From NCBI GenBank assembly GCA_016795155.1, contig JAEUIE010000022.1, positions 62,001-126,000 of the forward strand: a stretch of DNA of 64,000 bases. The letters run 5' to 3'. The position numbers were made by a program, and so were the translations under genes. The stretch is from Planctomycetia bacterium (GTDB lineage: Bacteria > Planctomycetota > Planctomycetia > Gemmatales > HRBIN36). Below, one piece after another: positions 1 to 64,000 of the stretch; within the stretch, counting starts at the first letter, position 1; every line of letters begins with the position of its first letter. The notes beneath the pieces are model-generated. The model saw nothing but the letters and a program-made list of their open reading frames with translations, ran no database searches and had not been told where the DNA came from.

Positions 1-782
1 CTGCTCTCGTGGCCCTCGGCGGCGAAGATACACTGGGTGTTGCCCACAAATTGCACCATCTTTATCAGGTGCCTGTCGTGGGCGTTCCCAAAACCATCGA
101 CAACGATCTGAACGCAACCGATGTCACCTTTGGTTTTGACACGGCACTGAACATCGTCATGGAAGCAGTAGATCGTCTGCGAACCACTGCAGATTCCCAT
201 CGACGAATTATTGTCGTGGAAACCATGGGCCGTCATGCGGGCTGGATTGCCTGCCTCTCTGGCATGGCGGTTGGCGCTGATTACATCATGTTGCCAGAAG
301 TAACAACCGATGTAGAGCATCTCTGTGCAACTTTGCTCAAGAACAAAGAAGAAGGTAAAACGCATGGCATCGTGATTGTCAGTGAAGGTGCCAGGCTGCC
401 TGAAGTTGGCATGGTGACCAGCGTCGGCGAGTACGATGAATTTGGCCACGTTCGATTAGGTGGCATTGGCGATGTCGTAGCCAAGATCATTGAACAGCAG
501 ACCAAAATCGAAACACGTTGTGTAATCCTGGGCCACCTCCAGCGAGGCGGCGCTCCCAGTGCCGCTGATCGTGTGCTGGCAACACGCTATGGCATCAAAG
601 CTGCTGAATTAGTGCTGGATGGCCAATGGGGACAGATGGCAGCCCTCAAAGGCGGGCAGATTACCTCCGTACCATTGGCAGAAGCTGTCACTGCGCTCAA
701 ACGACAGGATATGCGTTACTATCAGGAAGCAGCTGAGTGGTTTCCCGGCGCCAACATGACCGAAAAGACACAGGAGAATTAG
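1..782 (+). CDS. 6-phosphofructokinase, PPi-dependent type, 5' end cut off by the window
   Basis: Catalyses phosphorylation of fructose 6-phosphate in glycolysis, in the cytoplasm. The reading frame is open from base 3 and the first visible residues ALVALGGEDT lie inside the nucleotide/PPi-binding loop, so the N-terminal part is upstream of the window. Visible motifs are GGEDTLGVA, PKTIDND (substrate-binding and catalytic loop), METMGRHAGW written here as VETMGRHAGW, and LGHLQRGG near the C-terminus. In the phosphofructokinase family, Asp instead of Gly in the GGDGS-type loop and Lys instead of Gly in PGTIDND are the marks of PPi-dependent rather than ATP-dependent enzymes. Both are present here, so a reversible PPi-linked enzyme is inferred. 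A perfect hairpin follows the stop codon. Confidence 0.9.
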   Translation, partial: ALVALGGEDTLGVAHKLHHLYQVPVVGVPKTIDNDLNATDVTFGFDTALNIVMEAVDRLRTTADSHRRIIVVETMGRHAGWIACLSGMAVGADYIMLPEVTTDVEHLCATLLKNKEEGKTHGIVIVSEGARLPEVGMVTSVGEYDEFGHVRLGGIGDVVAKIIEQQTKIETRCVILGHLQRGGAPSAADRVLATRYGIKAAELVLDGQWGQMAALKGGQITSVPLAEAVTALKRQDMRYYQEAAEWFPGANMTEKTQEN

Positions 783-799
783 GACAGGTAAACCGTCGT

Positions 800-829
800 A
801 GGGTTATGCATTTGCCTATGCATAACCCT
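800..829. terminator. Perfect 12-bp hairpin after pfk
   Basis: A 12-bp perfect stem (AGGGTTATGCAT and its complement) encloses a 6-nt loop 18 bases after the phosphofructokinase stop. No T-run follows, so intrinsic termination is uncertain. The stem sequence matches the right-hand hairpin of the composite palindromes at 26983 and 51672 (ATGCATAACCCTGCC), so it is probably a half copy of that repeat family. Confidence 0.5.
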
Positions 830-902
830 GCAAAGCAAGACTGTTCCTGCACACCCAGCAGCCGCGTGGAGAGTAACGAGTTACTCTGACACATTTATCC
901 CC

Positions 903-1421
903 TCACCCCTCTTTTTTAACCAACTCAATCTGTGCCAGATGATGCTTGCAATGCCAGGCATACGCTCCCAGTGCTTCACCAAGAGAAACCACGGTTTGAT
1001 GTTCCGGGTGAAAATACGACTGGAGAAAATCCTGTTCGTGCATGTTTTCCAGCACACGCACCCATCGGGTATGCAGTGCATCCAGTAAATTCAACGAGAT
1101 GACGACATCGGTGGTTTGCGGCTCCTCCAGCGATGACCAGCGTGTTTCGTCATAAGGTTTAATCGTCGGTCTGATCTCTGTCAGTGCCATTTTGAATCGA
1201 ATATAGGCGTTGACATGGCTGTCTGCCAGGTGATGGACAATCTGTTGCACGGTCCAGTTGCGATATTTCGTTTTGAGTTGCTCAGGAGTGAGACCTTCAA
1301 CCACCTGTCGCAGTTTTTTCGGGAATTGCTTAATGATGTTGATCAGTTCACTCCGTTGCTGCTCGGTTGGTTTTGGGTTGGCTACATAGGAACCAGCAGG
1401 ATTCTCCGGTCGATCAGGCAT
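903..1421 (-). CDS. DinB/YfiT-like putative metal-dependent hydrolase or thiol transferase
   Basis: A 172-residue protein of the DinB/YfiT four-helix-bundle family. The pattern IVHHLADSH in the first half and WHCKHHLAQI near the C-terminus supplies the His residues that bind a divalent metal in this family. Family members include bacillithiol-S-transferases and uncharacterised metal hydrolases; the substrate cannot be told from sequence. AGGAG lies six bases before the ATG, which supports the start. The gene stands alone, convergent with pfk and divergent from panC. Confidence 0.75.
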   Translation of the reverse strand: MPDRPENPAGSYVANPKPTEQQRSELINIIKQFPKKLRQVVEGLTPEQLKTKYRNWTVQQIVHHLADSHVNAYIRFKMALTEIRPTIKPYDETRWSSLEEPQTTDVVISLNLLDALHTRWVRVLENMHEQDFLQSYFHPEHQTVVSLGEALGAYAWHCKHHLAQIELVKKEG

Positions 1422-1445
1422 GGATTTCTCCTGAAACTCATTTTG

Positions 1446-1486
1446 TTCACCCCTCTCCCCTTTAGGAGTTGAGGGTGAGGGGGCAT
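1446..1486. repeat. CCCTCTCCC/GAGGGTGAGGGG intergenic repeat
   Basis: Imperfect palindrome of the type cacccctctccc...gagggtgaggggg between the DinB-like gene and panC. Related copies occur near 895-915, 25418-25450, 25528-25563 and 31784-31822. It is the widespread dispersed intergenic repeat seen in many unrelated bacterial genomes. No function is assigned. Confidence 0.6.
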
Positions 1487-1543
1487 GGTGAAAGCCGTTC
1501 TAATAACAATGTACAAACAACCTGGTTGTGTTACGATAAGGTC

Positions 1544-2431
1544 ATGAATACCACTATCGTCTCAACAGTCCGGGAATTACGTCAAGCAGTTCATCAATCA
1601 AGAAAGAAGAGACAACGTATTGGCTTTGTGCCAACCATGGGAGCATTACATGCCGGACATGTGAGCTTGATAAAGCGATCAGTGGAAGAATGTGATTATT
1701 CCATTGTCTCCATCTTTGTGAATCCCACGCAATTCAGACCAAGCGAAGATTACCATAAGTATCCACGCACGCTCGAGAAAGACGTTGAAATGTGCAACCA
1801 GGCTGGTGCACAACTGGTATTCACGCCGAGTGTGGAAGAAATGTATGGCAAAGCCAGTTTTGCCGCTGGCGAGCGGGCGCGCAGCACGTTTGTGGAAGTG
1901 CCGGACATATCCGATATCTTGGATGGCAAATCCCGCCCGGGACATTTCCGTGGCGTGGCAACGGTTGTCAATAAACTGTTCAACCAGGTCTTGCCCGATA
2001 AGGCATATTTTGGTCAGAAAGATGCCCAGCAGGTATCTGTGATCCAGACCATGGTGCGTGAACTCTCGATGCCTGTCGAGATTGTTGTCTGCCCCACTAT
2101 GAGAGAAAATGACGGACTCGCCATGAGTTCACGTAATCGCTACCTGACATCGAAGCAGCGCGAAAACGCTACAGTTTTATACCATGCATTAAATGAAGTA
2201 AGAGAGCGCGTCATAGAAGGTGAACGTGATGCAGGGCTGCTTCAAGTCATCATGGCCGGTATGCTGGAAGAAACGGAAGGCTGCGAAAAGGAGTATTCCG
2301 TCATTGTGAATCCAGAAACTTTTCAGCCGATCAGCCGCATCGAAGGGCCTGCATTAGCCTTGATTGCAGCCAGATTTGGTGAAACCCGCTTAATCGATAA
2401 CATGCAACTGGGGGAAAATGCTTTGGCATGA
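1544..2431 (+). CDS. panC: Pantothenate synthetase
   Basis: Condenses pantoate with beta-alanine using ATP, the last step of pantothenate (coenzyme A precursor) synthesis. The protein is 295 residues, normal for the family. The N-terminus carries FVPTMGALHAGH, the HxGH nucleotidyltransferase motif, followed by VSIFVNPTQF, YFGQKDAQQ and the KMSKS-equivalent MSSRNRYL. The ATG at 1544 was chosen because MNTTIVSTVREL aligns with usual PanC N-termini; the open frame extends 25 codons further up but through the intergenic repeat. It ends with TGA, showing TGA is a normal stop here. No panB or panD is adjacent. Confidence 0.96.
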   Translation: MNTTIVSTVRELRQAVHQSRKKRQRIGFVPTMGALHAGHVSLIKRSVEECDYSIVSIFVNPTQFRPSEDYHKYPRTLEKDVEMCNQAGAQLVFTPSVEEMYGKASFAAGERARSTFVEVPDISDILDGKSRPGHFRGVATVVNKLFNQVLPDKAYFGQKDAQQVSVIQTMVRELSMPVEIVVCPTMRENDGLAMSSRNRYLTSKQRENATVLYHALNEVRERVIEGERDAGLLQVIMAGMLEETEGCEKEYSVIVNPETFQPISRIEGPALALIAARFGETRLIDNMQLGENALA

Positions 2432-2513
2432 AATTTTAATGTATCTCCCTAAATTTAGACTGTTGATTTGCTCGAAGAATTGCTACACTGTAATCACTTG
2501 CCCGAGTTGAGAT

Positions 2514-3671
2514 ATGGATACTCCTTCAGACAAAGTGCTGCCGAAAGTTACTCCCATCCCGCACGATACGTTGGGCAAGTTCCCTAGCGCAGATCAGCCG
2601 ACCGCTGAACAGATTCCGATTCCCAGTCTCGATCAGGTTTTTCCTGAGAAGTTTGGGCAGTACCGAGTGATGAAGTTGCTCGGCAAAGGCGGCATGGGAA
2701 ATGTCTACCTGGCTGAAGACCCGGTGCTCAAGAGAAGAGTCGCCATCAAGACGTTGCGACCCGAACTGGCAATGCATCAGGTCTCCAAGGAACGTTTTTT
2801 ACGCGAAGCCTGCATGGTCTCTGCCATCAAACATGAGCACATCGTCACCATCTACAATGTTGGCGAAGAGCAGGGCATACCCTACCTGGCCATGGAGTTT
2901 CTGGAAGGGCAGTCGCTCGAAGAGATCATTCAGAAAAAGAAAAGACTGAACTGGATTCAGATCATGCGACTGGGCCGTGAAATCGCACGTGGCCTGGCGG
3001 TTGCTCATGCCAACGGTTTGATTCACCGTGATGTCAAACCCGCCAACATCTGGCTGGAAGTCATCGACAAGCAGGCGGGTAAAACACGACTCAAACTTCT
3101 CGATTTCGGCTTGGCGAAATATGCCCAGCAGGAAGGTGGCGTGACGCAGGCTGGCATGGTCGTCGGCACACCACACTACGTTTCTCCTGAACAGGCACGA
3201 GGCAAGGAACTTGATCCCCGCAGCGACCTTTTCAGCATGGGAGTGGTCCTTTACCGGCTGTGTACCAGGAAATATCCCTTTGAAGGTGAAGACACCCTGT
3301 CGTTGCTCACATCACTGGCGGTGGATGACCCGCAATCGATGCGGAACCACAAGCCCGATATCCCGGAAGCATTAGACGATTTCGTCCTTCGCTTGCTGGC
3401 CAAAAATCCTGCTGACAGACCAGGATCGGCCAAGGAAGTTGCAGATATCCTTCAAGACATGTACCACGCGGAAAGCAAGCGTAACAAAAACACGGTGGCT
3501 AAACCACCAGTTGAGAAAGATTCAACCGAAACACCCAAGGTTCAAGAGGTCACGGAAGAGATTCAACAAGATGTAAGCCGACAGACTCTGATGTTTACTT
3601 TGGTTGCCCTCATTGCCATTTGCAGTGTAGCGCTGATCGCCTTGCTGATTATCAAAATTCTCAGCCATTAA
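2514..3671 (+). CDS. Membrane-anchored Ser/Thr protein kinase (PknB-type)
   Basis: A 385-residue eukaryotic-like protein kinase. The catalytic domain covers about residues 48-320: glycine loop GKGGMGNVY, catalytic Lys in VAIKTL, HRDVKPAN catalytic loop (around residue 170), DFGLAK (around 196) and GTPHYVSPEQ activation segment. All catalytic residues are present, so it should be active. A single hydrophobic segment sits at residues 360-382, giving a cytoplasmic kinase with a C-terminal membrane anchor and essentially no extracellular sensor. Such kinases are abundant in planctomycetes; the target is unknown. Its stop overlaps the stop of the convergent LarA-like gene. Confidence 0.93.
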   Translation: MDTPSDKVLPKVTPIPHDTLGKFPSADQPTAEQIPIPSLDQVFPEKFGQYRVMKLLGKGGMGNVYLAEDPVLKRRVAIKTLRPELAMHQVSKERFLREACMVSAIKHEHIVTIYNVGEEQGIPYLAMEFLEGQSLEEIIQKKKRLNWIQIMRLGREIARGLAVAHANGLIHRDVKPANIWLEVIDKQAGKTRLKLLDFGLAKYAQQEGGVTQAGMVVGTPHYVSPEQARGKELDPRSDLFSMGVVLYRLCTRKYPFEGEDTLSLLTSLAVDDPQSMRNHKPDIPEALDDFVLRLLAKNPADRPGSAKEVADILQDMYHAESKRNKNTVAKPPVEKDSTETPKVQEVTEEIQQDVSRQTLMFTLVALIAICSVALIALLIIKILSH

Positions 3672-4888
3672 CTTGGCGATTTACTCAGCTCCATCAAAGT
3701 ACGATTACCACCTTCCACTATCGCCACCGTTTTTGCCTGTTCCATGAGTTGCCCCACCTGGCTTGGATTATCCAGTGGTGTAATAAACAATGCTTCCGTG
3801 ACTTCCTGCGACAAATGACTGAAAAGATAAACCGTTGCCTGTTCCAAAGCTGTTGCCAGTTGCCACCAGGGCAAGCGATCCACCTCCGGCTGATGCCGAA
3901 GTTGCGATAGTCCTGCCACCGCAGTTTCGGCTGCTGAAAATATCTCAGAACCCTGTGGTAATACGCCGGATACTTCAGAAAGAATGGCGATACGCCCTCC
4001 TTGATGGACGATTCGACTTGCATGAATCGCTGCCTCTGCAATTGAGGTGAAATCCTGTTGATCTGGCGTTCCAGTCAACGTGATAACCACCAGATCTACC
4101 TGGTACGGCAATCGGTATGTCGCATGCTTCCTGAGCCAGTTGTCGGCTTGTTTGCGCATGGCAGCAGCATTTCCGGCAAAAACCTGATTCACTGCTGTGC
4201 CTATGCCCTCGGCCAGACAAACTACAAACGGCATACCCAGTTGCCAGCCGACTTCTTCAGCCTCTCCCCAGATGGGAAAGGAATGCTTCAAGTCTGGTAC
4301 ATGCGAATGAAAAACTCGATTCAGCTCGGTACGAGTTGGAACATCACTTAACACGGGAAACACATCAGCAAGTCCGCAGGCAATGCCATAAATAGCATCG
4401 AACCGAACATTGCTGAGAATAATAATCTGATCAGCATCCACCACGTGCCTGTTGAGATAAATACGTCGGCCTGCCTTCGTACTTGCCAGGTAGGCCATCT
4501 TGGAAGTTGCTGGATCGTGGTATTCGAGATGAAATCCCAGGCAATGAGCTGGAAGTTGTTGCTTCCAGATGGGTTCCTGCTGCGATGGCATCAGAACGAT
4601 TACCTGTTCCATCTGAACACCAGCTTGTTGGATATGCTCCAAGACTGCCTGAAGTGCCTGAACAGCGCCGTTCATGGAATCTCGAAAGACAATCACGAGA
4701 TGATCATCTGGCGTCAAGGCGCTGCGCAATGCAGGGAAATCCAGCGGAGTTTCAAGCTGTTCAGCCACAGCGTGCAGAAGATCAGGTAGGGCAGGCGATT
4801 TACTTTCATACTGTCCCTGTACCCATTTCCCATCCGGGATCTGGTATTCCACTGTTTGCGAACCGGTATTCAGTTTAATCGTAGACAT
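3668..4888 (-). CDS. LarA-like (DUF2088) protein
   Basis: A 406-residue protein related to the nickel-dependent lactate racemase LarA/DUF2088 family, recognised from the layout of an N-terminal domain with VIVFRDSMNG, a later YHDP segment and AIYGIACGLADVFP in the C-terminal half. In LarA the first region normally reads DxTRP and the later region HEFAGYSGG with nickel-pincer-binding His residues. Here these read DSMN and YGIACGL, so the classical lactate racemase active site appears altered. A different racemase/epimerase substrate or a non-catalytic role is possible. It is followed upstream by a same-strand gene of unknown function 21 bases away, suggesting one operon. Confidence 0.6.
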   Translation of the reverse strand: MSTIKLNTGSQTVEYQIPDGKWVQGQYESKSPALPDLLHAVAEQLETPLDFPALRSALTPDDHLVIVFRDSMNGAVQALQAVLEHIQQAGVQMEQVIVLMPSQQEPIWKQQLPAHCLGFHLEYHDPATSKMAYLASTKAGRRIYLNRHVVDADQIIILSNVRFDAIYGIACGLADVFPVLSDVPTRTELNRVFHSHVPDLKHSFPIWGEAEEVGWQLGMPFVVCLAEGIGTAVNQVFAGNAAAMRKQADNWLRKHATYRLPYQVDLVVITLTGTPDQQDFTSIAEAAIHASRIVHQGGRIAILSEVSGVLPQGSEIFSAAETAVAGLSQLRHQPEVDRLPWWQLATALEQATVYLFSHLSQEVTEALFITPLDNPSQVGQLMEQAKTVAIVEGGNRTLMELSKSPS

Positions 4889-4909
4889 TCGAGATAGCTT
4901 CAGAGTGAA

Positions 4910-5623
4910 TTACAAGGCCAGATTAGGTGTTTCCGACATAAATCGATCACGCGCTGCGTGGGCAGCCAGCATGTCAAATGCGCGAGGCACCACGATACTT
5001 CGCAGTCTGCCTCGCAGTATGACCCCCTTTTCCAGATCGTGACCGAATAACCGAAACCGTGTAGTAGTCATGCCTGAATCTGTCTGATGATACAGTTCTA
5101 TTCCATCCTGTGGATGACAAAACTCAGCATAGCTGATCTCTAATCCCATCGGGCGGTAAATCAACATGGCAGGCTTGACAGATTCGTCGATGACAACTTC
5201 GACATCCGCCTTCTGAGTTTTAAACTGAGTTCGTGTCTGCACTGCTAATCCATCCCATTTACCGGGTGTCAGCGTAGATACTTCCAGGTCGATAATTCCT
5301 TCTGGGTGAAGTTGCCAGCGTGCCTGGCATTCCACGGGTCGTTTCGTCGTCGGGGCATACTGCACCGTCAGTGTATTTTGTCGGATGATCATATCCGGTA
5401 TCGATCCTGGCGAAGCCAGAGGTTGTGGACCCAGGTTGATGGCATCTACCACTTCAAGACCTAAAAGTAAATTCAGATGCAGATGACCTGCAGTCAGAGA
5501 TAACCCCTTGAGTGCATCGCAATGCAACACCATATCCTGAATTCGAGCGATAGCTTTTCCATTATCAGTCCGTTCCCAATTGAATGAATGCATTGTTTGG
5601 AATTCCGGAATAGTATTCTTCAT
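4910..5623 (-). CDS. Hypothetical protein, probable operon partner of the LarA-like gene
   Basis: A 237-residue protein without signal peptide or membrane segment. It is rich in beta-strand-like alternation (for example LHLNLLLGLEVVD, MLIYRPMGLEISYAEF) and ends with a short helix containing AHAARDRF. The overall character resembles a beta-sandwich or mutarotase-like fold, but no family motif was recognised. It precedes the LarA-like gene by 21 bases on the same strand and diverges from the Rieske oxygenase gene, so a shared metabolic role with the LarA-like protein is inferred only from position. Confidence 0.6.
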   Translation of the reverse strand: MKNTIPEFQTMHSFNWERTDNGKAIARIQDMVLHCDALKGLSLTAGHLHLNLLLGLEVVDAINLGPQPLASPGSIPDMIIRQNTLTVQYAPTTKRPVECQARWQLHPEGIIDLEVSTLTPGKWDGLAVQTRTQFKTQKADVEVVIDESVKPAMLIYRPMGLEISYAEFCHPQDGIELYHQTDSGMTTTRFRLFGHDLEKGVILRGRLRSIVVPRAFDMLAAHAARDRFMSETPNLAL

Positions 5624-5687
5624 GTCCTACTGGTAAGTTACAGGAAATTACTCGTAAGTCTTGCTGTGTAGAAACCGAGGTGCGAAC

Positions 5688-6773
5688 GTGAATTATCAGG
5701 TTTTACCATTGAATGAGGCATCGACGATTCCCTCGCTATGGTACACATCCCCTGAGATCTACCAGAAGGAAAAAGCTCTTCTTTGGAACAACACCTGGAT
5801 TTACGCAGGCCGCACGGATCAGGTAACCAAACCCGGTGACTTCTTGACGGTACAAATCGCCGATGAACCCATTCTGGTGATTCGAGGCGAAGATGGAATT
5901 TTGCGAAGCTTCATCAACGTGTGCCGACACCGGGCTGCACGTGTAGTGACCACTTCGTGTGGTCATACTGATCGATTGCGATGTCCCTACCATGGCTGGA
6001 CATACGATCTTTCCGGCCAATTGCGAGGCGTGCCTGAGTTTGATGGCGTTACCGGGTTCAAGCGGGAAGAGAACGGATTGCCTGTAGTGCACGTGGATAC
6101 CTGGGGGCCACTGGTTTTTGTTCATCTCGGGAAGCCAGCTATCGCATTAACCGATGCCCTCCATCCCATGCCCGAGAAATTGCAGGCTTTCAACATTGAG
6201 CAATTGCGCTGTGTGGGTCAAAAGGAATACATTCTCCAATGCAACTGGAAAGTCTTCATCGATAACTATCTCGATGGTGGCTACCATGTGAACGCCATCC
6301 ATCCTTCACTGGCAGGCGTGCTGGACTACAAGAATTACAAGACAGAATGCTTTAAGTATACCAGTGTGCAATCAAGCCCACTGCGAGCGCCACAGGCAGG
6401 TGATGACCAGGGAGCCGCCCAGGTACGAACCGGCCAGGCAGCAGCCTATTGGTGGATATTTCCCAATCTGATGCTCAATGCCTACGAAGGTGTGATGGAT
6501 ACCAATGTGGTGTATCCCATGGGGCCAGACAGGTGCAGGGTCGTCTTTGATTTCTACTTCCATGGAAAGGATCAATCGCCTGAAGCTATTGCCAGGCAGA
6601 CGGAGAGCATGAAAGTGGCAGATCTGATACAGGCAGAAGATGTGGGCATTTGCGAAGATGTTCAACGAGGATTGTTAAGTCAATCCTTTGATACAGGCCG
6701 TTACAGTGTGCGTCGCGAACAAGGGGTGCATCATTTCCATAGTTTACTGGCATGCCAGTTACAGATGAAATAA
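5688..6773 (+). CDS. Rieske non-heme iron oxygenase, alpha subunit
   Basis: A ring-hydroxylating-type oxygenase alpha subunit, 361 residues from the GTG at 5688, which has GAGG seven bases upstream; a longer frame begins at 5661. The Rieske [2Fe-2S] ligands are CRH near residue 79 and CPYHGW near residue 99. The catalytic domain shows NYLDGGYHVNAIHP, giving the Asp/His/His mononuclear iron site and bridging acidic residue usual in the family. The substrate is unknown: members act on aromatics, choline/carnitine and other amines. No ferredoxin or reductase gene is adjacent, so electron-transfer partners must be encoded elsewhere. Confidence 0.88.
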   Translation: MNYQVLPLNEASTIPSLWYTSPEIYQKEKALLWNNTWIYAGRTDQVTKPGDFLTVQIADEPILVIRGEDGILRSFINVCRHRAARVVTTSCGHTDRLRCPYHGWTYDLSGQLRGVPEFDGVTGFKREENGLPVVHVDTWGPLVFVHLGKPAIALTDALHPMPEKLQAFNIEQLRCVGQKEYILQCNWKVFIDNYLDGGYHVNAIHPSLAGVLDYKNYKTECFKYTSVQSSPLRAPQAGDDQGAAQVRTGQAAAYWWIFPNLMLNAYEGVMDTNVVYPMGPDRCRVVFDFYFHGKDQSPEAIARQTESMKVADLIQAEDVGICEDVQRGLLSQSFDTGRYSVRREQGVHHFHSLLACQLQMK

Positions 6774-6809
6774 GATGTAGTATCTCTCCCACTCCATTGT
6801 GATGGATTC

Positions 6810-9617
6810 ATGGATCGTCCTGTCATAGCTGATCCCGTTTCAAACCTGGAAGCGCTGCGTTCGGAGAACGCCCGAGTGCATCATGAATTGCTCCGGGCCA
6901 GAGAAGCTCTCAAGACGGTGGAATTGCAGAATCAGATGATTCTGGACGCGGTCGACAGTGTCATCATCGACTGGGATCTGATCCATAGCCGTTTCTCGCG
7001 TATCAACATCCCAGAAGGAATTCTTGGTTATCGGCAGGATGAGATCGGCAATGGAGTTGACTGGATGAAAAAAGTCATCCACCCGGATGACATGAATAAA
7101 TTTGATCGAGCGGTAAAGGAACTTTTGCAAAGCACTCAGACTGAGTTGAGTGTTGAAGTGCGCTGCAGGCACAAGGACGGAGACTATCGCGATATCCGCG
7201 GCCAGGCTGTCGTACACCGGGAATTGGGAACTTCCAAGCCGCTTCGCATTGTCGCCAGCTATCGTGATGTAACAGTTGAACAGAATATCTATCGAACCCT
7301 GCAGCAGAACGATAAGCGTTACCGGGTTACGACCGATGCGTTTGACGGCGTGACTTTCGAGTGGGATCTCGAAACCAACGTCTTCAGCCGCTCGTCCAAT
7401 ATTACTCGGGTTCTGGGCTATGAACTTCATGAAGTAAAGCCAACGCTGGAATGGGGGCAGTCACTCTACCATCCCGATGACTGCATTCGCATTCCTGAAG
7501 AGCACCAGCAGGTGTTAGCTTCTACCGATAGGCAGTATCGCAGCCTGCTGAGGATGCGTCATAAGAATGGCGAATATCGCTGGATGAAATTACATGGCAT
7601 CATTGAACGAAACGAGCAGGGCAAAGCCAGAAGAGTCACGGGATGTTATCTCGATATCACTGAGCAGATCAAAGCCGAGCAGGAACTCAGGCTCAGTGAA
7701 GAACGATATCGCATTGCCACCGAAGCCATCCAGGGAATTGTTTTTGACTGGAACGTTCAATCGAATATTGTCTATCGATCCACAGGTGTTTATCGCATTC
7801 TCGGTTACTCTGCTGAGGAGGTCATTCCAAACACTGCCTGGTGGCAGAATCTGATACATGTAGAAGATCGACAGCGGACGATTGATGAAGCCTACCGCTT
7901 TATTCAAAGCAGGGAAATGCATGGGAATATTACCTATCGCATCAGACATCATGATGGACATTATCTGACGGTACATTCCAATTTCCTGGCAATTCGCGAT
8001 GAGCATGGACAAGCCGAGCGCATGGTGGGTTGCATCATTGACCTCACGCCCAGGCTGCAGGCGGAACAGGCACAGCGTGCTGCTGAAAAGAACTTTCATC
8101 AGTTATTTCAGGATATTCCTCTCGGCCTGGTAGTCATTGATCCAGATCACTTCCTCGTGGAATGCAATCAGGCATTTGCAGACCTGGTAGGATTACCAGT
8201 GGCCGAGTTGATTGGCAGCCATGTCTGCAGCATGGACAGCCTCAAGGCCTGGAACACCTTGCTGCATCCGAAAAACGCAACAAGCGACGGCGAATTGGAC
8301 TTCATGGAAGAGCAGATCATTACCCGAAGTGATGGTACGCAACTGCCGGTGTTCATTCGCAGCAAGCTGATTGCTTATCAGAATCAAGAGAAGCCACATT
8401 ACTTTGTCATCGCGGAAGATTTGACCGCTCGTAAGCAGGCCGAGCAGGAAATGCAGGAACTGCAAACACACATGCAGGAAACGCAGAAAATGGAGAGCCT
8501 GGGCGTGCTCGCAGGAGGCATTGCTCACGATTTCAATAACCTCCTGACCGTCATCATGGGGAATTTGTCCCTCTTGAAACAGGAAGCCTCGAAGCAGGAA
8601 AGGTATCAGGACGCGATCGAGCAATCGGAGCAGGCCAGCATACAGGCAGCAGAGTTATGCAAGCAGTTGCTGGCGTATGCAGGACGAGGGAAGCTGGAAA
8701 ACCGCCCGTTTAACCTGAGCGAGCTTGTTGAAAACTCCCGGGCGCTCCTGAATTCTGCAGCCAGCCGTCATCATCGCATGCACTTTCACCTGAGCAGCGG
8801 GCTACCCAGCATTGCTGGCGATCCCAGCCAGATTCGTCAAACTTTGCTGAACCTCGTTCAGAACGCTGCGGAAGCGATGTCATCTCAAGGTGGCACAATT
8901 GATGTTCTGACCGGCATTCGCTCGTTGGATGAACCTGCACTGCAGCAATGTCTGTTTGTGCAGCAGCATGTCGCCGGGGAATACGTCTGGCTGGAAGTCA
9001 GAGATACCGGATCGGGAATTGACTATGCAGTGGGCCAGCGCATTTTTGAACCCTTTTATACCACCAAGTTCACTGGACGTGGCCTGGGCCTGTCCGCCGT
9101 CGCAGGAATCGTCCGGAACCATCGAGGTTTTCTGCACTACAAGAGCGTTCCCCATCAGGGAACCAGTTTCCGTATTTATTTTCCCATTGATGCATCCGCT
9201 GCCCGCAGCCTGAATGCTGTTCCCACTATTGTTCCGACCAGTGTGGTTCGCAAGCAGGGAACCATTCTGGTGGTTGATGATGAACCCTCCGTTCGCATGG
9301 TGCTGGCAAAACTGCTTTCCAAACGGGGTTTTGCTGTCATCGAAGCCGAGGATGGCGAAGAAGCACTGGAATTACTGGATCGGCATGCCGATGCGCTCAG
9401 GCTCGTCATCCTGGATCTCACCATGCCCAGAAGAGATGGCATGTCGGCCTTGCAGGAAATGCGCAGACAGGGCAATGAAACGCCTGTCCTGGTCATCAGT
9501 GGTTATTTTTCCAGAGAACTGGCGCCCAAACTGGAAGACTTAAAAGCCCAGTTCCTGAGCAAGCCTTTTACTCAGCAGAGCCTGCTCGCGATGATTGATC
9601 CCATTCTCGCAGACTAG
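6810..9617 (+). CDS. Multi-PAS hybrid sensor histidine kinase with receiver domain
   Basis: A 935-residue two-component sensor. After a short N-terminal coiled coil (about 10-35) come four PAS domains (roughly 40-155, 165-285, 295-410, 425-545), each of the first three ending in a PAC-like GCYLDITE or SYRDVTVE segment. HisKA follows, with the phospho-accepting His in GGIAHDFNNLL near residue 572, then an ATPase domain with NLVQNAAEAM (N box), DTGSGI (G1) and GRGLGLSAV (G2). The C-terminal receiver has VVDDEPSVR near 819, the phosphoacceptor Asp in VILDLTMP near 869 and the conserved Lys in FLSKPFT. No transmembrane helix is seen, so it senses a cytoplasmic signal. No separate response regulator is adjacent. 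Confidence 0.93.
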   Translation: MDRPVIADPVSNLEALRSENARVHHELLRAREALKTVELQNQMILDAVDSVIIDWDLIHSRFSRINIPEGILGYRQDEIGNGVDWMKKVIHPDDMNKFDRAVKELLQSTQTELSVEVRCRHKDGDYRDIRGQAVVHRELGTSKPLRIVASYRDVTVEQNIYRTLQQNDKRYRVTTDAFDGVTFEWDLETNVFSRSSNITRVLGYELHEVKPTLEWGQSLYHPDDCIRIPEEHQQVLASTDRQYRSLLRMRHKNGEYRWMKLHGIIERNEQGKARRVTGCYLDITEQIKAEQELRLSEERYRIATEAIQGIVFDWNVQSNIVYRSTGVYRILGYSAEEVIPNTAWWQNLIHVEDRQRTIDEAYRFIQSREMHGNITYRIRHHDGHYLTVHSNFLAIRDEHGQAERMVGCIIDLTPRLQAEQAQRAAEKNFHQLFQDIPLGLVVIDPDHFLVECNQAFADLVGLPVAELIGSHVCSMDSLKAWNTLLHPKNATSDGELDFMEEQIITRSDGTQLPVFIRSKLIAYQNQEKPHYFVIAEDLTARKQAEQEMQELQTHMQETQKMESLGVLAGGIAHDFNNLLTVIMGNLSLLKQEASKQERYQDAIEQSEQASIQAAELCKQLLAYAGRGKLENRPFNLSELVENSRALLNSAASRHHRMHFHLSSGLPSIAGDPSQIRQTLLNLVQNAAEAMSSQGGTIDVLTGIRSLDEPALQQCLFVQQHVAGEYVWLEVRDTGSGIDYAVGQRIFEPFYTTKFTGRGLGLSAVAGIVRNHRGFLHYKSVPHQGTSFRIYFPIDASAARSLNAVPTIVPTSVVRKQGTILVVDDEPSVRMVLAKLLSKRGFAVIEAEDGEEALELLDRHADALRLVILDLTMPRRDGMSALQEMRRQGNETPVLVISGYFSRELAPKLEDLKAQFLSKPFTQQSLLAMIDPILAD

Positions 9618-9626
9618 TCGGCGTGA

Positions 9627-12527
9627 TCACTGAGCAGGCTTAGGCTCTGCTGGTGCAAAATATCCTGGCCCCTGTATCAACAATCGCCAGGTGGGTTCAT
9701 GTACCAGCATCACCGCCCCCGCAAGGTTTGGTGAAGCACAATAGTGAAACTGAGAACCACTCCAGGCTGGCAGCAGTCGATCATCGGGTTTCAAGAGCGA
9801 ACCCAGAATAATGGTTCGACTTTTGCCATCGGAATATTTCGCCTCAATGGTCAGCAGCGGAGGCAATGAAGCATTGGATGGGTCAAGCCGGTAGCTGGCA
9901 TCCACCTTGCCTGAGTTCTGCAGAAAGCGATCTACCACCCACGGGTTGATGCTCGGCCCACCTGGTGCAGGCTGTGGTCCATAGCGAAGCAGAGCATTGA
10001 TTCTGGCCTGTTCCAGCTTGGGCAGCAACGCCTTATTGTCTTTGCCATTCTCGGTCAGTTTGACAATTTCCCATTGCTCGTTGTTGAGCTTCAGTTCTAA
10101 GGAAGTGGCCATAGTTTTCTTGTCAGCAGTGGTGGTATTCCATGTCAGTTTCAGCGAATCGGGCCTGCTTTTTTCTTCTGGGTAGATCGTCGTATTGCGC
10201 AACTCCAGATCCAGCGATTGCACGAAGCTGGCTGGAACCGCCAGCACAAATGCATTGGAATTCGGAGTTGACTTATCAAGTAATTGAGCTTCTATTCTGG
10301 CTGCAAAGTGATTGGGGTAACGAGCGTTGTTGGTGATTTTCTTGCCGATGGTGTAAATGAAAGTGCCACCAGGGTGGGCCTTGGGGACATTCTGGTATGC
10401 TGTTGCTGGCTTATCACTGTCAGGCTTGGTTTTGACTACCACTTGAAGAAGTGGAGTTTTGATCAGACCGTACTCTTCATCCATGACTTTTTCCGTTGCC
10501 TGGTCATTGAGCAGGTTGTCTGAACTGGCGCCCATCAGGCTGGAGATGAGATAATCAGCAACTCCAGCGTTAGGCGAACCTTCAACGGGCTTGGTCAGCT
10601 TCCATGTTGCTGCCAGCTTGCCTCGTTCATCATTGGCTTCAGTGCGTTCCAGGACATAGGTAACATCGGGTCGTTTTACTTCCACACCAGTCACTTGATC
10701 CAGTCGAAAACTTGGCAGAGAACGATCGCGATATGCCAGGTATCCCCGTGTTGCCAGGTTGCTGAGAGAATAGAGTTGTCTGCCATCAGGCGGTGCAGCG
10801 TTGGCCTGCATGGCTCCAGCGCTGTCGCCTGCAACGAATGGATCAGGCACTGCCAGAATAACGGGCTTCACATCGGGCATTTCCCGTTTAACATAAACCA
10901 CTTTGCGAGCATCATCTTTTTTGCCGATGGTCAATTTGACAGTGGGCTTCGCCTTGATGTCGTCTCGCAATCTCGGCTCTTTGTCGCCTTCGGGCTTGTT
11001 GTCCTTATTACGCAGGATGCCTTCTTTCCACAGTTCAATGGTGGCAACAGGCTTGTCCAGGCCCAGATCAATCGATGCATCGCCAAACCAGCTTTTCAGT
11101 TTGGCGTCATCGTCCAGAAATGCTCTCACATCCTTGATTTCAATCTTGGCCACTGCATCCAGCAACGACTGAATGGCAGCAGGCTGACACTTGACCATGC
11201 TTCGATCATTGGCGTAAATATCCCAGGATGCTGCGCCCTGAAGATCAGGCCGATAGATGCGAATCTTTTCGCTGCCGGTAGAGATGTATGCCGCATCGAT
11301 TTTCGAATTATCGAGTTTGGCAAGGTTTTTCAGCCGCAGTTCATCAGCCGATTTCTTCAGGATCGGGATGTTACGAGCAGGGATGCGAACAATGGAAGAA
11401 TCACCAGCCAGCCTGGCGTAATAATAGGCAGGTTCAGCGGGTTGCTTGTCGCGGGCAACATAAGCCGCAAGTGCTGTTGTCGGAGACGTCAACGAATCCA
11501 CAACCAGCGCTGCAATGCGTGCCTGCTTTGCTTGCCTGATGGCAGTCTCATCGGCATTCCCTATCAGCACTTGTTCAACCACGGGTTTGTCTTTGGGATC
11601 AATGGGATTTTGTGTGATGGAAAACGTATAGACAGGCTTGTCATCACTGACTCCATACTCGGCCAATTTCGCCTGATCAGTAGTATCAAGAACAAAATCC
11701 TCATTTCTCTCGACGCGAATGCCCGAAAGCTGCCTGGTGAGTTCATCCGTTGCAGGCGTATCAGCCTCGCCCAGGGCAGGCTGTTTGAATACCCAGTCTT
11801 TATCCTTTGCCAGTTCCATCAGAGGGCGGGCAGTGCCTGCCAGTTTCAGTCCATTGTGGCCAAAACTGGAACTGATCAGTGATTTGTCGCGGTAGCTCGC
11901 CAGATCATCAAAGAGCTTTTCAATCTTGGATTTGGCCAACAGAAATGGCCTGTTATTTCCATCAGACGATAAGCTGTAATAGACCGGGTCTTTCGTGGCC
12001 GGCCCCGTTGCACCCAGAGATAGAACATAATCCTTATCGCCACGAGTCAGCGTGATGGTGGTATCAGGCTTGTCTAATCCGAGTTTGGCGAGGTCGCGTT
12101 CTTTCTCGCGGGTCTTTGGTCTTTCCAGTGTAATGAGCGAGCGGATCAACGAAGTGATCTGTGCATCATCGGTTCGTACCTGAACAGGCGAAACCATGGT
12201 CCACTTGGAAGTTTTTCCGGAAGCCTTCCGCTGAAATTCAATGCGCTGATGCTTTCCAGCCTCATGCTGATAGCGATCGATAATGAACCGGGTAAACTCT
12301 TCAGGCTGAGCCTGCTGAGGCCCCTTGGGTTGGTCCTTCGCGAAAGGATCTTTCGGCTGCTCCGGCGATTCTTTCCGAGGATTAAACGGGTTCAGATCAG
12401 GGAAGACAAACCGTTCCGCGTGTTTGCTTTCCTCCCCGGTTTTGATGTTGAGCCACTGGAAGGCAGCAAAAGTCAAAAGGGCAATAGCAAACAATCCAAA
12501 AAGGATGACCGTGTTCCGTATCTTCAT
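9627..12527 (-). CDS. DUF4340 domain protein of a Gld-type ABC export operon
   Basis: A 966-residue protein with one N-terminal membrane helix (residues about 5-25, VILFGLFAIALLTFAAF) and a large extracytoplasmic part of repeated DUF4340-like units, recognisable by recurring W-x-v/m-k-P and DDAQITSLIRSL, LTLERPKTREKE patterns. DUF4340 proteins sit downstream of GldA/F/G-like ABC transporters in many bacteria, and that is the case here: 41 bases separate it from the GldG-like gene. Its biochemical role is unknown; a periplasmic accessory to the transporter is inferred. It is the last gene of the four-gene minus-strand operon and ends nine bases from the convergent histidine kinase gene. Confidence 0.85.
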   Translation of the reverse strand: MKIRNTVILFGLFAIALLTFAAFQWLNIKTGEESKHAERFVFPDLNPFNPRKESPEQPKDPFAKDQPKGPQQAQPEEFTRFIIDRYQHEAGKHQRIEFQRKASGKTSKWTMVSPVQVRTDDAQITSLIRSLITLERPKTREKERDLAKLGLDKPDTTITLTRGDKDYVLSLGATGPATKDPVYYSLSSDGNNRPFLLAKSKIEKLFDDLASYRDKSLISSSFGHNGLKLAGTARPLMELAKDKDWVFKQPALGEADTPATDELTRQLSGIRVERNEDFVLDTTDQAKLAEYGVSDDKPVYTFSITQNPIDPKDKPVVEQVLIGNADETAIRQAKQARIAALVVDSLTSPTTALAAYVARDKQPAEPAYYYARLAGDSSIVRIPARNIPILKKSADELRLKNLAKLDNSKIDAAYISTGSEKIRIYRPDLQGAASWDIYANDRSMVKCQPAAIQSLLDAVAKIEIKDVRAFLDDDAKLKSWFGDASIDLGLDKPVATIELWKEGILRNKDNKPEGDKEPRLRDDIKAKPTVKLTIGKKDDARKVVYVKREMPDVKPVILAVPDPFVAGDSAGAMQANAAPPDGRQLYSLSNLATRGYLAYRDRSLPSFRLDQVTGVEVKRPDVTYVLERTEANDERGKLAATWKLTKPVEGSPNAGVADYLISSLMGASSDNLLNDQATEKVMDEEYGLIKTPLLQVVVKTKPDSDKPATAYQNVPKAHPGGTFIYTIGKKITNNARYPNHFAARIEAQLLDKSTPNSNAFVLAVPASFVQSLDLELRNTTIYPEEKSRPDSLKLTWNTTTADKKTMATSLELKLNNEQWEIVKLTENGKDNKALLPKLEQARINALLRYGPQPAPGGPSINPWVVDRFLQNSGKVDASYRLDPSNASLPPLLTIEAKYSDGKSRTIILGSLLKPDDRLLPAWSGSQFHYCASPNLAGAVMLVHEPTWRLLIQGPGYFAPAEPKPAQ

Positions 12528-12568
12528 GACATCACCTGAGGTGTATCCTGATGTGTGATTGAAGCAGC

Positions 12569-14806
12569 TTATCTACGGCGAAGAATCGCAACACCGACAC
12601 CAAGCAATATGACGCCCAATAGCAGCCAGATGAGTGGCAGCCACACGACACGCGTCAGCGTTTCGCTGGACATGCGAAGCCGATACGACTTCCGTTCGAT
12701 GGGTTTGACATCGCCCGAATCGAGTTCTGCCTTGCCTCGTCCCCAGGCCAGGCAGGAAAACATGAGATTCGCGCCCATTTCTCCCGACGTTCTCAGCTCA
12801 GCATCGGTAATAAAGGAGGCATCACCAAACACGACCATGCGTGGCGATCCCGGCTTGCCGGGCATCGGCGGCATGCCGGGCTGCTGAGGGGGCAGTTGTG
12901 CTCCCTGATCGCGAACGGTTACTGCAACCGTGGGAGGAATGTGGGAATCAATCTTCTTGAGGATGTCCTTGGATTCAATCAGTTTTTTAAGGTATTCTTT
13001 AGGCTGAGGAATTTTCTGATTCTCAGTCCAGACAAACATTCGTGTTCCTGACGGAGTCTGAATAGGCTGAGCCACAGCGAATAACAGTGATTTAGTATCA
13101 AATCCAACGCTGGCTGAAACAGGTTTAACGCTCCGTGCTTCCTTGAAATCAAGATTCGAAGTGGCGTTTCTGAAGATGCCTTCGATACTTTGAGAAATCT
13201 CGGCATCAGTGGGGAGATTGCTTACCATGGAAGCAGGCGCTACAGGTACATGCATGGGATTTTGTTCAGAAATCGTAAACACCACATCCTGCCCAACCTG
13301 CACTCCATAGGTATTGAGAATCCCTTCCAGACCAGTTGGCAGTACTTTGCCATCCTGACCAAAATGTGTATTGAGCAAAACAATGAGCTTGCCCGAATCG
13401 ACGCCATCTTTCTTGGGGCGCTTGAGGTAGTTTTCGAGTACCGATGCCTTTTCTGGCGTCATGCGTAATGGGTCAGCTACTATTACCATCAAGGCATCTT
13501 CGGGAATGGCAGAAAGTGTTTTGCCATCCGATTCCAGTTGACCAAGATTCAGTGGCTTGACAACATACCCTGCTTTCTCAATACGCTGTTTCAATGCCAC
13601 GATGGACCTCGATGCCAGTGCCTCACGCTGATTCCGGGCAGCATTCTCATCGATGGAGAGCTCCCCACTGTCCTGGGTGAAGTAGATGGTTACTTTCTTC
13701 TTTTCCTGTCTGAAATCGCGTAGTGCAGAATAGATGGCCTGTTCACCTTTGTAGAACCGCTGACCCGGCCCCATGCCACGCATGCCGCCAGTCACTTCTT
13801 CGAGATCTTCTTCACTGATGAACGTGGACAGCGGCGTATTGCTGCTGGGGTCCTGAACCAGCAGTAACCCTTGAGCAAATCCTGTTGCATCGCGGAGGAC
13901 TTCATATTTCTTGATCAATTCGTCCAACTGCTTGACGTTGCTTCGCACCAGAGGCAACTCGACAATTTCCAGTTGCGAGTTGAGAGCTTTGCAGTTGTTG
14001 AGCGTCCCCAGAACATCCTGCTCCAGAAGAGTATCAGGTCGAAGGATGACGTAGACTCTGACCGGTTTCTCGATCGATTTCACCAGCTTCTTGGTCGCAG
14101 GACTGAGTGAATAGATGTTTTCGCTGGTCCAGTCTGAAGGTTCCGGGCCATACAAGGCAAACCAGGCATTCACCACACCCAGGATAGCCAGGAACAAGAG
14201 CGCACCGAGAAAAGCGTTGTAGCCATAAATCCACCGACGCAACCCGGCACTGCTGCGTTCTTCCGATTTGATGGCCAGCAGGCTGGCAAACATGCTTCCC
14301 AAACCCACCACGTAGGCAAGCACAATCAGCCAGGGCTGCATCGTTGACCAACCCTGACGGTTAAGCAGTTCTCCTGACCGCATCCAGGTATAAGGAATAG
14401 CCAGGCAGATTACAGTCAGGAACCCAACCAGGCTGAACATGGCAAAGAAACCCAGTTTGCCCCATTGCTTGTCCTGCTGTGAACTCTGCGATCTAGCTTC
14501 TGCGGAAGAGAGTCGTGCCAGGTAAAACAAACCCAAGCCCAAAAGAACAATGAAATTCAACAGGCAGAACCAGAACCACGGATTGCCGGTAGCCTGCGAG
14601 AAGGCAGAACTCATCGATGCTGCTGATTGTGCTTTTTCGCCGGCGTTCTCAGGCTTGGTGAGCGCTGATTTCGGTTCCGTTTCAGATACCTGGTTGTAAG
14701 CCTTGGTGAAAAGACTGATCGCACCGATCAATGCAGCCACAGACAACACGAACATGACGATCATGGCAAATCGAGAATGTTTCGTGTTATAAGTCATATC
14801 AGACAT
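12569..14806 (-). CDS. GldG-like ABC transporter auxiliary membrane protein
   Basis: A 745-residue protein of the GldG / ABC-type uncharacterised transport (ABC_transp_aux) family. Several N-terminal helices lie at about residues 15-35, 78-100, 117-135, 150-172 and 190-215. A large soluble domain follows with VRVYVILRPDTLLEQ and VTIYFTQDSGE segments, and a C-terminal helix (VVWLPLIWLLLGVILLGVGV) with an RRR cytoplasmic tail. It belongs to the operon of ATPase, permease and DUF4340 protein. In Bacteroidetes GldG is part of the gliding machinery, but in planctomycetes this set is common without gliding, so the cargo is unknown. Confidence 0.85.
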   Translation of the reverse strand: MSDMTYNTKHSRFAMIVMFVLSVAALIGAISLFTKAYNQVSETEPKSALTKPENAGEKAQSAASMSSAFSQATGNPWFWFCLLNFIVLLGLGLFYLARLSSAEARSQSSQQDKQWGKLGFFAMFSLVGFLTVICLAIPYTWMRSGELLNRQGWSTMQPWLIVLAYVVGLGSMFASLLAIKSEERSSAGLRRWIYGYNAFLGALLFLAILGVVNAWFALYGPEPSDWTSENIYSLSPATKKLVKSIEKPVRVYVILRPDTLLEQDVLGTLNNCKALNSQLEIVELPLVRSNVKQLDELIKKYEVLRDATGFAQGLLLVQDPSSNTPLSTFISEEDLEEVTGGMRGMGPGQRFYKGEQAIYSALRDFRQEKKKVTIYFTQDSGELSIDENAARNQREALASRSIVALKQRIEKAGYVVKPLNLGQLESDGKTLSAIPEDALMVIVADPLRMTPEKASVLENYLKRPKKDGVDSGKLIVLLNTHFGQDGKVLPTGLEGILNTYGVQVGQDVVFTISEQNPMHVPVAPASMVSNLPTDAEISQSIEGIFRNATSNLDFKEARSVKPVSASVGFDTKSLLFAVAQPIQTPSGTRMFVWTENQKIPQPKEYLKKLIESKDILKKIDSHIPPTVAVTVRDQGAQLPPQQPGMPPMPGKPGSPRMVVFGDASFITDAELRTSGEMGANLMFSCLAWGRGKAELDSGDVKPIERKSYRLRMSSETLTRVVWLPLIWLLLGVILLGVGVAILRRR

Positions 14807-14855
14807 GGTGACGCCTCAATACAGTCCGGATGTATGCAGATATCAGTTCGTGGTC

Positions 14856-16865
14856 TTAACGCCATTTGCGTGATTCGAGCACTCGGATTGTCAGGAACAA
14901 CCAGAATGCGCCAAAACTGAGATGGAACAGAATGTGTTTGAACTCCACTTTGCCTCGTGCAAAAGAGAGGAATACATGATGAACAAACGAGATGTAGCGC
15001 AGGAATTCAAACAGTGGACTGTTCGGATCAGCTTTCGGGTTTCTCGATAAGGTTTGCTCAACGAAGTACAGCATGAAGATGGCGAGCATGCCTGCAAAAG
15101 TCAGGAGCAGCGCGACAATCTGGTTCTTGGTGATGCTCGAAAAGAAAACACCCATCGCCACAAAGCCAAAGGAAACGATACACAGACCCAGCAACGAGCT
15201 CATCATCGGTCGGAAATCGAATGCTTCCTGTCCGGCAATGCGAAGCAGCAGCGGGTAAATCGCCCATGTCATGAAAATCATGATCGTATAAAGCCAGGCT
15301 GCCAGAAACTTGCTGACCACGATGGAAAACTCATCGACCGGTGCAGTCATCAGGATTTCCATCGTTCCAGCCCGGTTCTCTTCGCTCATCACACGCATCG
15401 TCATCATGGGGATGGCGATCAGCATGAAGATGATGATCCACATATCGAAGAAATAGGGTGCTACCACTGGTTCGGGAAACGCAGCACCCATGTTGGTTGC
15501 CATCACTAGTTCATCAACCCAATTGGAGTAGACGAACCAGGCAACCACCAGTGTTGCTCCGAGAACAATGTAGCCGATAGGCGAGGTAAAGAAGCTTGCC
15601 AGTTCACGCCGTGTCAGGATCATCAGCTTACGTTCAGAGCAAAACAAAAAGCCGACAAAGCAATACAGGCCGCCCAGCAACATGTAGAGGAAGCCATTCG
15701 GAACGAGGTAAGCCTTGAGATTGAGGTTCTCCAGCGATTCAAAAGTATCCTGCAGCCAGGTGATTTCCGTGATAGACGGGAGCAGGCTTCGGAGTGCTGC
15801 AATCACACACACCATCAAGCCAGCATAACCTGTCCAACGTGCCAGTATATGCCCGCTTTCGCTGTAGTTGTTGCGCTGCGAAATATACAGCGAGATTAAA
15901 AACAGGCCGAGAATCGAAAGTGTAAAGCCGTAAGGCAGAGTGAAATCGGGAATCTTGAGCAGATCAGTGCAGAAGCCAAGCAACCCGATCAAGGCAGCAA
16001 CAATTCCTACCAATCCTATGATGCTGGTAGGCACTCGACCCCACGGACTCTCTTCCGCTTCGGTGTTCGCCATCACCAGCATGAACGGCAAACCCACCAT
16101 CATGAAGAGCAGGGCATACGAACCTAGCCCATAAGCAACGCGATTATCTTCGCTGTACTTAAGAACGGTATCGCTGTAAGCCAGTAGTGGATCTTTCAAA
16201 AGAAAGGCGATGGCGACCAGCAACGTTAAAAAAACTACTCCATACAGCGTGTTGGCAGCCACCAGAGGTTTGCCAAGATACTTCACCCATGACGCAGATA
16301 AGCCCAAGAGCGAAACACGATACCCTGCAGCAGCACGAATAAAAGGTGCAATCCAGGCTTTGAAAAGCACCAGGGCCATGATGATGGTTACAATCAAGCC
16401 ACCCCATTTACCTCGGCTGTTGGCCGTCTCAAGACTTGGTTCAGGATACGTCATCAGCCAGTTTTTAATGGCTTCGCTCGCCAGAAGTTGTGTAGCAAAC
16501 AATACACCCAGGCAAAAGAACACGATGCCCAGGATGCCCATGATTCTTCGCTGAATATGATCACGTTCACGGCTGGCGTGATACAGCATGATGATAATGC
16601 CAAGCACAAACAGTGGAATGGCCAACGGGTAGATGCGTGACGATGGTTCCGTGGTCAGTCCAGCGCCTTCCGTGGCAGCTTTGACGGGCGACAGATAAAC
16701 CCATGCATTCCACAGGTACATGAGCAAGCCAAGAATAAAGGCAGCTTTGCCTGCCAGACCGACAACCCTGACCCATGCTGGCGTATCCTGGTCAACACGG
16801 GATGGCGTGCTGAAACTCGCATCATTCTGTTTGAGAGTATCTTGACTCATACTGTTCGATTCCAT
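14856..16865 (-). CDS. ABC-2 type transporter permease (GldF-like)
   Basis: A permease of about 669 residues with many hydrophobic helices. The C-terminal half carries the ABC-2 hallmark MSEENRAGTMEILMTAPV just before a helix pair, the coupling region typical of GldF/NatB-type permeases; the N-terminal half has extra helices. The ATG at 16865 (MESNSMSQD) was chosen because it lies 16 bases after the stop of the ATPase gene; a second ATG lies at 16850, and a longer frame would overlap the ATPase. It works with the ATPase encoded immediately upstream in the transcript. Substrate unknown. Confidence 0.85.
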   Translation of the reverse strand: MESNSMSQDTLKQNDASFSTPSRVDQDTPAWVRVVGLAGKAAFILGLLMYLWNAWVYLSPVKAATEGAGLTTEPSSRIYPLAIPLFVLGIIIMLYHASRERDHIQRRIMGILGIVFFCLGVLFATQLLASEAIKNWLMTYPEPSLETANSRGKWGGLIVTIIMALVLFKAWIAPFIRAAAGYRVSLLGLSASWVKYLGKPLVAANTLYGVVFLTLLVAIAFLLKDPLLAYSDTVLKYSEDNRVAYGLGSYALLFMMVGLPFMLVMANTEAEESPWGRVPTSIIGLVGIVAALIGLLGFCTDLLKIPDFTLPYGFTLSILGLFLISLYISQRNNYSESGHILARWTGYAGLMVCVIAALRSLLPSITEITWLQDTFESLENLNLKAYLVPNGFLYMLLGGLYCFVGFLFCSERKLMILTRRELASFFTSPIGYIVLGATLVVAWFVYSNWVDELVMATNMGAAFPEPVVAPYFFDMWIIIFMLIAIPMMTMRVMSEENRAGTMEILMTAPVDEFSIVVSKFLAAWLYTIMIFMTWAIYPLLLRIAGQEAFDFRPMMSSLLGLCIVSFGFVAMGVFFSSITKNQIVALLLTFAGMLAIFMLYFVEQTLSRNPKADPNSPLFEFLRYISFVHHVFLSFARGKVEFKHILFHLSFGAFWLFLTIRVLESRKWR

Positions 16866-16881
16866 GGCATTGTAATCTGAA

Positions 16882-17832
16882 TCAAGCAGCGGAACTTCGC
16901 TGGGTGGTAATCTGCATGAACAGATCACGGAGCGATTGACGTTTCAAATCGAGACGGCGCAATACAGCACCTCGTTCTGCAACGCGAGAGGCAACTGCTT
17001 CCCGGATGTCAGTATTTTCACGAGTTTGAATTTCAAACGCGTGAACTCCTGCATCGACCATCTCTGCAGTGATGGGTTTCACCGCGGTCACTCCATCGAG
17101 TGATTGAAGTGCTTGCTTCAGGTCAACCGATGAACCACGTGCTTCGATGACGATGCTCGTTTCCTTCTGCAGTGCATCCAGCCGATCATCGAGTGCCAGC
17201 TTGCCTTGCGAAATAATGATGACCCGCTGGCAGGTCTCTTCAACCTCCGGCAGAATATGAGTAGACAGCAGCACCGTATGCTGTTGCCCTAGTTCACGAA
17301 TCAGCTTCAGTGTTTCGTTCTGTTGATTGGGATCAAGCCCTGCGGTTGGCTCATCAAGAATCAATAAAGGGGGATCAGACAAAAGGGCATCGGCTAATCC
17401 GACACGTTGCCGATACCCTCGCGATAACGTGCCCACCAGGCGTCGGCGAACACCTTCCAGACGACAGCGATCAATGGTGTAATCGATCCGTTCACGTCGC
17501 TTACTTCGGTCAACCCCTTTGATCTGAGCCCTGAACTGCAGGTATTCAATCACTCGCATTTCAGCGTACAGCGGTACATTCTCAGGAAGGTAGCCCAGGT
17601 TTTCACGTACCTTCATCGAATCATTCATAATGTCGTAGCCCGCAATCGTAGCGGTGCCACTGGTTGCAGGAATATACGTAGTCAGAATTCTCATGGTGGT
17701 CGATTTCCCGGCGCCATTAGGGCCGAGGAAGCCGACTACTTCCCCTTTTTTGACTGAGAAACTGACATTATCTACAGCGATGACCTGGCCAAACTGTTTC
17801 GTCAGTTGGTGAACTTCGATCATATGACTCAT
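16882..17832 (-). CDS. ABC transporter ATP-binding protein (GldA-like)
   Basis: A 316-residue ATPase that powers the adjoining permease. Walker A reads GPNGAGKSTT, the signature LSRGYRQRVGLADAL, Walker B LLILDEPTAGLDP and the switch His is in LLSTHILPEV. The C-terminal 80 residues form the extra regulatory region common in drug- or polymer-exporting ATPases of the CcmA/NatA type. It is the first gene of the operon with permease, GldG-like and DUF4340 proteins. The 250 bases upstream hold no recognised gene and probably contain the promoter. Confidence 0.92.
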   Translation of the reverse strand: MSHMIEVHQLTKQFGQVIAVDNVSFSVKKGEVVGFLGPNGAGKSTTMRILTTYIPATSGTATIAGYDIMNDSMKVRENLGYLPENVPLYAEMRVIEYLQFRAQIKGVDRSKRRERIDYTIDRCRLEGVRRRLVGTLSRGYRQRVGLADALLSDPPLLILDEPTAGLDPNQQNETLKLIRELGQQHTVLLSTHILPEVEETCQRVIIISQGKLALDDRLDALQKETSIVIEARGSSVDLKQALQSLDGVTAVKPITAEMVDAGVHAFEIQTRENTDIREAVASRVAERGAVLRRLDLKRQSLRDLFMQITTQRSSAA

Positions 17833-18084
17833 GAATGAGACTTTCCCATGAGGAGTGATAACGCGAGGACTATAATTCTAAGGAAAGTCGACAGTAGATA
17901 TTTCTCCCTGCCGTCAGGCATTGGCAGCCTGAATTGCCGATGAATCGACACCGAAAATTTTAGTAGTCAGCGTGAGTATTGTCTACCAGCCTTTTAAATA
18001 ACTGTTTTTGTCAGAATGAGTGGCACTGCCTCGGTGCTTAGTCGCTGAAGTATCCGTGCAAGGCATCGCAACCAGTGGTTTTTA

Positions 18085-18630
18085 TCACTTGGTTGCCCAC
18101 CCAACGGTGATCCACTCTTTGAGTCGCTCCGGCGTTTTGAAGAACTCAATCTTGCGATGGGTGTATTTAACATCGGGGTTGGGATCCATGACAGCAAGCC
18201 CATCTGCATCGGAAACGCCATAGACGACGACTGCATGTCGCATGACGTTTGAAAAATACGTCATGTAAAGATGACCGAACTTTTCCAGTTTGGTTCGCAT
18301 GTAGGCAAGTGTCAACTTTGCGGGATCGAGGAAATCAATCTCCATGCCGTAGTCCAACGCTAACGTTCGGTAGGGCTCCATGGAGTGTCCCTTCAGAGAG
18401 CCATCGCTATCTTCCTGGTCCTTGTAGTCGTTGAGTAGTTTATCCTTAGTCTGTCGCCTTCTCCGCCAGGCGCTGCCATCAACTTCAGTGCTGATGCCAT
18501 TCCAGGTGCCGCCTTTCTCGCCAAACACACCAACAACACAGGCCAGCCACGATTCCATAGCTGCAGCCCAGCAATGTGCTTCGCTGCCTTGGCTGACAAA
18601 GGGTGGATTAAACCGATAGAAATGAGCCAT
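18085..18630 (-). CDS. Papain-like cysteine protease domain protein (C39/C70-like)
   Basis: A 181-residue protein without signal peptide. QGSEAHCWAAAMESWL gives the nucleophile Cys of a papain-like fold (Gln four to six residues before it as oxyanion residue), RHAVVVYGVSD supplies the His, and VMDPNPD the Asp/Asn, the order found in peptidase C39-like and C70 (AvrRpt2-like) domains. AAGGAG lies seven bases before the ATG. It stands alone next to repeat-rich DNA. A toxin- or effector-processing role is possible but not shown. Confidence 0.6.
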   Translation of the reverse strand: MAHFYRFNPPFVSQGSEAHCWAAAMESWLACVVGVFGEKGGTWNGISTEVDGSAWRRRRQTKDKLLNDYKDQEDSDGSLKGHSMEPYRTLALDYGMEIDFLDPAKLTLAYMRTKLEKFGHLYMTYFSNVMRHAVVVYGVSDADGLAVMDPNPDVKYTHRKIEFFKTPERLKEWITVGWATK

Positions 18631-18730
18631 GACTTACTCCTTGTACGATGGGTACTACTATTTGAGCGTCATTTTAACGGAGATGGAGGACAAACGCTAA
18701 AGCAAAATGGGGCTATGTGGCACTGCACGG

Positions 18731-18894
18731 GTGCCACTGTTTCGGTACTTCGTAACAGTGCCAAGCCGGCAGTAGACTTCACTCGCTTCGCGAGTTGCTC
18801 GGGTGCCCTGGTTTGGTCGTACTCGACCTAACCAGGACGGAACTATCATATTCCTCGGCATTGTTAGCCGGAGTACCGCCAAACGATGGCACCC
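18731..18894. repeat. Composite palindromic repeat cluster
   Basis: Holds a hairpin GTGCCACTGTT...AACAGTG with a GGTACTT loop (18731-18763) and a composite element from GGGTGCCCTGGT (18801) to GATGGCACCC (18894) whose left hairpin has the loop GTACTC and right hairpin GGAGTACC. Same family as the copies at 19529, 19778, 24504 and others. It fills most of the gap between the protease gene and the lectin gene. Confidence 0.7.
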
Positions 18895-18961
18895 GTGCGT
18901 TGTAGCTTGCTGCTCGACAACCTCTGTGATAGTATCGTTTCAAATATGAGGAGTTTGTGTC

Positions 18962-19516
18962 ATGTGGACTTCCAAACTACTTGTGGTCGTTTACGTGCTG
19001 TTCTTTCTTCAGGGCACCACTAGCACGCAAGAAATTGAATACTACCGGATCATCAACAAAGCGTCAGGAAAAGTGTTGGATGTCGAGAATGGCTCCGGAG
19101 ACCTTCGCGCTAAAATTGTGCAGTTCACTCGTCAAGATCGATCCGAAACCCAGCAATGGCAGATCGTACCTTTCGGTAACTTCTGCCAAGTGGCAAATCG
19201 AAAAAGCAGCTATGTATTGGATGTGCCGAATCGAAGCATCATAGCAGGTGCCCCTCTGGTGCTATACACTTCGAATCCAAACCGTAAGGATAACCAGAAT
19301 CAGCTTTGGAAGTTGAACAAAACCAAAGATGGCTATTTCTCTCTGGTGGTGTTACACAGCAACATGGTTCTTACTCTGGAGGAAAACTCCAAAGAGGACA
19401 ACATCAAAGTTATTCAGGCAAAATTTGTGGGAAATGATACCCAATTATGGCAACTCGAATCAACCAAATCGAAGAAAGCATCGAATTCCAAACAGCCGCC
19501 TAAGAAGAAACAGTAG
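18962..19516 (+). CDS. Secreted ricin-type beta-trefoil lectin domain protein
   Basis: A 184-residue protein with a signal peptide (residues 1-22, hydrophobic LLVVVYVLFFLQG) followed by a RICIN/RicinB-lectin-2 domain. The three trefoil repeats are visible as YRIINKASGKVLDV..QQWQIVPF, CQVANRKSSYVLDVPN..QLWKL and YFSLVVLHSNMVLTLEE..QLWQLES, each ending in the Q-x-W motif. The tail is Lys-rich (KSKKASNSKQPPKKKQ). It probably binds carbohydrate outside the cytoplasm. GAGGAG lies eight bases before the ATG. It is flanked on both sides by palindromic repeats, which suggests an accessory gene. Confidence 0.8.
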   Translation: MWTSKLLVVVYVLFFLQGTTSTQEIEYYRIINKASGKVLDVENGSGDLRAKIVQFTRQDRSETQQWQIVPFGNFCQVANRKSSYVLDVPNRSIIAGAPLVLYTSNPNRKDNQNQLWKLNKTKDGYFSLVVLHSNMVLTLEENSKEDNIKVIQAKFVGNDTQLWQLESTKSKKASNSKQPPKKKQ

Positions 19517-19528
19517 CCAGTTGAGTAG

Positions 19529-19621
19529 GTGGCACTGCTTCACGTACTCGTAAAGCAGTGCTGGAACACACGAAGATTTTGCACAACCAGCACTGCTTGC
19601 GGAATACCGAAAGCAGTGCCA
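19529..19621. repeat. Composite palindrome, GTGGCACTGC subfamily
   Basis: A 93-bp element starting GTGGCACTGCTT and ending AAAGCAGTGCCA. Left hairpin loop is CGTACTCG; right hairpin loop is CGGAATACCG. Lies 12 bases after the lectin gene stop. Near-identical copies are at 19778 and 24504. Confidence 0.75.
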
Positions 19622-19777
19622 GTGCGTTGACGAACTTCATGAATCAGGAGGTGGAAGTCCTTTCAGACAGTCGTTCTCCGGTCTGTAGCCAAGCGAGCTG
19701 GCGTCACCGAAAGGTGAAGTCAGGAGCCTCGGGAGGCGAAGGGGCAGTCCGCAGGAGTACGAACTCGATTCGGCAGG
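19622..19777 (+). other. Possible relic of a group II intron 5' region
   Basis: The stretch begins GTGCG, the group II intron 5' consensus, immediately after a palindrome, and continues with AGGTGGAAGTCC, TAGCCAAGCGAGCTGG, ACCGAAAGGTGAAGTCAGGAG and AGGCGAAGGGGCAGTCC. These resemble the domain I region of bacterial group II introns. No reverse transcriptase gene and no domain V/VI 3' end are present, and the next palindrome starts at 19778, so it would be a 5' fragment. The match is from memory of motif style only. Confidence 0.35.
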
Positions 19778-19871
19778 GTGGCACTGCTTCACGTACTCGT
19801 TAAGCAGTGCTGGGACACGCGAATATTCTGCACTTCCAGCACCGCTTGAGGAGTACCTAAAGCAGTGCCAC
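19778..19871. repeat. Composite palindrome, GTGGCACTGC subfamily
   Basis: A 94-bp copy: GTGGCACTGCTTCACGTACTCG at the left, GGAGTACCTAAAGCAGTGCCAC at the right. It sits inside a larger inverted repeat, GGGCAGTCCGCA (19742) against TGCGGAGGACTGCCC (19880-19894), so the palindrome appears to lie in the loop of a longer stem. Confidence 0.75.
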
Positions 19872-19928
19872 TCCACCGTGCGGAGGACTGCCCTGGGCAT
19901 CCACCTCTTCCTCATCGAGCAAGCCTTT

Positions 19929-21143
19929 CTATTTCCCAGGCATGCTCGCAACATTCCCCGAACGCAGGGCCATGTTGGCAAGGTGCGCAGCCGCAGCCGA
20001 CGCTACACCTGTCTCCGCGGGGGCTGTTGGCGCCTTTCTGCTTTGGATGCAAGCGAGCCAATTCTCCAGATGCACTAACTCGCCATCAGGCTTGTCATAG
20101 AAGTCAGCCCCCTTGTAAGTGGGTTTGGTCGCAAGCACCTTGCTCTCCAGCGGGCCGCCGCCCTCGGGCTGGAATTCGTACCGACCTCTGTCCAGGTACA
20201 ACGTGCCTTTGGTTCCCATCAGCGTCAGCATGGCACGGTAGTGAGCGTTGCTGAAAGTTCCTTCGTAGTGAACCTGAATGGGGGTTTGGTTGGCACGCGG
20301 ATACTCCAGCAGCGTTTGCACGGTGTCCGGCGTTTCCCAGTCGCCTTGCGAATGCTGCGAGCTGCCCATCGACCAAGCCCGGCTCGGCTTGCTGACGCCC
20401 GCCATCCAGTGAAAAACATCCAGGAAGTGGACCATCAAGTCGGTGAAGAGTCCGCCGCCAAAGTCCCAGAACCAGCGCCATTCGCGCATGCGATAGGCAT
20501 CGAAAGGCTGCTCGCGAGCCGTGCCGAGAAATGCCTTCCAATCCACCTGGTTGGGGCTGATATCGTATTTGGCCCGACCCCGCTGGGCGGCCCACCGATT
20601 CCAGGACAGATGGGCTTTGAAGATTTGACCGAGTTTCCCAGCCTTGACGTATTGCTCATACGCTTCGATCAGATGCGGCATGCTCCGTTGCTGCATGCCC
20701 ACCTGCACGATGCGCTGATGCTGATTCTGCGCATCGATGACCGATTGCCCTTCTTCGAGATTATGCGTGAGAGGCTTCTCTACATAGACATCTTTGCCGG
20801 CCTGACAGGCGGCGATCGTCCACGGAACGTGCAGATGATCCGGCGTGGCAATCAGTACCGCCTGGATGTCTTTGCGATCAAGAATCCTGCGTCCATCACG
20901 ATCCGCAACTACTTCTCTGCCGAGTTGCTTCTGGGTCGCAGCCAGCGCGCCATCCCACACATCAGCGATGGCTACCACCTCGGCATTTTGAGATTTCATC
21001 AAGGTTTGCAGCAGATGGCGACATCTGCCGCCCGTGCCGATCAGACCAATACGGATTCTGTCGAGGCAATTGGCGTGCGAGGAGGCAGCCCAACCCAGTG
21101 CAGTTCCTGCGGTTGTCATCACAAAGTGCCGGCGAGAGGGCAT
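19929..21143 (-). CDS. Gfo/Idh/MocA family oxidoreductase, Tat-type signal
   Basis: A 404-residue NAD(P)-dependent oxidoreductase. The N-terminus MPSRRHFVMTTAGTALGWA is a Tat-like signal, common for planctomycete members. The Rossmann fold starts at IRIGLIGTGGRCRHLL, and the catalytic-site EKP motif is present in DVYVEKPLTHNLEEG. The second half is the alpha/beta substrate domain (FWDFGGGLFTDLMVHFLDVFHW). Sugar or sugar-acid substrates are usual; the specific one cannot be told. It lies between repeat-rich DNA and the XRE regulator gene on the same strand (29-base gap). Confidence 0.9.
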   Translation of the reverse strand: MPSRRHFVMTTAGTALGWAASSHANCLDRIRIGLIGTGGRCRHLLQTLMKSQNAEVVAIADVWDGALAATQKQLGREVVADRDGRRILDRKDIQAVLIATPDHLHVPWTIAACQAGKDVYVEKPLTHNLEEGQSVIDAQNQHQRIVQVGMQQRSMPHLIEAYEQYVKAGKLGQIFKAHLSWNRWAAQRGRAKYDISPNQVDWKAFLGTAREQPFDAYRMREWRWFWDFGGGLFTDLMVHFLDVFHWMAGVSKPSRAWSMGSSQHSQGDWETPDTVQTLLEYPRANQTPIQVHYEGTFSNAHYRAMLTLMGTKGTLYLDRGRYEFQPEGGGPLESKVLATKPTYKGADFYDKPDGELVHLENWLACIQSRKAPTAPAETGVASAAAAHLANMALRSGNVASMPGK

Positions 21144-21172
21144 GGCATCGTTCCTTTGTTAGTTACGGCCAA

Positions 21173-21535
21173 TTATGGAACCCGAGTGTTTTGCAACACT
21201 CTATCGAGTTTCTCGAGCGTTCGAAGGGTAGGTGAGTGTTTGCCGCTTTCCAATCGGGAAATCGTCTCCTGCCTCACTCCTGCCAGCTTAGCCAACTCTT
21301 CCTGCGTCAACCCGGCGGCCTGCCGCCGCTGCATGATATTGCGTGCCATGGAAACGCGGGCGAACTCCACTGCAGGCCGGTTGCCCTGGGCATCGGCCGG
21401 GGGGAAGGCCGGAAGGGGTGACGACAGGGTCCGGGCAGCACGTCTTTCTAATCGAAGCAGCTCTGTTTCTTCGATCAGAACATATCGTCTGCCCTTAACC
21501 AGTTGGATCATTCGTTTGGTGACTTGTGCAGGCAT
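21173..21535 (-). CDS. XRE-family HTH regulator, HigA-type antitoxin
   Basis: A 120-residue protein from the ATG at 21535; an in-frame GTG at 21562 would overlap the upstream toxin frame. A helix-turn-helix lies in the C-terminal half: GLTQEELAKLAGVRQETISRLESGKHSPTLRTLEKL. The N-terminal half carries an AbrB/antitoxin-like basic-to-acidic segment. It begins four bases after the stop of a RelE/HigB-like frame, the toxin-first order of higBA loci, so it is read as the antitoxin and autorepressor of that pair. Confidence 0.8.
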   Translation of the reverse strand: MPAQVTKRMIQLVKGRRYVLIEETELLRLERRAARTLSSPLPAFPPADAQGNRPAVEFARVSMARNIMQRRQAAGLTQEELAKLAGVRQETISRLESGKHSPTLRTLEKLDRVLQNTRVP

Positions 21536-21539
21536 CAAC

Positions 21540-21797
21540 TTAGTCCTCGTAAAAGCCGTCACGATGGCCGATCTTTTCGATGACTACCTGGTTGTCCGAA
21601 ACGAAGAACTGCAACCGATAGTCACCCGTACGAAGTCGGTAATGGCCAGCCAAGTCGCCCCGAAGAGGTTTAGCTCCACTCACATTGGGCCAGTTACTGA
21701 GCCGATGAAAGAGTTTGTTGACACGTTGCTATATAACTAACGGCAACTCGATGAACTCTTGTTGTGCTTTCGCGCCGACAACAACCTCGAAAGGCAT
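21540..21797 (-). pseudogene. RelE/HigB-type toxin gene broken by an in-frame TAG
   Basis: Reading from ATG at 21797, the frame runs MPFEVVVGAKAQQEFIELPL then meets TAG at 21731-21729 (codon 23) and continues in the same frame for 62 codons to TAA at 21540. The second part contains VNKLFHRLSNWP, KPLRGDLAGHYRLRTGDYRL, FFVSDNQVVIEKIGHRD, which is the RelE/ParE-superfamily core (LRGxxxGxYRLRxGDYRxxF and IxxIxHR). The toxin is therefore complete except for one amber codon. A nonsense mutation that disarms the toxin, leaving a solitary antitoxin, is the simplest reading. Confidence 0.8.
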
Positions 21798-22327
21798 GAG
21801 TCACCCTTTCACAGACTAGTGAAGAGTGGCAAGTCGTGGCGCATGCTGACTAGCCGGCCCTTAATGATAAATACATCCTATCGCTTATGACAAACTTGTC
21901 AAGTTGCTTTGTGCGCTGGTGCCATAGTCTGGCCGTACTCGGCCGTCGAATTCTCGAAACAACTTTCGTTAGCCTCACTACGGATCAGTCGGCATCGTTT
22001 CCAATCAATCCAGTGCGGAGTTGATCGCCCTTGTAATGATTGAGTAGGCGGCGGTGAGGGAAATTGGCAAGAGTGCTTCTATGAGCCAGCATAGTTAGAC
22101 GGAAATAACCTATGGCATGGGAGCATACCTGCCCGTCGGGGCAGCCGGGTGCCCGGATTAATTGCCCAAAGCGATCAGCCGTGGCAGGGTCGTGCGGTAC
22201 TCCGCTCGACCCTGAAGTCTCGCGGAGAAGTTACTCCTCAGCAACAGGGTCGAGAATGAGTACATTCACGACCCTGCCACCACTTGTCAATCTCAAAATG
22301 ATCCGGGCACTTGGCTGACGCATTTGG
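21798..22327. other. 530-bp gap with a nested palindromic element, no gene seen
   Basis: No convincing reading frame. It contains a degraded half palindrome with a CGTACTCGG loop near 21917-21950 and the full nested element at 22150-22318. The first part (21840-21900) is AT-rich compared with its surroundings. Confidence 0.6.
22150..22318. repeat. Nested palindromic element (about 170 bp) with outer inverted arms
   Basis: Inner composite palindrome 22181-22280 runs from GTGGCAGGGTCGTGCGGTAC to GAGTACATTCACGACCCTGC. Outside it are inverted arms GGGTGCCCGGATTAA and TGATCCGGGCACTTGGC. An inverted and nearly identical copy lies at 39593-39765, including the outer arms, so the unit is larger than the usual 95-100 bp repeats. 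Confidence 0.7.
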
Positions 22328-24364
22328 TCAGAAGAAGAGGATGTCTCCTTCAAGTTCGTTGAAATCCCAAAGCAGCGCTTCCAGGATGGCAATGATATCG
22401 TCGTAATCACGCAGAAACATATCCGCACCGGAACCGCCGATCAAGGTGTCAATGCCTGAATTGCCAGCCAGGTAGTCATTGCCTTCCCCCGCATTGATCA
22501 CATCATCGCCCGCGCCGCCGTAGATGGTGTCGTCGCCTGCTCCCGTATTAATGAAATCATCGCCATCTTCACCGTATATGAGATCGTTTCCGTAACCGGT
22601 GGTAATCGTGTCGTTGCCTGCCGACCCCCAGTACTCCACGGATCCCGAAAAAGTGGAAGCATCTAGAATATCGTCACCGCTCGTGCCATACAAGCTGACG
22701 CCTTCAAGACTTGCGGCAGGGATGAGTACCCCATCCAGTTCGAAGAAAGTGTCTGTAACCAAGACGGTTTGATGATTCGATTGAAAGCTGATGAAGTCCA
22801 CGCCCGATCCGCCGTCGAGCATGCTGTCGCTGATGTCTGCAGCCAGGAAATCGTCGCCCGCTTCACCAATGAGCTGATCGACGCCCTCGGCGCCGAAGAG
22901 AAAGTCAGGGCCATCACCACCCAGCAAAATATCATCACCTTCATCGCCAACCAGTTCATCGTTACTGGGGCCGCCCAGCAAGAGATCGTTGCCTTCGCCA
23001 CCATAGAGCAGATTGTTTCCACCGTATCCTCCGGAGAGCCTATCATTCCCTTCAAACCCGGTGAACCAGACGCCTCCTCCAAATGAGCCAGCCAGCAGGG
23101 TGTCATCGCCACTGGTACCATTGATGACATAGAAATCCATGTCGATAGCGCGAACGGTATGATTGGCAAGAAATACGCGTGTATTCGTTATATTTGCTTG
23201 TGAGACACTCTCGACGAATGTGACAATATCATACCCTGTTCCACCCACCCAGCGAATATCCTGCTCATCGACTTCGAAGAAACCATCTCCCTCACCGCCG
23301 ATCAGAATGTCTGCTCCCTCCCCACCTGTCAAAAAATCAAGTTCGCCGTGTGCCCGAATGATATCGTCGCCAGCATCTCCATAGAGATAATCCATCATGT
23401 TGGAGCCGTGAATGGTATCATTGCCGTCTCCGCCGAAGATGTAGATACCAGCGCTGTTGACATCAAAGGGAGCAGAACGCACATCGATAAAGTCATCGCC
23501 TTCATCCCCATAAATGCTGAGCGATGAGGCAGCAATTATTCGATCATTGCCTGGCCCGCCATGTATGCTGTCAAAGTAGTAGCTGGAATACTGTCCACGT
23601 GAAACAATGTTGTCATCCCCCTCGCCGCCATCCAACTGAATACTCTGCGCAATCGTACGAATGACATCATTCCCGCCCAGTGCTCTCACTTTGACAGAAT
23701 ATCCCGGAAACTGGTCGAAATCAAAGACATCGTCGTTCTCACTTCCCGTAACATCGAGCGCGCCGATGTTGAGGTAGTTCTGTCCTGTGAGAATGTTTCC
23801 ATTCATATTGATTCGCGTGGCGGTAACACGAAGCGTACCTGAGAAGGAATCAAATGCCAGGACATTGTTGCCGCCGCCACCATTGAACGAAAGATCGAAC
23901 TCATCGCCGTGCAGAACATCTTCATCAGCCAGACCATTCAGTCGATCCGCACCAGCATCTCCATAAATAACATCATGGCCCACGGTGCCCGTTACCACAT
24001 CATCTCCTGGACCACCGTGTATGATCGTTGGCAGGAACTGACCCGGGAAAGTTGGCTCAGGATCACGCAGGTTGAATAGATCAATCTGATCGTTGCCTTC
24101 CATTCCATTGACGATCAGTTGTTCCGGTAGATGAACGCCGAACCCGTTGCTGAATAACTTGCCGGTATAACTAAGCACTGTCTCACCGTTCAAGTACACT
24201 TCAGCGCGGTAAAGGGTTGAACCTTCAATCGGGAACATTGCAGAAGTAATAACATCGGGGCCTGGTGTTCCGTTAATCACTATCGCAGGTACTGTGCGAT
24301 CTTCCAGAACTTCCAGTTGCAATGGAATTCTACGTAAACCTTTAGCGTTTCGAGGAGTGAACAT
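22328..24364 (-). CDS. RTX-type calcium-binding repeat protein with planctomycete LEDRTVPA N-terminus
   Basis: A 678-residue, acidic, probably exported protein. Residues 18-27 read LEVLEDRTVPA, a motif found at the start of many planctomycete surface proteins and thought to mark export. The rest is built of hemolysin-type nonapeptides of the GGxGxDxLx kind, such as GGPGDDVVTG, GGDGNDTIHG, GGEGADILIG, GGEGNDLLLG, GDEGDDILLG and GGAGDDVINAG. These form Ca2+-binding parallel beta-rolls. It ends shortly after the last repeat. No type I secretion genes are adjacent. Role unknown, perhaps cell surface or matrix. Confidence 0.85.
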   Translation of the reverse strand: MFTPRNAKGLRRIPLQLEVLEDRTVPAIVINGTPGPDVITSAMFPIEGSTLYRAEVYLNGETVLSYTGKLFSNGFGVHLPEQLIVNGMEGNDQIDLFNLRDPEPTFPGQFLPTIIHGGPGDDVVTGTVGHDVIYGDAGADRLNGLADEDVLHGDEFDLSFNGGGGNNVLAFDSFSGTLRVTATRINMNGNILTGQNYLNIGALDVTGSENDDVFDFDQFPGYSVKVRALGGNDVIRTIAQSIQLDGGEGDDNIVSRGQYSSYYFDSIHGGPGNDRIIAASSLSIYGDEGDDFIDVRSAPFDVNSAGIYIFGGDGNDTIHGSNMMDYLYGDAGDDIIRAHGELDFLTGGEGADILIGGEGDGFFEVDEQDIRWVGGTGYDIVTFVESVSQANITNTRVFLANHTVRAIDMDFYVINGTSGDDTLLAGSFGGGVWFTGFEGNDRLSGGYGGNNLLYGGEGNDLLLGGPSNDELVGDEGDDILLGGDGPDFLFGAEGVDQLIGEAGDDFLAADISDSMLDGGSGVDFISFQSNHQTVLVTDTFFELDGVLIPAASLEGVSLYGTSGDDILDASTFSGSVEYWGSAGNDTITTGYGNDLIYGEDGDDFINTGAGDDTIYGGAGDDVINAGEGNDYLAGNSGIDTLIGGSGADMFLRDYDDIIAILEALLWDFNELEGDILFF

Positions 24365-24503
24365 AGTAACCTCAGAATTGAAAAAGTCGTATTAGCAGGT
24401 CGATATACTAATCTCTCTGAAACTGATTGCAAACAAAATTACGTTATGCTGAGTTCTAGCGTTCTAGCGGCAGGGTGGCTCTGATTTACCATAGACGGTT
24501 GCC

Positions 24504-24598
24504 GTGCCACTGCTTCACCTACTCGTTAAGCAGTGCTGGACCTCGCGAAATCTATGCATAACACAGCACTGCTTTCGGAATACCGAAAGCAGTGCCAC
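24504..24598. repeat. Composite palindrome, GTGCCACTGC subfamily
   Basis: A 95-bp copy: GTGCCACTGCTTCACCTACTCG on the left, CGGAATACCGAAAGCAGTGC on the right. Ends 13 bases from the stop of the DUF4198-like gene and close to the 5' side of the RTX gene. Confidence 0.75.
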
Positions 24599-24610
24599 AA
24601 CCAGAGTTAC

Positions 24611-25279
24611 TTATCGTTGATACACCAGCGTCACATAATTCGTAATGCTTTCATACTTCTTCCCCTGGTGTTCGCCGGATTCCTTGACGATGTGTCTGGC
24701 ACGCAAGCCATACAGACCTTTGGGGGCGTCTTTCATATCGAAAGTGACGACGCCTTCCTTGTTCGTTTTGCCTTTGAGTTCTTTGAATCCATCGGGACCA
24801 ACGAGAACGACTTCGGAGTCTACTACCGGATCGCCTTCATATTCCACGATAAACGTTCCAGTCTTGTCTTCACGAGCTTGCAAAGGCTGACAATGGAAAC
24901 AGGCGGAGTCTTTCAAGTCGCCATTCTTGTAAATGCAGTAATAGTTCAAGAGCATGGGCGGATTGTTGCCCCGCTGGAATACGCCGTAGGTACACTTGCC
25001 TCGAATGACATGGGATTTTTCTGGGAATGCGGCAACGAAGGCTGCGGTTCCCTTTTCCATCGACAGATCAACATGCTTGGTGGCTGGATCGTGAACGTAG
25101 AGACCAGTTTGCTTTACTTTGTCAATCAGCTCGGCATTGTCCACATCGGGAGCCAGCTTATCACTGAAGACCAGCTTCACGGTGTTAGGCTTGTCGCCAG
25201 GCAACAGCCAGAGGAAATGAGCATGGCAGATGCTGGACAGCATCAGCGAGGTTAAAAGTGCAACAGCAAGACGCAACAT
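24611..25279 (-). CDS. Secreted DUF4198-like protein
   Basis: A 222-residue exported protein. The start at 25279 is preceded by GGAG six bases upstream and gives a classical signal peptide (MLRLAVALLTSLMLSSICHA, cleavage before HFLWLL). The mature N-terminus HFLWLLPGDK and the later Ig-like part (PVVDSEVVLVGPDGF, KTNKEGVVTFDM, GLYGLRARHIV) resemble DUF4198/NikM-like periplasmic domains, some of which bind metals via the N-terminal His. A CFHC motif lies in the middle. No metal transporter is adjacent, so function is unproven. Confidence 0.6.
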   Translation of the reverse strand: MLRLAVALLTSLMLSSICHAHFLWLLPGDKPNTVKLVFSDKLAPDVDNAELIDKVKQTGLYVHDPATKHVDLSMEKGTAAFVAAFPEKSHVIRGKCTYGVFQRGNNPPMLLNYYCIYKNGDLKDSACFHCQPLQAREDKTGTFIVEYEGDPVVDSEVVLVGPDGFKELKGKTNKEGVVTFDMKDAPKGLYGLRARHIVKESGEHQGKKYESITNYVTLVYQR

Positions 25280-25417
25280 GGCAGTCTCCAGAAACATTGA
25301 CTTTTTTGTCCTTATTAAACTAAGAGACGGATTCTTTATTTCCAGAGGCATGGGAAAATCTCAGAGACTGTTGGCAATCATGCTGGTTCGTCGGTTTAAT
25401 AGAGAAGTAGTTCCCTC

Positions 25418-25563
25418 TCCCCCTCGGGGAGAGGGTTAGGGTGAGGGGTTTTATCTCATGGCGTAAGCCTATCGTGTTACGATCATTTGCAATCAAGACG
25501 ATGGGCTTACGCCACAAAAATTTCCCCTCACCCCCCAGCCCCTCTCCCCAGGAGGGAGAGGGG
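25418..25563. repeat. Inverted pair of CCCTCTCC-type repeats
   Basis: Two copies of the GGGGAGAGGG/GTGAGGGG repeat in opposite orientation flank a 70-bp unit whose ends GGCGTAAGCCTATCG and CGATGGGCTTACGCC are themselves inverted. The result is a nested palindrome just upstream of the GspF-like gene. No gene is supported within it. Confidence 0.6.
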
Positions 25564-25587
25564 GATAAATCGAAACACGAGGTCAGT

Positions 25588-26607
25588 GTGTTTTCCAAAC
25601 AACTTCCGCTGGCAGCGTTGATTGAACATTGTCGGGCCACCCGTCACATGCTGGAGACAGGTTTGACGTTGCCACAGGTCATGAGTCATCAGGCAAAATC
25701 AGGACCGGCTGCCATGAAACCGGTAGCCAAAAGGCTGGCTGCCAGCCTGAAAGCGGGAGAAAGCCTGCAGGATGCCTTGGAAGAGGAAAAAGAGTATTTT
25801 CCCCCACTCTATCTATCCTTGGGTGCAGTTGCAGAAGAGACAGGCAATCTTCCTGAAGTGCTTCGAGAGTTGGAACACTTCTTTTCCATGCAACTCAGTC
25901 TCTGGAAGAAATTTGTTGCCCAGATCACCTGGCCTTGCATTCAGTTCGTGCTGGCAACGCTGGTTGTCACACTTCTGATCTGGCTGTTAGGTATTCTGGG
26001 TGATGGCAAACATGGCATGAGCGTCTTTGGTCTGCAGGGATCCAAGGGAGCAGCCATCTTCTTCTTTGGCGTTTGGGGATTTGTTCTTGCCATCTTCGTG
26101 GGAATCTATGTTTTGCGAAATGTTGTGGGGCGTGGGCCGTTGATTGATGGCATGGCATTGAAGCTCTATGCACTGGGGCCAACACTCGAAGCATTGGCAT
26201 TAGCCCGGTTTTCCCTGGGCATGTCGGTGACACAGGAAGCAGGAGTAGCTCCGGAAACCGGCATCAAGCTGGCCTTGGAATCTACCAGTAATCATGCCTA
26301 CATCGCCAGGGTGGTTCCTGCTCAGTCGATGCTGAAAAGTGGTGAAACCCTGGCAGATACCCTGCGGGAGCAGCATATTTTCCCCGAAGTGTTTGTGGAT
26401 GTGGTTCACACTGCCGAAGTGAGCGGCAAAGAGCCTGAAACCTTTGCCCGTCAGGCAAAACAATACAGCGAGATTGCTGAAGCACGTCTCAAAATACTCG
26501 CTACCGCAGCCTATTGGCTCGTCTGGCTGATGGTAGCCATCTTTATCATCGTTCTGATTTTCAACATCTTCAGCCAATATGTCAGTGCTCTGAGCGGAAT
26601 TGGATAA
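25588..26607 (+). CDS. Type II secretion/type IV pilus inner-membrane protein F family (GspF/PilC-like)
   Basis: About 339 residues from the GTG at 25588, which has GAGG five bases upstream; the frame is open further up but runs through the intergenic repeat. Two T2SF domains are visible: one around residues 10-110 (MLETGLTLPQVMSHQ...AEETGNLPEVLRELEHFF) and one around 215-325 (GVAPETGIKLALEST...AEVSGKEPETFARQAK). Three hydrophobic segments lie near 120-145, 160-185 and 310-335. These proteins form the platform of pilus or type II secretion systems. No pilin or ATPase gene is near, so it is an orphan here. Confidence 0.85.
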   Translation: MFSKQLPLAALIEHCRATRHMLETGLTLPQVMSHQAKSGPAAMKPVAKRLAASLKAGESLQDALEEEKEYFPPLYLSLGAVAEETGNLPEVLRELEHFFSMQLSLWKKFVAQITWPCIQFVLATLVVTLLIWLLGILGDGKHGMSVFGLQGSKGAAIFFFGVWGFVLAIFVGIYVLRNVVGRGPLIDGMALKLYALGPTLEALALARFSLGMSVTQEAGVAPETGIKLALESTSNHAYIARVVPAQSMLKSGETLADTLREQHIFPEVFVDVVHTAEVSGKEPETFARQAKQYSEIAEARLKILATAAYWLVWLMVAIFIIVLIFNIFSQYVSALSGIG

Positions 26608-26682
26608 ACTTGGCATCCAGTTTGCGTTAGAATGTAAATACATCATGCAGACTCGCAATCCTGCATCGTTGAGGAATTAATC

Positions 26683-26955
26683 ATGCCGCAAGCCGTAGCA
26701 GATCCGGAAGCGCTCAAGCGTTTCGCGCAACAGTTGCAGAACTTCACACAGACTATCCAGACCGGGCAAACCGTGCTGCAGGCACAACTCAATGCCCTGG
26801 GTGATACCTGGCGTGACCAGGAGCACGAAAAGTTTCTGACAGCGTTTCAGGAACTGAAAATCATGGTGCAGCGATTTACCGCTGCGGCCACCGAGCACGT
26901 GCCGTTCCTGCATCGCAAAGCCAAGCGCATTGAAGAATATCTGCAGCAGCGATGA
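26683..26955 (+). CDS. WXG100-family protein
   Basis: A 90-residue all-helical protein of the WXG100/ESAT-6 family size. The hairpin turn reads GDTWRDQEHEKF, i.e. W-x-D in place of the classical W-x-G, a variant frequent in planctomycetes. Two amphipathic helices flank it. It has no signal peptide, as expected for a type VII secretion substrate or partner. GAGGAATTA precedes the ATG. It opens a four-gene set with a coiled-coil protein, a second W-x-D protein and an FtsK/SpoIIIE-type ATPase. Confidence 0.85.
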   Translation: MPQAVADPEALKRFAQQLQNFTQTIQTGQTVLQAQLNALGDTWRDQEHEKFLTAFQELKIMVQRFTAAATEHVPFLHRKAKRIEEYLQQR

Positions 26956-26982
26956 GCAGACGCGTCAGCCAGCCGATTAGCC

Positions 26983-27079
26983 GTGGCAGGGTTATTCGGT
27001 ACTCCGAATGACCCTGCTGGATGTGCAAAACTCAGTAGTTTTGCAGGGTCATGCATGAGTACATGCATAACCCTGCCAC
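26983..27079. repeat. Composite palindrome, GTGGCAGGGT subfamily
   Basis: A 97-bp copy from GTGGCAGGGTTATTCGGTAC to GAGTACATGCATAACCCTGC plus CAC. It is very similar to the copy at 51672-51770. It separates the WXG100 gene from the next gene and could form two stable hairpins in the transcript. Confidence 0.8.
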
Positions 27080-27145
27080 ATCTCTCGGCATTAAATAGTC
27101 ACATCACTCAAGTGATGTAGGAGTATTTGTGGTGATGGAGGTGCT

Positions 27146-27658
27146 ATGAGTTCCGGAGCCAATGTAACTTCCGTCGATGCCTTGACCGAATTCCGTGCTG
27201 CCTGGGTCGATTTGCAGGAAAAGATCATCATTGCACTCTCAACCACCGAAGGTGAGATAACTTCAGCCTTTCGTTTTCTTGAGCAGCAGCAGCAGCATTG
27301 GAAAATGGAAGAACTGAAAAGGCATGAAGCCTACGTGGAAGCGAAACAGATTCTCAAGCGCAAGGAACTGGGCCGCGCTTTCGGTCACAAAATCGACGCC
27401 ACCGTTGCAGAAGAAGACGCCCGGAAAGCCAAGGTAAAATGGCAGGCTACCGAGGTGAAAGTAGCCAACGTCAAGAAATGGAAGCCCCGGTTAGAACATC
27501 AGGTGAACGATTACCTGGGCCCGCGACAGGGTTTATCCGTGCAGGCTGAGACGGAAATGGTGCGTGCACTGGCATTTCTCGATCAGAAAATACAAAGCCT
27601 GGATCAGTATCTGAAACTGCAGGCGCCTGTCGCTGTTGCCGGAGGTACCAAGCCATGA
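27146..27658 (+). CDS. Coiled-coil protein of the WXG100/FtsK cluster
   Basis: A 170-residue helical protein with no signal or membrane segment. Residues about 10-75 and 75-150 are long charged helices (EFRAAWVDLQEKIIIAL, FRFLEQQQQHWKMEELKRHE, AETEMVRALAFLDQKIQSLD). It overlaps the next gene by four bases (ATGA), which indicates translational coupling, and has GGAGG shortly before its ATG. The family is unrecognised. Position suggests a structural or chaperone component, or a second secreted helical protein, of the type VII-like system. Confidence 0.7.
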   Translation: MSSGANVTSVDALTEFRAAWVDLQEKIIIALSTTEGEITSAFRFLEQQQQHWKMEELKRHEAYVEAKQILKRKELGRAFGHKIDATVAEEDARKAKVKWQATEVKVANVKKWKPRLEHQVNDYLGPRQGLSVQAETEMVRALAFLDQKIQSLDQYLKLQAPVAVAGGTKP

Positions 27659-27867
27659 CATCCGGAGTAGGCACGGTACAGCTTCAGGACGGACTCAAAA
27701 AACTGCTCATCAAGTGGGAAGAAACCAAAGCCTGCTGGGACGATCAGGTGCGGAAGGATTTTGAACGAAAGTTCATCGAGCCGCTGGTCGACCAGTTGAA
27801 GACAACCATGCAGGCACAGGAAGATTTGTCACGCATGATGCAGGCCTGTTATCAGGACTGCAAATAG
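27655..27867 (+). CDS. Small WXG100-like protein
   Basis: A 70-residue helical protein. ACWDDQVRKDFERKFIEPL places a W-x-D turn followed by the spaced Phe residues typical of the second helix of WXG100-like proteins. The N-terminal helix is short, so the protein is below the usual 90-100 residues. It overlaps the coiled-coil gene by four bases and precedes the ATPase gene by 32 bases. Likely a partner of the 90-residue WXG100 protein; heterodimers are usual in such systems. Confidence 0.7.
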   Translation: MTSGVGTVQLQDGLKKLLIKWEETKACWDDQVRKDFERKFIEPLVDQLKTTMQAQEDLSRMMQACYQDCK

Positions 27868-27899
27868 AGAACACCAACCCTCATCAGATAGATGGTACT

Positions 27900-30800
27900 A
27901 TGCCAGAACCACTTTTGCTCAAGCGCTTGCGAGACCTTGTCCATCAAGTTCGATCTGCCATCCAGAATCGAACAGCGTCAGAGAATGAACTGGCAACGGT
28001 TCACCTGGAGAAAGCCCAGGCTGCTGAAGACACCTGGAAGCAAATTCAGGTTGATCTGAAGCAGAGGCAGGAAAAGCAACTTGCTGAGCTGGATCAGGAG
28101 TTCAAGGATCGCAAACTGAAATTTGCTCAGTCTGCCCATGCTGAACTCGAATCGACCAAGCAGGCATTGGCTAAAGCCGAGCAGGACATGACTGGCAGGC
28201 ATTACCTGGAGACGGAAAGTCTCAAACGTGCTTATGAAGATGCAGTCTGGTCAACCAAGACCATTTACGAAGGTGACAAAAAAGCTGCCAATGAGAGTCT
28301 GCGGGCGAAAGAACACGAGGCACACGCAGCCTGCCAGAAACTGCGTGGCTTCCTGAAACAGGCGGAAGAAACCCTGGTAGCCTGGCGACTTCGGCCTGAA
28401 TATGCCGAGCTACCCAAAGTGGAGCCACTCAAAGTATCTGAGGGAACGTCGCCCAAAAACCTGCTTGAACAAATGGTAAAAAAAGGGGAAGCACAATTAT
28501 CCAAGCTGCAAGGCTTGCTGCTCCCAAAACTGGTGCAACTCCGAATTGTCATCCCCTTCGCCATCATTCTCACTGCATTGCTGACCATTCCGGTGATCAT
28601 GCTGACCGGTAATAAACTCGTCGGCGCTGCCATGGGTATACCAGCAGCAGCAATCATCAGCTTTGCCATTGTCTACTCGGCTTACCAGGTTGCAGCCTGG
28701 CAGGCTCGTAAAGCGACGTTTCCACTGGGCGATACCGTAGCAGAAGCACTTACCCTCGAGCCTCATTGCAAAAAAGAAGCTGAGGTGGAAATCAAGCATC
28801 TGCTGAAGAAGCTGCAGGATCAGAAAAATGCTGACCTGGAAGCGCACGACAAGACTTTTGTCCCGCAGATCAAACAGCAGAAGATTACCTTCGAGCAGGA
28901 ATCCAAATCTTTCTTCGCCAGTAAGGATACCAAGCTCGCTGAAATGCAGGCTCGATTCAAGACCGACATGGATTCCATTGAGAGTGAGCACAAGTCAAAA
29001 CTGGAGCGTATCAATACTGCATATTCCAGCGACTTGAAAAATGCGGAAGAAAATTATCAACGCGATGCAGTAACCGTTCGCCAGCGATACCAGGAAGCTC
29101 GAAAGGGAATGGTGCATGCCTGGAAAACTTCACTCGAAAACATCAAGAATGAATCTGCATCGCTGAAACAGGATGTTGCGACGATCTGCCCAGCGTGGAA
29201 CAACTGGAAATCACTGCCGTCGGCGAATGGCATGCCCGATGTCGTGCAGTATGGCGAATTCACCATCGACTTTGCCAGCATACCTGGTGGCATTCCTGCT
29301 GATGCTGAGCTCAAAGCCGAGCCGCCTTTGAAACAGACTGTTCCTGCATTGGCTTCATTCCCTACCGGTGGCAATGTCTTGTTGAAGGCAAACGGGCCAG
29401 GCAAGGAAGCTGCTATCGAGGTTTTGCAGCAACTGACTTTGCGGTTCCTGACCCAGTTGCCTGCAGGCAAAGCCAGGCTGACCATTTTCGACCCTGTCGG
29501 GTTAGGCGACAACTTTGCCGCCCTCATGCACCTGGCGGATTACGATGAAGCACTGATCGCCCACCGCATCTGGACGGAAGAGCACCATTTCGAACAACGC
29601 CTGGTCGATCTGACCGGCCACATGGAAAGCATCATTCAAAAGTATCTACGAAATCAGTATCCGAGCATCGAGGCTTACAATCAGGATGCAGGCGAAGTAG
29701 CTGAACCTTTCCGCTTGCTGGTGGTGGCCAACTATCCAGCTAATTTCAATACCGAAGCCGCCAAGCGACTGGTCAGCGTGGCAGCCAGTGGTTCGCGATG
29801 TGGAGTGAGCACCTTTATCAGCATGGACACCAGTGCCGATCAGCCTCGAGATATCAACCTGACCATTCTGGAAGAGAACAGCCTGTTGTTCGCGTGGAAG
29901 GATGGACGCTTCAGTGCAGGCGACCCGGACTTTGCCGATCTGCCCTTAAGCATGACTGTTCCACCCGATGACCAGCGTGTTACCGAACTCCTCAATCAAG
30001 TGGGCAAGGCAGCTCGCGATGCAGCCAAGGTGGAGGTGGCATTCAAGCTCATTCATCCTAACTTTGAGCAGAAACCAGTGTGGTATGCCGACAGCGCCAC
30101 GGGTTTGAACATCCCTCTCGGGCGTGTCGGTGCAACGCGTCGGCAAGCCCTCACGCTGGGGCAGGGCACCTCGCAACATGTGCTGGTTGCAGGCAAGACG
30201 GGTTCAGGCAAATCGACTCTGCTCAATGTTCTTATCACGAATGCTGCCTTGCACTACAGCCCTGAACAACTCGAAATGTACCTGATTGATTTCAAGAAAG
30301 GCGTTGAATTCAAGGCTTATGCGGTGCATGCACTGCCTCACGCCCGCGTTATTGCCATTGAAAGTGAACGAGAGTTTGGCTTGTCGGTATTGCAGAAACT
30401 CGACGCGGAATTGAAACACCGAGGAGAGCGTTTCCGTGAACTGGGTATTGCCAACATCAAGGATGTGCGTGAAGCAGATCAAAATGCCATGTATCCGCGT
30501 ATTCTGCTCATCGTCGATGAGTTCCAGGAATTTTTTGTCGATGACGATCGGCTGTCGCAGGAAGCTGCTCTGCTGCTTGACCGGTTGGTCAGGCAGGGCC
30601 GTGCCTTTGGTATCCATGTCATCCTTGGTTCACAAACCCTGGGAGGCGCCTACACGCTGGCTCGCAGCACCATCGATCAGATGGCGGTTCGCATCGTGCT
30701 GCCCTGTTCAGAATCGGATGGGCACCTGATTCTGGGCGACGATAACCATGCCGCCCGCCTGCTCAGCCGGCCAGGCGAGGCCATCTACAACGATGCCAGC

Positions 30801-31781
30801 GGCCGCGTGGAAGGCAATCATCCGTTCCAGATCTGCTGGCTCGATGATGATCAGCGGGAACAACTTCTGGAAGACATTCACAAAAAGTATGTCGGCTCGC
30901 CGGGCAAGTTCCAGTTTGCAGAACCGATTGTCTTTGAAGGCAATGCCCCTGCGGAACTCAGTCGCAGCAGACCCTTGCTGGCAGCCTTGGAGAAATTACC
31001 TGCACAGGCCCCCAAAGAACCTGCAGCACTCCTCGGCGAAGCCATCGCCATCAAGGATGCTTCCACTGCCGTATTCAAACGGCAGTCGGGCAGTCAGTTG
31101 CTCATTCTGGGACAGGATGAACGTGCCGCAGTCGGCGTCCTGGCAGGTTCACTGGTCAGTCTGGCCTGCCAGCATCCGCCCGGTACTGCAAAATTCTTTG
31201 TCCTGGCTGCGAACTTTGAAGTGGAACCTGCACAGGCCTTGCACCGCCTGATTAAACTCCTGCCGCATGAAGTGGCAACCGGTCAACATCGCGAAGTAAG
31301 CCAGCACATGCAGACCCTGCACGATGAGTTAACTGCACGACGATCACTACCTCCCGATGCCCCCATGACACCGATTTTCGTTGTCATTCACGGGTTGCAT
31401 CGCCTGCGTGATCTCCGCAGAAGCGATGACGATTTTGGAGGTGAGAGCAGTTCATCCCCTGTCAACCAGATGGCCGAACTGGTGAAAGAGGGAGCAACCC
31501 TGGGCATACATTTCCTCATCTGGGTAGACACCGCCACGGGTGCAACCCGCTCCTTCGACCGTGCTACCCTTCGCGAGTTTACCCTGCGTGTTCTGTTCCA
31601 GATGTCCGCCAACGATTCCTCGAACCTCATCGACAGCCCCGCTGCCGGCAAACTCGGAGCACACCGCGCGCTCTACCATTCCGAAGAAATGGGAACCATC
31701 GAAAAATTCCGCCCCTACGGCGTGCCTGATGAAGCGGTTTTCCAGTTGCTGGAAGAGAAGCTCTCAGGGTGGAATCGGTAA
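27900..31781 (+). CDS. FtsK/SpoIIIE-type membrane ATPase, EssC-like, with N-terminal coiled coil
   Basis: A 1293-residue protein. Residues 1-200 are a long coiled coil, followed by two membrane helices (about 214-236 and 240-265), a second coiled coil (290-430), then three ATPase-like modules. The first (about 490-680) and third (about 1050-1270, LLILGQDERAAVGVLAG) lack proper Walker motifs. The central one is intact: Walker A AGKTGSGKST at 764-773 and Walker B LLIVDEFQEFF with D873 and E874. The two-helix, three-ATPase plan is that of type VII secretion EssC/EccC, with the coiled coils replacing EssC's FHA domains. Neighbouring WXG100 genes support a secretion role. It is not a chromosomal FtsK: there are no four N-terminal helices and no gamma domain. 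Confidence 0.85.
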   Translation: MPEPLLLKRLRDLVHQVRSAIQNRTASENELATVHLEKAQAAEDTWKQIQVDLKQRQEKQLAELDQEFKDRKLKFAQSAHAELESTKQALAKAEQDMTGRHYLETESLKRAYEDAVWSTKTIYEGDKKAANESLRAKEHEAHAACQKLRGFLKQAEETLVAWRLRPEYAELPKVEPLKVSEGTSPKNLLEQMVKKGEAQLSKLQGLLLPKLVQLRIVIPFAIILTALLTIPVIMLTGNKLVGAAMGIPAAAIISFAIVYSAYQVAAWQARKATFPLGDTVAEALTLEPHCKKEAEVEIKHLLKKLQDQKNADLEAHDKTFVPQIKQQKITFEQESKSFFASKDTKLAEMQARFKTDMDSIESEHKSKLERINTAYSSDLKNAEENYQRDAVTVRQRYQEARKGMVHAWKTSLENIKNESASLKQDVATICPAWNNWKSLPSANGMPDVVQYGEFTIDFASIPGGIPADAELKAEPPLKQTVPALASFPTGGNVLLKANGPGKEAAIEVLQQLTLRFLTQLPAGKARLTIFDPVGLGDNFAALMHLADYDEALIAHRIWTEEHHFEQRLVDLTGHMESIIQKYLRNQYPSIEAYNQDAGEVAEPFRLLVVANYPANFNTEAAKRLVSVAASGSRCGVSTFISMDTSADQPRDINLTILEENSLLFAWKDGRFSAGDPDFADLPLSMTVPPDDQRVTELLNQVGKAARDAAKVEVAFKLIHPNFEQKPVWYADSATGLNIPLGRVGATRRQALTLGQGTSQHVLVAGKTGSGKSTLLNVLITNAALHYSPEQLEMYLIDFKKGVEFKAYAVHALPHARVIAIESEREFGLSVLQKLDAELKHRGERFRELGIANIKDVREADQNAMYPRILLIVDEFQEFFVDDDRLSQEAALLLDRLVRQGRAFGIHVILGSQTLGGAYTLARSTIDQMAVRIVLPCSESDGHLILGDDNHAARLLSRPGEAIYNDASGRVEGNHPFQICWLDDDQREQLLEDIHKKYVGSPGKFQFAEPIVFEGNAPAELSRSRPLLAALEKLPAQAPKEPAALLGEAIAIKDASTAVFKRQSGSQLLILGQDERAAVGVLAGSLVSLACQHPPGTAKFFVLAANFEVEPAQALHRLIKLLPHEVATGQHREVSQHMQTLHDELTARRSLPPDAPMTPIFVVIHGLHRLRDLRRSDDDFGGESSSSPVNQMAELVKEGATLGIHFLIWVDTATGATRSFDRATLREFTLRVLFQMSANDSSNLIDSPAAGKLGAHRALYHSEEMGTIEKFRPYGVPDEAVFQLLEEKLSGWNR

Positions 31782-31783
31782 AT

Positions 31784-31822
31784 GCTCCCCTCTCCCTTTG
31801 AGGAAAGGAGTTGGGGGTGATA
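31784..31822. repeat. CCCTCTCC-type intergenic repeat
   Basis: Imperfect palindrome CTCCCCTCTCCC...GGAGTTGGGGGTGA immediately after the ATPase stop codon. Same dispersed family as at 1446 and 25418. The remaining bases to 31926 show nothing else. Confidence 0.5.
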
Positions 31823-31926
31823 CGGGATTAAGTTCGAGCATGAATCAGTAAATCCACCTGCAAATTAAGTTGACACTCTATCGCCCAGTGTCACAATGTC
31901 GCAAATCGTCCGTTGCGAGATCAGCC

Positions 31927-33597
31927 ATGGCTGCGGCACCAGCGATAAAAACAAAACCGGGTTGGTGTCGGATTTTGCTTGCGACACTGCTGGTCTACCT
32001 TTTATCTGTTTGGGTTTTCTGGTATCTGCTCCCAACTCAATCTCGCCTGACTTTTTCTACCGATCCCAGTCTGAACTTTGCCGGCTTTTCGCCCGACAGC
32101 AATTTACTGGCAACCACTACCAAGCTCAAAGAACCATTGAAGGATAACAAGGTCTTTGAGATGCCTGTCTATGGTGGTCCCGTACGCATTCATGACATTC
32201 AAACCGGCAACGAACGTTTTCAACTCGCCCAGGATTGGCAATCCGTTTCTCATGTAGTCTTCTCACCGGACAGCAAATGGATTGCCACTCTTGCTCAGGA
32301 TGGTGAGGCTGCCGTTTGGAATGGACAGACTGGCAAAATGCATTTCCGTTTCAAAACTTGTCCGCAAGGCGCCAGGGGATATGGCTATGAATCCGATATG
32401 CGCTTCGCACCAGATGGTGTCACTCTGGTGCTGGTCAGCCCAAACGAAAATGATCTGGAAATCTGGGACATTCCATCCGGTCAACCTCGTGCCACCATTC
32501 CTAATGTGCGCTGCTTCGGCTTGTCACCCGACGGCAAGACCCTCATTTCTGCAGAATATTTTGCGAAACCTGTGTCTTATTGGAATGGCGTACTCTTCGA
32601 TTATTTATTCGCAGCTGGAACTTACCTGCCATTGCTCCCACGAGAAATTCTTAGCCAATTGCAATCCATCCATGTTCGTGATCTGCCCACGGGAAAAATA
32701 CGTTCAAAACTCCACGGCTGGATCCGCGCATCAGCATCTGTCGCTATTTCACACGATTCGAACATGGTGGCGATAGGCACTCATGCTTTCCCAACAGCTC
32801 CAGATGAGTTCGACAAAAATCATGCCGAAGTAAGGCAATGGAATCTTTCCACGCTAGATGTGTTGCCAACATTGAAAATCTACAAACCCAGCTTTAGAGG
32901 TGTATTTCGATTGAACTACAGCCACAATAATCAGATTCTCTTTACCCATGATGGCGTTGTATCACAGGCTTGGAATGCAACAAAAACACCACCTGTTCAG
33001 ATAGATGTTTCAGTTTTGGATGTTTCGCCTGATGGGAGACGAGCGGCTTTCGAAAGAACTGATAATCCAGCGAATCCTGTATTTCCAAACACATTGAAGA
33101 ATCATGTTGTGATCGTTGATCTGCCATCAGGAGCAGAAATTCAAAAGCTGAAAGTCGATCGTCCTACTCTGTCAGTCAATCCTTTGAAATTCAGCCCAGA
33201 CGGCACCCTGCTGGCGGTGAAGGTAATTTATCATCAAGACGAGGATGGAGTGATTCAGAAATATCTTAGGACTCTTCAATTTCTCTTTAAGGCAAACGGT
33301 AATCGCGGGATAGGTGATCCGCATTCGGAAATCAGGTTCTTCGATGTTGCAACAGGGCGTTCACGCGGTGCCATCCATGATCAGTTGCGGAGTTATGGCA
33401 TTAGCTACACCGCAGACAGCAGCATTTGCTATATTTATGGGTCAGACGGCATACAACTCTGGGACGTGCCACCTCGATCACCATGGGTTAGAGTACTTTC
33501 CTTCGCAGCAATACCTTCTGTCCTGATCCTGCTAATTCAACTTATTTCGAGTAGAAGGAGAAGTGTGTCGAGCTATCGAGAGGTACCGCAAGGTTGA
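31927..33597 (+). CDS. Membrane-anchored WD40-repeat protein
   Basis: About 556 residues from the ATG at 31927; the frame is open 19 codons further up. A hydrophobic helix lies at residues about 15-35 (ILLATLLVYLLSVWVFWYLL) and another at the C-terminus (VRVLSFAAIPSVLILLIQLI). Between them are WD40-type blades with the recurring F-S-P-D-S/G-x-x-L/W-A pattern: FSPDSNLLAT, FSPDSKWIATLAQDGEAAVWN, FAPDGVTLVLV, LSPDGKTLISA, VSPDGRRAAFE, FSPDGTLLAVK. A beta-propeller scaffold at the membrane is inferred. It follows the type VII-like cluster by 145 bases; a functional link is unproven. Confidence 0.75.
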   Translation: MAAAPAIKTKPGWCRILLATLLVYLLSVWVFWYLLPTQSRLTFSTDPSLNFAGFSPDSNLLATTTKLKEPLKDNKVFEMPVYGGPVRIHDIQTGNERFQLAQDWQSVSHVVFSPDSKWIATLAQDGEAAVWNGQTGKMHFRFKTCPQGARGYGYESDMRFAPDGVTLVLVSPNENDLEIWDIPSGQPRATIPNVRCFGLSPDGKTLISAEYFAKPVSYWNGVLFDYLFAAGTYLPLLPREILSQLQSIHVRDLPTGKIRSKLHGWIRASASVAISHDSNMVAIGTHAFPTAPDEFDKNHAEVRQWNLSTLDVLPTLKIYKPSFRGVFRLNYSHNNQILFTHDGVVSQAWNATKTPPVQIDVSVLDVSPDGRRAAFERTDNPANPVFPNTLKNHVVIVDLPSGAEIQKLKVDRPTLSVNPLKFSPDGTLLAVKVIYHQDEDGVIQKYLRTLQFLFKANGNRGIGDPHSEIRFFDVATGRSRGAIHDQLRSYGISYTADSSICYIYGSDGIQLWDVPPRSPWVRVLSFAAIPSVLILLIQLISSRRRSVSSYREVPQG

Positions 33598-33886
33598 ATG
33601 CTACTAATCGATGGCAACGAGCACATACGATGAGTCGTTAGCGGGTTGGCTGTCGAGGAAAGTCATCGATGAATTACTTTCCATGATTGAAGGTGATATA
33701 TGTCGCAATGTGACATCGAGGATCTTAAGAAACTTATGTTGGATATCAGTGATGCTGAGGATCGGGCTCGGGTGCCCTAGTCTGGTCGTACTCGACCTGA
33801 CTAGGGTGTGACCTCGTGAAGTCTGTCTAGCGGTACTCCTTGCGTGAATCGCTATCATCCCTTCGGGATGCAAATCCAACTCGGTG
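33598..33886. other. Intergenic stretch with possible gene fragment and half palindrome
   Basis: Two short overlapping plus-strand frames (from ATG 33611, and from ATG 33700 reading MSQCDIEDLKKLMLDISDAE) look protein-like but are short and the second runs into a half palindrome at 33770-33808 (GGGTGCCCTAG...GTACTC...CTAGGGTG). This may be a small gene truncated by the repeat. No function is assigned. Confidence 0.35.
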
Positions 33887-35581
33887 CTACTTCCCCTCAA
33901 ACACCACCCTGCCATTCACCATCGTCATCACAACCTTGGCTTCCGCAAGGTTATTCTGTTCACGTGCATCAAGGATATCTCGATTCAAAGCAACCAGATC
34001 AGCCTGCATGCCAGGCTTCAGTGTCCCCCGTTTTTTCTCGGAAAACATGGCATACGCCGCCTCAGCGGTATATGCATGCAAGGCTTCTTCCACACTGATT
34101 CGTTGAGCAGGGAACCAGCCTTGCGGATACTTCCCATCCAGCGGACGACGATTAACCGCAGCATCAATTCCAACCAGCGGATTCAGCGGAGCCACCGGCC
34201 AGTCTGACCCAAACGAGAGTGTTGCCTGATTATCCAGCAGGCTGCGGTAGGCATAAGAACTGGAACAACGTTCGGTTCCTATTCTTCCTTCCGCCCATCG
34301 GCCATCATCCACTACGTGGTAAGGCTGCATGGATGCAATGACTGAGCTTTCCTTGAAACGCACATAATCTTCGCGACGCAGATGCTGGGCGTGTTCAATG
34401 CGGAAGCGACGGTCTCGTGAGCCATTCTGTTTGTTCACCTCGGCAAAGATGTCAAGCAGCCGGGCGTTTGCCTCATCGCCGATGGCATGCACCACTACCT
34501 GCAGTCCTGCTTTGTCTGCAGCCAGGGCCATGTTGAGCATGCTTTGCGGCGGCGTTACCCAGACACCGGTTTGCCCGGCTTCATGGCGATAGCTTTCAAA
34601 CATCTTGGCAGTGCTCGAACCGAGCGAGCCATCCATATATCCCTTCACACCGCCAAGCTGAACCAGACCATGGCGTGTTCCCTCACTCTTTATCAGGCTG
34701 GCTAGTTGTCGCGATTCCGAAATAGGCCAGAAATGCCTGATGCGTAGTGTCATTTCCCCTTTGGCTTGCAGGTTCTTGTAAATGTTCCAGAGTTTCAGCC
34801 TGACGTTCTTTCCTGATCCATCGATATCGTCGATACTGGTCACACCCACGGATCGAGCTTCTTCCAGTGCACGCTTGACCCCTTGCAGAATCGCCTCATC
34901 ATCAGATTCGGGAATCAGATGCCCGACCAGGCCCATGGCATTATCGCGTAAAGCGCCGGTTGGTTCCTTCGTATCCGGGTTTCGAACAATTTCTCCGCCA
35001 CTGGGGTCTTTGGTATTGGCATTGATTCCAGCCAGCTTCAACACATGCGTGTTGGCCAGTGCCATGTGCCCATCGTATCGGCGAAGAAAGACGGGTCGGC
35101 CCGGCGAAACATATTTATCAATGATGCTGGCGGTTGGCAGTATTCCGTTAAACGTTCGATCATGATCCCAGTTGCCACCGAGCAGCCATCGACCTGGTGG
35201 CAGCTTCTGGTCGAATTCCTTCAGCTTGGCGCCAAACTCAGCTTCATTGGCACAGAGCTTCAGATCAACCTGGCTGAGAAAGATGCCTGCCCCCAGGAAG
35301 TGAACATGGGAATCGTGAAAGCCGGGAACAATCCGTTTTCCCTGAAGGTCAATGCGCTTGGTCGCTGGTGCCTGATACTGCCTGATCTGCTGATCATTGG
35401 TGACCGCGAGAATGGTGCCCTGACGAATCGCAATGGCGGTTGCATGGTTATTCGGTGATTTGATCCCAGCCCAGATTTTCCCATTGAACAGAATAATGTC
35501 GGCAGGATTCTGAACATCCTGTGTCATTGCAACACTGCCGATGAACAGTAATCCAAGCAGGCTAACGCAGAGTCTTTGCAT
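33887..35581 (-). CDS. Secreted amidohydrolase, YtcJ-like
   Basis: About 564 residues from the ATG at 35581, with signal peptide (MQRLCVSLLGLLFIGSVAMT). The metal-dependent hydrolase motif FHDSHVHFLGAG supplies HxH. Further family motifs are LGGNWDHDRTFNG, RIEHAQHL, FGSDWPVAPLNP and the C-terminal LKPGMQADLVALNRD. This is the amidohydrolase-3/YtcJ family, whose substrates (cyclic amides, N-formyl compounds) are mostly unknown. The start overlaps the stop of the upstream GNAT gene by 20 bases, so the two are probably co-transcribed. Confidence 0.88.
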   Translation of the reverse strand: MQRLCVSLLGLLFIGSVAMTQDVQNPADIILFNGKIWAGIKSPNNHATAIAIRQGTILAVTNDQQIRQYQAPATKRIDLQGKRIVPGFHDSHVHFLGAGIFLSQVDLKLCANEAEFGAKLKEFDQKLPPGRWLLGGNWDHDRTFNGILPTASIIDKYVSPGRPVFLRRYDGHMALANTHVLKLAGINANTKDPSGGEIVRNPDTKEPTGALRDNAMGLVGHLIPESDDEAILQGVKRALEEARSVGVTSIDDIDGSGKNVRLKLWNIYKNLQAKGEMTLRIRHFWPISESRQLASLIKSEGTRHGLVQLGGVKGYMDGSLGSSTAKMFESYRHEAGQTGVWVTPPQSMLNMALAADKAGLQVVVHAIGDEANARLLDIFAEVNKQNGSRDRRFRIEHAQHLRREDYVRFKESSVIASMQPYHVVDDGRWAEGRIGTERCSSSYAYRSLLDNQATLSFGSDWPVAPLNPLVGIDAAVNRRPLDGKYPQGWFPAQRISVEEALHAYTAEAAYAMFSEKKRGTLKPGMQADLVALNRDILDAREQNNLAEAKVVMTMVNGRVVFEGK

Positions 35582-36533
35582 AACTGATTCCTTCATCGAT
35601 CAGGATGAATCCCAGCGAGGTGAGCATCTTGCGGGCCTCGGTATTATCCGACGAAATCACGGTTTCCACGACTTGAAACATCTGGTCGTTCAAATGCTGG
35701 AGCGTATGGGCCATCAGGAATTTACCCAGCCCCTGTCCGCGCAGTTCTTCTTTCACCTTGAGATCATACAGCCCGGCTTGTGGCGGCTGGTTCTTGCTCA
35801 GGAATTGTGTCATTTCAGCAGCACGAAGTTCTGCTACCGGTTGCTCGAGAGCCGAATCGAGAAGTTGAAAAACAGTGGTCTCCATGCCGCCATGCAGCGC
35901 CTCGTCATACCAGTTGATGACGGGTCGCGGGATATTCCTCATTTCATATTTGCGCCGCAGGTGTGTAAAACGTGGATCACCCCAGGAGATAGCCTGCGTC
36001 ATCTGGCGATGATAAATCTCATACTTTTCAGCAGCAGTGTAACCCTGCTTTTCAATGAAAAGATCGACGCCTGTCATGGATTTGAGCACACCAGCCGGGC
36101 TGATGCTTCCCAGCATGCCCCAGCAGTAAGGCATCCGGTCTGCATTGCATCCGAACCGTGCATCGGTCGTGCCTTTGGATTTGAGATAGCCTTCTGCAGA
36201 CTTCAACAACTTCGTACCAATGCCCTGACGACGATAATCAGCATGAACGAGGAGGAGCGACACGACACCCTTGGCATAATCAACCTTGTCTTTGGTGGCA
36301 GCAGCACCAAACCCAGCCAATGCAGCGCCGATGATCTGTTTGCTGTCCTGGCGAGTTGTATCCAGTGCCAGTTGAAGGGCAGCTGGTTCAAACCATGGCT
36401 TGCAGAACCATTGCAACTCAAGAAAAAACGGTTTGATGCCTTTACAACAGCCGCGCGTAGTCAATGATGAATTCCACAGATCGACCAGACCTGGGTTGTC
36501 GTCATTCCGATATGCACGATAAACGATAGTCAC
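35562..36533 (-). CDS. Tandem GNAT-family acetyltransferase
   Basis: About 323 residues from the GTG at 36533, where the sequence VTIVYRAYRNDDNPGLVDLW begins as normal for GNAT proteins; the frame upstream is not protein-like and overlaps truD. Two GNAT units are visible. The first has LLLVHADYRRQGIGTKLL (acetyl-CoA-binding Q/RxxGxG/A), the second LKVKEELRGQGLGKFLM followed by SSDNTEARKMLTSLGF. The acceptor is unknown. It diverges from truD with only about 90 bases between starts. Confidence 0.82.
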   Translation of the reverse strand: MTIVYRAYRNDDNPGLVDLWNSSLTTRGCCKGIKPFFLELQWFCKPWFEPAALQLALDTTRQDSKQIIGAALAGFGAAATKDKVDYAKGVVSLLLVHADYRRQGIGTKLLKSAEGYLKSKGTTDARFGCNADRMPYCWGMLGSISPAGVLKSMTGVDLFIEKQGYTAAEKYEIYHRQMTQAISWGDPRFTHLRRKYEMRNIPRPVINWYDEALHGGMETTVFQLLDSALEQPVAELRAAEMTQFLSKNQPPQAGLYDLKVKEELRGQGLGKFLMAHTLQHLNDQMFQVVETVISSDNTEARKMLTSLGFILIDEGISYAKTLR

Positions 36534-36624
36534 CTTGATACCCCGTTTCGCGGGTTCATTACAATATACCGGCGTAGAGTGCAGGAACCAGCAGACAAGA
36601 AAAGATGAATGGAGAAAATCACCT

Positions 36625-37683
36625 ATGGTGAATGAAGCGGGATTAGCCAGTCTGATGCATCCATGGCGTCTGTTGACTGCAGACCTGCCTGGTATTGGTG
36701 GGATGCTCAAGCAGCAACTGGAGGATTTTCAAGTCGAAGAAATCCCAGCCTATCTACCCTCAGGCGAAGGAGACCATCTTTACCTCTGGATTGAAAAACG
36801 CGATATAGGTGCTGAGTTCTTCCTGCGCCAGATTGCCCAACGCCTTGAAATACCTATCGGTGAAATAGGAACTGCGGGCAATAAAGACCGCCGAGCGGTC
36901 ACCCGCCAATGGGTATCAGTTCCAACCAAGGCAGAGCCAAAATTGAGTCAACTTGAGGGAGATGGAATCAAGGTACTGCAAGTCAGTAAACACCAAAACA
37001 AGTTGCGACTGGGGCATTTACATGGCAACCGGTTTGAAATTGTGGTTCGAGAGATAAGTCAATCAGAGAGTCTTTCTGCAATTATTGATCGGATTAACCA
37101 GGCAGGCTTGCCTAATTATTATGGTCAGCAGAGGTTCGGGCGAGATCAGGAGACGTTGCATTCAGGCTGGCGGATGCTGCACGGGGAACGCCTCAAGCTG
37201 AATCCGTTTGTCCGGAAATTGTCGCTCTCCGCAGTGCAGTCTGCCTTGTTTAACCGGTGTTTATCCGATCGCATGGAGGATGGATTTTTCAGACAGGTAC
37301 TTCCGGGTGATGTCATGGGGAAGTGGCCAGCCGGTGGTATGTTTATTGCAGAAGATCTTACAACAGAGCAGACTCGACTTGATAATCGCGAGATCATTCC
37401 CATGGGACCGATGTTCGGCAGTCGCATGCGGGCAGCCCAACAGCAGGCTCATGAAAGAGAAATGCTACTGCTGCAACAACACCATTTGACCATGGATCAA
37501 TTTGATCGAGGCGGCAAATTACTGGAAGGAACCCGAAGGCACAACTTTATCTATGTCGATGAACTGCAATGGAAGGCAAACGAAAGCTCTATTACTTTGA
37601 ACTTTCGTTTGCCTGCCGGTAGTTATGCCACGGTATTCCTGGCAGAAATCATGAAGACTGAGATGACTGCTGTCGGCGACTGA
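36625..37683 (+). CDS. truD: tRNA pseudouridine(13) synthase
   Basis: Isomerises U13 of tRNA (Glu in E. coli). About 352 residues from the ATG at 36625. The N-terminal [23 protein letters not shown] block and [19 protein letters not shown], which contains the catalytic Asp of the GxKDxxAxTxQ motif, identify Tru[13 protein letters not shown] is the second family signature, and the TRUD insert domain lies between about residues 170 and 310. Ends in TGA. Its last 35 bases overlap the 3' end of the convergent Arg-rich gene. Confidence 0.93.
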
Positions 37684-38044
37684 TGTGCCCTGGTTGACCG
37701 GGTAGTGGAGTAGGCTCGGCCACCTTTCTGTAACCCATGGCATGAAGCACTTCCAGGACTTCACTCCACGTGGGGAATTGCCGACCTGCCAACCTCTTGT
37801 ACAAGTCCATGTTGCTCATGAACTCGACTTCCTCGCCGGAGTAATCACGTTCGCAGGTAGTGGGATCTACCTGACGGCGGCGTTCGACGGTACGTCGATC
37901 GGTGCCGGTTCTGCGCTCGAAAGCCACAGGTATTTGTTTTTTACGACGATCAGATGAGCCTGATCCACGTCGATCTACGGTCGCACGGCGATCAACATTG
38001 ACAATTTGATCGGCGGCACGCCTGTTCTGCATCTTATCACTCAT
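37649..38044 (-). CDS. Arg-rich hypothetical protein with DRR repeats
   Basis: About 131 residues from ATG 38044 (another ATG lies at 38065 and the frame is open to 38170). The N-terminal half repeats [44 protein letters not shown]-terminal block [29 protein letters not shown] looks like a folded helical domain. No known family was recognised. The Arg-rich spacing resembles linker regions that precede PilZ or similar domains in planctomycetes. It is convergent with truD and overlaps its end by 35 bases. Confidence 0.55.
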
Positions 38045-38350
38045 GGACGCAACCTGGTGGGACATCCTTCCGTGGAAGTTTCGGAAAGCTGGGCGAAGCT
38101 GTAGTGCAAAACAGGTGTCCCCGGCCTGTTTCATGGTTTTATCATACCGGGGCGTGATTCGATACGCCATGCACTTTTCACTATGTTTTGATTCTTTGAG
38201 CGATTACGAGTCAAATCGTAGGACGTATAAGGTGCAATCATTCTGCACCAATCCCGAAAACAGGGGAACTTGTAGGGTGCATAAACATGGAACCTTGGCG
38301 TGTTCACTTCGTAAGATGAATAATAATTCAACGTTTAAGGGATTATCAGA
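38045..38350. other. 306-bp divergent intergenic region, no feature recognised
   Basis: Lies between the Arg-rich gene and the CPBP protease gene, read in opposite directions, so it probably holds both promoters. A possible weak hairpin GGTGCA...TGCACC sits near 38231-38252. No gene, tRNA or member of the repeat families is seen. Confidence 0.5.
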
Positions 38351-39532
38351 GTGCCTGATTCGATTTCATCACAAGTCAGCAAGTACATTGATCAACTTCA
38401 ATTACTCGGTTCAGCCATTGCACTCATTACGGCAATGTGCGGCATCGTCCTGTTTGTGATGTGGTACAAGACCGGCATTCCCAAGGTGCTAGTAGGCAAA
38501 CAACGTGCAGTCAGAGTCCCCTGGGATTGGCTCGAAGTCTTTCTGGCAGCACTGCTTCTCCTTTTTATCATGGATGCACTGATCATTACTTTACCGTGGG
38601 GAAAACACAAACTTCAGACGGAAGATTATGCAGGGTATCAAATCAGTGTCGCTGCATCCGCGATGCAGGTTGCTGCTGACCAGGGATTAAGCGGTGGCTT
38701 ACTCACTCTTCCTGGCGCTCTCGTCAGCTACAAGCCGGAATTAACACGACAGCTCGAAGATGCTCGTTCACGCATCATCAACACGGTGCTGTTCTTCCCG
38801 CTGCTCCTGGTTGTATTTTTCAATGTGATGAAGAGGCTCTGCGGGGCCAGGCTCTATCAGATGGGATTGCACCTGAATCGCTGGAAAGAGAACTTTACAC
38901 TCGGCACGTTAGTCTGGCTGGTCATCACTCCCATCTGCAATGTCCTGTTATTGATTCTCCTGCTTCACTTCTGGGAAACCCTGTGGGGCAGAAATACGGA
39001 ACATCCCATGGGTATGCTGCTCATGCAGGATTCACGGTACAGCACCTGGATTCTCGTTGGCATACTGACGTGTGTGATTGCTCCCCTGAAAGAGGAACTG
39101 CTGCTGCGTGGCGTGGTGCAGCCGTATCTGGTACGGAATCCCGTGGCATCGGATGTTCTTGTCATACTTTCCATCATCTGGGCGTTTTCCAACTTGATGA
39201 CGCCGGGTACAGGGCCAGATCGAGGCATGGGCCTGGGGCCGCTGCTCTTTGTGTTCTTTGCAGCACCGGGATATTACCTGTTTGAAATCTGGGTGAAGCC
39301 TTGGATCAGTGAACCTGGTGCTGCACGGGGCATCTTCGCTACATCACTGTTTTTTGCAGCATTGCACGCTGGTGCCTGGCCACAACCTGTTCCACTCTTC
39401 CTCTTCAGCCTGGCTGTTGGCATTTTAGCCTATCGGACCCGTTCCCTGATTGGTCCCATAACTGTGCATATTCTCTTTAACCTTACAACAATGATATCGA
39501 TGCTGTTGCATGAATATCCGAATTGGAAATAA
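38351..39532 (+). CDS. CPBP-family intramembrane protease
   Basis: A 393-residue membrane protein from GTG 38351 with about eight hydrophobic helices. The CPBP/Abi (Rce1-like) catalytic motifs are in the C-terminal part: EELLLRGVVQPYL (EExxxR), FFAALH (FxxxH) and HILFN (HxxxN). The N-terminal 230 residues hold extra helices and a soluble loop (about 85-130). The family processes prenylated or bacteriocin-like peptides in some organisms; the substrate here is unknown. It stands alone. Confidence 0.88.
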   Translation: MPDSISSQVSKYIDQLQLLGSAIALITAMCGIVLFVMWYKTGIPKVLVGKQRAVRVPWDWLEVFLAALLLLFIMDALIITLPWGKHKLQTEDYAGYQISVAASAMQVAADQGLSGGLLTLPGALVSYKPELTRQLEDARSRIINTVLFFPLLLVVFFNVMKRLCGARLYQMGLHLNRWKENFTLGTLVWLVITPICNVLLLILLLHFWETLWGRNTEHPMGMLLMQDSRYSTWILVGILTCVIAPLKEELLLRGVVQPYLVRNPVASDVLVILSIIWAFSNLMTPGTGPDRGMGLGPLLFVFFAAPGYYLFEIWVKPWISEPGAARGIFATSLFFAALHAGAWPQPVPLFLFSLAVGILAYRTRSLIGPITVHILFNLTTMISMLLHEYPNWK

Positions 39533-39929
39533 GCGAGGCGTAAGTTTGTAGTCATCTCGCTCCGTCGAGATGACGCGGTGATGAGCACACGGCCAGGTGC
39601 CCGGAACATTTGAGATTGACAAGTGGTGGCAGGGTCGTGAATGTACTCATTCTCGACCCTGTTGCTGAGGAATAACTTTCCGCGAGACTTCAGGGTCGAG
39701 CGGAGTACCGCACGATCCTGCCACGGCTGGTCGCTTGGGACAAATTGTTCCGGGCACCTGGCTGGGGGTGAAACTCCACCGGGCTACTCGACCGAGCAGA
39801 CTATGCCACCCGAGCATGACACTGCTATAGCTCTTCAAATCCGTCGGTTGTGATATTTTTCGATTAGATTACTGATAATTATGCTTGTAGAATTGAACAA
39901 ATCATCAGGCTCTTTCGGGGAGAAACCGC
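39533..39929. other. 397-bp intergenic region occupied by the nested palindromic element
   Basis: About half of the gap is the nested palindrome at 39593-39765. The last 90 bases before the selenoprotein gene are AT-rich and are the likely promoter region, but no consensus boxes are claimed. No gene is seen. Confidence 0.55.
39593..39765. repeat. Nested palindromic element, inverted copy of the one at 22150
   Basis: Outer arms GCCAGGTGCCCGGAACA and TGTTCCGGGCACCTGGC are inverted repeats. The inner palindrome runs from GTGGCAGGGTCGTGAATGTAC through GAGTACC to GATCCTGCCAC. Apart from orientation, it matches 22150-22318 closely along its full length, so the whole ~170-bp unit moved or was copied as one piece. 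Confidence 0.75.
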
Positions 39930-41081
39930 ATGCGTACCATCCTGGCCGGGGTGCTCGCCCTGTGCTGGTGCGGACTTATTTCTGCACAGACTGGTCAATC
40001 TAACAATGCGAAAGCGCGAGCCGATCGGTTGGCGGCCATCAAGGCGGAAGTTGCCCGGGTTTCTGCCGAAGGCCGCAAGAAGATCGAACAGATTCAGGAT
40101 GCCAGCGAGAAGCGGGCGGCTGAGCAAAAGCTGTCTCGGATGATTGTTAGTGAACTGCAACCCAGGCTGGCTGGGCTGGCGCTGGCACTGGCCAGGGAAA
40201 ATCCCAAGGATGATGTCGGGCTGGAAGCGTTGGTCTATGCTGTCTCGAAGAATGGCGGGAATAAAGCTGTTCAAGACGAAGCACGCCGGTTGATTATCCA
40301 GTTACATCTGAAAAATCCCAAGATCGAGGAAGCGCTGCCCAATGTAGCACGCCGTGATCGTGATTATGATGAAGCCCTTCTGAAGAGTGTGCTGGCCCAG
40401 AACCCTTCCAGGAGCGTGAAAGGAACAGTTTCGTTCCTTCTGGCCAAAAGCCTCAAGGCCCAATCCGAAAGCGTCAAGATAAGAGATGCCGACATCGAGA
40501 CGAAGATGAAGCAGGCGATTGCAGCGTTTGAGAAGGTGGCTGCGGAATATAGCGAAGTGACACTCAAAGGGATGGGAATGAGTGGGAACGCGGCTGTGCT
40601 GGCGAACCGGGAAATCGATTTGATTAAGAATTCGGCCATCGGCAAGGTGGTACAGGAAATAAGCGGGGAAGACCTGGATGGTGTGCCATTCAAAATCAGT
40701 GATTACCGGGGCAAGGTGATCCTGCTTGATTTCTGGGGGCATTGGTGAGGGCCTTGCCGGGCCATGTTCCCTCACGAGCGGTCGCTTGTGAAACGCCTGA
40801 GAAACTACCCTTTCGCCCTGATTGGCGTTAACAGTGATAGGGATCGAGAAGAGATCAAGATCAAGAACTTACAGGAACAAATCACCTGGCGCTCGTTTTG
40901 GAATGGAGCGCAAGGAACTCGTGGCCCCATTTCTACATCGTGGGAGGTGCGTGCATGGCCCACATTGTATTTGATCGATCACAAAGGCGTGCTTCGCCGG
41001 AAGTTTGAGGGCAATCCCGGGGATGCTGAACTGGATCGATTGATTGATGAACTGGTGGTGAAAGCGATGAGGAACCGGTAA
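39930..41081 (+). CDS. Predicted selenoprotein: secreted TlpA/thioredoxin-like protein with UGA (Sec) in the redox motif
   Basis: A 383-residue protein if TGA at 40746-40748 (codon 273) is read through. Residues 1-20 are a signal peptide (MRTILAGVLALCWCGLISAQ), 25-235 a helical region of unknown function, and 238-383 a TlpA/redoxin-type thioredoxin domain: GVPFKISDYRGKVILLDFWG, then HW-[TGA]-GPCRAMFPHERSLVKRL, FALIGVNSDRDR, RAWPTLYLIDHKGVLRRKFEG. The TGA replaces exactly the first Cys of WCxPC, giving UxxC. The downstream 110 codons remain fully protein-like, and a SECIS-like hairpin follows. The alternative, a C-to-A nonsense mutation or read error, would give a truncated 272-residue protein lacking the redox site. 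Selenocysteine genes were not seen in the window. Confidence 0.8.
40772..40791 (+). promoter_or_regulatory. Putative bacterial SECIS hairpin
   Basis: An 8-bp stem pairs 40772-40779 with 40784-40791 (one G-U pair) around the loop GGUC at 40780-40783. Thirty-one nucleotides lie between the TGA and the loop. Bacterial SECIS elements have a small apical loop with G in its first two positions about 16-37 nt after the UGA, and the E. coli fdhF element also presents GGUC in its loop. The hairpin lies inside the coding sequence as expected for bacteria. SelB binding is inferred. Confidence 0.7.
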
Positions 41082-41144
41082 ACGAATCGATCCTCCCCGT
41101 TGCACCGAATCTGGTTGATGAATTTGATAGCCATCCGTGGAGTG

Positions 41145-41178
41145 CCAGGGTGCCATGCCCACCCCAAGGTGGGCATGG
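41145..41178. repeat. Left REP-like palindrome of the RAYT unit
   Basis: Reads CCAGGGTGCCATGCCCACC followed by CCAAGGTGGGCATGG, a hairpin of CCATGCCCACC against GGTGGGCATGG. An inverted copy lies at 41855-41889 on the other side of the transposase gene, the arrangement expected for a RAYT gene and its cognate REP sequences. Confidence 0.8.
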
Positions 41179-41241
41179 AGTAAATGAGAATACTTCACTT
41201 CCGATTTCCTGCGTGCATTACTGCTCGTTCGGAATTACGAT

Positions 41242-41820
41242 ATGGACATGTCACACCGCAAACGCTGTAAGCGATACAACGAACCGGGGCATGCTCATGC
41301 CTTGACTTTTTCATGATTTCAGCGAAGACCCTTCTTGAGCAAGGATCGTTCTTGTCAATGGATGCTCGATGCTCTGAATCGAGCCCGACAACTGCACGCG
41401 TATCACCTGTGGGCTTACGTCATCATGCCTGAACATGCCCATGTTCTCGTTTGCCCAACATTGGCAACCTACAACGTCAGCGAATTCCTGAACTCGGTGA
41501 AACAGTCTGTTTCCAAAAAGGCATTACTCTGGGTGCGTGAATATGCGTCAGCATTCCTGAAACAGATGGCTGACCGGCAGCCGAATGGAGATATCCACTT
41601 TCGATTCTGGCAACGGGGCGGAGGATATGATCGCAACCTGTACGAACCAGCTGTCATCCATCAACAGATCGATTACTTTCACGGCAATCCGGTGAAACGA
41701 GGGCTGTGTCAGAAGCCGGAAGATTGGCTTTGGTCGAGTGCTCGAGAACATGCCAACCGAGGCAGTGGCCCACTTTCCCTCGATTTGGAATCGCTGCCAC
41801 GATTATTGGTGACGGTTTAG
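41242..41820 (+). CDS. REP-associated tyrosine transposase (RAYT) with an in-frame TGA
   Basis: From ATG 41242 the frame reads MDMSHRKRCKRYNEPGHAH, ALTFS, then TGA at 41314-41316 (codon 25), then FQRRPFLSKDRSCQWMLDAL and onward to TAG at 41820, 192 codons in all. WAYVIMPEHAHVLV is the HUH metal-binding motif of Y1/IS200-like transposases and the catalytic Tyr lies in the region QQIDYFHGNPVKRGL. Relatives usually have Cys in the T-F-S-C-[FY] position occupied by the TGA. Either the gene is inactivated by one substitution, initiates downstream of the TGA, or is a second selenoprotein. A weak hairpin CAAG/CTTG with a G-first loop lies 27 nt after the TGA. It is flanked by inverted REP-like palindromes. 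Confidence 0.75.
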
Positions 41821-41854
41821 CAAAAGCGAGGTACGTAGAGTCAAACCGCACTTA

Positions 41855-41889
41855 CCATGCCCACCTTGGGGGTGGGCATGGCACCCTGG
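41855..41889. repeat. Right REP-like palindrome of the RAYT unit
   Basis: CCATGCCCACC, loop, GGTGGGCATGGCACCCTGG: inverted copy of 41145-41178. It begins 34 bases after the transposase stop and ends 22 bases before the convergent ygfZ stop. Confidence 0.8.
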
Positions 41890-41910
41890 CACTCTGGCGC
41901 TCGACCCATC

Positions 41911-42852
41911 CTACGTGGGTTCCATCACTTCCACCCAAACACTCTGCGAATCATGCTGCACACTCAGTCTCGTCCCCGGCGTAAGATGCTCTTTCCGAAT
42001 CATCGCAAAAGCCAACCAGTGTTTCCACTGAGGCGAATACGCAACCGTCTTGATGGTGCCAACAGCCTTGTTGTCATGCAGTAGTGATAAGCCTTCCATG
42101 CTCATTGCATCCGAAGATTCGATCTTGATACGACGCAGTTGTTTGTTGACCTGGCCATAGGCTCGAATGCGTGCCACCGTTTCCTGTCCGATGTAACACC
42201 CTTTGGTGAAACTGATCGCACTTTCATTCCGGTTTACTTCCTGTGGCAGATTGCTGGCATCAAAATCCAGGCCATGTGCTGGTGTGTTAGTCTCAAGCCG
42301 TAATGTTGTCCACAAGGGATCGCGTATCGTCAACAGTGGAATACCTGCAGTTTTCTTTTCAACGAGTGGCAACAGTGAACGGTCACCCCAGATAAAGCAG
42401 GACGATGCTCCAGGAAAATCGCATCGCTGCATCGAAACACCGGTGATGTCCCAGGCATTATCTTTCACTTGCCATGGCACCATCGACTTCGCATCAGGAT
42501 AATTGGTTATCAACCGGAGAAAATCCTGAGCGGTCTTGTCCTGCAGTTGTACCTCTTCGCCGATGATGTACTTCTCAAGATGCTGGATAACCGCTGCTGC
42601 CAGTCCAGGTTCCATATTGACGTAGAGATCATGTTCCCGAATCGCCACCCTCAGCCAGGCGACAATTCGAGCCTGTGCAGTGGTAAGAAAGGTTTCGCAA
42701 CCGGAGCCCGTTCCAGGCTTAATGACATCGTTGGTGGTAAAGTTCTGCAAAAACGAGGAACGGTCTTTGCCAGTTAAAGCCACCTTGCCGAATGCAGCGA
42801 GGTCAAACGCAATCGGAGCCGTTCTGTATTGTTGGTAGAAGGGAATTTCCAT
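41911..42852 (-). CDS. ygfZ: Folate-binding protein YgfZ/GcvT-like
   Basis: A 313-residue cytoplasmic protein of the YgfZ/IBA57 family, which uses tetrahydrofolate to support maintenance or repair of Fe-S clusters. The diagnostic motif KGCYIGQE (K-G-C-Y-x-G-Q-E) is present, preceded by GKDRSSFLQNFTTND in the N-terminal GcvT-like domain. The gene lies downstream of a strong terminator, so it has its own promoter. The Fe-S link fits the presence of a HesB/IscA gene at 59721, though they are not adjacent. Confidence 0.88.
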   Translation of the reverse strand: MEIPFYQQYRTAPIAFDLAAFGKVALTGKDRSSFLQNFTTNDVIKPGTGSGCETFLTTAQARIVAWLRVAIREHDLYVNMEPGLAAAVIQHLEKYIIGEEVQLQDKTAQDFLRLITNYPDAKSMVPWQVKDNAWDITGVSMQRCDFPGASSCFIWGDRSLLPLVEKKTAGIPLLTIRDPLWTTLRLETNTPAHGLDFDASNLPQEVNRNESAISFTKGCYIGQETVARIRAYGQVNKQLRRIKIESSDAMSMEGLSLLHDNKAVGTIKTVAYSPQWKHWLAFAMIRKEHLTPGTRLSVQHDSQSVWVEVMEPT

Positions 42853-42868
42853 GCAGGTATTCTAACAA

Positions 42869-42897
42869 AACAACCTCCGAGATCATCGGAGGTTGTT
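42869..42897 (-). terminator. Rho-independent terminator of the BBP7 gene
   Basis: A perfect 12-bp stem (AACAACCTCCGA and complement) with a 5-nt loop. On the minus strand it is followed by TTTTGTTAGAAT. It lies 24 bases past the stop of the barrel gene and just before the ygfZ start. Confidence 0.8.
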
Positions 42898-42920
42898 CAG
42901 TATCAAATAACACTCGGCAA

Positions 42921-44312
42921 TTAGAACACGAATTCGATGGATGCCGAGGGGCCATGGTAAACCGCAGTGTCGGCCGTGTTACGCATGGTTGGCCCTAACT
43001 CCAGGTTATAGTTGAATTGCCGCTGAGCCGAGGCAATACCAACAAAGATCTTTAAATCGTAACCAGCACGAATTCGCATGTTGCCTGCGTTCAGGTCAAA
43101 ATACAAACCGGTTTCATAGGCCTGGGCAAACCGCCAGGAGGTTTCACCGACATTGTAGCCCTGGAAACCATCATCACGAATCAGAGACTGTTTCGTTCTT
43201 GCGGCATTGGCCAGCAAGGCAATCTTCTGATCCCAACTGAAGCTCCAGGTTTGGGTGAATCGCTGCGTCAGGCTCCAGCCTACCTGGCCACCAAACATAT
43301 TATTTTCACCCTGCCAGCGAAGGGTTGCTCGCGTGGTGGGATCACTGATTCCAAACTGCAGATCATCATCCACGGTGTAGTGTTTGAACTGATCCTGGAG
43401 GTAGATGTAGCGAAGACCGATGAGGTAATTCACATCAAGAGTCTTCCAGCAATCGCCGAAGAATCGAACGTTCATTTCACCGCTGTAGATGCTGTTGGTG
43501 TAAGTCAGTTGCATCAGATCAGCATTGGTCCACAGACCGAAAAGATCCTGGAAACCAACCGGTGCGTTGGTATAAGGTGAATTCAGTCGTCCCAGACTGA
43601 CCGTGGTGTTCTGAACATTCTGGTTATCAATGTACCAGCCGCCAATTTCGTAGATGATCCCATCGTGATCATCCTGCAGACCGATGTAGGCTTGAACGCC
43701 ACTGTTGAGCTGGCCGGAAACATCATTCCAGCTTCGAATGAATGGCGTTAAGCCGAAGGTCGGGTCGCCATCGCCATCAATATTGTTGAAGGCTGGCTCG
43801 ATGGAAACCACCGGGAATTCCGGATTGCTGTTTCGCTTCAATCCGACATAGCCAATCTTGCTGTAGAAACGACGGCGTTCGCCATCTTCGCAGAAGAAAA
43901 TTTTGTCCCAGCAACTGCTGCGATTATCGCAGGAAATGCCAGGGTAATAGGTTGCACCCATAGGCAAACCAACGCCGGGCATGCCATTGGGGCCCATCTG
44001 TCCATGATTCATCGTTGGCCCAGCAGGCATTCCGGGGTCGCCCATCCCAGGCATCCCCATCCCGCCCATCATGGGTCCGGGAGCCATTGGCATCATCGGG
44101 CCACCAGCACCAGGAGGTGCCATCGTTGGCATGGGGGGACCACTAGGACCATAGCCTGTGCCAAACATTGGCGTCTGGCCACCAGGCATGCCACTGGGTG
44201 GTGCCATGTTCATGGGCATGGGTTCACCAGGATAGCCTTGAGCCTGTACCCCAGGGCACAGTCCCGCGACCCCTAACCCTACCAGCAGTCCAGTTGCCCA
44301 GCGATTCGCCAT
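42921..44312 (-). CDS. BBP7-family outer-membrane beta-barrel protein
   Basis: About 463 residues from ATG 44312, which has AGGGGA seven bases upstream; the open frame above it is not protein-like. Signal peptide: MANRWATGLLVGLGVAGLCPGVQA. Residues about 25-125 are a Met/Gly/Pro-rich low-complexity linker (PMPTMAPPGAGGPMMPMAPG and similar). The remaining part alternates aromatic and polar residues in beta-strand fashion (LNSGVQAYIGLQDDHDGIIYEIGGWY, LNAGNMRIRAGYDLKIFVG) and ends SIEFVF, a C-terminal Phe typical of outer-membrane barrels. The BBP7 family is characteristic of planctomycetes. Confidence 0.82.
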   Translation of the reverse strand: MANRWATGLLVGLGVAGLCPGVQAQGYPGEPMPMNMAPPSGMPGGQTPMFGTGYGPSGPPMPTMAPPGAGGPMMPMAPGPMMGGMGMPGMGDPGMPAGPTMNHGQMGPNGMPGVGLPMGATYYPGISCDNRSSCWDKIFFCEDGERRRFYSKIGYVGLKRNSNPEFPVVSIEPAFNNIDGDGDPTFGLTPFIRSWNDVSGQLNSGVQAYIGLQDDHDGIIYEIGGWYIDNQNVQNTTVSLGRLNSPYTNAPVGFQDLFGLWTNADLMQLTYTNSIYSGEMNVRFFGDCWKTLDVNYLIGLRYIYLQDQFKHYTVDDDLQFGISDPTTRATLRWQGENNMFGGQVGWSLTQRFTQTWSFSWDQKIALLANAARTKQSLIRDDGFQGYNVGETSWRFAQAYETGLYFDLNAGNMRIRAGYDLKIFVGIASAQRQFNYNLELGPTMRNTADTAVYHGPSASIEFVF

Positions 44313-44571
44313 GATCTGTTCCCCTGACGGCCCCACGGCGGAGGCACGTGTCCCCCACTGCCTGGTTGTCTGCAGCGACTCAACTGGCGCAAGCAGACTA
44401 TAGCAGATGCGTGAATCATCGGCCTGCTTAGCTGCTATTCTTGAAACAATCCCTAACCTCACTACATTCCGCCGAACTGTTAAGGTTCACTTAATCATCT
44501 TTCCTGATCCACCTGAGTTCGCTAGGATGTGTAATCTTGACTGGTTAGACCCACGGAAACGGGATTCGAAA

Positions 44572-45297
44572 ATGAGCGACGCTGCGATGCCGGTAAATGC
44601 ACAAGCTGGGGAAGCTATTACCTTGCCAAGTCTGAATCCGCTAGAAAGGCGAATTCTGGGAGTACTCATCGAAAAGGCAAAAACCACTCCCGACAATTAC
44701 CCCATGACCTTAAATGCTCTTGTCACCGGCTGTAATCAGAAAAGTAACCGCGAACCGGTTATGGATGTTTCTGATGCTGAAATTGAAGAAGCTATTCCAA
44801 GACTCAAGCAATTAGGTCTCATGCAACAGATTCTGGGCAGTGGCCGCACTGATAAGTTCCGCCACTGTCTGTATGATGCCTGGCGAATCGATAAACAACA
44901 AATAGCCATCATCGGCGAGCTCCTTCTTCGAGGTGCTCAATCGGAAGGCGATCTGCGTGGCCGTGCTTCTCGAATGGAGCCTTTTGCAGATCTCGATGCC
45001 ATCAGACCAGTTGTCAAGGCACTCTCAGAACGTGGATTAGTTGTCTACCTGACTCCGGAAGGTCGACGTGGAACCATGGTCACACATGGATTTCATACTC
45101 CAGATGAATTACAGTTGATTAAGGCAAGGGCAGAACGATTTGCTTTTGATGAGCCACCGCCAGTTGCAGGAACTTCTGCTGTCTCGAAATCTTCAGCATT
45201 GGAATCCCGTGTAACTCAGCTTGAACAGACAGTACAAGAACTGAAAGAACAAATAACCAGTCTGCAAGCACTGTTCAACAAATCGAGTAATCTGTAA
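44572..45297 (+). CDS. YceH family (DUF480) protein
   Basis: About 241 residues from ATG 44572. It consists of two winged-helix-like DUF480 units: LNPLERRILGVLIEKAKTTPD, YPMTLNALVTGCNQKSNREPVM, IPRLKQLGLMQQ, then GELLLRGAQSEGDLRGRASRM and VKALSERGLVVYL. The C-terminal 35 residues form a coiled coil (LESRVTQLEQTVQELKEQITSL). The molecular role is unknown; a DNA-binding function has been suggested by fold only. It stands alone ahead of ftsH. Confidence 0.9.
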   Translation: MSDAAMPVNAQAGEAITLPSLNPLERRILGVLIEKAKTTPDNYPMTLNALVTGCNQKSNREPVMDVSDAEIEEAIPRLKQLGLMQQILGSGRTDKFRHCLYDAWRIDKQQIAIIGELLLRGAQSEGDLRGRASRMEPFADLDAIRPVVKALSERGLVVYLTPEGRRGTMVTHGFHTPDELQLIKARAERFAFDEPPPVAGTSAVSKSSALESRVTQLEQTVQELKEQITSLQALFNKSSNL

Positions 45298-45441
45298 TTC
45301 AATAAAAATTTGATGATACAGTATCTTTATCTTTTGGTATTCTTGGTCAGCAACCTCGATGACGGGTAGAATACATCATGCAAAGTATCGTGACTTTGCA
45401 ACAGGTTTTGATGTAACTGTTTGAACGAATGGGAACGACGC

Positions 45442-47463
45442 ATGGCAACGCGAGATAACTCGCCTGACGATAACGGAACAGATCGCAAACGCCCACCATT
45501 GATTCTCAACGGTCCCTGGTGGATACTGATTGTCGTTACCCTGGCATTGTTTGTCTTTCTGCTGATGCGCGAACAGTACCTGGGCAACACACGCATTCCT
45601 TATAGTGAGTTCAAATTGCAACTCTCCCGAGGCAATGTCAAGTTCGTCAGGATCGGGGCAACTGTTATCCGTGGTGAACTGCGCGACTGGAAAGTATTGC
45701 CGGAAGATAATCGTAAAGGCAGAAGAGATTCAGACAACAGCTTTACTACCCTGCGAACGGAAGACAAGGAACTGAGTGCTCAGTTGGATAAAGCACGTTT
45801 GAATGGGTTGGACTATTACGATTACGAAGCTGATTCTTCGGGTACCATCACTACGCTGCTCGTGTATCTGGCGCCCATACTCATCCTGATCGCCCTGTTC
45901 ATGTTCATTCTGCCCCGTATGCGTGATCCGATGGGCGGAGGCTTCATTTCCAGCTACATCAAAAGCCCTGCTCGCAAGTATGAAAAGGGTAAAACCCGCG
46001 TAACGTTCGATGATGTCGCAGGGATGGAAAATGCAAAAGCTGAACTCCAGGAAGTAGTCGATTTCCTCAAGAGTCCGGAGAAGTTCCACAAACTCGGTGG
46101 TCAGATACCCAAAGGTGTATTGCTGATTGGTCCGCCAGGAACCGGCAAAACATTGATTGCCCGTGCGGTAGCTGGTGAAGCTGGTGTGCCTTTCTACAGC
46201 ATCAGCGGTTCTGAGTTTATTCAGATGTTTGTAGGCGTAGGCGCCAGCCGGGTGCGTGATCTCTTCAAGACGGCACGTGAGAACTCTCCCTGCATCCTCT
46301 TTGTTGATGAAATTGATGCAGTAGGGCGGGTTCGTGGTGCTGGTCTGGGTGGCGGACACGATGAACGCGAGCAGACTCTCAATCAGATACTCACCGAAAT
46401 GGATGGATTCTCTCCCACCGAATCGGTCATCGTGCTGGCTGCTACGAATCGACCCGATGTATTAGACCCTGCCTTGTTGCGTCCCGGCCGTTTCGACCGC
46501 CACGTCACTATAGACCGGCCAACCTGGCAGGGCCGGTTGGCCATTCTCAAAGTGCATACCCGCGATAAGCCTCTCGCTGCCGATGTCAATCTGGAAGCCA
46601 TTGCTCGTGCGAGCATCGGTATGACTGGTGCCGATCTCCGTAACCTGGCGAACGAAGCTGCGCTCAATGCCACTCGCGCCAAGAGAAACAAGATCACCAC
46701 CCGTGACTTTACCGATGCAGCAGATCGTGTTGCATTAGGCGCCAAGCGGGAAGAAGTGCTCAAGGAAAGCGATAAGTATCGCACTGCCATTCACGAAGCT
46801 GGGCATGCTCTGTGCGGTTGGCTGGAACCCAAGTCCGACCCGCTCCACAAAGTCACGATCATTCCGCGTGGCAGGGCACTGGGAGTAACACAATTCCGTC
46901 CAGAAGACGACAAACTGGAACATACCGAACCACAATTGAAGGCTCAGCTGGTGATGGCCATGGGTGGCCGGGCAGCCGATAAGCTCATTTTCCATGAAGC
47001 ATCTTCCGGTGCTGCTATGGATTTGAAGCAGGCATCCCGTATTGCACGCCTCATGGTGACACAATTCGGCATGAGCGATAAGCTTGGCCCAGTACATTAT
47101 CGTATCGGCGAAGAACATGTCTTCCTGGGTAAGGAAATTCAGGAGGCTCGTGACTTCAGCGAAGGCACCATGCAGCTGATTGATGAAGAAGTGCGACGTA
47201 TTGTCCGCGAGGCTGAAGCCAAAGCAATTGAACATCTCACAACTCACCGCAAGAAACTCGATCTGCTGGCTGAAGCATTGTTGAAGCGTGAGGAACTCAG
47301 CAAGGAAGAAGTGGACTTACTGTTGAATGCAGAATCCCTGGATGTGCTGCCTCCAATTATCGTGGAGGATACCAAGCCAGCGACAACTGCTCCGCCTAAA
47401 GTGGAAGAAAAAACTGCACCCGCTGATGTGCCTGGAACCCTTCGTCCCTACCCGGCAGTCTAA
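45442..47463 (+). CDS. ftsH: ATP-dependent zinc metalloprotease FtsH
   Basis: Membrane-bound AAA+ protease for quality control of membrane and regulatory proteins. About 673 residues from ATG 45442 (a TTG at 45421 is also in frame). Two N-terminal helices lie at about 25-43 and 140-160 with a small periplasmic domain between. The AAA domain has GPPGTGKT at about 230-237, [10 protein letters not shown] and the second region of homology [11 protein letters not shown]. The zinc protease site is HEAGH at 451-455 with the third ligand Asp in the segment [16 protein letters not shown]. The C-terminal tail is Pro/Ala/Lys-rich. A palindrome follows the stop. Confidence 0.97.
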
Positions 47464-47480
47464 GTGCCCACCCATTAGTC

Positions 47481-47538
47481 ATGCGGGGTGGGTGCCACGG
47501 TTTGCGTGTACTCGCGCTAACCGTGCCAATTCCCCGCA
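47481..47538. repeat. Palindromic repeat after ftsH
   Basis: Hairpin GTGCCACGGTTTGCGTGTAC...CGCTAACCGTGCCA with a GTACTC loop (47492-47528), itself enclosed by outer arms ATGCGGGG and CCCCGCAT. Same subfamily as 53374. It may terminate ftsH transcription. Confidence 0.7.
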
Positions 47539-47565
47539 TAGTTATTTTTGTGGGATGACTCGTAC

Positions 47566-48483
47566 ATGTACTATCTCGGCATTGAAATCGGAGGTACCAA
47601 GCTCCAGGCTGCCTTGGGTGATGGCCTGGAGCAGGTTCACTCATGTGAACGAATAGCCGCAAAGCCCGAAGCAGGCGCAGAAGGCATCAGAAAACAATTG
47701 CTACAGTTAGTTACTGAATTACTGCAGAAATCCAAGGTTCAACTCAAACAGATCAAAGCATGTGGCATTGGCTTTGGCGGGCCTGTTGATGATCGCACGC
47801 AGAACACGATTACCTCTCACCAGGTGAACGGTTGGGATAACTTTGCCCTGGCACAATGGGCCAAAGAAAATTGGAGCATTCCAACTGTCATTGGCAACGA
47901 TGCCGACGTTGCAGGCCTGGCTGAGGCTACCTGTGGCATAGGCAAAGGCTCTAATCCTGTTTTCTACATGAACATCGGTTCGGGAATTGGCGGAGCACTG
48001 ATTCTCGATGGAAAGATTCACCGGGGCACGGGCCTGGGTGCAGGTGAAATTGGCCATGTCTGGATTGATTACGATGTTGATGAAACTCTCTGGCATCCAC
48101 GCCAGGAACCAGCCTGGTCAATCCTCGAACATCGTGCATCAGGCTGGGCATTGCAGAAACAATCCCGCTGTGCCAATGTCCCCGATTTACTAAAGGCAAT
48201 CGAAAATGGTGATGTGCATGCAGAAGCTATCTGGATCCAAGCCCGACGCAGGTTGGCTGTTGCTCTCAGCCATGTCATAGCACTGATCTGCCCGCAACGG
48301 ATCGTACTAGGCGGTGGAGTATCATTGGCTCCCAGCCACCTGTTTCTGGAACCACTTCGCAAAGAGCTGGCACAAATAGTGTTTCCACCCTTTGCAGAAT
48401 GTTACGACATTCAACTCGCCGCTCTCGGCGAACTGGTAGTAGTGCAGGGTGCATTGATCCTGGCACGACAACAGTGTTCCTGA
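47566..48483 (+). CDS. ROK-family sugar kinase-like protein
   Basis: A 305-residue protein from ATG 47566. It has the ASKHA phosphate-binding motif MYYLGIEIGGTKLQAALGD, IGFGGPVDDRT, VIGNDADVAGLAEA with the catalytic Asp of the ROK family, NIGSGIGGALILDG and GAGEIGHV. ROK kinases usually carry a CGxxGCxE zinc motif after GEIGH; here the segment continues WIDYDVDETLWHPRQEP without those Cys residues, so zinc is probably not bound. Glucokinase or a related sugar kinase is the likely role. Confidence 0.82.
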   Translation: MYYLGIEIGGTKLQAALGDGLEQVHSCERIAAKPEAGAEGIRKQLLQLVTELLQKSKVQLKQIKACGIGFGGPVDDRTQNTITSHQVNGWDNFALAQWAKENWSIPTVIGNDADVAGLAEATCGIGKGSNPVFYMNIGSGIGGALILDGKIHRGTGLGAGEIGHVWIDYDVDETLWHPRQEPAWSILEHRASGWALQKQSRCANVPDLLKAIENGDVHAEAIWIQARRRLAVALSHVIALICPQRIVLGGGVSLAPSHLFLEPLRKELAQIVFPPFAECYDIQLAALGELVVVQGALILARQQCS

Positions 48484-48506
48484 CGCCATCCGTACATTCT
48501 GTGACC

Positions 48507-48634
48507 GTGCCACACTTCGACATGTACTCATGTCGAGGTGTGCTGCTATCGTTGGTGGTGTCACTTTGAATAACTGAGTTGAGAAATAGTTTCCCGCAAC
48601 CACACCCCGACTGAGTACAGTCGGAGTGTGGCAC
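48507..48634. repeat. Composite palindrome, GTGCCACACTTCG subfamily, intact copy
   Basis: A 128-bp copy from GTGCCACACTTCGACATGTAC to GAGTACAGTCGGAGTGTGGC plus AC. It is the uninterrupted counterpart of the copy split by the insertion sequence at 56743-58201, which allows the empty insertion site to be reconstructed. Confidence 0.8.
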
Positions 48635-48665
48635 AGATTCCGTGCACAATCTCCGATGTACCGAT

Positions 48666-49622
48666 TTAGTTCGTCAGATACTTAAACACCGCTTCGAGAT
48701 TATCATCTTCCGAATAAAGTTCGCTCACCCGCAGTGACTGCGATTGCAGCAATTCTGGCAGTCTTGAATAGAACAGATCGGGACTTTTAGTTTCTGCAAT
48801 AACTCTCGAATCCTTGTCCTGTACTGTGATCCCCTGAACATCCGGATGCCTGACGAGGGCTGCTGACAATTCTCTCACCTGGTCGGCAATCAACACGATC
48901 CGGTGCGGGTATTTGTCAATCAGTTCGCGGATATCTCGCAGATTGCCCTCGGCAATGAGCCGGCCTCGGTTGATGAGAATAATCTGCTGGGTGAGTCCTT
49001 GCACTTCATGCAGAACATGACTCGACAGAATGATGCTTTTTCCCTCGCTGGCGAGCTTGAGGATGATATCCATCAATTGTCGACGTGCTACCGGATCAGT
49101 GCCGGTAAATGGCTCATCCAGAAAGATGACTTTGGGTTGATGCACCAGCGACTGTGCCACCTTGATGCGTTGCCTCATGCCACGGGAATAACCGCCAATC
49201 GCCCGGTTCTGTGCGTCAGTCAGTTGAACATACTCAATCGCTTTCCGAGCAGCTTCCTTGGCGTCGGTGCCTGTCAGTCCACGCAGCTTGGCAAACGCAT
49301 AAATGAACTGCCAGCCGGTCATCCATTCGTAAAACGCATCCTGTTCCGGGCACAAACCCAGGTGACGATACAGCCCGGGGTTATTCCAGGGAATCTGCCC
49401 CAGTATGTGAACCGTTCCCTTGCTGGGCTTCAGTTGCCCTGTGACCAGTTGCAGAAAAGTCGATTTGCCAGCGCCATTGGGGCCAAGCAAGCCGGTAACG
49501 CCAGGTCCGATGGAGAGCGTGATATTGTTCAGGCCGATAACGTTGCCGTACCATTTCGACACATTGTCAAAACGGATCAGCGCAGTCGATCCAGCGATTT
49601 CACGCGGAACATCAGTATGCAC
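48666..49622 (-). CDS. ABC transporter ATP-binding protein
   Basis: A 318-residue ATPase. Walker A GPNGAGKSTF, signature YSRGMRQRIKVAQSL, Walker B KVIFLDEPFTGTDP and switch His in LSSHVLHEV are complete. The C-terminal 90 residues are the extra domain of NatA/CcmA-type exporters. Its start overlaps the end of the upstream permease gene by 46 bases, so the two are translationally linked. With the genes up to 53354 it forms a two-ATPase, two-permease set; cargo unknown. Confidence 0.9.
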   Translation of the reverse strand: MHTDVPREIAGSTALIRFDNVSKWYGNVIGLNNITLSIGPGVTGLLGPNGAGKSTFLQLVTGQLKPSKGTVHILGQIPWNNPGLYRHLGLCPEQDAFYEWMTGWQFIYAFAKLRGLTGTDAKEAARKAIEYVQLTDAQNRAIGGYSRGMRQRIKVAQSLVHQPKVIFLDEPFTGTDPVARRQLMDIILKLASEGKSIILSSHVLHEVQGLTQQIILINRGRLIAEGNLRDIRELIDKYPHRIVLIADQVRELSAALVRHPDVQGITVQDKDSRVIAETKSPDLFYSRLPELLQSQSLRVSELYSEDDNLEAVFKYLTN

Positions 49623-50683
49623 AGGGATAACACTCCCATGAAAACGAGGACACCAGCGGACCAGTACCAGGGGTAAAGCGAACGGACATCACTGCTGCGT
49701 ACCAGAACTTTTCCACCCACCGTTATCCGTTGGGTGAGTACCTGATAATCTTCAGGCAATGGCTTGTCGGGATTGTTGCGATTGCCACGCCCGAAGTTCA
49801 TGCCAGGCACCGGAAGATTACTGGCCTTTTTCAATGCAAGTTCTCGTGTCAGCTTGTAGGCGTCATCCACTTTCTTCCAGGCTGATTCAGTGCCTAAGAT
49901 CGCTTCCTCAACTCGTTGCACATTCTTTGTGAAACTTGCGAGGTTAGACCATTCTTCAAATCGTGATGCAAAAAAGAGCATCACCCAGAGACTGTTGGTC
50001 AACAGCCACCAGCCAAACCACATCATGGAGACGTAACGTGAGTTTTTGGTCAACGACGAAAGAGCCAGCATCCACAAACCAAATACGACGGAGATCATCA
50101 GGCTGACCAGAATGCTCCCCCACAACAAAGGTAGTACATCAATGATGATCGAGAATTTCAAGCTGAAGAGCACGCCCAGTATCCAGGCAAATACCGCAGG
50201 CGCTGCCGTCACCAGCATCACGAAAAACGTTATGACACCCAGTTTGCCTAAAAAATACTCCCAGCGGCGAATAGGGCGAGAGAGATACAAAGGCAAAGCG
50301 TTAAAACGAATATCTTTGCTGATAAGGTTTGGCCCCACCAGAAGCACCAGGATCATCAGCAGGAAAAACTGGATGTAGAAGAAAAAATGATAAGCCAGCG
50401 TCCAAACGGTCAATCGATATTCTTCAGGTACGTTGAGTAGCTCTTCAGGCAGAATGAATCCTATCAGTGGTTTGATGTAGGTGTTGCCTTGCTCAAATAA
50501 GCTCCAGATAATCATGAACGTAGCAAGAGCCAGGGCAGGGCCAAAACAGGATATTACGCAGAGCCTGGTCAGCTTGCTGCGAAACTGCATCCGCACCCCA
50601 TGACGGGTGATCGCCCACCATCGCCACACCTGGCTGGCCAGCTTGCCATTCCAGTGCTGGTAACCTTGATCAAAAATCGGCAT
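49577..50683 (-). CDS. ABC transporter permease
   Basis: A 368-residue membrane protein with six or so helices (for example ALALATFMIIWSLF, FFFYIQFFLLMILVLLVG, VITFFVMLVTAAPAVFAWILG). The ISKDIRFNALPLYLSRPI segment corresponds to the coupling region of ABC-2 permeases. A soluble extracytoplasmic part at about 255-340 is rich in charged residues. It is encoded between two ATPase genes on the same strand. Confidence 0.82.
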   Translation of the reverse strand: MPIFDQGYQHWNGKLASQVWRWWAITRHGVRMQFRSKLTRLCVISCFGPALALATFMIIWSLFEQGNTYIKPLIGFILPEELLNVPEEYRLTVWTLAYHFFFYIQFFLLMILVLLVGPNLISKDIRFNALPLYLSRPIRRWEYFLGKLGVITFFVMLVTAAPAVFAWILGVLFSLKFSIIIDVLPLLWGSILVSLMISVVFGLWMLALSSLTKNSRYVSMMWFGWWLLTNSLWVMLFFASRFEEWSNLASFTKNVQRVEEAILGTESAWKKVDDAYKLTRELALKKASNLPVPGMNFGRGNRNNPDKPLPEDYQVLTQRITVGGKVLVRSSDVRSLYPWYWSAGVLVFMGVLSLCILMFRVKSLDRLR

Positions 50684-50708
50684 GGATCATGGTCTCGCTT
50701 GGTGGTGA

Positions 50709-51620
50709 CTATTTGCCAATGGCTTCCAAGAACACATCTTCCAGGGTGCTTCTGCGCGGGCGCAGATGCCTGATCTGGAACGACTCCTGATTCGCCAGTT
50801 CCCAGAGCATCCGTTCGTCTCGATTTTCAGGCAGCGTCACGATTAAATGATCGTCAATGGATCGCGCTTCACATCCCAGTTCCACCAGGCGTGATTTGAA
50901 TCTGTCCTGCTCAACTTTCACGCGGACTTCAAACGCCTGCTGATGAATCATTTTGAGATCAGTGATTTTGCCCTGCGTGAGCACTTTGCCACGCCCCATC
51001 ACAATGACATAATCACAGACTGCTTCCACATCCGGAAGCAGATGGCTGCTGTAAAGCAGACTGATCCCCTTATTGCGACACAGATCGCGAGCCAGTTCAA
51101 TCAGATCATCACGGCCTGGAGGATCCATGCCATTGGTCGGCTCATCCATGATGAGCAGTTTGGGATCATGCACCAGTGCCGCCCCCAACTTCAGTCGCTG
51201 TTTCATACCGGTGGAGTAACTGTCGGTAGCCCGGTAGCGAGCTTCTCCCAGGCCAACATAATCGAGTACCTCATGGGCCCGCTGCATGGCGTCGCTGCTG
51301 GCCATGCCACCCAATTCTCCTGCATAGGCGACAAATTCAATCCCGGCCGTGCCCGGGAACAGGCATTCATCTTCAGGTACAAATCCCACTTTCTGACGAA
51401 TGGTCAACGGATCACGCTTGATATCAAGTCCCAGCACTTTGCCGGAACCATTATTAATGGAAATGAGGCCAAGCAGGGTACGTATCATCGTCGTTTTGCC
51501 AGCGCCATTTGGGCCTAACAGGCCAATAGCACCCATCGGCGCCTGCACCGTAAGGTCATGCAATGCACGTATTTTGCCGTACATTTTGGTGACCTGTTGT
51601 AATTCAAACAGATGATTCAT
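50709..51620 (-). CDS. ABC transporter ATP-binding protein
   Basis: A 303-residue ATPase. Walker A GPNGAGKTTMIRTLL, signature YSTGMKQRLKLGAAL, Walker B KLLIMDEPTNGMDPPG and SSHLLPDV switch. It is followed on the same strand by the permease gene after 25 bases. A palindromic repeat separates it from the upstream permease gene at 51795, so it may have its own promoter or receive partial read-through. Confidence 0.9.
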   Translation of the reverse strand: MNHLFELQQVTKMYGKIRALHDLTVQAPMGAIGLLGPNGAGKTTMIRTLLGLISINNGSGKVLGLDIKRDPLTIRQKVGFVPEDECLFPGTAGIEFVAYAGELGGMASSDAMQRAHEVLDYVGLGEARYRATDSYSTGMKQRLKLGAALVHDPKLLIMDEPTNGMDPPGRDDLIELARDLCRNKGISLLYSSHLLPDVEAVCDYVIVMGRGKVLTQGKITDLKMIHQQAFEVRVKVEQDRFKSRLVELGCEARSIDDHLIVTLPENRDERMLWELANQESFQIRHLRPRRSTLEDVFLEAIGK

Positions 51621-51671
51621 GTCAAAAGTTCATGAATGGGAACTATGTCTATTCGAGCCTGTTGATTAACT

Positions 51672-51770
51672 GTGGCAGGGTTATTCGGTACTCCGAATGA
51701 CCCTGCTGGATGTGCAATTAACATCGTATTCTTGCAGGGTCATGCATGAGTACATGCATGACCCTGCCAC
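51672..51770. repeat. Composite palindrome, GTGGCAGGGT subfamily
   Basis: A 99-bp copy from GTGGCAGGGTTATTCGGTAC to GAGTACATGCATGACCCTGC plus CAC. It is nearly identical to 26983-27079, except in the spacer between the two hairpins. Lies inside the ABC gene cluster. Confidence 0.8.
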
Positions 51771-51794
51771 AGCTGACAGTTCATCAACAGACTC

Positions 51795-53354
51795 TTAGTC
51801 TATGACCTGAGTACGCTGTGTAGCAATTCGTTGGTCAACTGCCGAAATTGTTTGGCTTGTGGAAGAATTGGTTACAGATGCCAGAGAGAAGTTGATTCCC
51901 AGCCAGGCAGCGATGATGACCACGGGCCAGACAATGACCAGGCATACCGCAGCGGGATACACAGCTTGCCTGCCACCCAGCAGGGCAAACAGAAACACAG
52001 GCACAAAGTAACACAGAATGAAAAGTGTGCTGGCCTGGATGATGCCCCACATCTTAGAGGTGGCAATACTTCTGACTGGGATAGCTGTCATCAGCAGATC
52101 ATCCCAGGTTTTCATCCGTTTTTCCTCATTAATGGTGCCCATAGAGCGCAGGAATACGGTGATCGCCGCAAAGACGATCAGAATGACTCCCATCAGAGTT
52201 ACTTCCCGCTCGATGGCATTCAGACTCAATCGCTGGAACAGTTGAAGCAGTTCACGCCATTGCAGCCTGATCAGATGATAAACCAGTCGGCCTTGGGTAA
52301 TGTTGTTGACGATGCCGCCGATCATGCTGATGGAAAATGCCATGCATCCCAGAGCGCCCAGCCAGGTCGGGATGGATCGCAACGCAGGCAAGGGTGCAAT
52401 GCCCAGAATGTGCCGTTCCCTCCAGCGAATGGGATCCGCGCCGATCGTGTTCATGCGAATGCCCCACCGCCATCGCATCGATCGGTCTTCCAGTTGCCGC
52501 AGGCACGCCCAGCGAATCGTCCAGCAGGAAAGTTTGACAAAGAACCAACCTATGATGGCAAAGAACAACATGTGAGCCAGCAATGTTTCAGGCTTGATGC
52601 TGGTGAAGGGATAAGCAGAAATGCCAACCACCACTTCTGCCGGATTCATCCAGGTCGGAATGGGTTTTTCACCGAGTAAAGTCAAACTGAACAGAACAAC
52701 GATGATCATGATGGAATAGCAAGCCATGATGGCATCGCGCGTTCGTCTGGTGATGACAGCACTGAAAATGCAGATGCCTGTCAGTGCAAAGGTGATGATG
52801 AATGCATGCAGGTAACAGATTAGAATGTGGACTAAATCAACCCTGGCCAGGCCCGCAACCACGAACACCAGCGGCATGCTGAAGAGCATGAATCGAAACA
52901 GTTGCCAGTAGCGTCCCAGCACTTTGCCCCAGACAATTTCATGGTCGGAGAGTTCAGTACAAAACAGTGCTGTCAGCGTATCCTTCTCTTTTTCCTGCCC
53001 GAGTGCACTGGCTGTTAAGGCGGGAGTTACCAGTAACAACACAAAGAGTTGCAGAGGGAAGAACTTGCCCAGGTATTGTGCTGCAAAGAGCAACTTGGAT
53101 TCATTCACATAATCAATGCGATCCTGCCAGCGCTGGTTATCCCGTTCCCCTGCGTAGTACTGGCTGTTGATTCGACTGTCAAACTGTAAAGCAGTCGATC
53201 CAAAATGGAGACAGCAGAGAAGAAAAAAGCAGATGCCGAGAATGATGATGCTGCGACGATCTTTACCTCGATGCATTTCCCACGCCAGCACGGGACCTCC
53301 CAGGCGATAAGGAAAGTCCCACGACACTACAGCTTCCTTTCCATGTTCCGACAA
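51795..53354 (-). CDS. ABC transporter permease (ABC-2 like)
   Basis: A 519-residue membrane protein with about ten to twelve helices. The motif LGQEKEKDTLTALFCTELSDHEIVWGK is the E-x-x-x-T-L coupling helix of ABC-2 permeases with its conserved acidic pair, and a second similar element NEEKRMKTWDDLLMTAIPV occurs later, suggesting an internally duplicated permease. It is the most upstream gene of the minus-strand ABC cluster, with no adjacent gene on its 5' side except a palindrome. Confidence 0.82.
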   Translation of the reverse strand: MSEHGKEAVVSWDFPYRLGGPVLAWEMHRGKDRRSIIILGICFFLLCCLHFGSTALQFDSRINSQYYAGERDNQRWQDRIDYVNESKLLFAAQYLGKFFPLQLFVLLLVTPALTASALGQEKEKDTLTALFCTELSDHEIVWGKVLGRYWQLFRFMLFSMPLVFVVAGLARVDLVHILICYLHAFIITFALTGICIFSAVITRRTRDAIMACYSIMIIVVLFSLTLLGEKPIPTWMNPAEVVVGISAYPFTSIKPETLLAHMLFFAIIGWFFVKLSCWTIRWACLRQLEDRSMRWRWGIRMNTIGADPIRWRERHILGIAPLPALRSIPTWLGALGCMAFSISMIGGIVNNITQGRLVYHLIRLQWRELLQLFQRLSLNAIEREVTLMGVILIVFAAITVFLRSMGTINEEKRMKTWDDLLMTAIPVRSIATSKMWGIIQASTLFILCYFVPVFLFALLGGRQAVYPAAVCLVIVWPVVIIAAWLGINFSLASVTNSSTSQTISAVDQRIATQRTQVID

Positions 53355-53373
53355 CTTGATGCCTGAAGATCGG

Positions 53374-53452
53374 GTGCCACGGTTTGCGTGTACTCACGCT
53401 AACCGTGCCAGATCACTGTATAAGGGTGGCACAGACAGGAATGTCTGTGCCA
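53374..53452. repeat. Palindromic repeat pair
   Basis: Hairpin GTGCCACGGTTTGCGTGTAC...CGCTAACCGTGCCA with GTACTC loop (53374-53410), followed by a second hairpin GGTGGCACAGACA...TGTCTGTGCCAC (53424-53452). Confidence 0.7.
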
Positions 53453-53584
53453 CGGAACAGATTCAGGTTTTGAGATAGTTCTTATAGTAGAATAACAGCC
53501 AACCGTCGCAGCGTGTACCTCAAACTTCTCTGAAATTCGTTCGTCGAATGAGTAGCGTCACGATATTAAATCCGGAGTTCAATC

Positions 53585-54829
53585 ATGAAACACTACCGAA
53601 TTATGTTCCTGCTCCTTATCGGAGCAATCACCCTGAGTGCATTATCACTGTTGAAAACCACTGCTGAACCTCCCCCCATACAATCCACACTCCATGAATT
53701 GAGAAAGTTCGCTGAACAGAACAACGATTTCGGGATCGAACTGTACCACCGTTTACGCACTCAGCCAGGCAACGTCTTCTTCTCACCCTACAGCATTTCC
53801 ACTGCATTAGCGATGGTCTCCACTGGCGCAAGAAATCAAACCGAGGCTCAGATGCTCAAATGCCTGCATCTCGGCACAGATCAAAAGTTGAATACCACCC
53901 TGCATCGCGATTTGATGACTTCCATGCTGCATCAGCCCAAAGGCTACGAAATTCGCATTGCCAATGCACTGTGGGGACAGAATGCACATCCCTTCAAAGC
54001 GGATTTTGTCACCGGGCTGCAACATTCCTTCCGTGCCGAAGGGCGTACGCTCGACTTTGCAGGTGAAGCCGAGCAGAGCAGAACGATCATCAATCAATGG
54101 GTAGAAGCACAGACCAACCAGAGGATTAAGAACCTCCTGCCTTCAGGCAGCATCACTGGCCTGACTCGCCTGGTGTTGACCAACGCCATTTACTTCAAAG
54201 GAACCTGGCAAACGCCATTCAGTAAGAGTGCAACACGCCCTGGGGATTTCTTCATCACGAGTGATGACAAAGTGAAGGCAGAGATGATGGCTAGGACCGC
54301 ATCCATGCGTTATGCAGAAAACGATCTTTTCCAGGCATTGGAGCTTCCTTATGCCGGTGATCGTCTCTCGATGGTGATCTTGCTGCCGCGAAAACGAAAT
54401 AACCTGGGCGAAGCGGAATCACAACTAAGCTCAGGCATGGTCAGCCAACTGGTGCAGAAGATGACCTCACCGAAAGTAATCTTGAGCTTGCCTCGAATTA
54501 AAACAACTTACGAAAAGCCATTAAAAACGACTTTGGTGAGCATGGGTATGACCGATGCCTTTGAAGCAGGCATAGCGGACTTTTCCGGAATAGATAGCAC
54601 CCGCGAGCTTTATATTTCCGAAGTCTATCACAAGGCATTTTGTGAAATCAACGAAGAAGGCACGGAAGCAGCAGCAGCAACTGCAGTAGCAATGGTAGAG
54701 TATTCAACACCCAGCAAACAACCACCACCTGTTGAGTTCAAAGCAGATCACCCATATCTTTACTTGATCCGCGACAGGCAGACTGGCAGCATACTCTTCA
54801 TGGGACGCGTTGTCGACCCAAGGCAATAA
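53585..54829 (+). CDS. Secreted serpin-family protease inhibitor
   Basis: A 414-residue serpin with an N-terminal signal segment (IMFLLLIGAITLSALSLLK). Serpin landmarks include NVFFSPYSISTALAMVSTGA, LVLTNAIYFKGTWQTPF, ALELPYAGDRLSMVILLP, and the C-terminal HKAFCEINEEGTEAAAATA hinge followed by YLIRDRQTGSILFMGRVVDP. The small-residue hinge marks it as inhibitory. Counting from the hinge, P1 falls on Tyr in MVEYS, which would suggest a chymotrypsin-like target, but the loop after it is about four residues longer than in antitrypsin, so this is tentative. Bacterial serpins are uncommon. Confidence 0.92.
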   Translation: MKHYRIMFLLLIGAITLSALSLLKTTAEPPPIQSTLHELRKFAEQNNDFGIELYHRLRTQPGNVFFSPYSISTALAMVSTGARNQTEAQMLKCLHLGTDQKLNTTLHRDLMTSMLHQPKGYEIRIANALWGQNAHPFKADFVTGLQHSFRAEGRTLDFAGEAEQSRTIINQWVEAQTNQRIKNLLPSGSITGLTRLVLTNAIYFKGTWQTPFSKSATRPGDFFITSDDKVKAEMMARTASMRYAENDLFQALELPYAGDRLSMVILLPRKRNNLGEAESQLSSGMVSQLVQKMTSPKVILSLPRIKTTYEKPLKTTLVSMGMTDAFEAGIADFSGIDSTRELYISEVYHKAFCEINEEGTEAAAATAVAMVEYSTPSKQPPPVEFKADHPYLYLIRDRQTGSILFMGRVVDPRQ

Positions 54830-54847
54830 TTGGATAACGGTTTTTAC

Positions 54848-55813
54848 ATGGATGCTGACCTGCTTCCCTATGCTGGAAAACTGGCAGCACTCGCTGCCAG
54901 TATTATCTGGTCGTGTTCCATTTCGCTCTACAAGGCACATGGGCACGGCGTGCCTGCTCAGGTTCTGAACCTCAACAAACTGCTCGTAGCCCTCATCGGG
55001 TTTAGTCTGATTGTTGGCACACTCAACTTCCTGGCCTGGCAGGGAATGCTCCAGGGTTCCTATGCATTCCCCAAATCCTGGGAAAAAACAGGCTGGCTGA
55101 TGGCATCCGGCGTCATTGGACTGACACTCGGAGATACCTTTTTCTTCGCTTCGATTCGCTATCTTGGTGCTGCACTCACTGCAGCGTTGCAGTGTCTCAC
55201 TCCACCCCTCAATGCCCTGATTGACTGGATTTATCTCGGCAAGTCCATGAACAATCTGCAGGTGCTCGGCATGGTCGTCATAGTGGTGGCAGTCGCAGGT
55301 GTGATCCTGGCTGCAGCGCCACAGAAATCGGGCGAAAAGGTTACCAGGCGATGGCTCTATGGCCTGGGGACTTCCATTGCCTCGGCAATCTGTACGGCTG
55401 GATCGTATGCCTTAACTGGAGAGATGCTGAAAAACGAGAGCATTTTTCCTTGCGTGTTATTAAGAGTAATCCCGGCGTTTCTGGTGTTGGCTTTGATCAC
55501 TGGCACTTCCACAACCGGTCGGCAGGGGATGGTCATGCTCTGGAGCCAACCGCGAAAACTGGGCTACCTGATCCTGGCTGCATTCCTCGGAACCATCATA
55601 GGCATTTCCTTGCAGGCTTACGCATTTCAACTGGTGGATACGGGCATCGTCAGCACGCTCAGCACCACTTACCCCATTTTTGTGATTCCTGTGGCAGCAT
55701 ATTTTCTGAAGGAACACCCTACGCCTATGCAAATTGTCTGGACCTTCCTTGCCATTATCGGCATCGCCTTGCTCACTTTGCCCGCTTCTGTCTGGAGTGG
55801 CTGGCTAACGTAA
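54848..55813 (+). CDS. DMT-superfamily (EamA) transporter
   Basis: A 321-residue protein from ATG 54848 (a TTG at 54830 directly after the serpin stop is also in frame). Ten hydrophobic helices are arranged as two EamA repeats: LAALAASIIWSCSISLYKAH...ILAAAPQ and RRWLYGLGTSIASAICTAGS...ALLTLPASVW. Typical EamA segments ALTAALQCLTPPLNALIDWI and STLSTTYPIFVIPVAAYFLKE are visible. It likely exports small metabolites; no substrate can be named. It is 18 bases from the serpin stop, so the two may be co-transcribed. Confidence 0.87.
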   Translation: MDADLLPYAGKLAALAASIIWSCSISLYKAHGHGVPAQVLNLNKLLVALIGFSLIVGTLNFLAWQGMLQGSYAFPKSWEKTGWLMASGVIGLTLGDTFFFASIRYLGAALTAALQCLTPPLNALIDWIYLGKSMNNLQVLGMVVIVVAVAGVILAAAPQKSGEKVTRRWLYGLGTSIASAICTAGSYALTGEMLKNESIFPCVLLRVIPAFLVLALITGTSTTGRQGMVMLWSQPRKLGYLILAAFLGTIIGISLQAYAFQLVDTGIVSTLSTTYPIFVIPVAAYFLKEHPTPMQIVWTFLAIIGIALLTLPASVWSGWLT

Positions 55814-55858
55814 AGTTTTAAGCTACAGTTAAGGCAGGTATCACCCAGGAACCTGCCC

Positions 55859-56695
55859 ATGTTGCGTACATCTTTCTCCATCTTGATCTGTCTCGGCTTC
55901 GGTTCAACCACGTTGGCAGGCTACGGCCATAACTGGACATGGAAGAAATCGCCTGACTCGACAAAGCTCAAGAAATGTGTTCAGGAAATGAAATTCATTC
56001 TGCAAGCCAGTCCGGTTCGATTGGCATCTGTAGACGGCACCGGTGAACCTACCGTGCTGGAATCTGTCATCACCTTCAACATGAAAGGTGAAGAAGATGA
56101 CATTGGTGAACCTTTTGTATTTCCAGGCCGCACGGGGTTTAACTTCTGCAAAACCAATGGCAAAGATTACGACGCTGTCGTAACCGCCTGCTTGCTGGTG
56201 GTGCTCGATCATTTCAGCAGTGACGAAGTCGCCATCAGCAGTGATGGCAAAATGAATGAGGAAGATTGGGGGGAAGGCATCAAGCTTTACAAGAAGGTGT
56301 TGGGCAGGCAGCCCAAGCTCGGGAAAGGCTCGGCAGTTTCAGAAGTATTGCGCAAGATCAATCTCACGCCTTCGTGGGATATCAGCAGGCTCTGGATTGT
56401 CTTTGGCTTGCTGGGTATCGGCGGCCTGGTCGCATGGTATATTTTCAATCCTCGTCCCGACTTCACGATTCTCTTTCAGCAGGATGGCAACGCCTATGTA
56501 AAAGGCAGTTTTCCTGAAGCCTATGTACAAGCTGTTCGTACCTTTTTCAAGCAGGACATGCCCATGAAACGCAACGTCATGGTGAAAGGTTGGAATGAAG
56601 CCGATGGCAGAATGCGTCTGAGCATTGCAGGCTCCGTTTCTGATCGCGAACAGCAACGCATCCGAAACTTCTTCGCCATGCTGAGAAAGAAATAG
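55859..56695 (+). CDS. Hypothetical exported protein with internal membrane helix, DUF3634-like C-terminus
   Basis: A 278-residue protein. A signal peptide (MLRTSFSILICLGFGSTTLAG) precedes a soluble region of unknown fold (22-178), then a membrane helix (LWIVFGLLGIGGLVAWYIF, about 179-197), then a cytoplasmic-side domain FTILFQQDGNAYVKGSFPEA...GRMRLSIAGSVSDREQQRIRN. The last part resembles DUF3634, a small domain that ends in QQRIRN. No function is known. It follows the DMT transporter by 45 bases. Confidence 0.6.
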   Translation: MLRTSFSILICLGFGSTTLAGYGHNWTWKKSPDSTKLKKCVQEMKFILQASPVRLASVDGTGEPTVLESVITFNMKGEEDDIGEPFVFPGRTGFNFCKTNGKDYDAVVTACLLVVLDHFSSDEVAISSDGKMNEEDWGEGIKLYKKVLGRQPKLGKGSAVSEVLRKINLTPSWDISRLWIVFGLLGIGGLVAWYIFNPRPDFTILFQQDGNAYVKGSFPEAYVQAVRTFFKQDMPMKRNVMVKGWNEADGRMRLSIAGSVSDREQQRIRNFFAMLRKK

Positions 56696-56733
56696 TCGAA
56701 TCAGGGACATAGGTCACTTACGATTCGGTGACC

Positions 56734-56742
56734 GTGCCACAC
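56734..56742. repeat. Left target-site duplication of the IS element
   Basis: GTGCCACAC, repeated directly at 58202-58210 on the other side of the insertion sequence. The intact palindrome at 48507 contains this 9-mer once, so the duplication arose from insertion. Confidence 0.75.
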
Positions 56743-58201
56743 AACGCCCTCAACCTAAATCGTCGCGTCAGTTGCTCGTGCCCAAAAAGCCGTTCTCTGT
56801 CACAAGGAGGAGATCAACAACAACTCCTGAGACAGGAACGGCTTATGCGCACGACACGGAAGTCGGAAGCAAGCTTATCGATGCCGTCTGGGTTCCTTAC
56901 CAGCGTGAGGTACTTTCTCACGCCGGCGGTGTGGAAGCAAGCCCAAAGTGTTTGTCCGGCGAAGCGGAAGCGTCGTTGGGACATGCAACCCTTAATCCTG
57001 GCGCTGCTGGCCATGACCTGGCTGACACAGCACACGGTGGAAGAGCGATTCCAGGTCGCCTGTTCTTTCGTCATTGCCTGCCGTCCCAAGCGCTCTCGTC
57101 CCGGTCGTACCGTGCCTGGTTTTCTCAAGGCCTTGCATCGTCTGCCAGTACGTGTGTTTCACCTTCTGAGCCGCTGCATTCGTGATCGCCTGTTGGAGCG
57201 AGGTTTGTTGCAGCGTATCGCGGGATTCTTTCCGGTAGGAGTCGATGGCAGCCGCCTGAGCTGCCCACGCACCCAGGAACTGGAGGAACGCTTGCCCGCC
57301 GTCAGCACTTCGTCGGCGCCGCAGGTGTGGATCACCGCTCTGGTGCATCTGCTCTCGGGCGTGCCATGGTGGTGGAAGGTGGGAAAAGGAAATGCCAGCG
57401 AACGATCCCAGTTACAGGCGATGCTGACTTGTCTGCCTGGGAACTCCTTGATTGTAGCCGATGCCGGCTTCGTCAGTTATGCCCTGTATTTAAGGATTAT
57501 TCTGTGCGGCCATCACATGGTGGTGCGGATGAAATCGAGCGTGCAACTGTTCACGCAGTCGCGCGTGCCGATGACACGTTATCAACAAGGCCGGGTGTTG
57601 TGGTGCCCCGATGTGAGCCGGTTTCGGGATCATCCGCCGATCCCGGCCCGACTGGTACGCATCACCGGCAAACAGGGCGGCGGGGATGTCTGGCTGCTGA
57701 CCACGGTGCTGGATCGACACGTCCTCTCTCGGAAGCAGATCGGCAAACTCTATCGACTACGTTGGGAGAACGAGTGCTTCTTCCGTTCCTACAAGCGAAC
57801 CTTGGGCAAAGTGAAGCTGTGGGGGCGTACGATCAAGACCGTCCATCGAGAAGTGGAAGCCTCGCTCTTGGCGGTACAACTGCTGCTGGCGCAAGTGCTG
57901 CGCAGCGGACTACCAGCCCAGATGGTGCCCAGCCTGTCTCGAGCGCTCCAGGTCATTCGAGAAGATCTTCATCTCTATGCCAGTCACTATCGTCGACGCA
58001 CCGGGTATGAAAAACGACTGCGATCAGCATTCCGTGACCGCCGCACTCGCCATGCTGCCAAAATACGCAAACCCTGGCCCAGGAAAAAGACTTACCACCC
58101 TCCCAAACCTCCTCAACTCCTCACGCCCCTGGTCGATATCAAACACTTGCTTTACCCAAGGAATACCGCTGCGTAGAGTACGCTTAGGTTAAGGGCGTTG
58201 A
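56743..58201. mobile_element. IS4-family insertion sequence, about 1.46 kb
   Basis: Terminal inverted repeats AACGCCCTCAACCTAA (left) and TTAGGTTAAGGGCGTT (right) differ at one base in about 16. The element is flanked by the direct repeat GTGCCACAC. It carries one transposase gene with a complete DDE triad. It sits within a composite palindrome of the GTGCCACACTTCG subfamily, the left end of which is left of the IS and the remainder right of it. Both ends and the gene look intact, so it may be active. Confidence 0.85.
56845..58176 (+). CDS. IS4-family DDE transposase
   Basis: About 443 residues from ATG 56845; the frame is open to 56728 but that part is outside or at the edge of the element. 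Catalytic residues: D134 in GVDGSRL, D206 in VADAGFV and E310 in the Y-(2)-R-(3)-E-(6)-K signature YRLRWENECFFRSYK. The C-terminal tail is basic, as in DNA-binding transposases. Higher G+C than neighbouring host genes by eye, consistent with acquisition. Confidence 0.9.
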   Translation: MRTTRKSEASLSMPSGFLTSVRYFLTPAVWKQAQSVCPAKRKRRWDMQPLILALLAMTWLTQHTVEERFQVACSFVIACRPKRSRPGRTVPGFLKALHRLPVRVFHLLSRCIRDRLLERGLLQRIAGFFPVGVDGSRLSCPRTQELEERLPAVSTSSAPQVWITALVHLLSGVPWWWKVGKGNASERSQLQAMLTCLPGNSLIVADAGFVSYALYLRIILCGHHMVVRMKSSVQLFTQSRVPMTRYQQGRVLWCPDVSRFRDHPPIPARLVRITGKQGGGDVWLLTTVLDRHVLSRKQIGKLYRLRWENECFFRSYKRTLGKVKLWGRTIKTVHREVEASLLAVQLLLAQVLRSGLPAQMVPSLSRALQVIREDLHLYASHYRRRTGYEKRLRSAFRDRRTRHAAKIRKPWPRKKTYHPPKPPQLLTPLVDIKHLLYPRNTAA

Positions 58202-58329
58202 GTGCCACACTTCGACGTGTACTCACGTCGAGGTGTGCTTCTATCGATTGCGTGCTTCTCTGATTCATGAGACGGGACTTAGTTCTCCGAAACCACACCC
58301 CGTCGTGAGTACACGCCGGAGTGTGGCAC
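58202..58329. repeat. Composite palindrome split by the IS element (right part)
   Basis: GTGCCACACTTCGACGTGTAC to GAGTACACGCCGGAGTGTGGC plus AC, matching 48507-48634. The bases GTGACCGTGCCACAC expected just before TTCGAC are found left of the IS, ending at 56742. Confidence 0.8.
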
Positions 58330-58390
58330 AGATTCTGAATGCAATTGCCTTCGCTTTTTACTTTGAATAACAACCTTTTGAAAACACTCA

Positions 58391-59590
58391 TCACGGAGCC
58401 TGTACCTTTACTTCCGCATCAAAACACAAACCCTTATCATGATGCTCAAGCAACGTCTTTCTCTGAGTTGATATCGTTCGATGGATTGATTTCTCAGGCA
58501 ACAACTTCCCGTTCCATCGAATGGAAATGGGCTGGTCCAGGTTGATCAGATCATCTCGCAGACGCAGGGTGATGCCGTTAAAGTGCTCTGATTCGATGCT
58601 GATGTTCTGCTGATCTACCGTAGCAACCATCTTGGCTGCTTTAAGCTTATCTGCAGGAAACTCTGCCTGTGCCAGCCAGTAAAAACTCGGTTGCAGCGGT
58701 TCCACCCAGACGATCTTTCGGGGCACCGTATTCCTGGTGAACTTCATCATCCACGGGATGGCAATAGCATCCTTGCGCTGCATCCAGTGACCCATTCCCG
58801 GTTGAATCACCACTTCATGCGTGTACCCGTGCGGGTCTTGCTCTCGCAGATCAAGAAGCAGTTTTTTCCAGACCAGTGCCTGCTTGTTGCGATCATATGC
58901 TTTGTCGTTTTCACCCATATGTAACGTGAACGGCAGATTCCTCAGATTGTCTGCCCGAACATCGCCAGGATGTCCAGCCATCATGGCAGCAGCAGCCCAG
59001 CGATGTGCCATGCGTGGCGCCATGCGGAACACACCATCGCCACCAGCGGAGTATCCCATCAAGTAAACTTTGTCGACGTTCACCTCTTCAAACACCGCAG
59101 CATCCTGAATCAGCCGTGAGAAGAAAGCATCCATGTGAGGCTGGAACCACATGTTCCAGGCATCATTGGGTGCTCGTGGTGCAAGGTAAACGCCTTCGAT
59201 GGGCTTATAAAGTTTCTTCTGATTCTCCCATTGCTGATCGTTGATCGATTTACTGGTGTTGCCACCTCCATGCATGGAAATGAAGAGTGACCGACCATCC
59301 GCAGGCTTGTCGGCAAAGACGGTGTAATCGAACTTCATGTTCAATTCGCCCAGCGTGATCTGCTTCTTTTTCCACTCTTCTTCATGATGGGCTTTGGTCT
59401 GCCTGGCATCCTCTGCAATCAGAAGCCGCCTGGTCTGTTCAGCTTGCGATTTGCTGAGAGGCTGAGTTGCGAAGGCCTGCTGCTGGAGGTCCTGCTGTCT
59501 TGATGGCAGTTGCAGCCAGGTTTCAAGCGCTGCCACCGGGTCAGTACCCGGGACGCATAGAAAAACCAGAAACCACGATAAGTAAGGCAC
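58391..59590 (-). CDS. Secreted alpha/beta hydrolase, PHB depolymerase-like esterase
   Basis: A 399-residue protein with signal peptide (MPYLSWFLVFLCVPG). The esterase core starts at LFISMHGGGN (oxyanion region HGGG), continues to YLMGYSAGGDGVFRMAPR with the nucleophile Ser in GYSAGG, has LHMGENDKAYD with the acid Asp, and the catalytic His in GMGHWM. This order is that of poly(3-hydroxybutyrate) depolymerase/feruloyl esterase-like enzymes. The C-terminal 120 residues form an extra domain (FYWLAQAEFPADKLKAAKM). Substrate unknown. Confidence 0.82.
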   Translation of the reverse strand: MPYLSWFLVFLCVPGTDPVAALETWLQLPSRQQDLQQQAFATQPLSKSQAEQTRRLLIAEDARQTKAHHEEEWKKKQITLGELNMKFDYTVFADKPADGRSLFISMHGGGNTSKSINDQQWENQKKLYKPIEGVYLAPRAPNDAWNMWFQPHMDAFFSRLIQDAAVFEEVNVDKVYLMGYSAGGDGVFRMAPRMAHRWAAAAMMAGHPGDVRADNLRNLPFTLHMGENDKAYDRNKQALVWKKLLLDLREQDPHGYTHEVVIQPGMGHWMQRKDAIAIPWMMKFTRNTVPRKIVWVEPLQPSFYWLAQAEFPADKLKAAKMVATVDQQNISIESEHFNGITLRLRDDLINLDQPISIRWNGKLLPEKSIHRTISTQRKTLLEHHDKGLCFDAEVKVQAP

Positions 59591-59720
59591 AGCAATACTC
59601 TCGAAAAAGGCAGTACAGGGTATAGTGTTGAGTTCTGGTTTGGTTTGGCAACTGGTCTAGACCCGATTGCAGGGTATAATAGGAAGGTAAGAACATTCTC
59701 TCGAACCGGAGATTTTGATA

Positions 59721-60113
59721 ATGAGTGCAGTGGCAGAAAGCAAACCGCAAACCAGCGTGAATCCTCCTATTACCGTCACAGAGCGTGCTGCAGAAGAAGT
59801 TCGTCGCATTGTCGATGAGCAGCGTGCTGCAGGCGTGCTGGCACCTGAAGAACGCGTTTACCTTCGGGTTTCCGTAAAAGGTGGCGGCTGTTCAGGCTTT
59901 CAGAACAAGCTCGACCTTGACCCCAACTACAACGAAAAGTCGGATGAACTGTTTGAAGTGAATGGCGTAGGCGTCGTCGCGGATCGTAAGAGCCTGCTCT
60001 ATATCAGCGGCGCTACCGTTGATTTCCACAACGATCTGAACAAGCGTGGCTTCAGCGTCAGCAATCCCAATGCCAAGACCACCTGCGGCTGCGGCAGTTC
60101 GTTCTCGGTATAA
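59721..60113 (+). CDS. Iron-sulfur cluster assembly protein, HesB/IscA family
   Basis: A 130-residue A-type carrier that receives and delivers Fe-S clusters. The three conserved Cys are present: VKGGGCSGFQ in the middle and TTCGCGSSFSV at the C-terminus. A 20-residue N-terminal extension precedes the domain (VTERAAEEVRRIVDEQ). GGAG lies nine bases before ATG 59721. It ends before a bidirectional terminator. Confidence 0.93.
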   Translation: MSAVAESKPQTSVNPPITVTERAAEEVRRIVDEQRAAGVLAPEERVYLRVSVKGGGCSGFQNKLDLDPNYNEKSDELFEVNGVGVVADRKSLLYISGATVDFHNDLNKRGFSVSNPNAKTTCGCGSSFSV

Positions 60114-60130
60114 GAGCATATGAAAAACAC

Positions 60131-60165
60131 GCGGGTCGGGTACTCACGCTAACCGTGCCAATTCA
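60131..60165. repeat. Truncated palindrome copy
   Basis: GGGTACTCACGCTAACCGTGCCA keeps the loop and right arm of the subfamily seen at 47492 and 53374, while the left arm has decayed. Confidence 0.5.
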
Positions 60166-60215
60166 CCGCTTAGTTACCATGACGAACTAAATTCGACACA
60201 GAAAAAAGTTCACTC

Positions 60216-60242
60216 AAACGACCAGCTTACCACTGGTCGTTT
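60216..60242. terminator. Bidirectional rho-independent terminator
   Basis: A 10-bp stem (AAACGACCAG and complement) with 7-nt loop. On the plus strand it is followed by TCTATTTCT (end of the HesB gene); on the minus strand by GAGTGAACTTTTTTC (end of the lipoate-ligase-like gene). Confidence 0.8.
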
Positions 60243-60253
60243 CTATTTCTGAC

Positions 60254-61381
60254 TCAAGCAATCTCATAGGTCCAGACATCATTCCCATATTTTTTCATCA
60301 CCAACTCGTGAGCAACCTGCATTTCGTCAGGCCACAAAGAACTGACCGTACCCCCGAACTGATTCCTGAAGTGTTCAAAAAGTGAGGAGACAATCGCTTC
60401 ACGTGGCAACCCCGTCTGCCTGGCTAGTGGGCTTACCCGCTTGGCAGCGCTGGCAATGGCGGGTTTATCAGAGAGCTTTTCCCTGCCGATGCGCAGCACC
60501 CGCACCATCTCGCCCGGGTCCATTTCATAGGCCATCGTGGTATGATGCAACACAACACTGTTACGCCGTGCCTGGGCAGCGCCGCCAATCTTCCCCATCG
60601 AACAGGCAATATCATTCAGTGGTGCGTGATAGGCATCGACGCCCAGTTTCCGTAATCCCTCAATAACCCATGCTTCGCATATCTGGTAGGATTGTCGCAC
60701 CGACATGCCTTTCAGCAGTGCTTCAGGCAAATACAGTGAGTAGGTGATAGCCCCGTGAGGCTGAAGAAACATAGCCCCGCCGCCTGTCATCCGTCTGACC
60801 AGTTGAATGTCTTTCTCCCGAGCTACTTCTACATCAACTTCATTCAACACCGACTGGCATCGACCGAGGATCACCGCCTGCTCTGTCCATCTCCAGAAAC
60901 GCAGTGTGGCAGGTCGTTTGCCCGATGCAACCTGCTGGCACAACACTTCATCGAGCGCTACATTCATGGCCGGCGGCAAGGCTATTTCGGGGATCAGGTG
61001 CCAGCTTTGCGAAGGCCACACCGTTAATTTCTCTGCAACCTCCAGGCTGTTGAATTGTTCTTCATGCTGAGAAAACTGCTCGATTTCCACCGTGTCGCCT
61101 CGTGCCCGGCACAGTGCTACTGCCAGGGCCCGGGTGGAAGTACCCAGCAATTCGACATTCCAGGGCAGGGCGGATTCGAGAACGTGATGCCATTGCTGCA
61201 GCGTCAGATCATTATGCCTGTCGTAAATCGCCGATGCAAGGCGGTGCAGAACTTCACGGGATTGCGCATCGGGGTGAACAAAAAAATCTCCACTGATGCG
61301 AATCTGGTGCATCCGCTCGTTCTGCAGTTGATATTCGACGGCGATCAGTTTTCCGCCAGGCGTCTTGCACTCACCGCGCAT
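60254..61381 (-). CDS. Lipoate-protein ligase-like protein with accessory domain at the N-terminus
   Basis: About 375 residues from ATG 61381, overlapping the rpe stop by 11 bases. Residues 1-110 (GKLIAVEYQLQNERMHQIRISGDFFVHPD) resemble the accessory Lip_prot_lig_C domain, which in E. coli LplA is C-terminal. The catalytic BPL/LplA domain follows: LRFWRWTEQAVILGRCQ, VRRMTGGGAMFLQPHGAITYSL with the RRxTGGG substrate-binding loop, and GKIGGAAQARRNSVVLHH with the catalytic Lys. It would attach lipoate or octanoate to acceptor proteins. It is the last gene of the tal-gnd-rpe operon. Confidence 0.85.
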   Translation of the reverse strand: MRGECKTPGGKLIAVEYQLQNERMHQIRISGDFFVHPDAQSREVLHRLASAIYDRHNDLTLQQWHHVLESALPWNVELLGTSTRALAVALCRARGDTVEIEQFSQHEEQFNSLEVAEKLTVWPSQSWHLIPEIALPPAMNVALDEVLCQQVASGKRPATLRFWRWTEQAVILGRCQSVLNEVDVEVAREKDIQLVRRMTGGGAMFLQPHGAITYSLYLPEALLKGMSVRQSYQICEAWVIEGLRKLGVDAYHAPLNDIACSMGKIGGAAQARRNSVVLHHTTMAYEMDPGEMVRVLRIGREKLSDKPAIASAAKRVSPLARQTGLPREAIVSSLFEHFRNQFGGTVSSLWPDEMQVAHELVMKKYGNDVWTYEIA

Positions 61382-62039
61382 GTGCTGCTTCCATGAGTTG
61401 CCGCACATTCTCTGCTACCGATGCCTTCGGATTATACACGGCTGAACCAACAACAAAGACCTCAGCACCGGCATCAAAAGCAGGCTGCAACGTCTGCAAG
61501 TTGATGCCTCCATCCACTTCCAGTTCACACTTGGGGTTTAGCCGGTCAATCAATGCTCGTGCCTGTTTGATTTTCTCCAGCGAAGCGGGCAGGAACGACT
61601 GCCCACCAAAGCCAGGCTGTACTGACATAATCAATACCAGATCAACCTGCGTCACCAAGTGTTCAATCGCTGCTAACGGCGTGGCAGGATTCAAGGTAAC
61701 GCCAGCGAGTTTCTTTCGATCATGTATCCGTTTAATCAAAGTCTCTATCTGCGGACATGCTTCAATGTGCAGGATAACGCTGTCTACGCCCGCATCCAGA
61801 AACGGGTCGAGATATTTTTCCGCATCACTGATCATCAGATGCGCTTCCAGCGGAATCGAGCATGCGGGACGCAGCGATTGAGCTACGAGCGGTCCGAAAG
61901 AAATATTCGGGACAAAGTGTCCATCCATAACATCCAGATGAATGCGATCGACTCCGGCATCAATCGCCTGCTGAACCTGCTCACCCAGCCTGGTGAAATC
62001 AGCGGTCATGATCGACGGGGCTAACTTGGGACGATTCAT
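61371..62039 (-). CDS. rpe: Ribulose-phosphate 3-epimerase
   Basis: Interconverts ribulose 5-phosphate and xylulose 5-phosphate in the pentose phosphate pathway. A 222-residue TIM barrel with APSIMTADFTRLGEQV, IHLDVMDGHFVPNISFG (metal-binding HxDxMDGxFVP), LIMSVQPGFGGQSF and ELEVDGGINLQTL phosphate-binding segments. All metal ligands are present. It lies between gnd (nine bases) and the lipoate-ligase-like gene (overlap). Confidence 0.96.
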   Translation of the reverse strand: MNRPKLAPSIMTADFTRLGEQVQQAIDAGVDRIHLDVMDGHFVPNISFGPLVAQSLRPACSIPLEAHLMISDAEKYLDPFLDAGVDSVILHIEACPQIETLIKRIHDRKKLAGVTLNPATPLAAIEHLVTQVDLVLIMSVQPGFGGQSFLPASLEKIKQARALIDRLNPKCELEVDGGINLQTLQPAFDAGAEVFVVGSAVYNPKASVAENVRQLMEAAHAR

Positions 62040-62048
62040 GGTGATAAC

Positions 62049-63005
62049 TCAACGCTGTTCAGTGTGTCCACCAAATTGTGCCCGCATGGCAGAAAGCAGT
62101 TTGTTGCCAAAGTGATCATCCTGCCTGGATTCAAAGCGATTGAAGAGGGCATGAGCCAGGCCCGTCAACGGCACGCCATGTTCAATCGCTGTTTGCACGG
62201 TCCATCGGCCTTCACCCGAATCAGGCACTTTGCCGACAAACCCTTCCAGATTGGGACGTTCGGCCAGCGATCGTGCAATGAGATCCAGCAGCCAGGAACT
62301 GACGACACTGCCTCGCCGCCAAACCTCAGCAACCTCAGCCAGGTTGAAGTGGTAGAGCTGATCCTTCTGCATGGCGTGCATCAATTCAAAACCTTCGGCA
62401 TACGCCTGCATCAAGCCATATTCGATGCCATTGTGAACCATTTTGACAAAGTGCCCCGCGCCGTTGGGGCCACAATGCAGATAGCCCAGATCAGCGCTGG
62501 TTGCCTCTTTCCGAGCAGCGGTTGCTGGTATATTTCCGTGACCTGGTGCCAGGGAACGAAACACCGGATCGAGATGCTTGACTGCCTCGGTTGGCCCGCC
62601 AATCATCAGGCAATATCCCCGCTCCAACCCCCAGATCCCGCCGCTGGTGCCCACATCGAGATAGTGAATTCCTGATTGACTGAGTTTTTTAGCACGACGA
62701 ATATCATCGTTGAAGTTGGTGTTGCCACCATCAATAATCATGTCGCCCGGCAGCAACAGTGCCTGGAGTTCTGCAATGGCATTTTCAGTAATCTCGCCTG
62801 CAGGCAGCATGATCCACACTGCTCGAGGTGCACTGAGCTTTTGCACCAGTTCTGTGAGCGAAGCCGCTGGCGTTGCCCCTTCATGAGCCAGTTGCTCAAC
62901 TGACGCAGCCTGGGTATCAAACACCACGCAGTGATGCTTATCACGCAGCAGGCGGCGAACCATGTTGCCACCCATGCGGCCCAGGCCAATCATTCCCAGT
63001 TGCAT
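62049..63005 (-). CDS. gnd: 6-phosphogluconate dehydrogenase, decarboxylating (short form)
   Basis: Oxidises and decarboxylates 6-phosphogluconate to ribulose 5-phosphate. A 318-residue member of the short (YqeC/Gnd-like) class; the long class has about 470 residues. It has the Rossmann motif MQLGMIGLGRMGGNMV, substrate motif LDVGTSGGIWGLERGYCLMIGG, and GPNGAGHFVKMVHNGIEYG with catalytic Lys and Asn. It is nine bases from both neighbours, tal and rpe, forming a tight pentose phosphate operon. Confidence 0.94.
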   Translation of the reverse strand: MQLGMIGLGRMGGNMVRRLLRDKHHCVVFDTQAASVEQLAHEGATPAASLTELVQKLSAPRAVWIMLPAGEITENAIAELQALLLPGDMIIDGGNTNFNDDIRRAKKLSQSGIHYLDVGTSGGIWGLERGYCLMIGGPTEAVKHLDPVFRSLAPGHGNIPATAARKEATSADLGYLHCGPNGAGHFVKMVHNGIEYGLMQAYAEGFELMHAMQKDQLYHFNLAEVAEVWRRGSVVSSWLLDLIARSLAERPNLEGFVGKVPDSGEGRWTVQTAIEHGVPLTGLAHALFNRFESRQDDHFGNKLLSAMRAQFGGHTEQR

Positions 63006-63014
63006 GCATGCTCC

Positions 63015-64000
63015 TTATGAATTGGCAGAAGCCTTCTGCTGAAGATTGGTGAGCAACTGATCGAACGGTTCTGCGAATTTCTTGATCGCTTCTTCCAGCA
63101 GTTGATCGGTCACTTTCGTCAGTGATATTCCTGCACTGTCCAGTTGCTCCAGTTTGGTTCGTGCTGATTTAATGCAGGCATCCCATTGTTCGGTAAAGCG
63201 TACCCGCTGCTGCAATGGCGATTCGAGCAGCGCTGTGACAGTTTCAGGCGGAATGGTATTCACCGTCTTCTGAGCGATCAATGCATCAACGTACATCGTC
63301 TTGGGGTACGCAGGATTTTTGGTGCTGGTGCTGGCCCAGAGAAGCCGCTGCGACTGAGCGCCTGCCGCTGCCAGTTGTTTCCACCGACTGCTCATCTCCA
63401 GCTTCTGAAACGATGCATACGCTTCGTAAGCATTGGCGATGGCAATCTGGCCCTTGAGTGAATCAAAACCTGTCTTTTTCGACAGCAACTCATCAACCAG
63501 CGTATCAATCCGACTGACAAAAAAGCTGGCTACACTGGCAATAGACGCTACAGACTTTTTTTCAGCCAATCGCTGTTCCAATCCCTTCATGTATGCATCT
63601 GCCACCTGCTCATAGGCGCCCACTGCGAACAGCAACGTGACATTTACGGAAATACCCTTGGCAATCAGCCGAGTGATGGCAGGTAACCCCGCAGCAGTGG
63701 CAGGCACCTTAATCATCAGGTTAGGCCGCCCCACCGTAGCATGCAGCCTGACTGCTTCCGCCACCGTTCCATCAGTATCATGTGCCAGGTGTGGCGAGAC
63801 TTCCAGGCTGACATATCCATCATGTGCATGGCTGCGGTCATACACCGGCTTGAACAGATCAGCAGCCCTGCGAATGTCATCAATCGCCAGATGTTCGTAC
63901 AACGCCTTCGGATCACGAATCCCCTGTGCCACTGCCTGAGTAACGGCAGTGTTATAATCGGTGCTCTTACTGATGGCTGCTGCAAAGATAGCCGGGTTCG
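63015..64000 (-). CDS. tal: Transaldolase, 5' end beyond the window
   Basis: Transfers dihydroxyacetone units between sugar phosphates in the non-oxidative pentose phosphate pathway. The reading frame continues to the window edge: SNPAIFAAAISKSTDYN, then GYVSLEVSPHLAHDT, NLMIKVPATAAGLPAI with the Schiff-base Lys, INVTLLFAVGAY and VASFFVSRIDTLVDE. Over 325 residues are visible; this is the long (type with about 360-400 residues) class. It is the first visible gene of the tal-gnd-rpe operon. Confidence 0.94.
   Translation of the reverse strand, partial: NPAIFAAAISKSTDYNTAVTQAVAQGIRDPKALYEHLAIDDIRRAADLFKPVYDRSHAHDGYVSLEVSPHLAHDTDGTVAEAVRLHATVGRPNLMIKVPATAAGLPAITRLIAKGISVNVTLLFAVGAYEQVADAYMKGLEQRLAEKKSVASIASVASFFVSRIDTLVDELLSKKTGFDSLKGQIAIANAYEAYASFQKLEMSSRWKQLAAAGAQSQRLLWASTSTKNPAYPKTMYVDALIAQKTVNTIPPETVTALLESPLQQRVRFTEQWDACIKSARTKLEQLDSAGISLTKVTDQLLEEAIKKFAEPFDQLLTNLQQKASANS

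Follow-up and report, generated by a model that had tools for sequence, protein, structure and literature searches.

In enzymes of the thioredoxin fold, selenocysteine (Sec) at the first position of the CxxC motif attacks, and resolution falls to the second Cys. Among AhpC-TSA and Redoxin proteins, selenoproteins with a UxxC motif, including UxxU cases, have already been catalogued (PMC13188914, PMC9312934; ocean survey PMC2398784), and for the bacterial SECIS element (bSECIS) the rules give a loop of 3–9 nt with G in the first two loop positions, a stem of 4–16 bp, a spacing of 16–37 nt and an MFE at or below -7.5 (PMC13188914). Among planctomycetes, the text of PMC4807772 describes Sec machinery and selenoproteins in P1 and P2 and sel genes in Gemmata and Isosphaera.

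The gene and its predicted protein

The window, the whole stretch of 64,000 nucleotides of planctomycete DNA analysed here, harbours at 39930–41081 (+) a reading frame that, when read through, contains exactly one in-frame TGA, at residue 273 (40746–40748), and ends with a TAA at 41079–41081. Translated with UGA as Sec it gives 383 aa, and as homologous frames share the TGA column it is taken to be a complete selenoprotein gene. An earlier note on this DNA had given the same coordinates for gene and TGA, which the translation showed to be exact. The residues flanking the TGA are DFWGHW-U-GPCRAMFPHERSLVKR (HW-U-GPCRAM), placing it at the first position of the WCxPC motif of TlpA/ResA-type proteins and giving WUGPC; translation together with the alignment of homologues assigns Sec273 to the first position of UGPC and the resolving Cys276 of the UxxC motif to 40755–40757 (+). 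That the TGA stands at the attacking Cys of CxxC, as had been proposed, agrees with this alignment, in which it falls in the Cys column of the homologues.

The thioredoxin domain is completed by 110 codons 3' of the TGA, and the earlier claim of such a continuation in the same frame is borne out by Pfam matches that span the TGA, all above cut-off: AhpC-TSA (residues 237–357), Redoxin (241–364), Thioredoxin_8 (261–353) and Thioredoxin. When comparing with the nearest homologue (L034, 71% aa identity) the differences after the TGA are distributed as 20, 15 and 48 over codon positions 1, 2 and 3, a skew indicating that this part is under protein-level selection and translated in the same frame. 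A decayed C-terminal half, which would have spoken against a selenoprotein, was looked for among the homologues and the region was instead found to be conserved, with changes biased towards third positions. TGA is otherwise a normal stop in the window, as had been stated, terminating 18 of the 49 ORFs of at least 200 aa, and a general reassignment of TGA was rejected on account of these ordinary stops. Among the 27 TGA-ended window ORFs of at least 150 aa two further ones are open for more than 100 codons past the stop; the extension at 62051 is explained by a distinct ORF of 222 aa lying in that frame, and that at 45732 gives a translation in which no domain could be recognised by eye.

By eye, residues 1–19 (MRTILAGVLALCWCGLISA, 39930–39986, +) form a typical signal-peptide sequence, with a helix at residues 2–13 in the AlphaFold2 model and hydrophobic N-termini in most of the listed homologues, and this hydrophobic N-terminus suggests export. 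It is followed by a putative helical-repeat (TPR-like) domain, residues 20–229 (39987–40616, +), which when modelled alone in AlphaFold2 reached a mean pLDDT of 92.8. The best solved-structure neighbours of this domain according to VIA-align, E. coli BamD (Z 10.6) and the TPR of LGN (Z 9.9), are only middling and with Foldseek the same residues matched nothing at E ≤ 0.001, so that the label TPR-like is tentative and the likeness to BamD and TPR may be mere resemblance. Residues 234–383 (40629–41078, +) are predicted to form a TlpA/ResA-type thioredoxin-fold domain, according to Pfam, to the AlphaFold2 model made with 34 aligned homologues (mean pLDDT 92.7) and to the match between model residues 238–380 and ResA of B. 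subtilis (Z 22.2, rmsd 1.4, 137 aligned); the same residues also match TlpA (Z 16.6) and CcmG. Pro344 of a WPT sequence (40959–40961, +) is invariant among the homologues and is presumably at the cis-Pro position conserved in thioredoxin folds, an assignment of position made from column conservation.

When going through the ORF list of the window by eye, no redox partner or operon naming a substrate was found near the gene; judging from the same reading by eye, the neighbours look like a TruD-like protein, a membrane protease of the CPBP type, an ORF resembling REP-type transposases and, on the other strand, a YgfZ-like ORF.

Sec machinery and the hairpin downstream of the UGA

The earlier note had proposed a search of the host genome (5.28 Mb, 68 contigs, 97% complete) for selA, selB, selC (tRNA-Sec) and selD, and this revealed all four above curated cut-offs: tRNA-Sec on contig 5 with 70.7 bits (gathering score 47), selB with 401.9 bits, selA, which adjoins selB, with 564.3 bits and selD with 365.5 bits. 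The selD gene (L032, C12:77743–78672, - strand) has an in-frame TGA of its own in the glycine-rich active-site loop CAGUAGK together with a candidate hairpin, CGCAGGUACUGCG, unlike the one of the window family. The tRNA-Sec gene (C5:90415–90508) is located ~0.9 kb upstream of L002 (C5:91428–92456), one of the Sec paralogues described below.

At 40773–40790 (+) the gene contains a bacterial SECIS-type hairpin, CACGAGC-GGUC-GCUUGUG, with a stem of 7 bp and the apical loop GGUC at 40780–40783. The UGA and the loop are 31 nt apart, with the first base of GGUC at +32, and the MFE is -8.4 kcal/mol, values which all fall within the bSECIS rules of PMC13188914. The typical hairpin of the family is CACGAGC-GGUC-GCUCGUG, 25–42 nt past the TGA, and a stem with at least six of the seven pairs together with a GGTC loop was found in 47/47 TGA genes but in 0/31 Cys genes. 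Likewise, an MFE of -7.5 was reached by 37 of 38 Sec hairpins as compared with none of 11 Cys genes.

The hairpin region encodes HERSLV, for which nearly all TGA genes use the codons CAC GAG CGG TCG CTY GTN, and the TGA genes departing from this set still pair at six or seven positions. In a subset of 38 Sec genes CAC, CGG and TCG were each found in 38/38 cases and GAG in 37/37, while the background frequency across these genes is 0.68 for CAC, 0.18 for CGG, 0.25 for TCG and 0.47 for GAG, although these sequences are related and hence do not represent independent events. Synonymous variation is almost absent within the hairpin whereas codons a few positions outside it vary freely. Two compensatory changes were seen, G-C to C-G in L161 and the outer C-G to G-C in L166, and the covariation is limited (the observed score was reached by 30 of 500 shuffles) because the hairpin hardly varies. 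A covariance model of the hairpin, built from 21 genes, gave low E-values in the host genome only at the four paralogues, meaning that the hairpins used by selD and by a DipZ-like Sec candidate must be different ones; an Rfam search of the window gave nothing at gathering thresholds. Hairpin and loop are kept in two degenerate domains, SxxS (L156) and GxxW (L180), and the GGUC loop also in the Cys gene L182, which looks like a remnant of lost Sec use.

Paralogues, relatives and Sec/Cys alternation

A protein search of the host genome revealed three paralogues with exactly one TGA in the same column, L002 and L003 with WUGPC and L004 with WUPPC, and including the window gene the genome would hold at least four such Sec genes. 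A distant thioredoxin-like gene in the same genome (L009, C55:49936–50280, - strand) has a TGA at its first Cys (GUINC) and the candidate hairpin UCCCUGGUACAGGGA. Relatives at E ≤ 1e-25 were found in 179 of the 398 genomes of the class, and among the matches listed many contain one in-frame TGA and some two. When the active sites of 82 domains were read out, 40 were UxxC, 7 UxxU, 31 CxxC and 4 degenerate, i.e. the active-site column holds TGA in 47 and Cys in 31 of the domains, and in the homologues read it alternates between TGA and Cys and is never Trp. The alternation of Cys and Sec that had been suggested as a check was thereby recovered, and in a tree of the domains 17 changes of Sec label are needed, at least three of them forced by starred branches; for this tree the segment spanning active site and hairpin had been masked, its columns are few, many of its forks are open, and its counts cannot separate gain from loss of Sec. 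With 98% support, L144, a Sec gene, groups as sister to the Cys gene L147. Within the taxonomic family of the window, WUGPC occurs in one genome (L034), and in another three the only forms are those with Cys. The Cys forms L035 and L036 carry the same N-terminal region as the window protein, and the fusion is therefore not peculiar to the Sec forms.

The gene selB was identified in 33/34 genomes with a TGA form versus 28/40 without a listed one (Fisher p 0.002), where the latter group is defined from the matches listed only and the p value is indicative only, since related genomes are not independent. Within the window's family selB is lacking in the three genomes with Cys forms only (G002, G005 and G006) and present in both genomes with Sec forms, and in another two genomes selB occurs without a close homologue. 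The genome G367 (95% complete, 740 contigs) contains a UxxU gene (L171, G367:C428) with an intact hairpin (6/7 pairs, GGUC loop) but gave no selB match, either because a contig is missing or because the machinery has been lost.

Several variants were observed among the relatives. The seven UxxU genes (L164, L168, L169, L170, L171, L163 and L198), with TGA in place of both active-site Cys codons, form a clade with support 100 and have one hairpin within SECIS distance of both TGAs. The same redoxin domain is joined to Ser/Thr protein kinase-like domains in L005 and L006 of the host genome, which have a degenerate Cys pair (SPDC, DPHS), and in L038 and L042 of relatives, which have CPHC. In L156 (G263:C269) the whole protein is tandemly duplicated in one frame, and it is the second copy that is SxxS with the SECIS hairpin kept, while L135 and L136 consist of an N-terminal Sec domain and a C-terminal helical-repeat region of ~500–600 aa (HEAT-like by eye). 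A scan of genome contigs gave mostly distant proteins, probably because its sole active-site pattern demands a Cys codon, together with one Sec gene (L043, JACQWK010000491.1), 57% identical and with the same hairpin, on a contig labelled Verrucomicrobia, either by horizontal transfer or by mis-binning. No relatives were found in a scan of viral contigs.

Interpretation and comparison with known systems

A single base separates TGA from TGC or TGT and the host genome is a multi-contig assembly, and the TGA might accordingly be a nonsense mutation or a misread TGC in a gene that is dead or encodes an ordinary Cys protein. However, the TGA recurs at one column across four paralogues and a total of 47 domains, all of which share the hairpin, the frame after the TGA is under protein-level selection and Sec machinery is present in the host genome. 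This recurrence, in three host paralogues besides the window gene and in dozens of homologues elsewhere, makes a sequencing error very unlikely and goes against the misread TGC that the earlier note had raised; on the strength of paralogues and hairpin, pseudogene and sequencing error were both rejected, with only a marginal probability left to them. Readthrough of stops does exist in bacteria and a shortened product would, according to the model, be a foldable secreted helical domain, so that regulated termination giving a free helical domain, or readthrough with Trp or Cys instead of Sec, can be envisaged. Such an explanation is nevertheless extremely improbable when considering that the TGA sits exactly at the nucleophilic Cys column, where Cys and never Trp takes its place in the homologues read, that the SECIS hairpin tracks the TGA throughout and that the sel genes are present.

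Our preferred reading, with a probability of about 0.95, is that the product of the window gene is a single secreted selenoprotein in which UGA specifies Sec, with a TPR-like and a TlpA/ResA-type thioredoxin domain, and that it most likely acts as a reductase of the cell envelope. The sel machinery, the recurrence of the TGA and the distribution of the hairpin all support the selenoprotein proposed from the sequence earlier. SelB with Sec-tRNA-Sec would bind the mRNA hairpin at 40773–40790 and the complex would decode the UGA at 40746–40748 as Sec, after which the protein would be exported, the signal peptide cleaved and the mature protein folded into the TPR-like helical domain followed by the thioredoxin domain with its Sec-Gly-Pro-Cys redox centre. 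The helical domain would bind partners, Sec273 would attack and Cys276 would resolve the mixed selenosulfide, a division of roles that makes the protein most likely a thiol:disulfide, or possibly peroxide, reductase of the cell envelope; we infer this function, its reductive direction and any substrate from the predicted fold.

A true selenoprotein could also be mainly a peroxidase or a substrate-specific reductase (e.g. of methionine sulfoxide or Se/As species), an alternative about function alone, which agrees with Sec at the TGA. The additional matches to AhpC-TSA and Redoxin and the weak matches to GSHPx in 15 of 34 homologue members point in the direction of a peroxidase, and the TPR-like domain suggests specific partners. 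The UxxC motif and the best fold match, to the thiol reductases ResA/TlpA/CcmG, differ from the TxxC/U arrangement of peroxiredoxins and no operon partner indicating a substrate is found near the gene, and we regard this alternative as rather unlikely.

For the family as a whole, we lean slightly towards a class-wide and largely uncatalogued expansion of exported TlpA-like selenoproteins, with several paralogues in each genome, repeated switching between Sec and Cys, a derived UxxU clade and a single 18-nt hairpin, near-invariant, by which HERSLV is fixed in the Sec forms only, from which it would follow that the SECIS element and not the protein constrains this segment. Annotation pipelines would render such genes as shortened proteins or split ORFs and this layer of envelope redox chemistry is therefore probably under-counted in these bacteria. 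With dozens of close Sec and Cys forms, and SECIS present or absent in step, the family constitutes a natural experiment in which one can ask what advantage Sec has over Cys when the fold is the same, how frequent gains and losses of Sec are and in what way an RNA signal in a coding region shapes the protein sequence, and the hairpin CACGAGCGGTCGCTYGTN offers a simple search tag for further members.

In a literature search covering openly readable main texts, no paper on this family in planctomycetes was found, nor were the class-wide expansion, the near-invariant coding SECIS and the UxxU subclade found in the searchable literature. As for the novelty suggested in the earlier note, the kind of protein is not new, UxxC redoxin/Prx-like selenoproteins being a known class (PMC13188914, PMC9312934, PMC2398784). 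The selenoproteins of P1 and P2 resemble the present case in the presence of Sec machinery and selenoproteins in planctomycetes; the text of PMC4807772 names formate dehydrogenase and formylmethanofuran dehydrogenase, and overlap with the list in its table S9 is possible. In NCBIfam the window protein is below every cut-off compared, including those of ResA (NF002854, 59.8 of 170 bits), TlpA (NF047696, 53.1 of 230 bits) and the ResA-like selenoprotein model NF041054 (ResA-like WAxxUGC, 28 bits against 300), which is similar in being ResA-like with a Sec-containing motif in its name but has UGC where the window protein has UxxC (WUGPC).

The features that mark a bacterial selenoprotein, an in-frame UGA at a redox Cys column, SelA, SelB, SelD and tRNA-Sec and a bSECIS hairpin, are all found here. 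When compared by description with the Prx-like UxxC/UxxU selenoproteins (PF00578; PMC13188914, PMC9312934) the AhpC/TSA-type fold, the attacking Sec, the occasional UxxU and the widespread Cys homologues are shared, whereas a TPR-like domain at the N-terminus and a fixed HERSLV/SECIS segment are additional features of the window lineage. With the Redoxin UxxC selenoproteins (PF08534) and Prx-like 3 (PMC13188914, PMC2398784) it has the Redoxin-type domain and UxxC in common, the window protein passing the PF08534 cut-off, and by domain and motif, the only levels compared, it belongs to the UxxC Prx-like/redoxin class (PF00578, PF08534). ResA, TlpA and CcmG (DsbE) are alike in fold, in the position of WCxPC, in the cis-Pro position and in predicted export, and in this broad sense, with its fold, WUxPC site and P344, the window protein is of the TlpA/ResA type, differing from them by Sec in place of the first Cys and by its extra helical domain.
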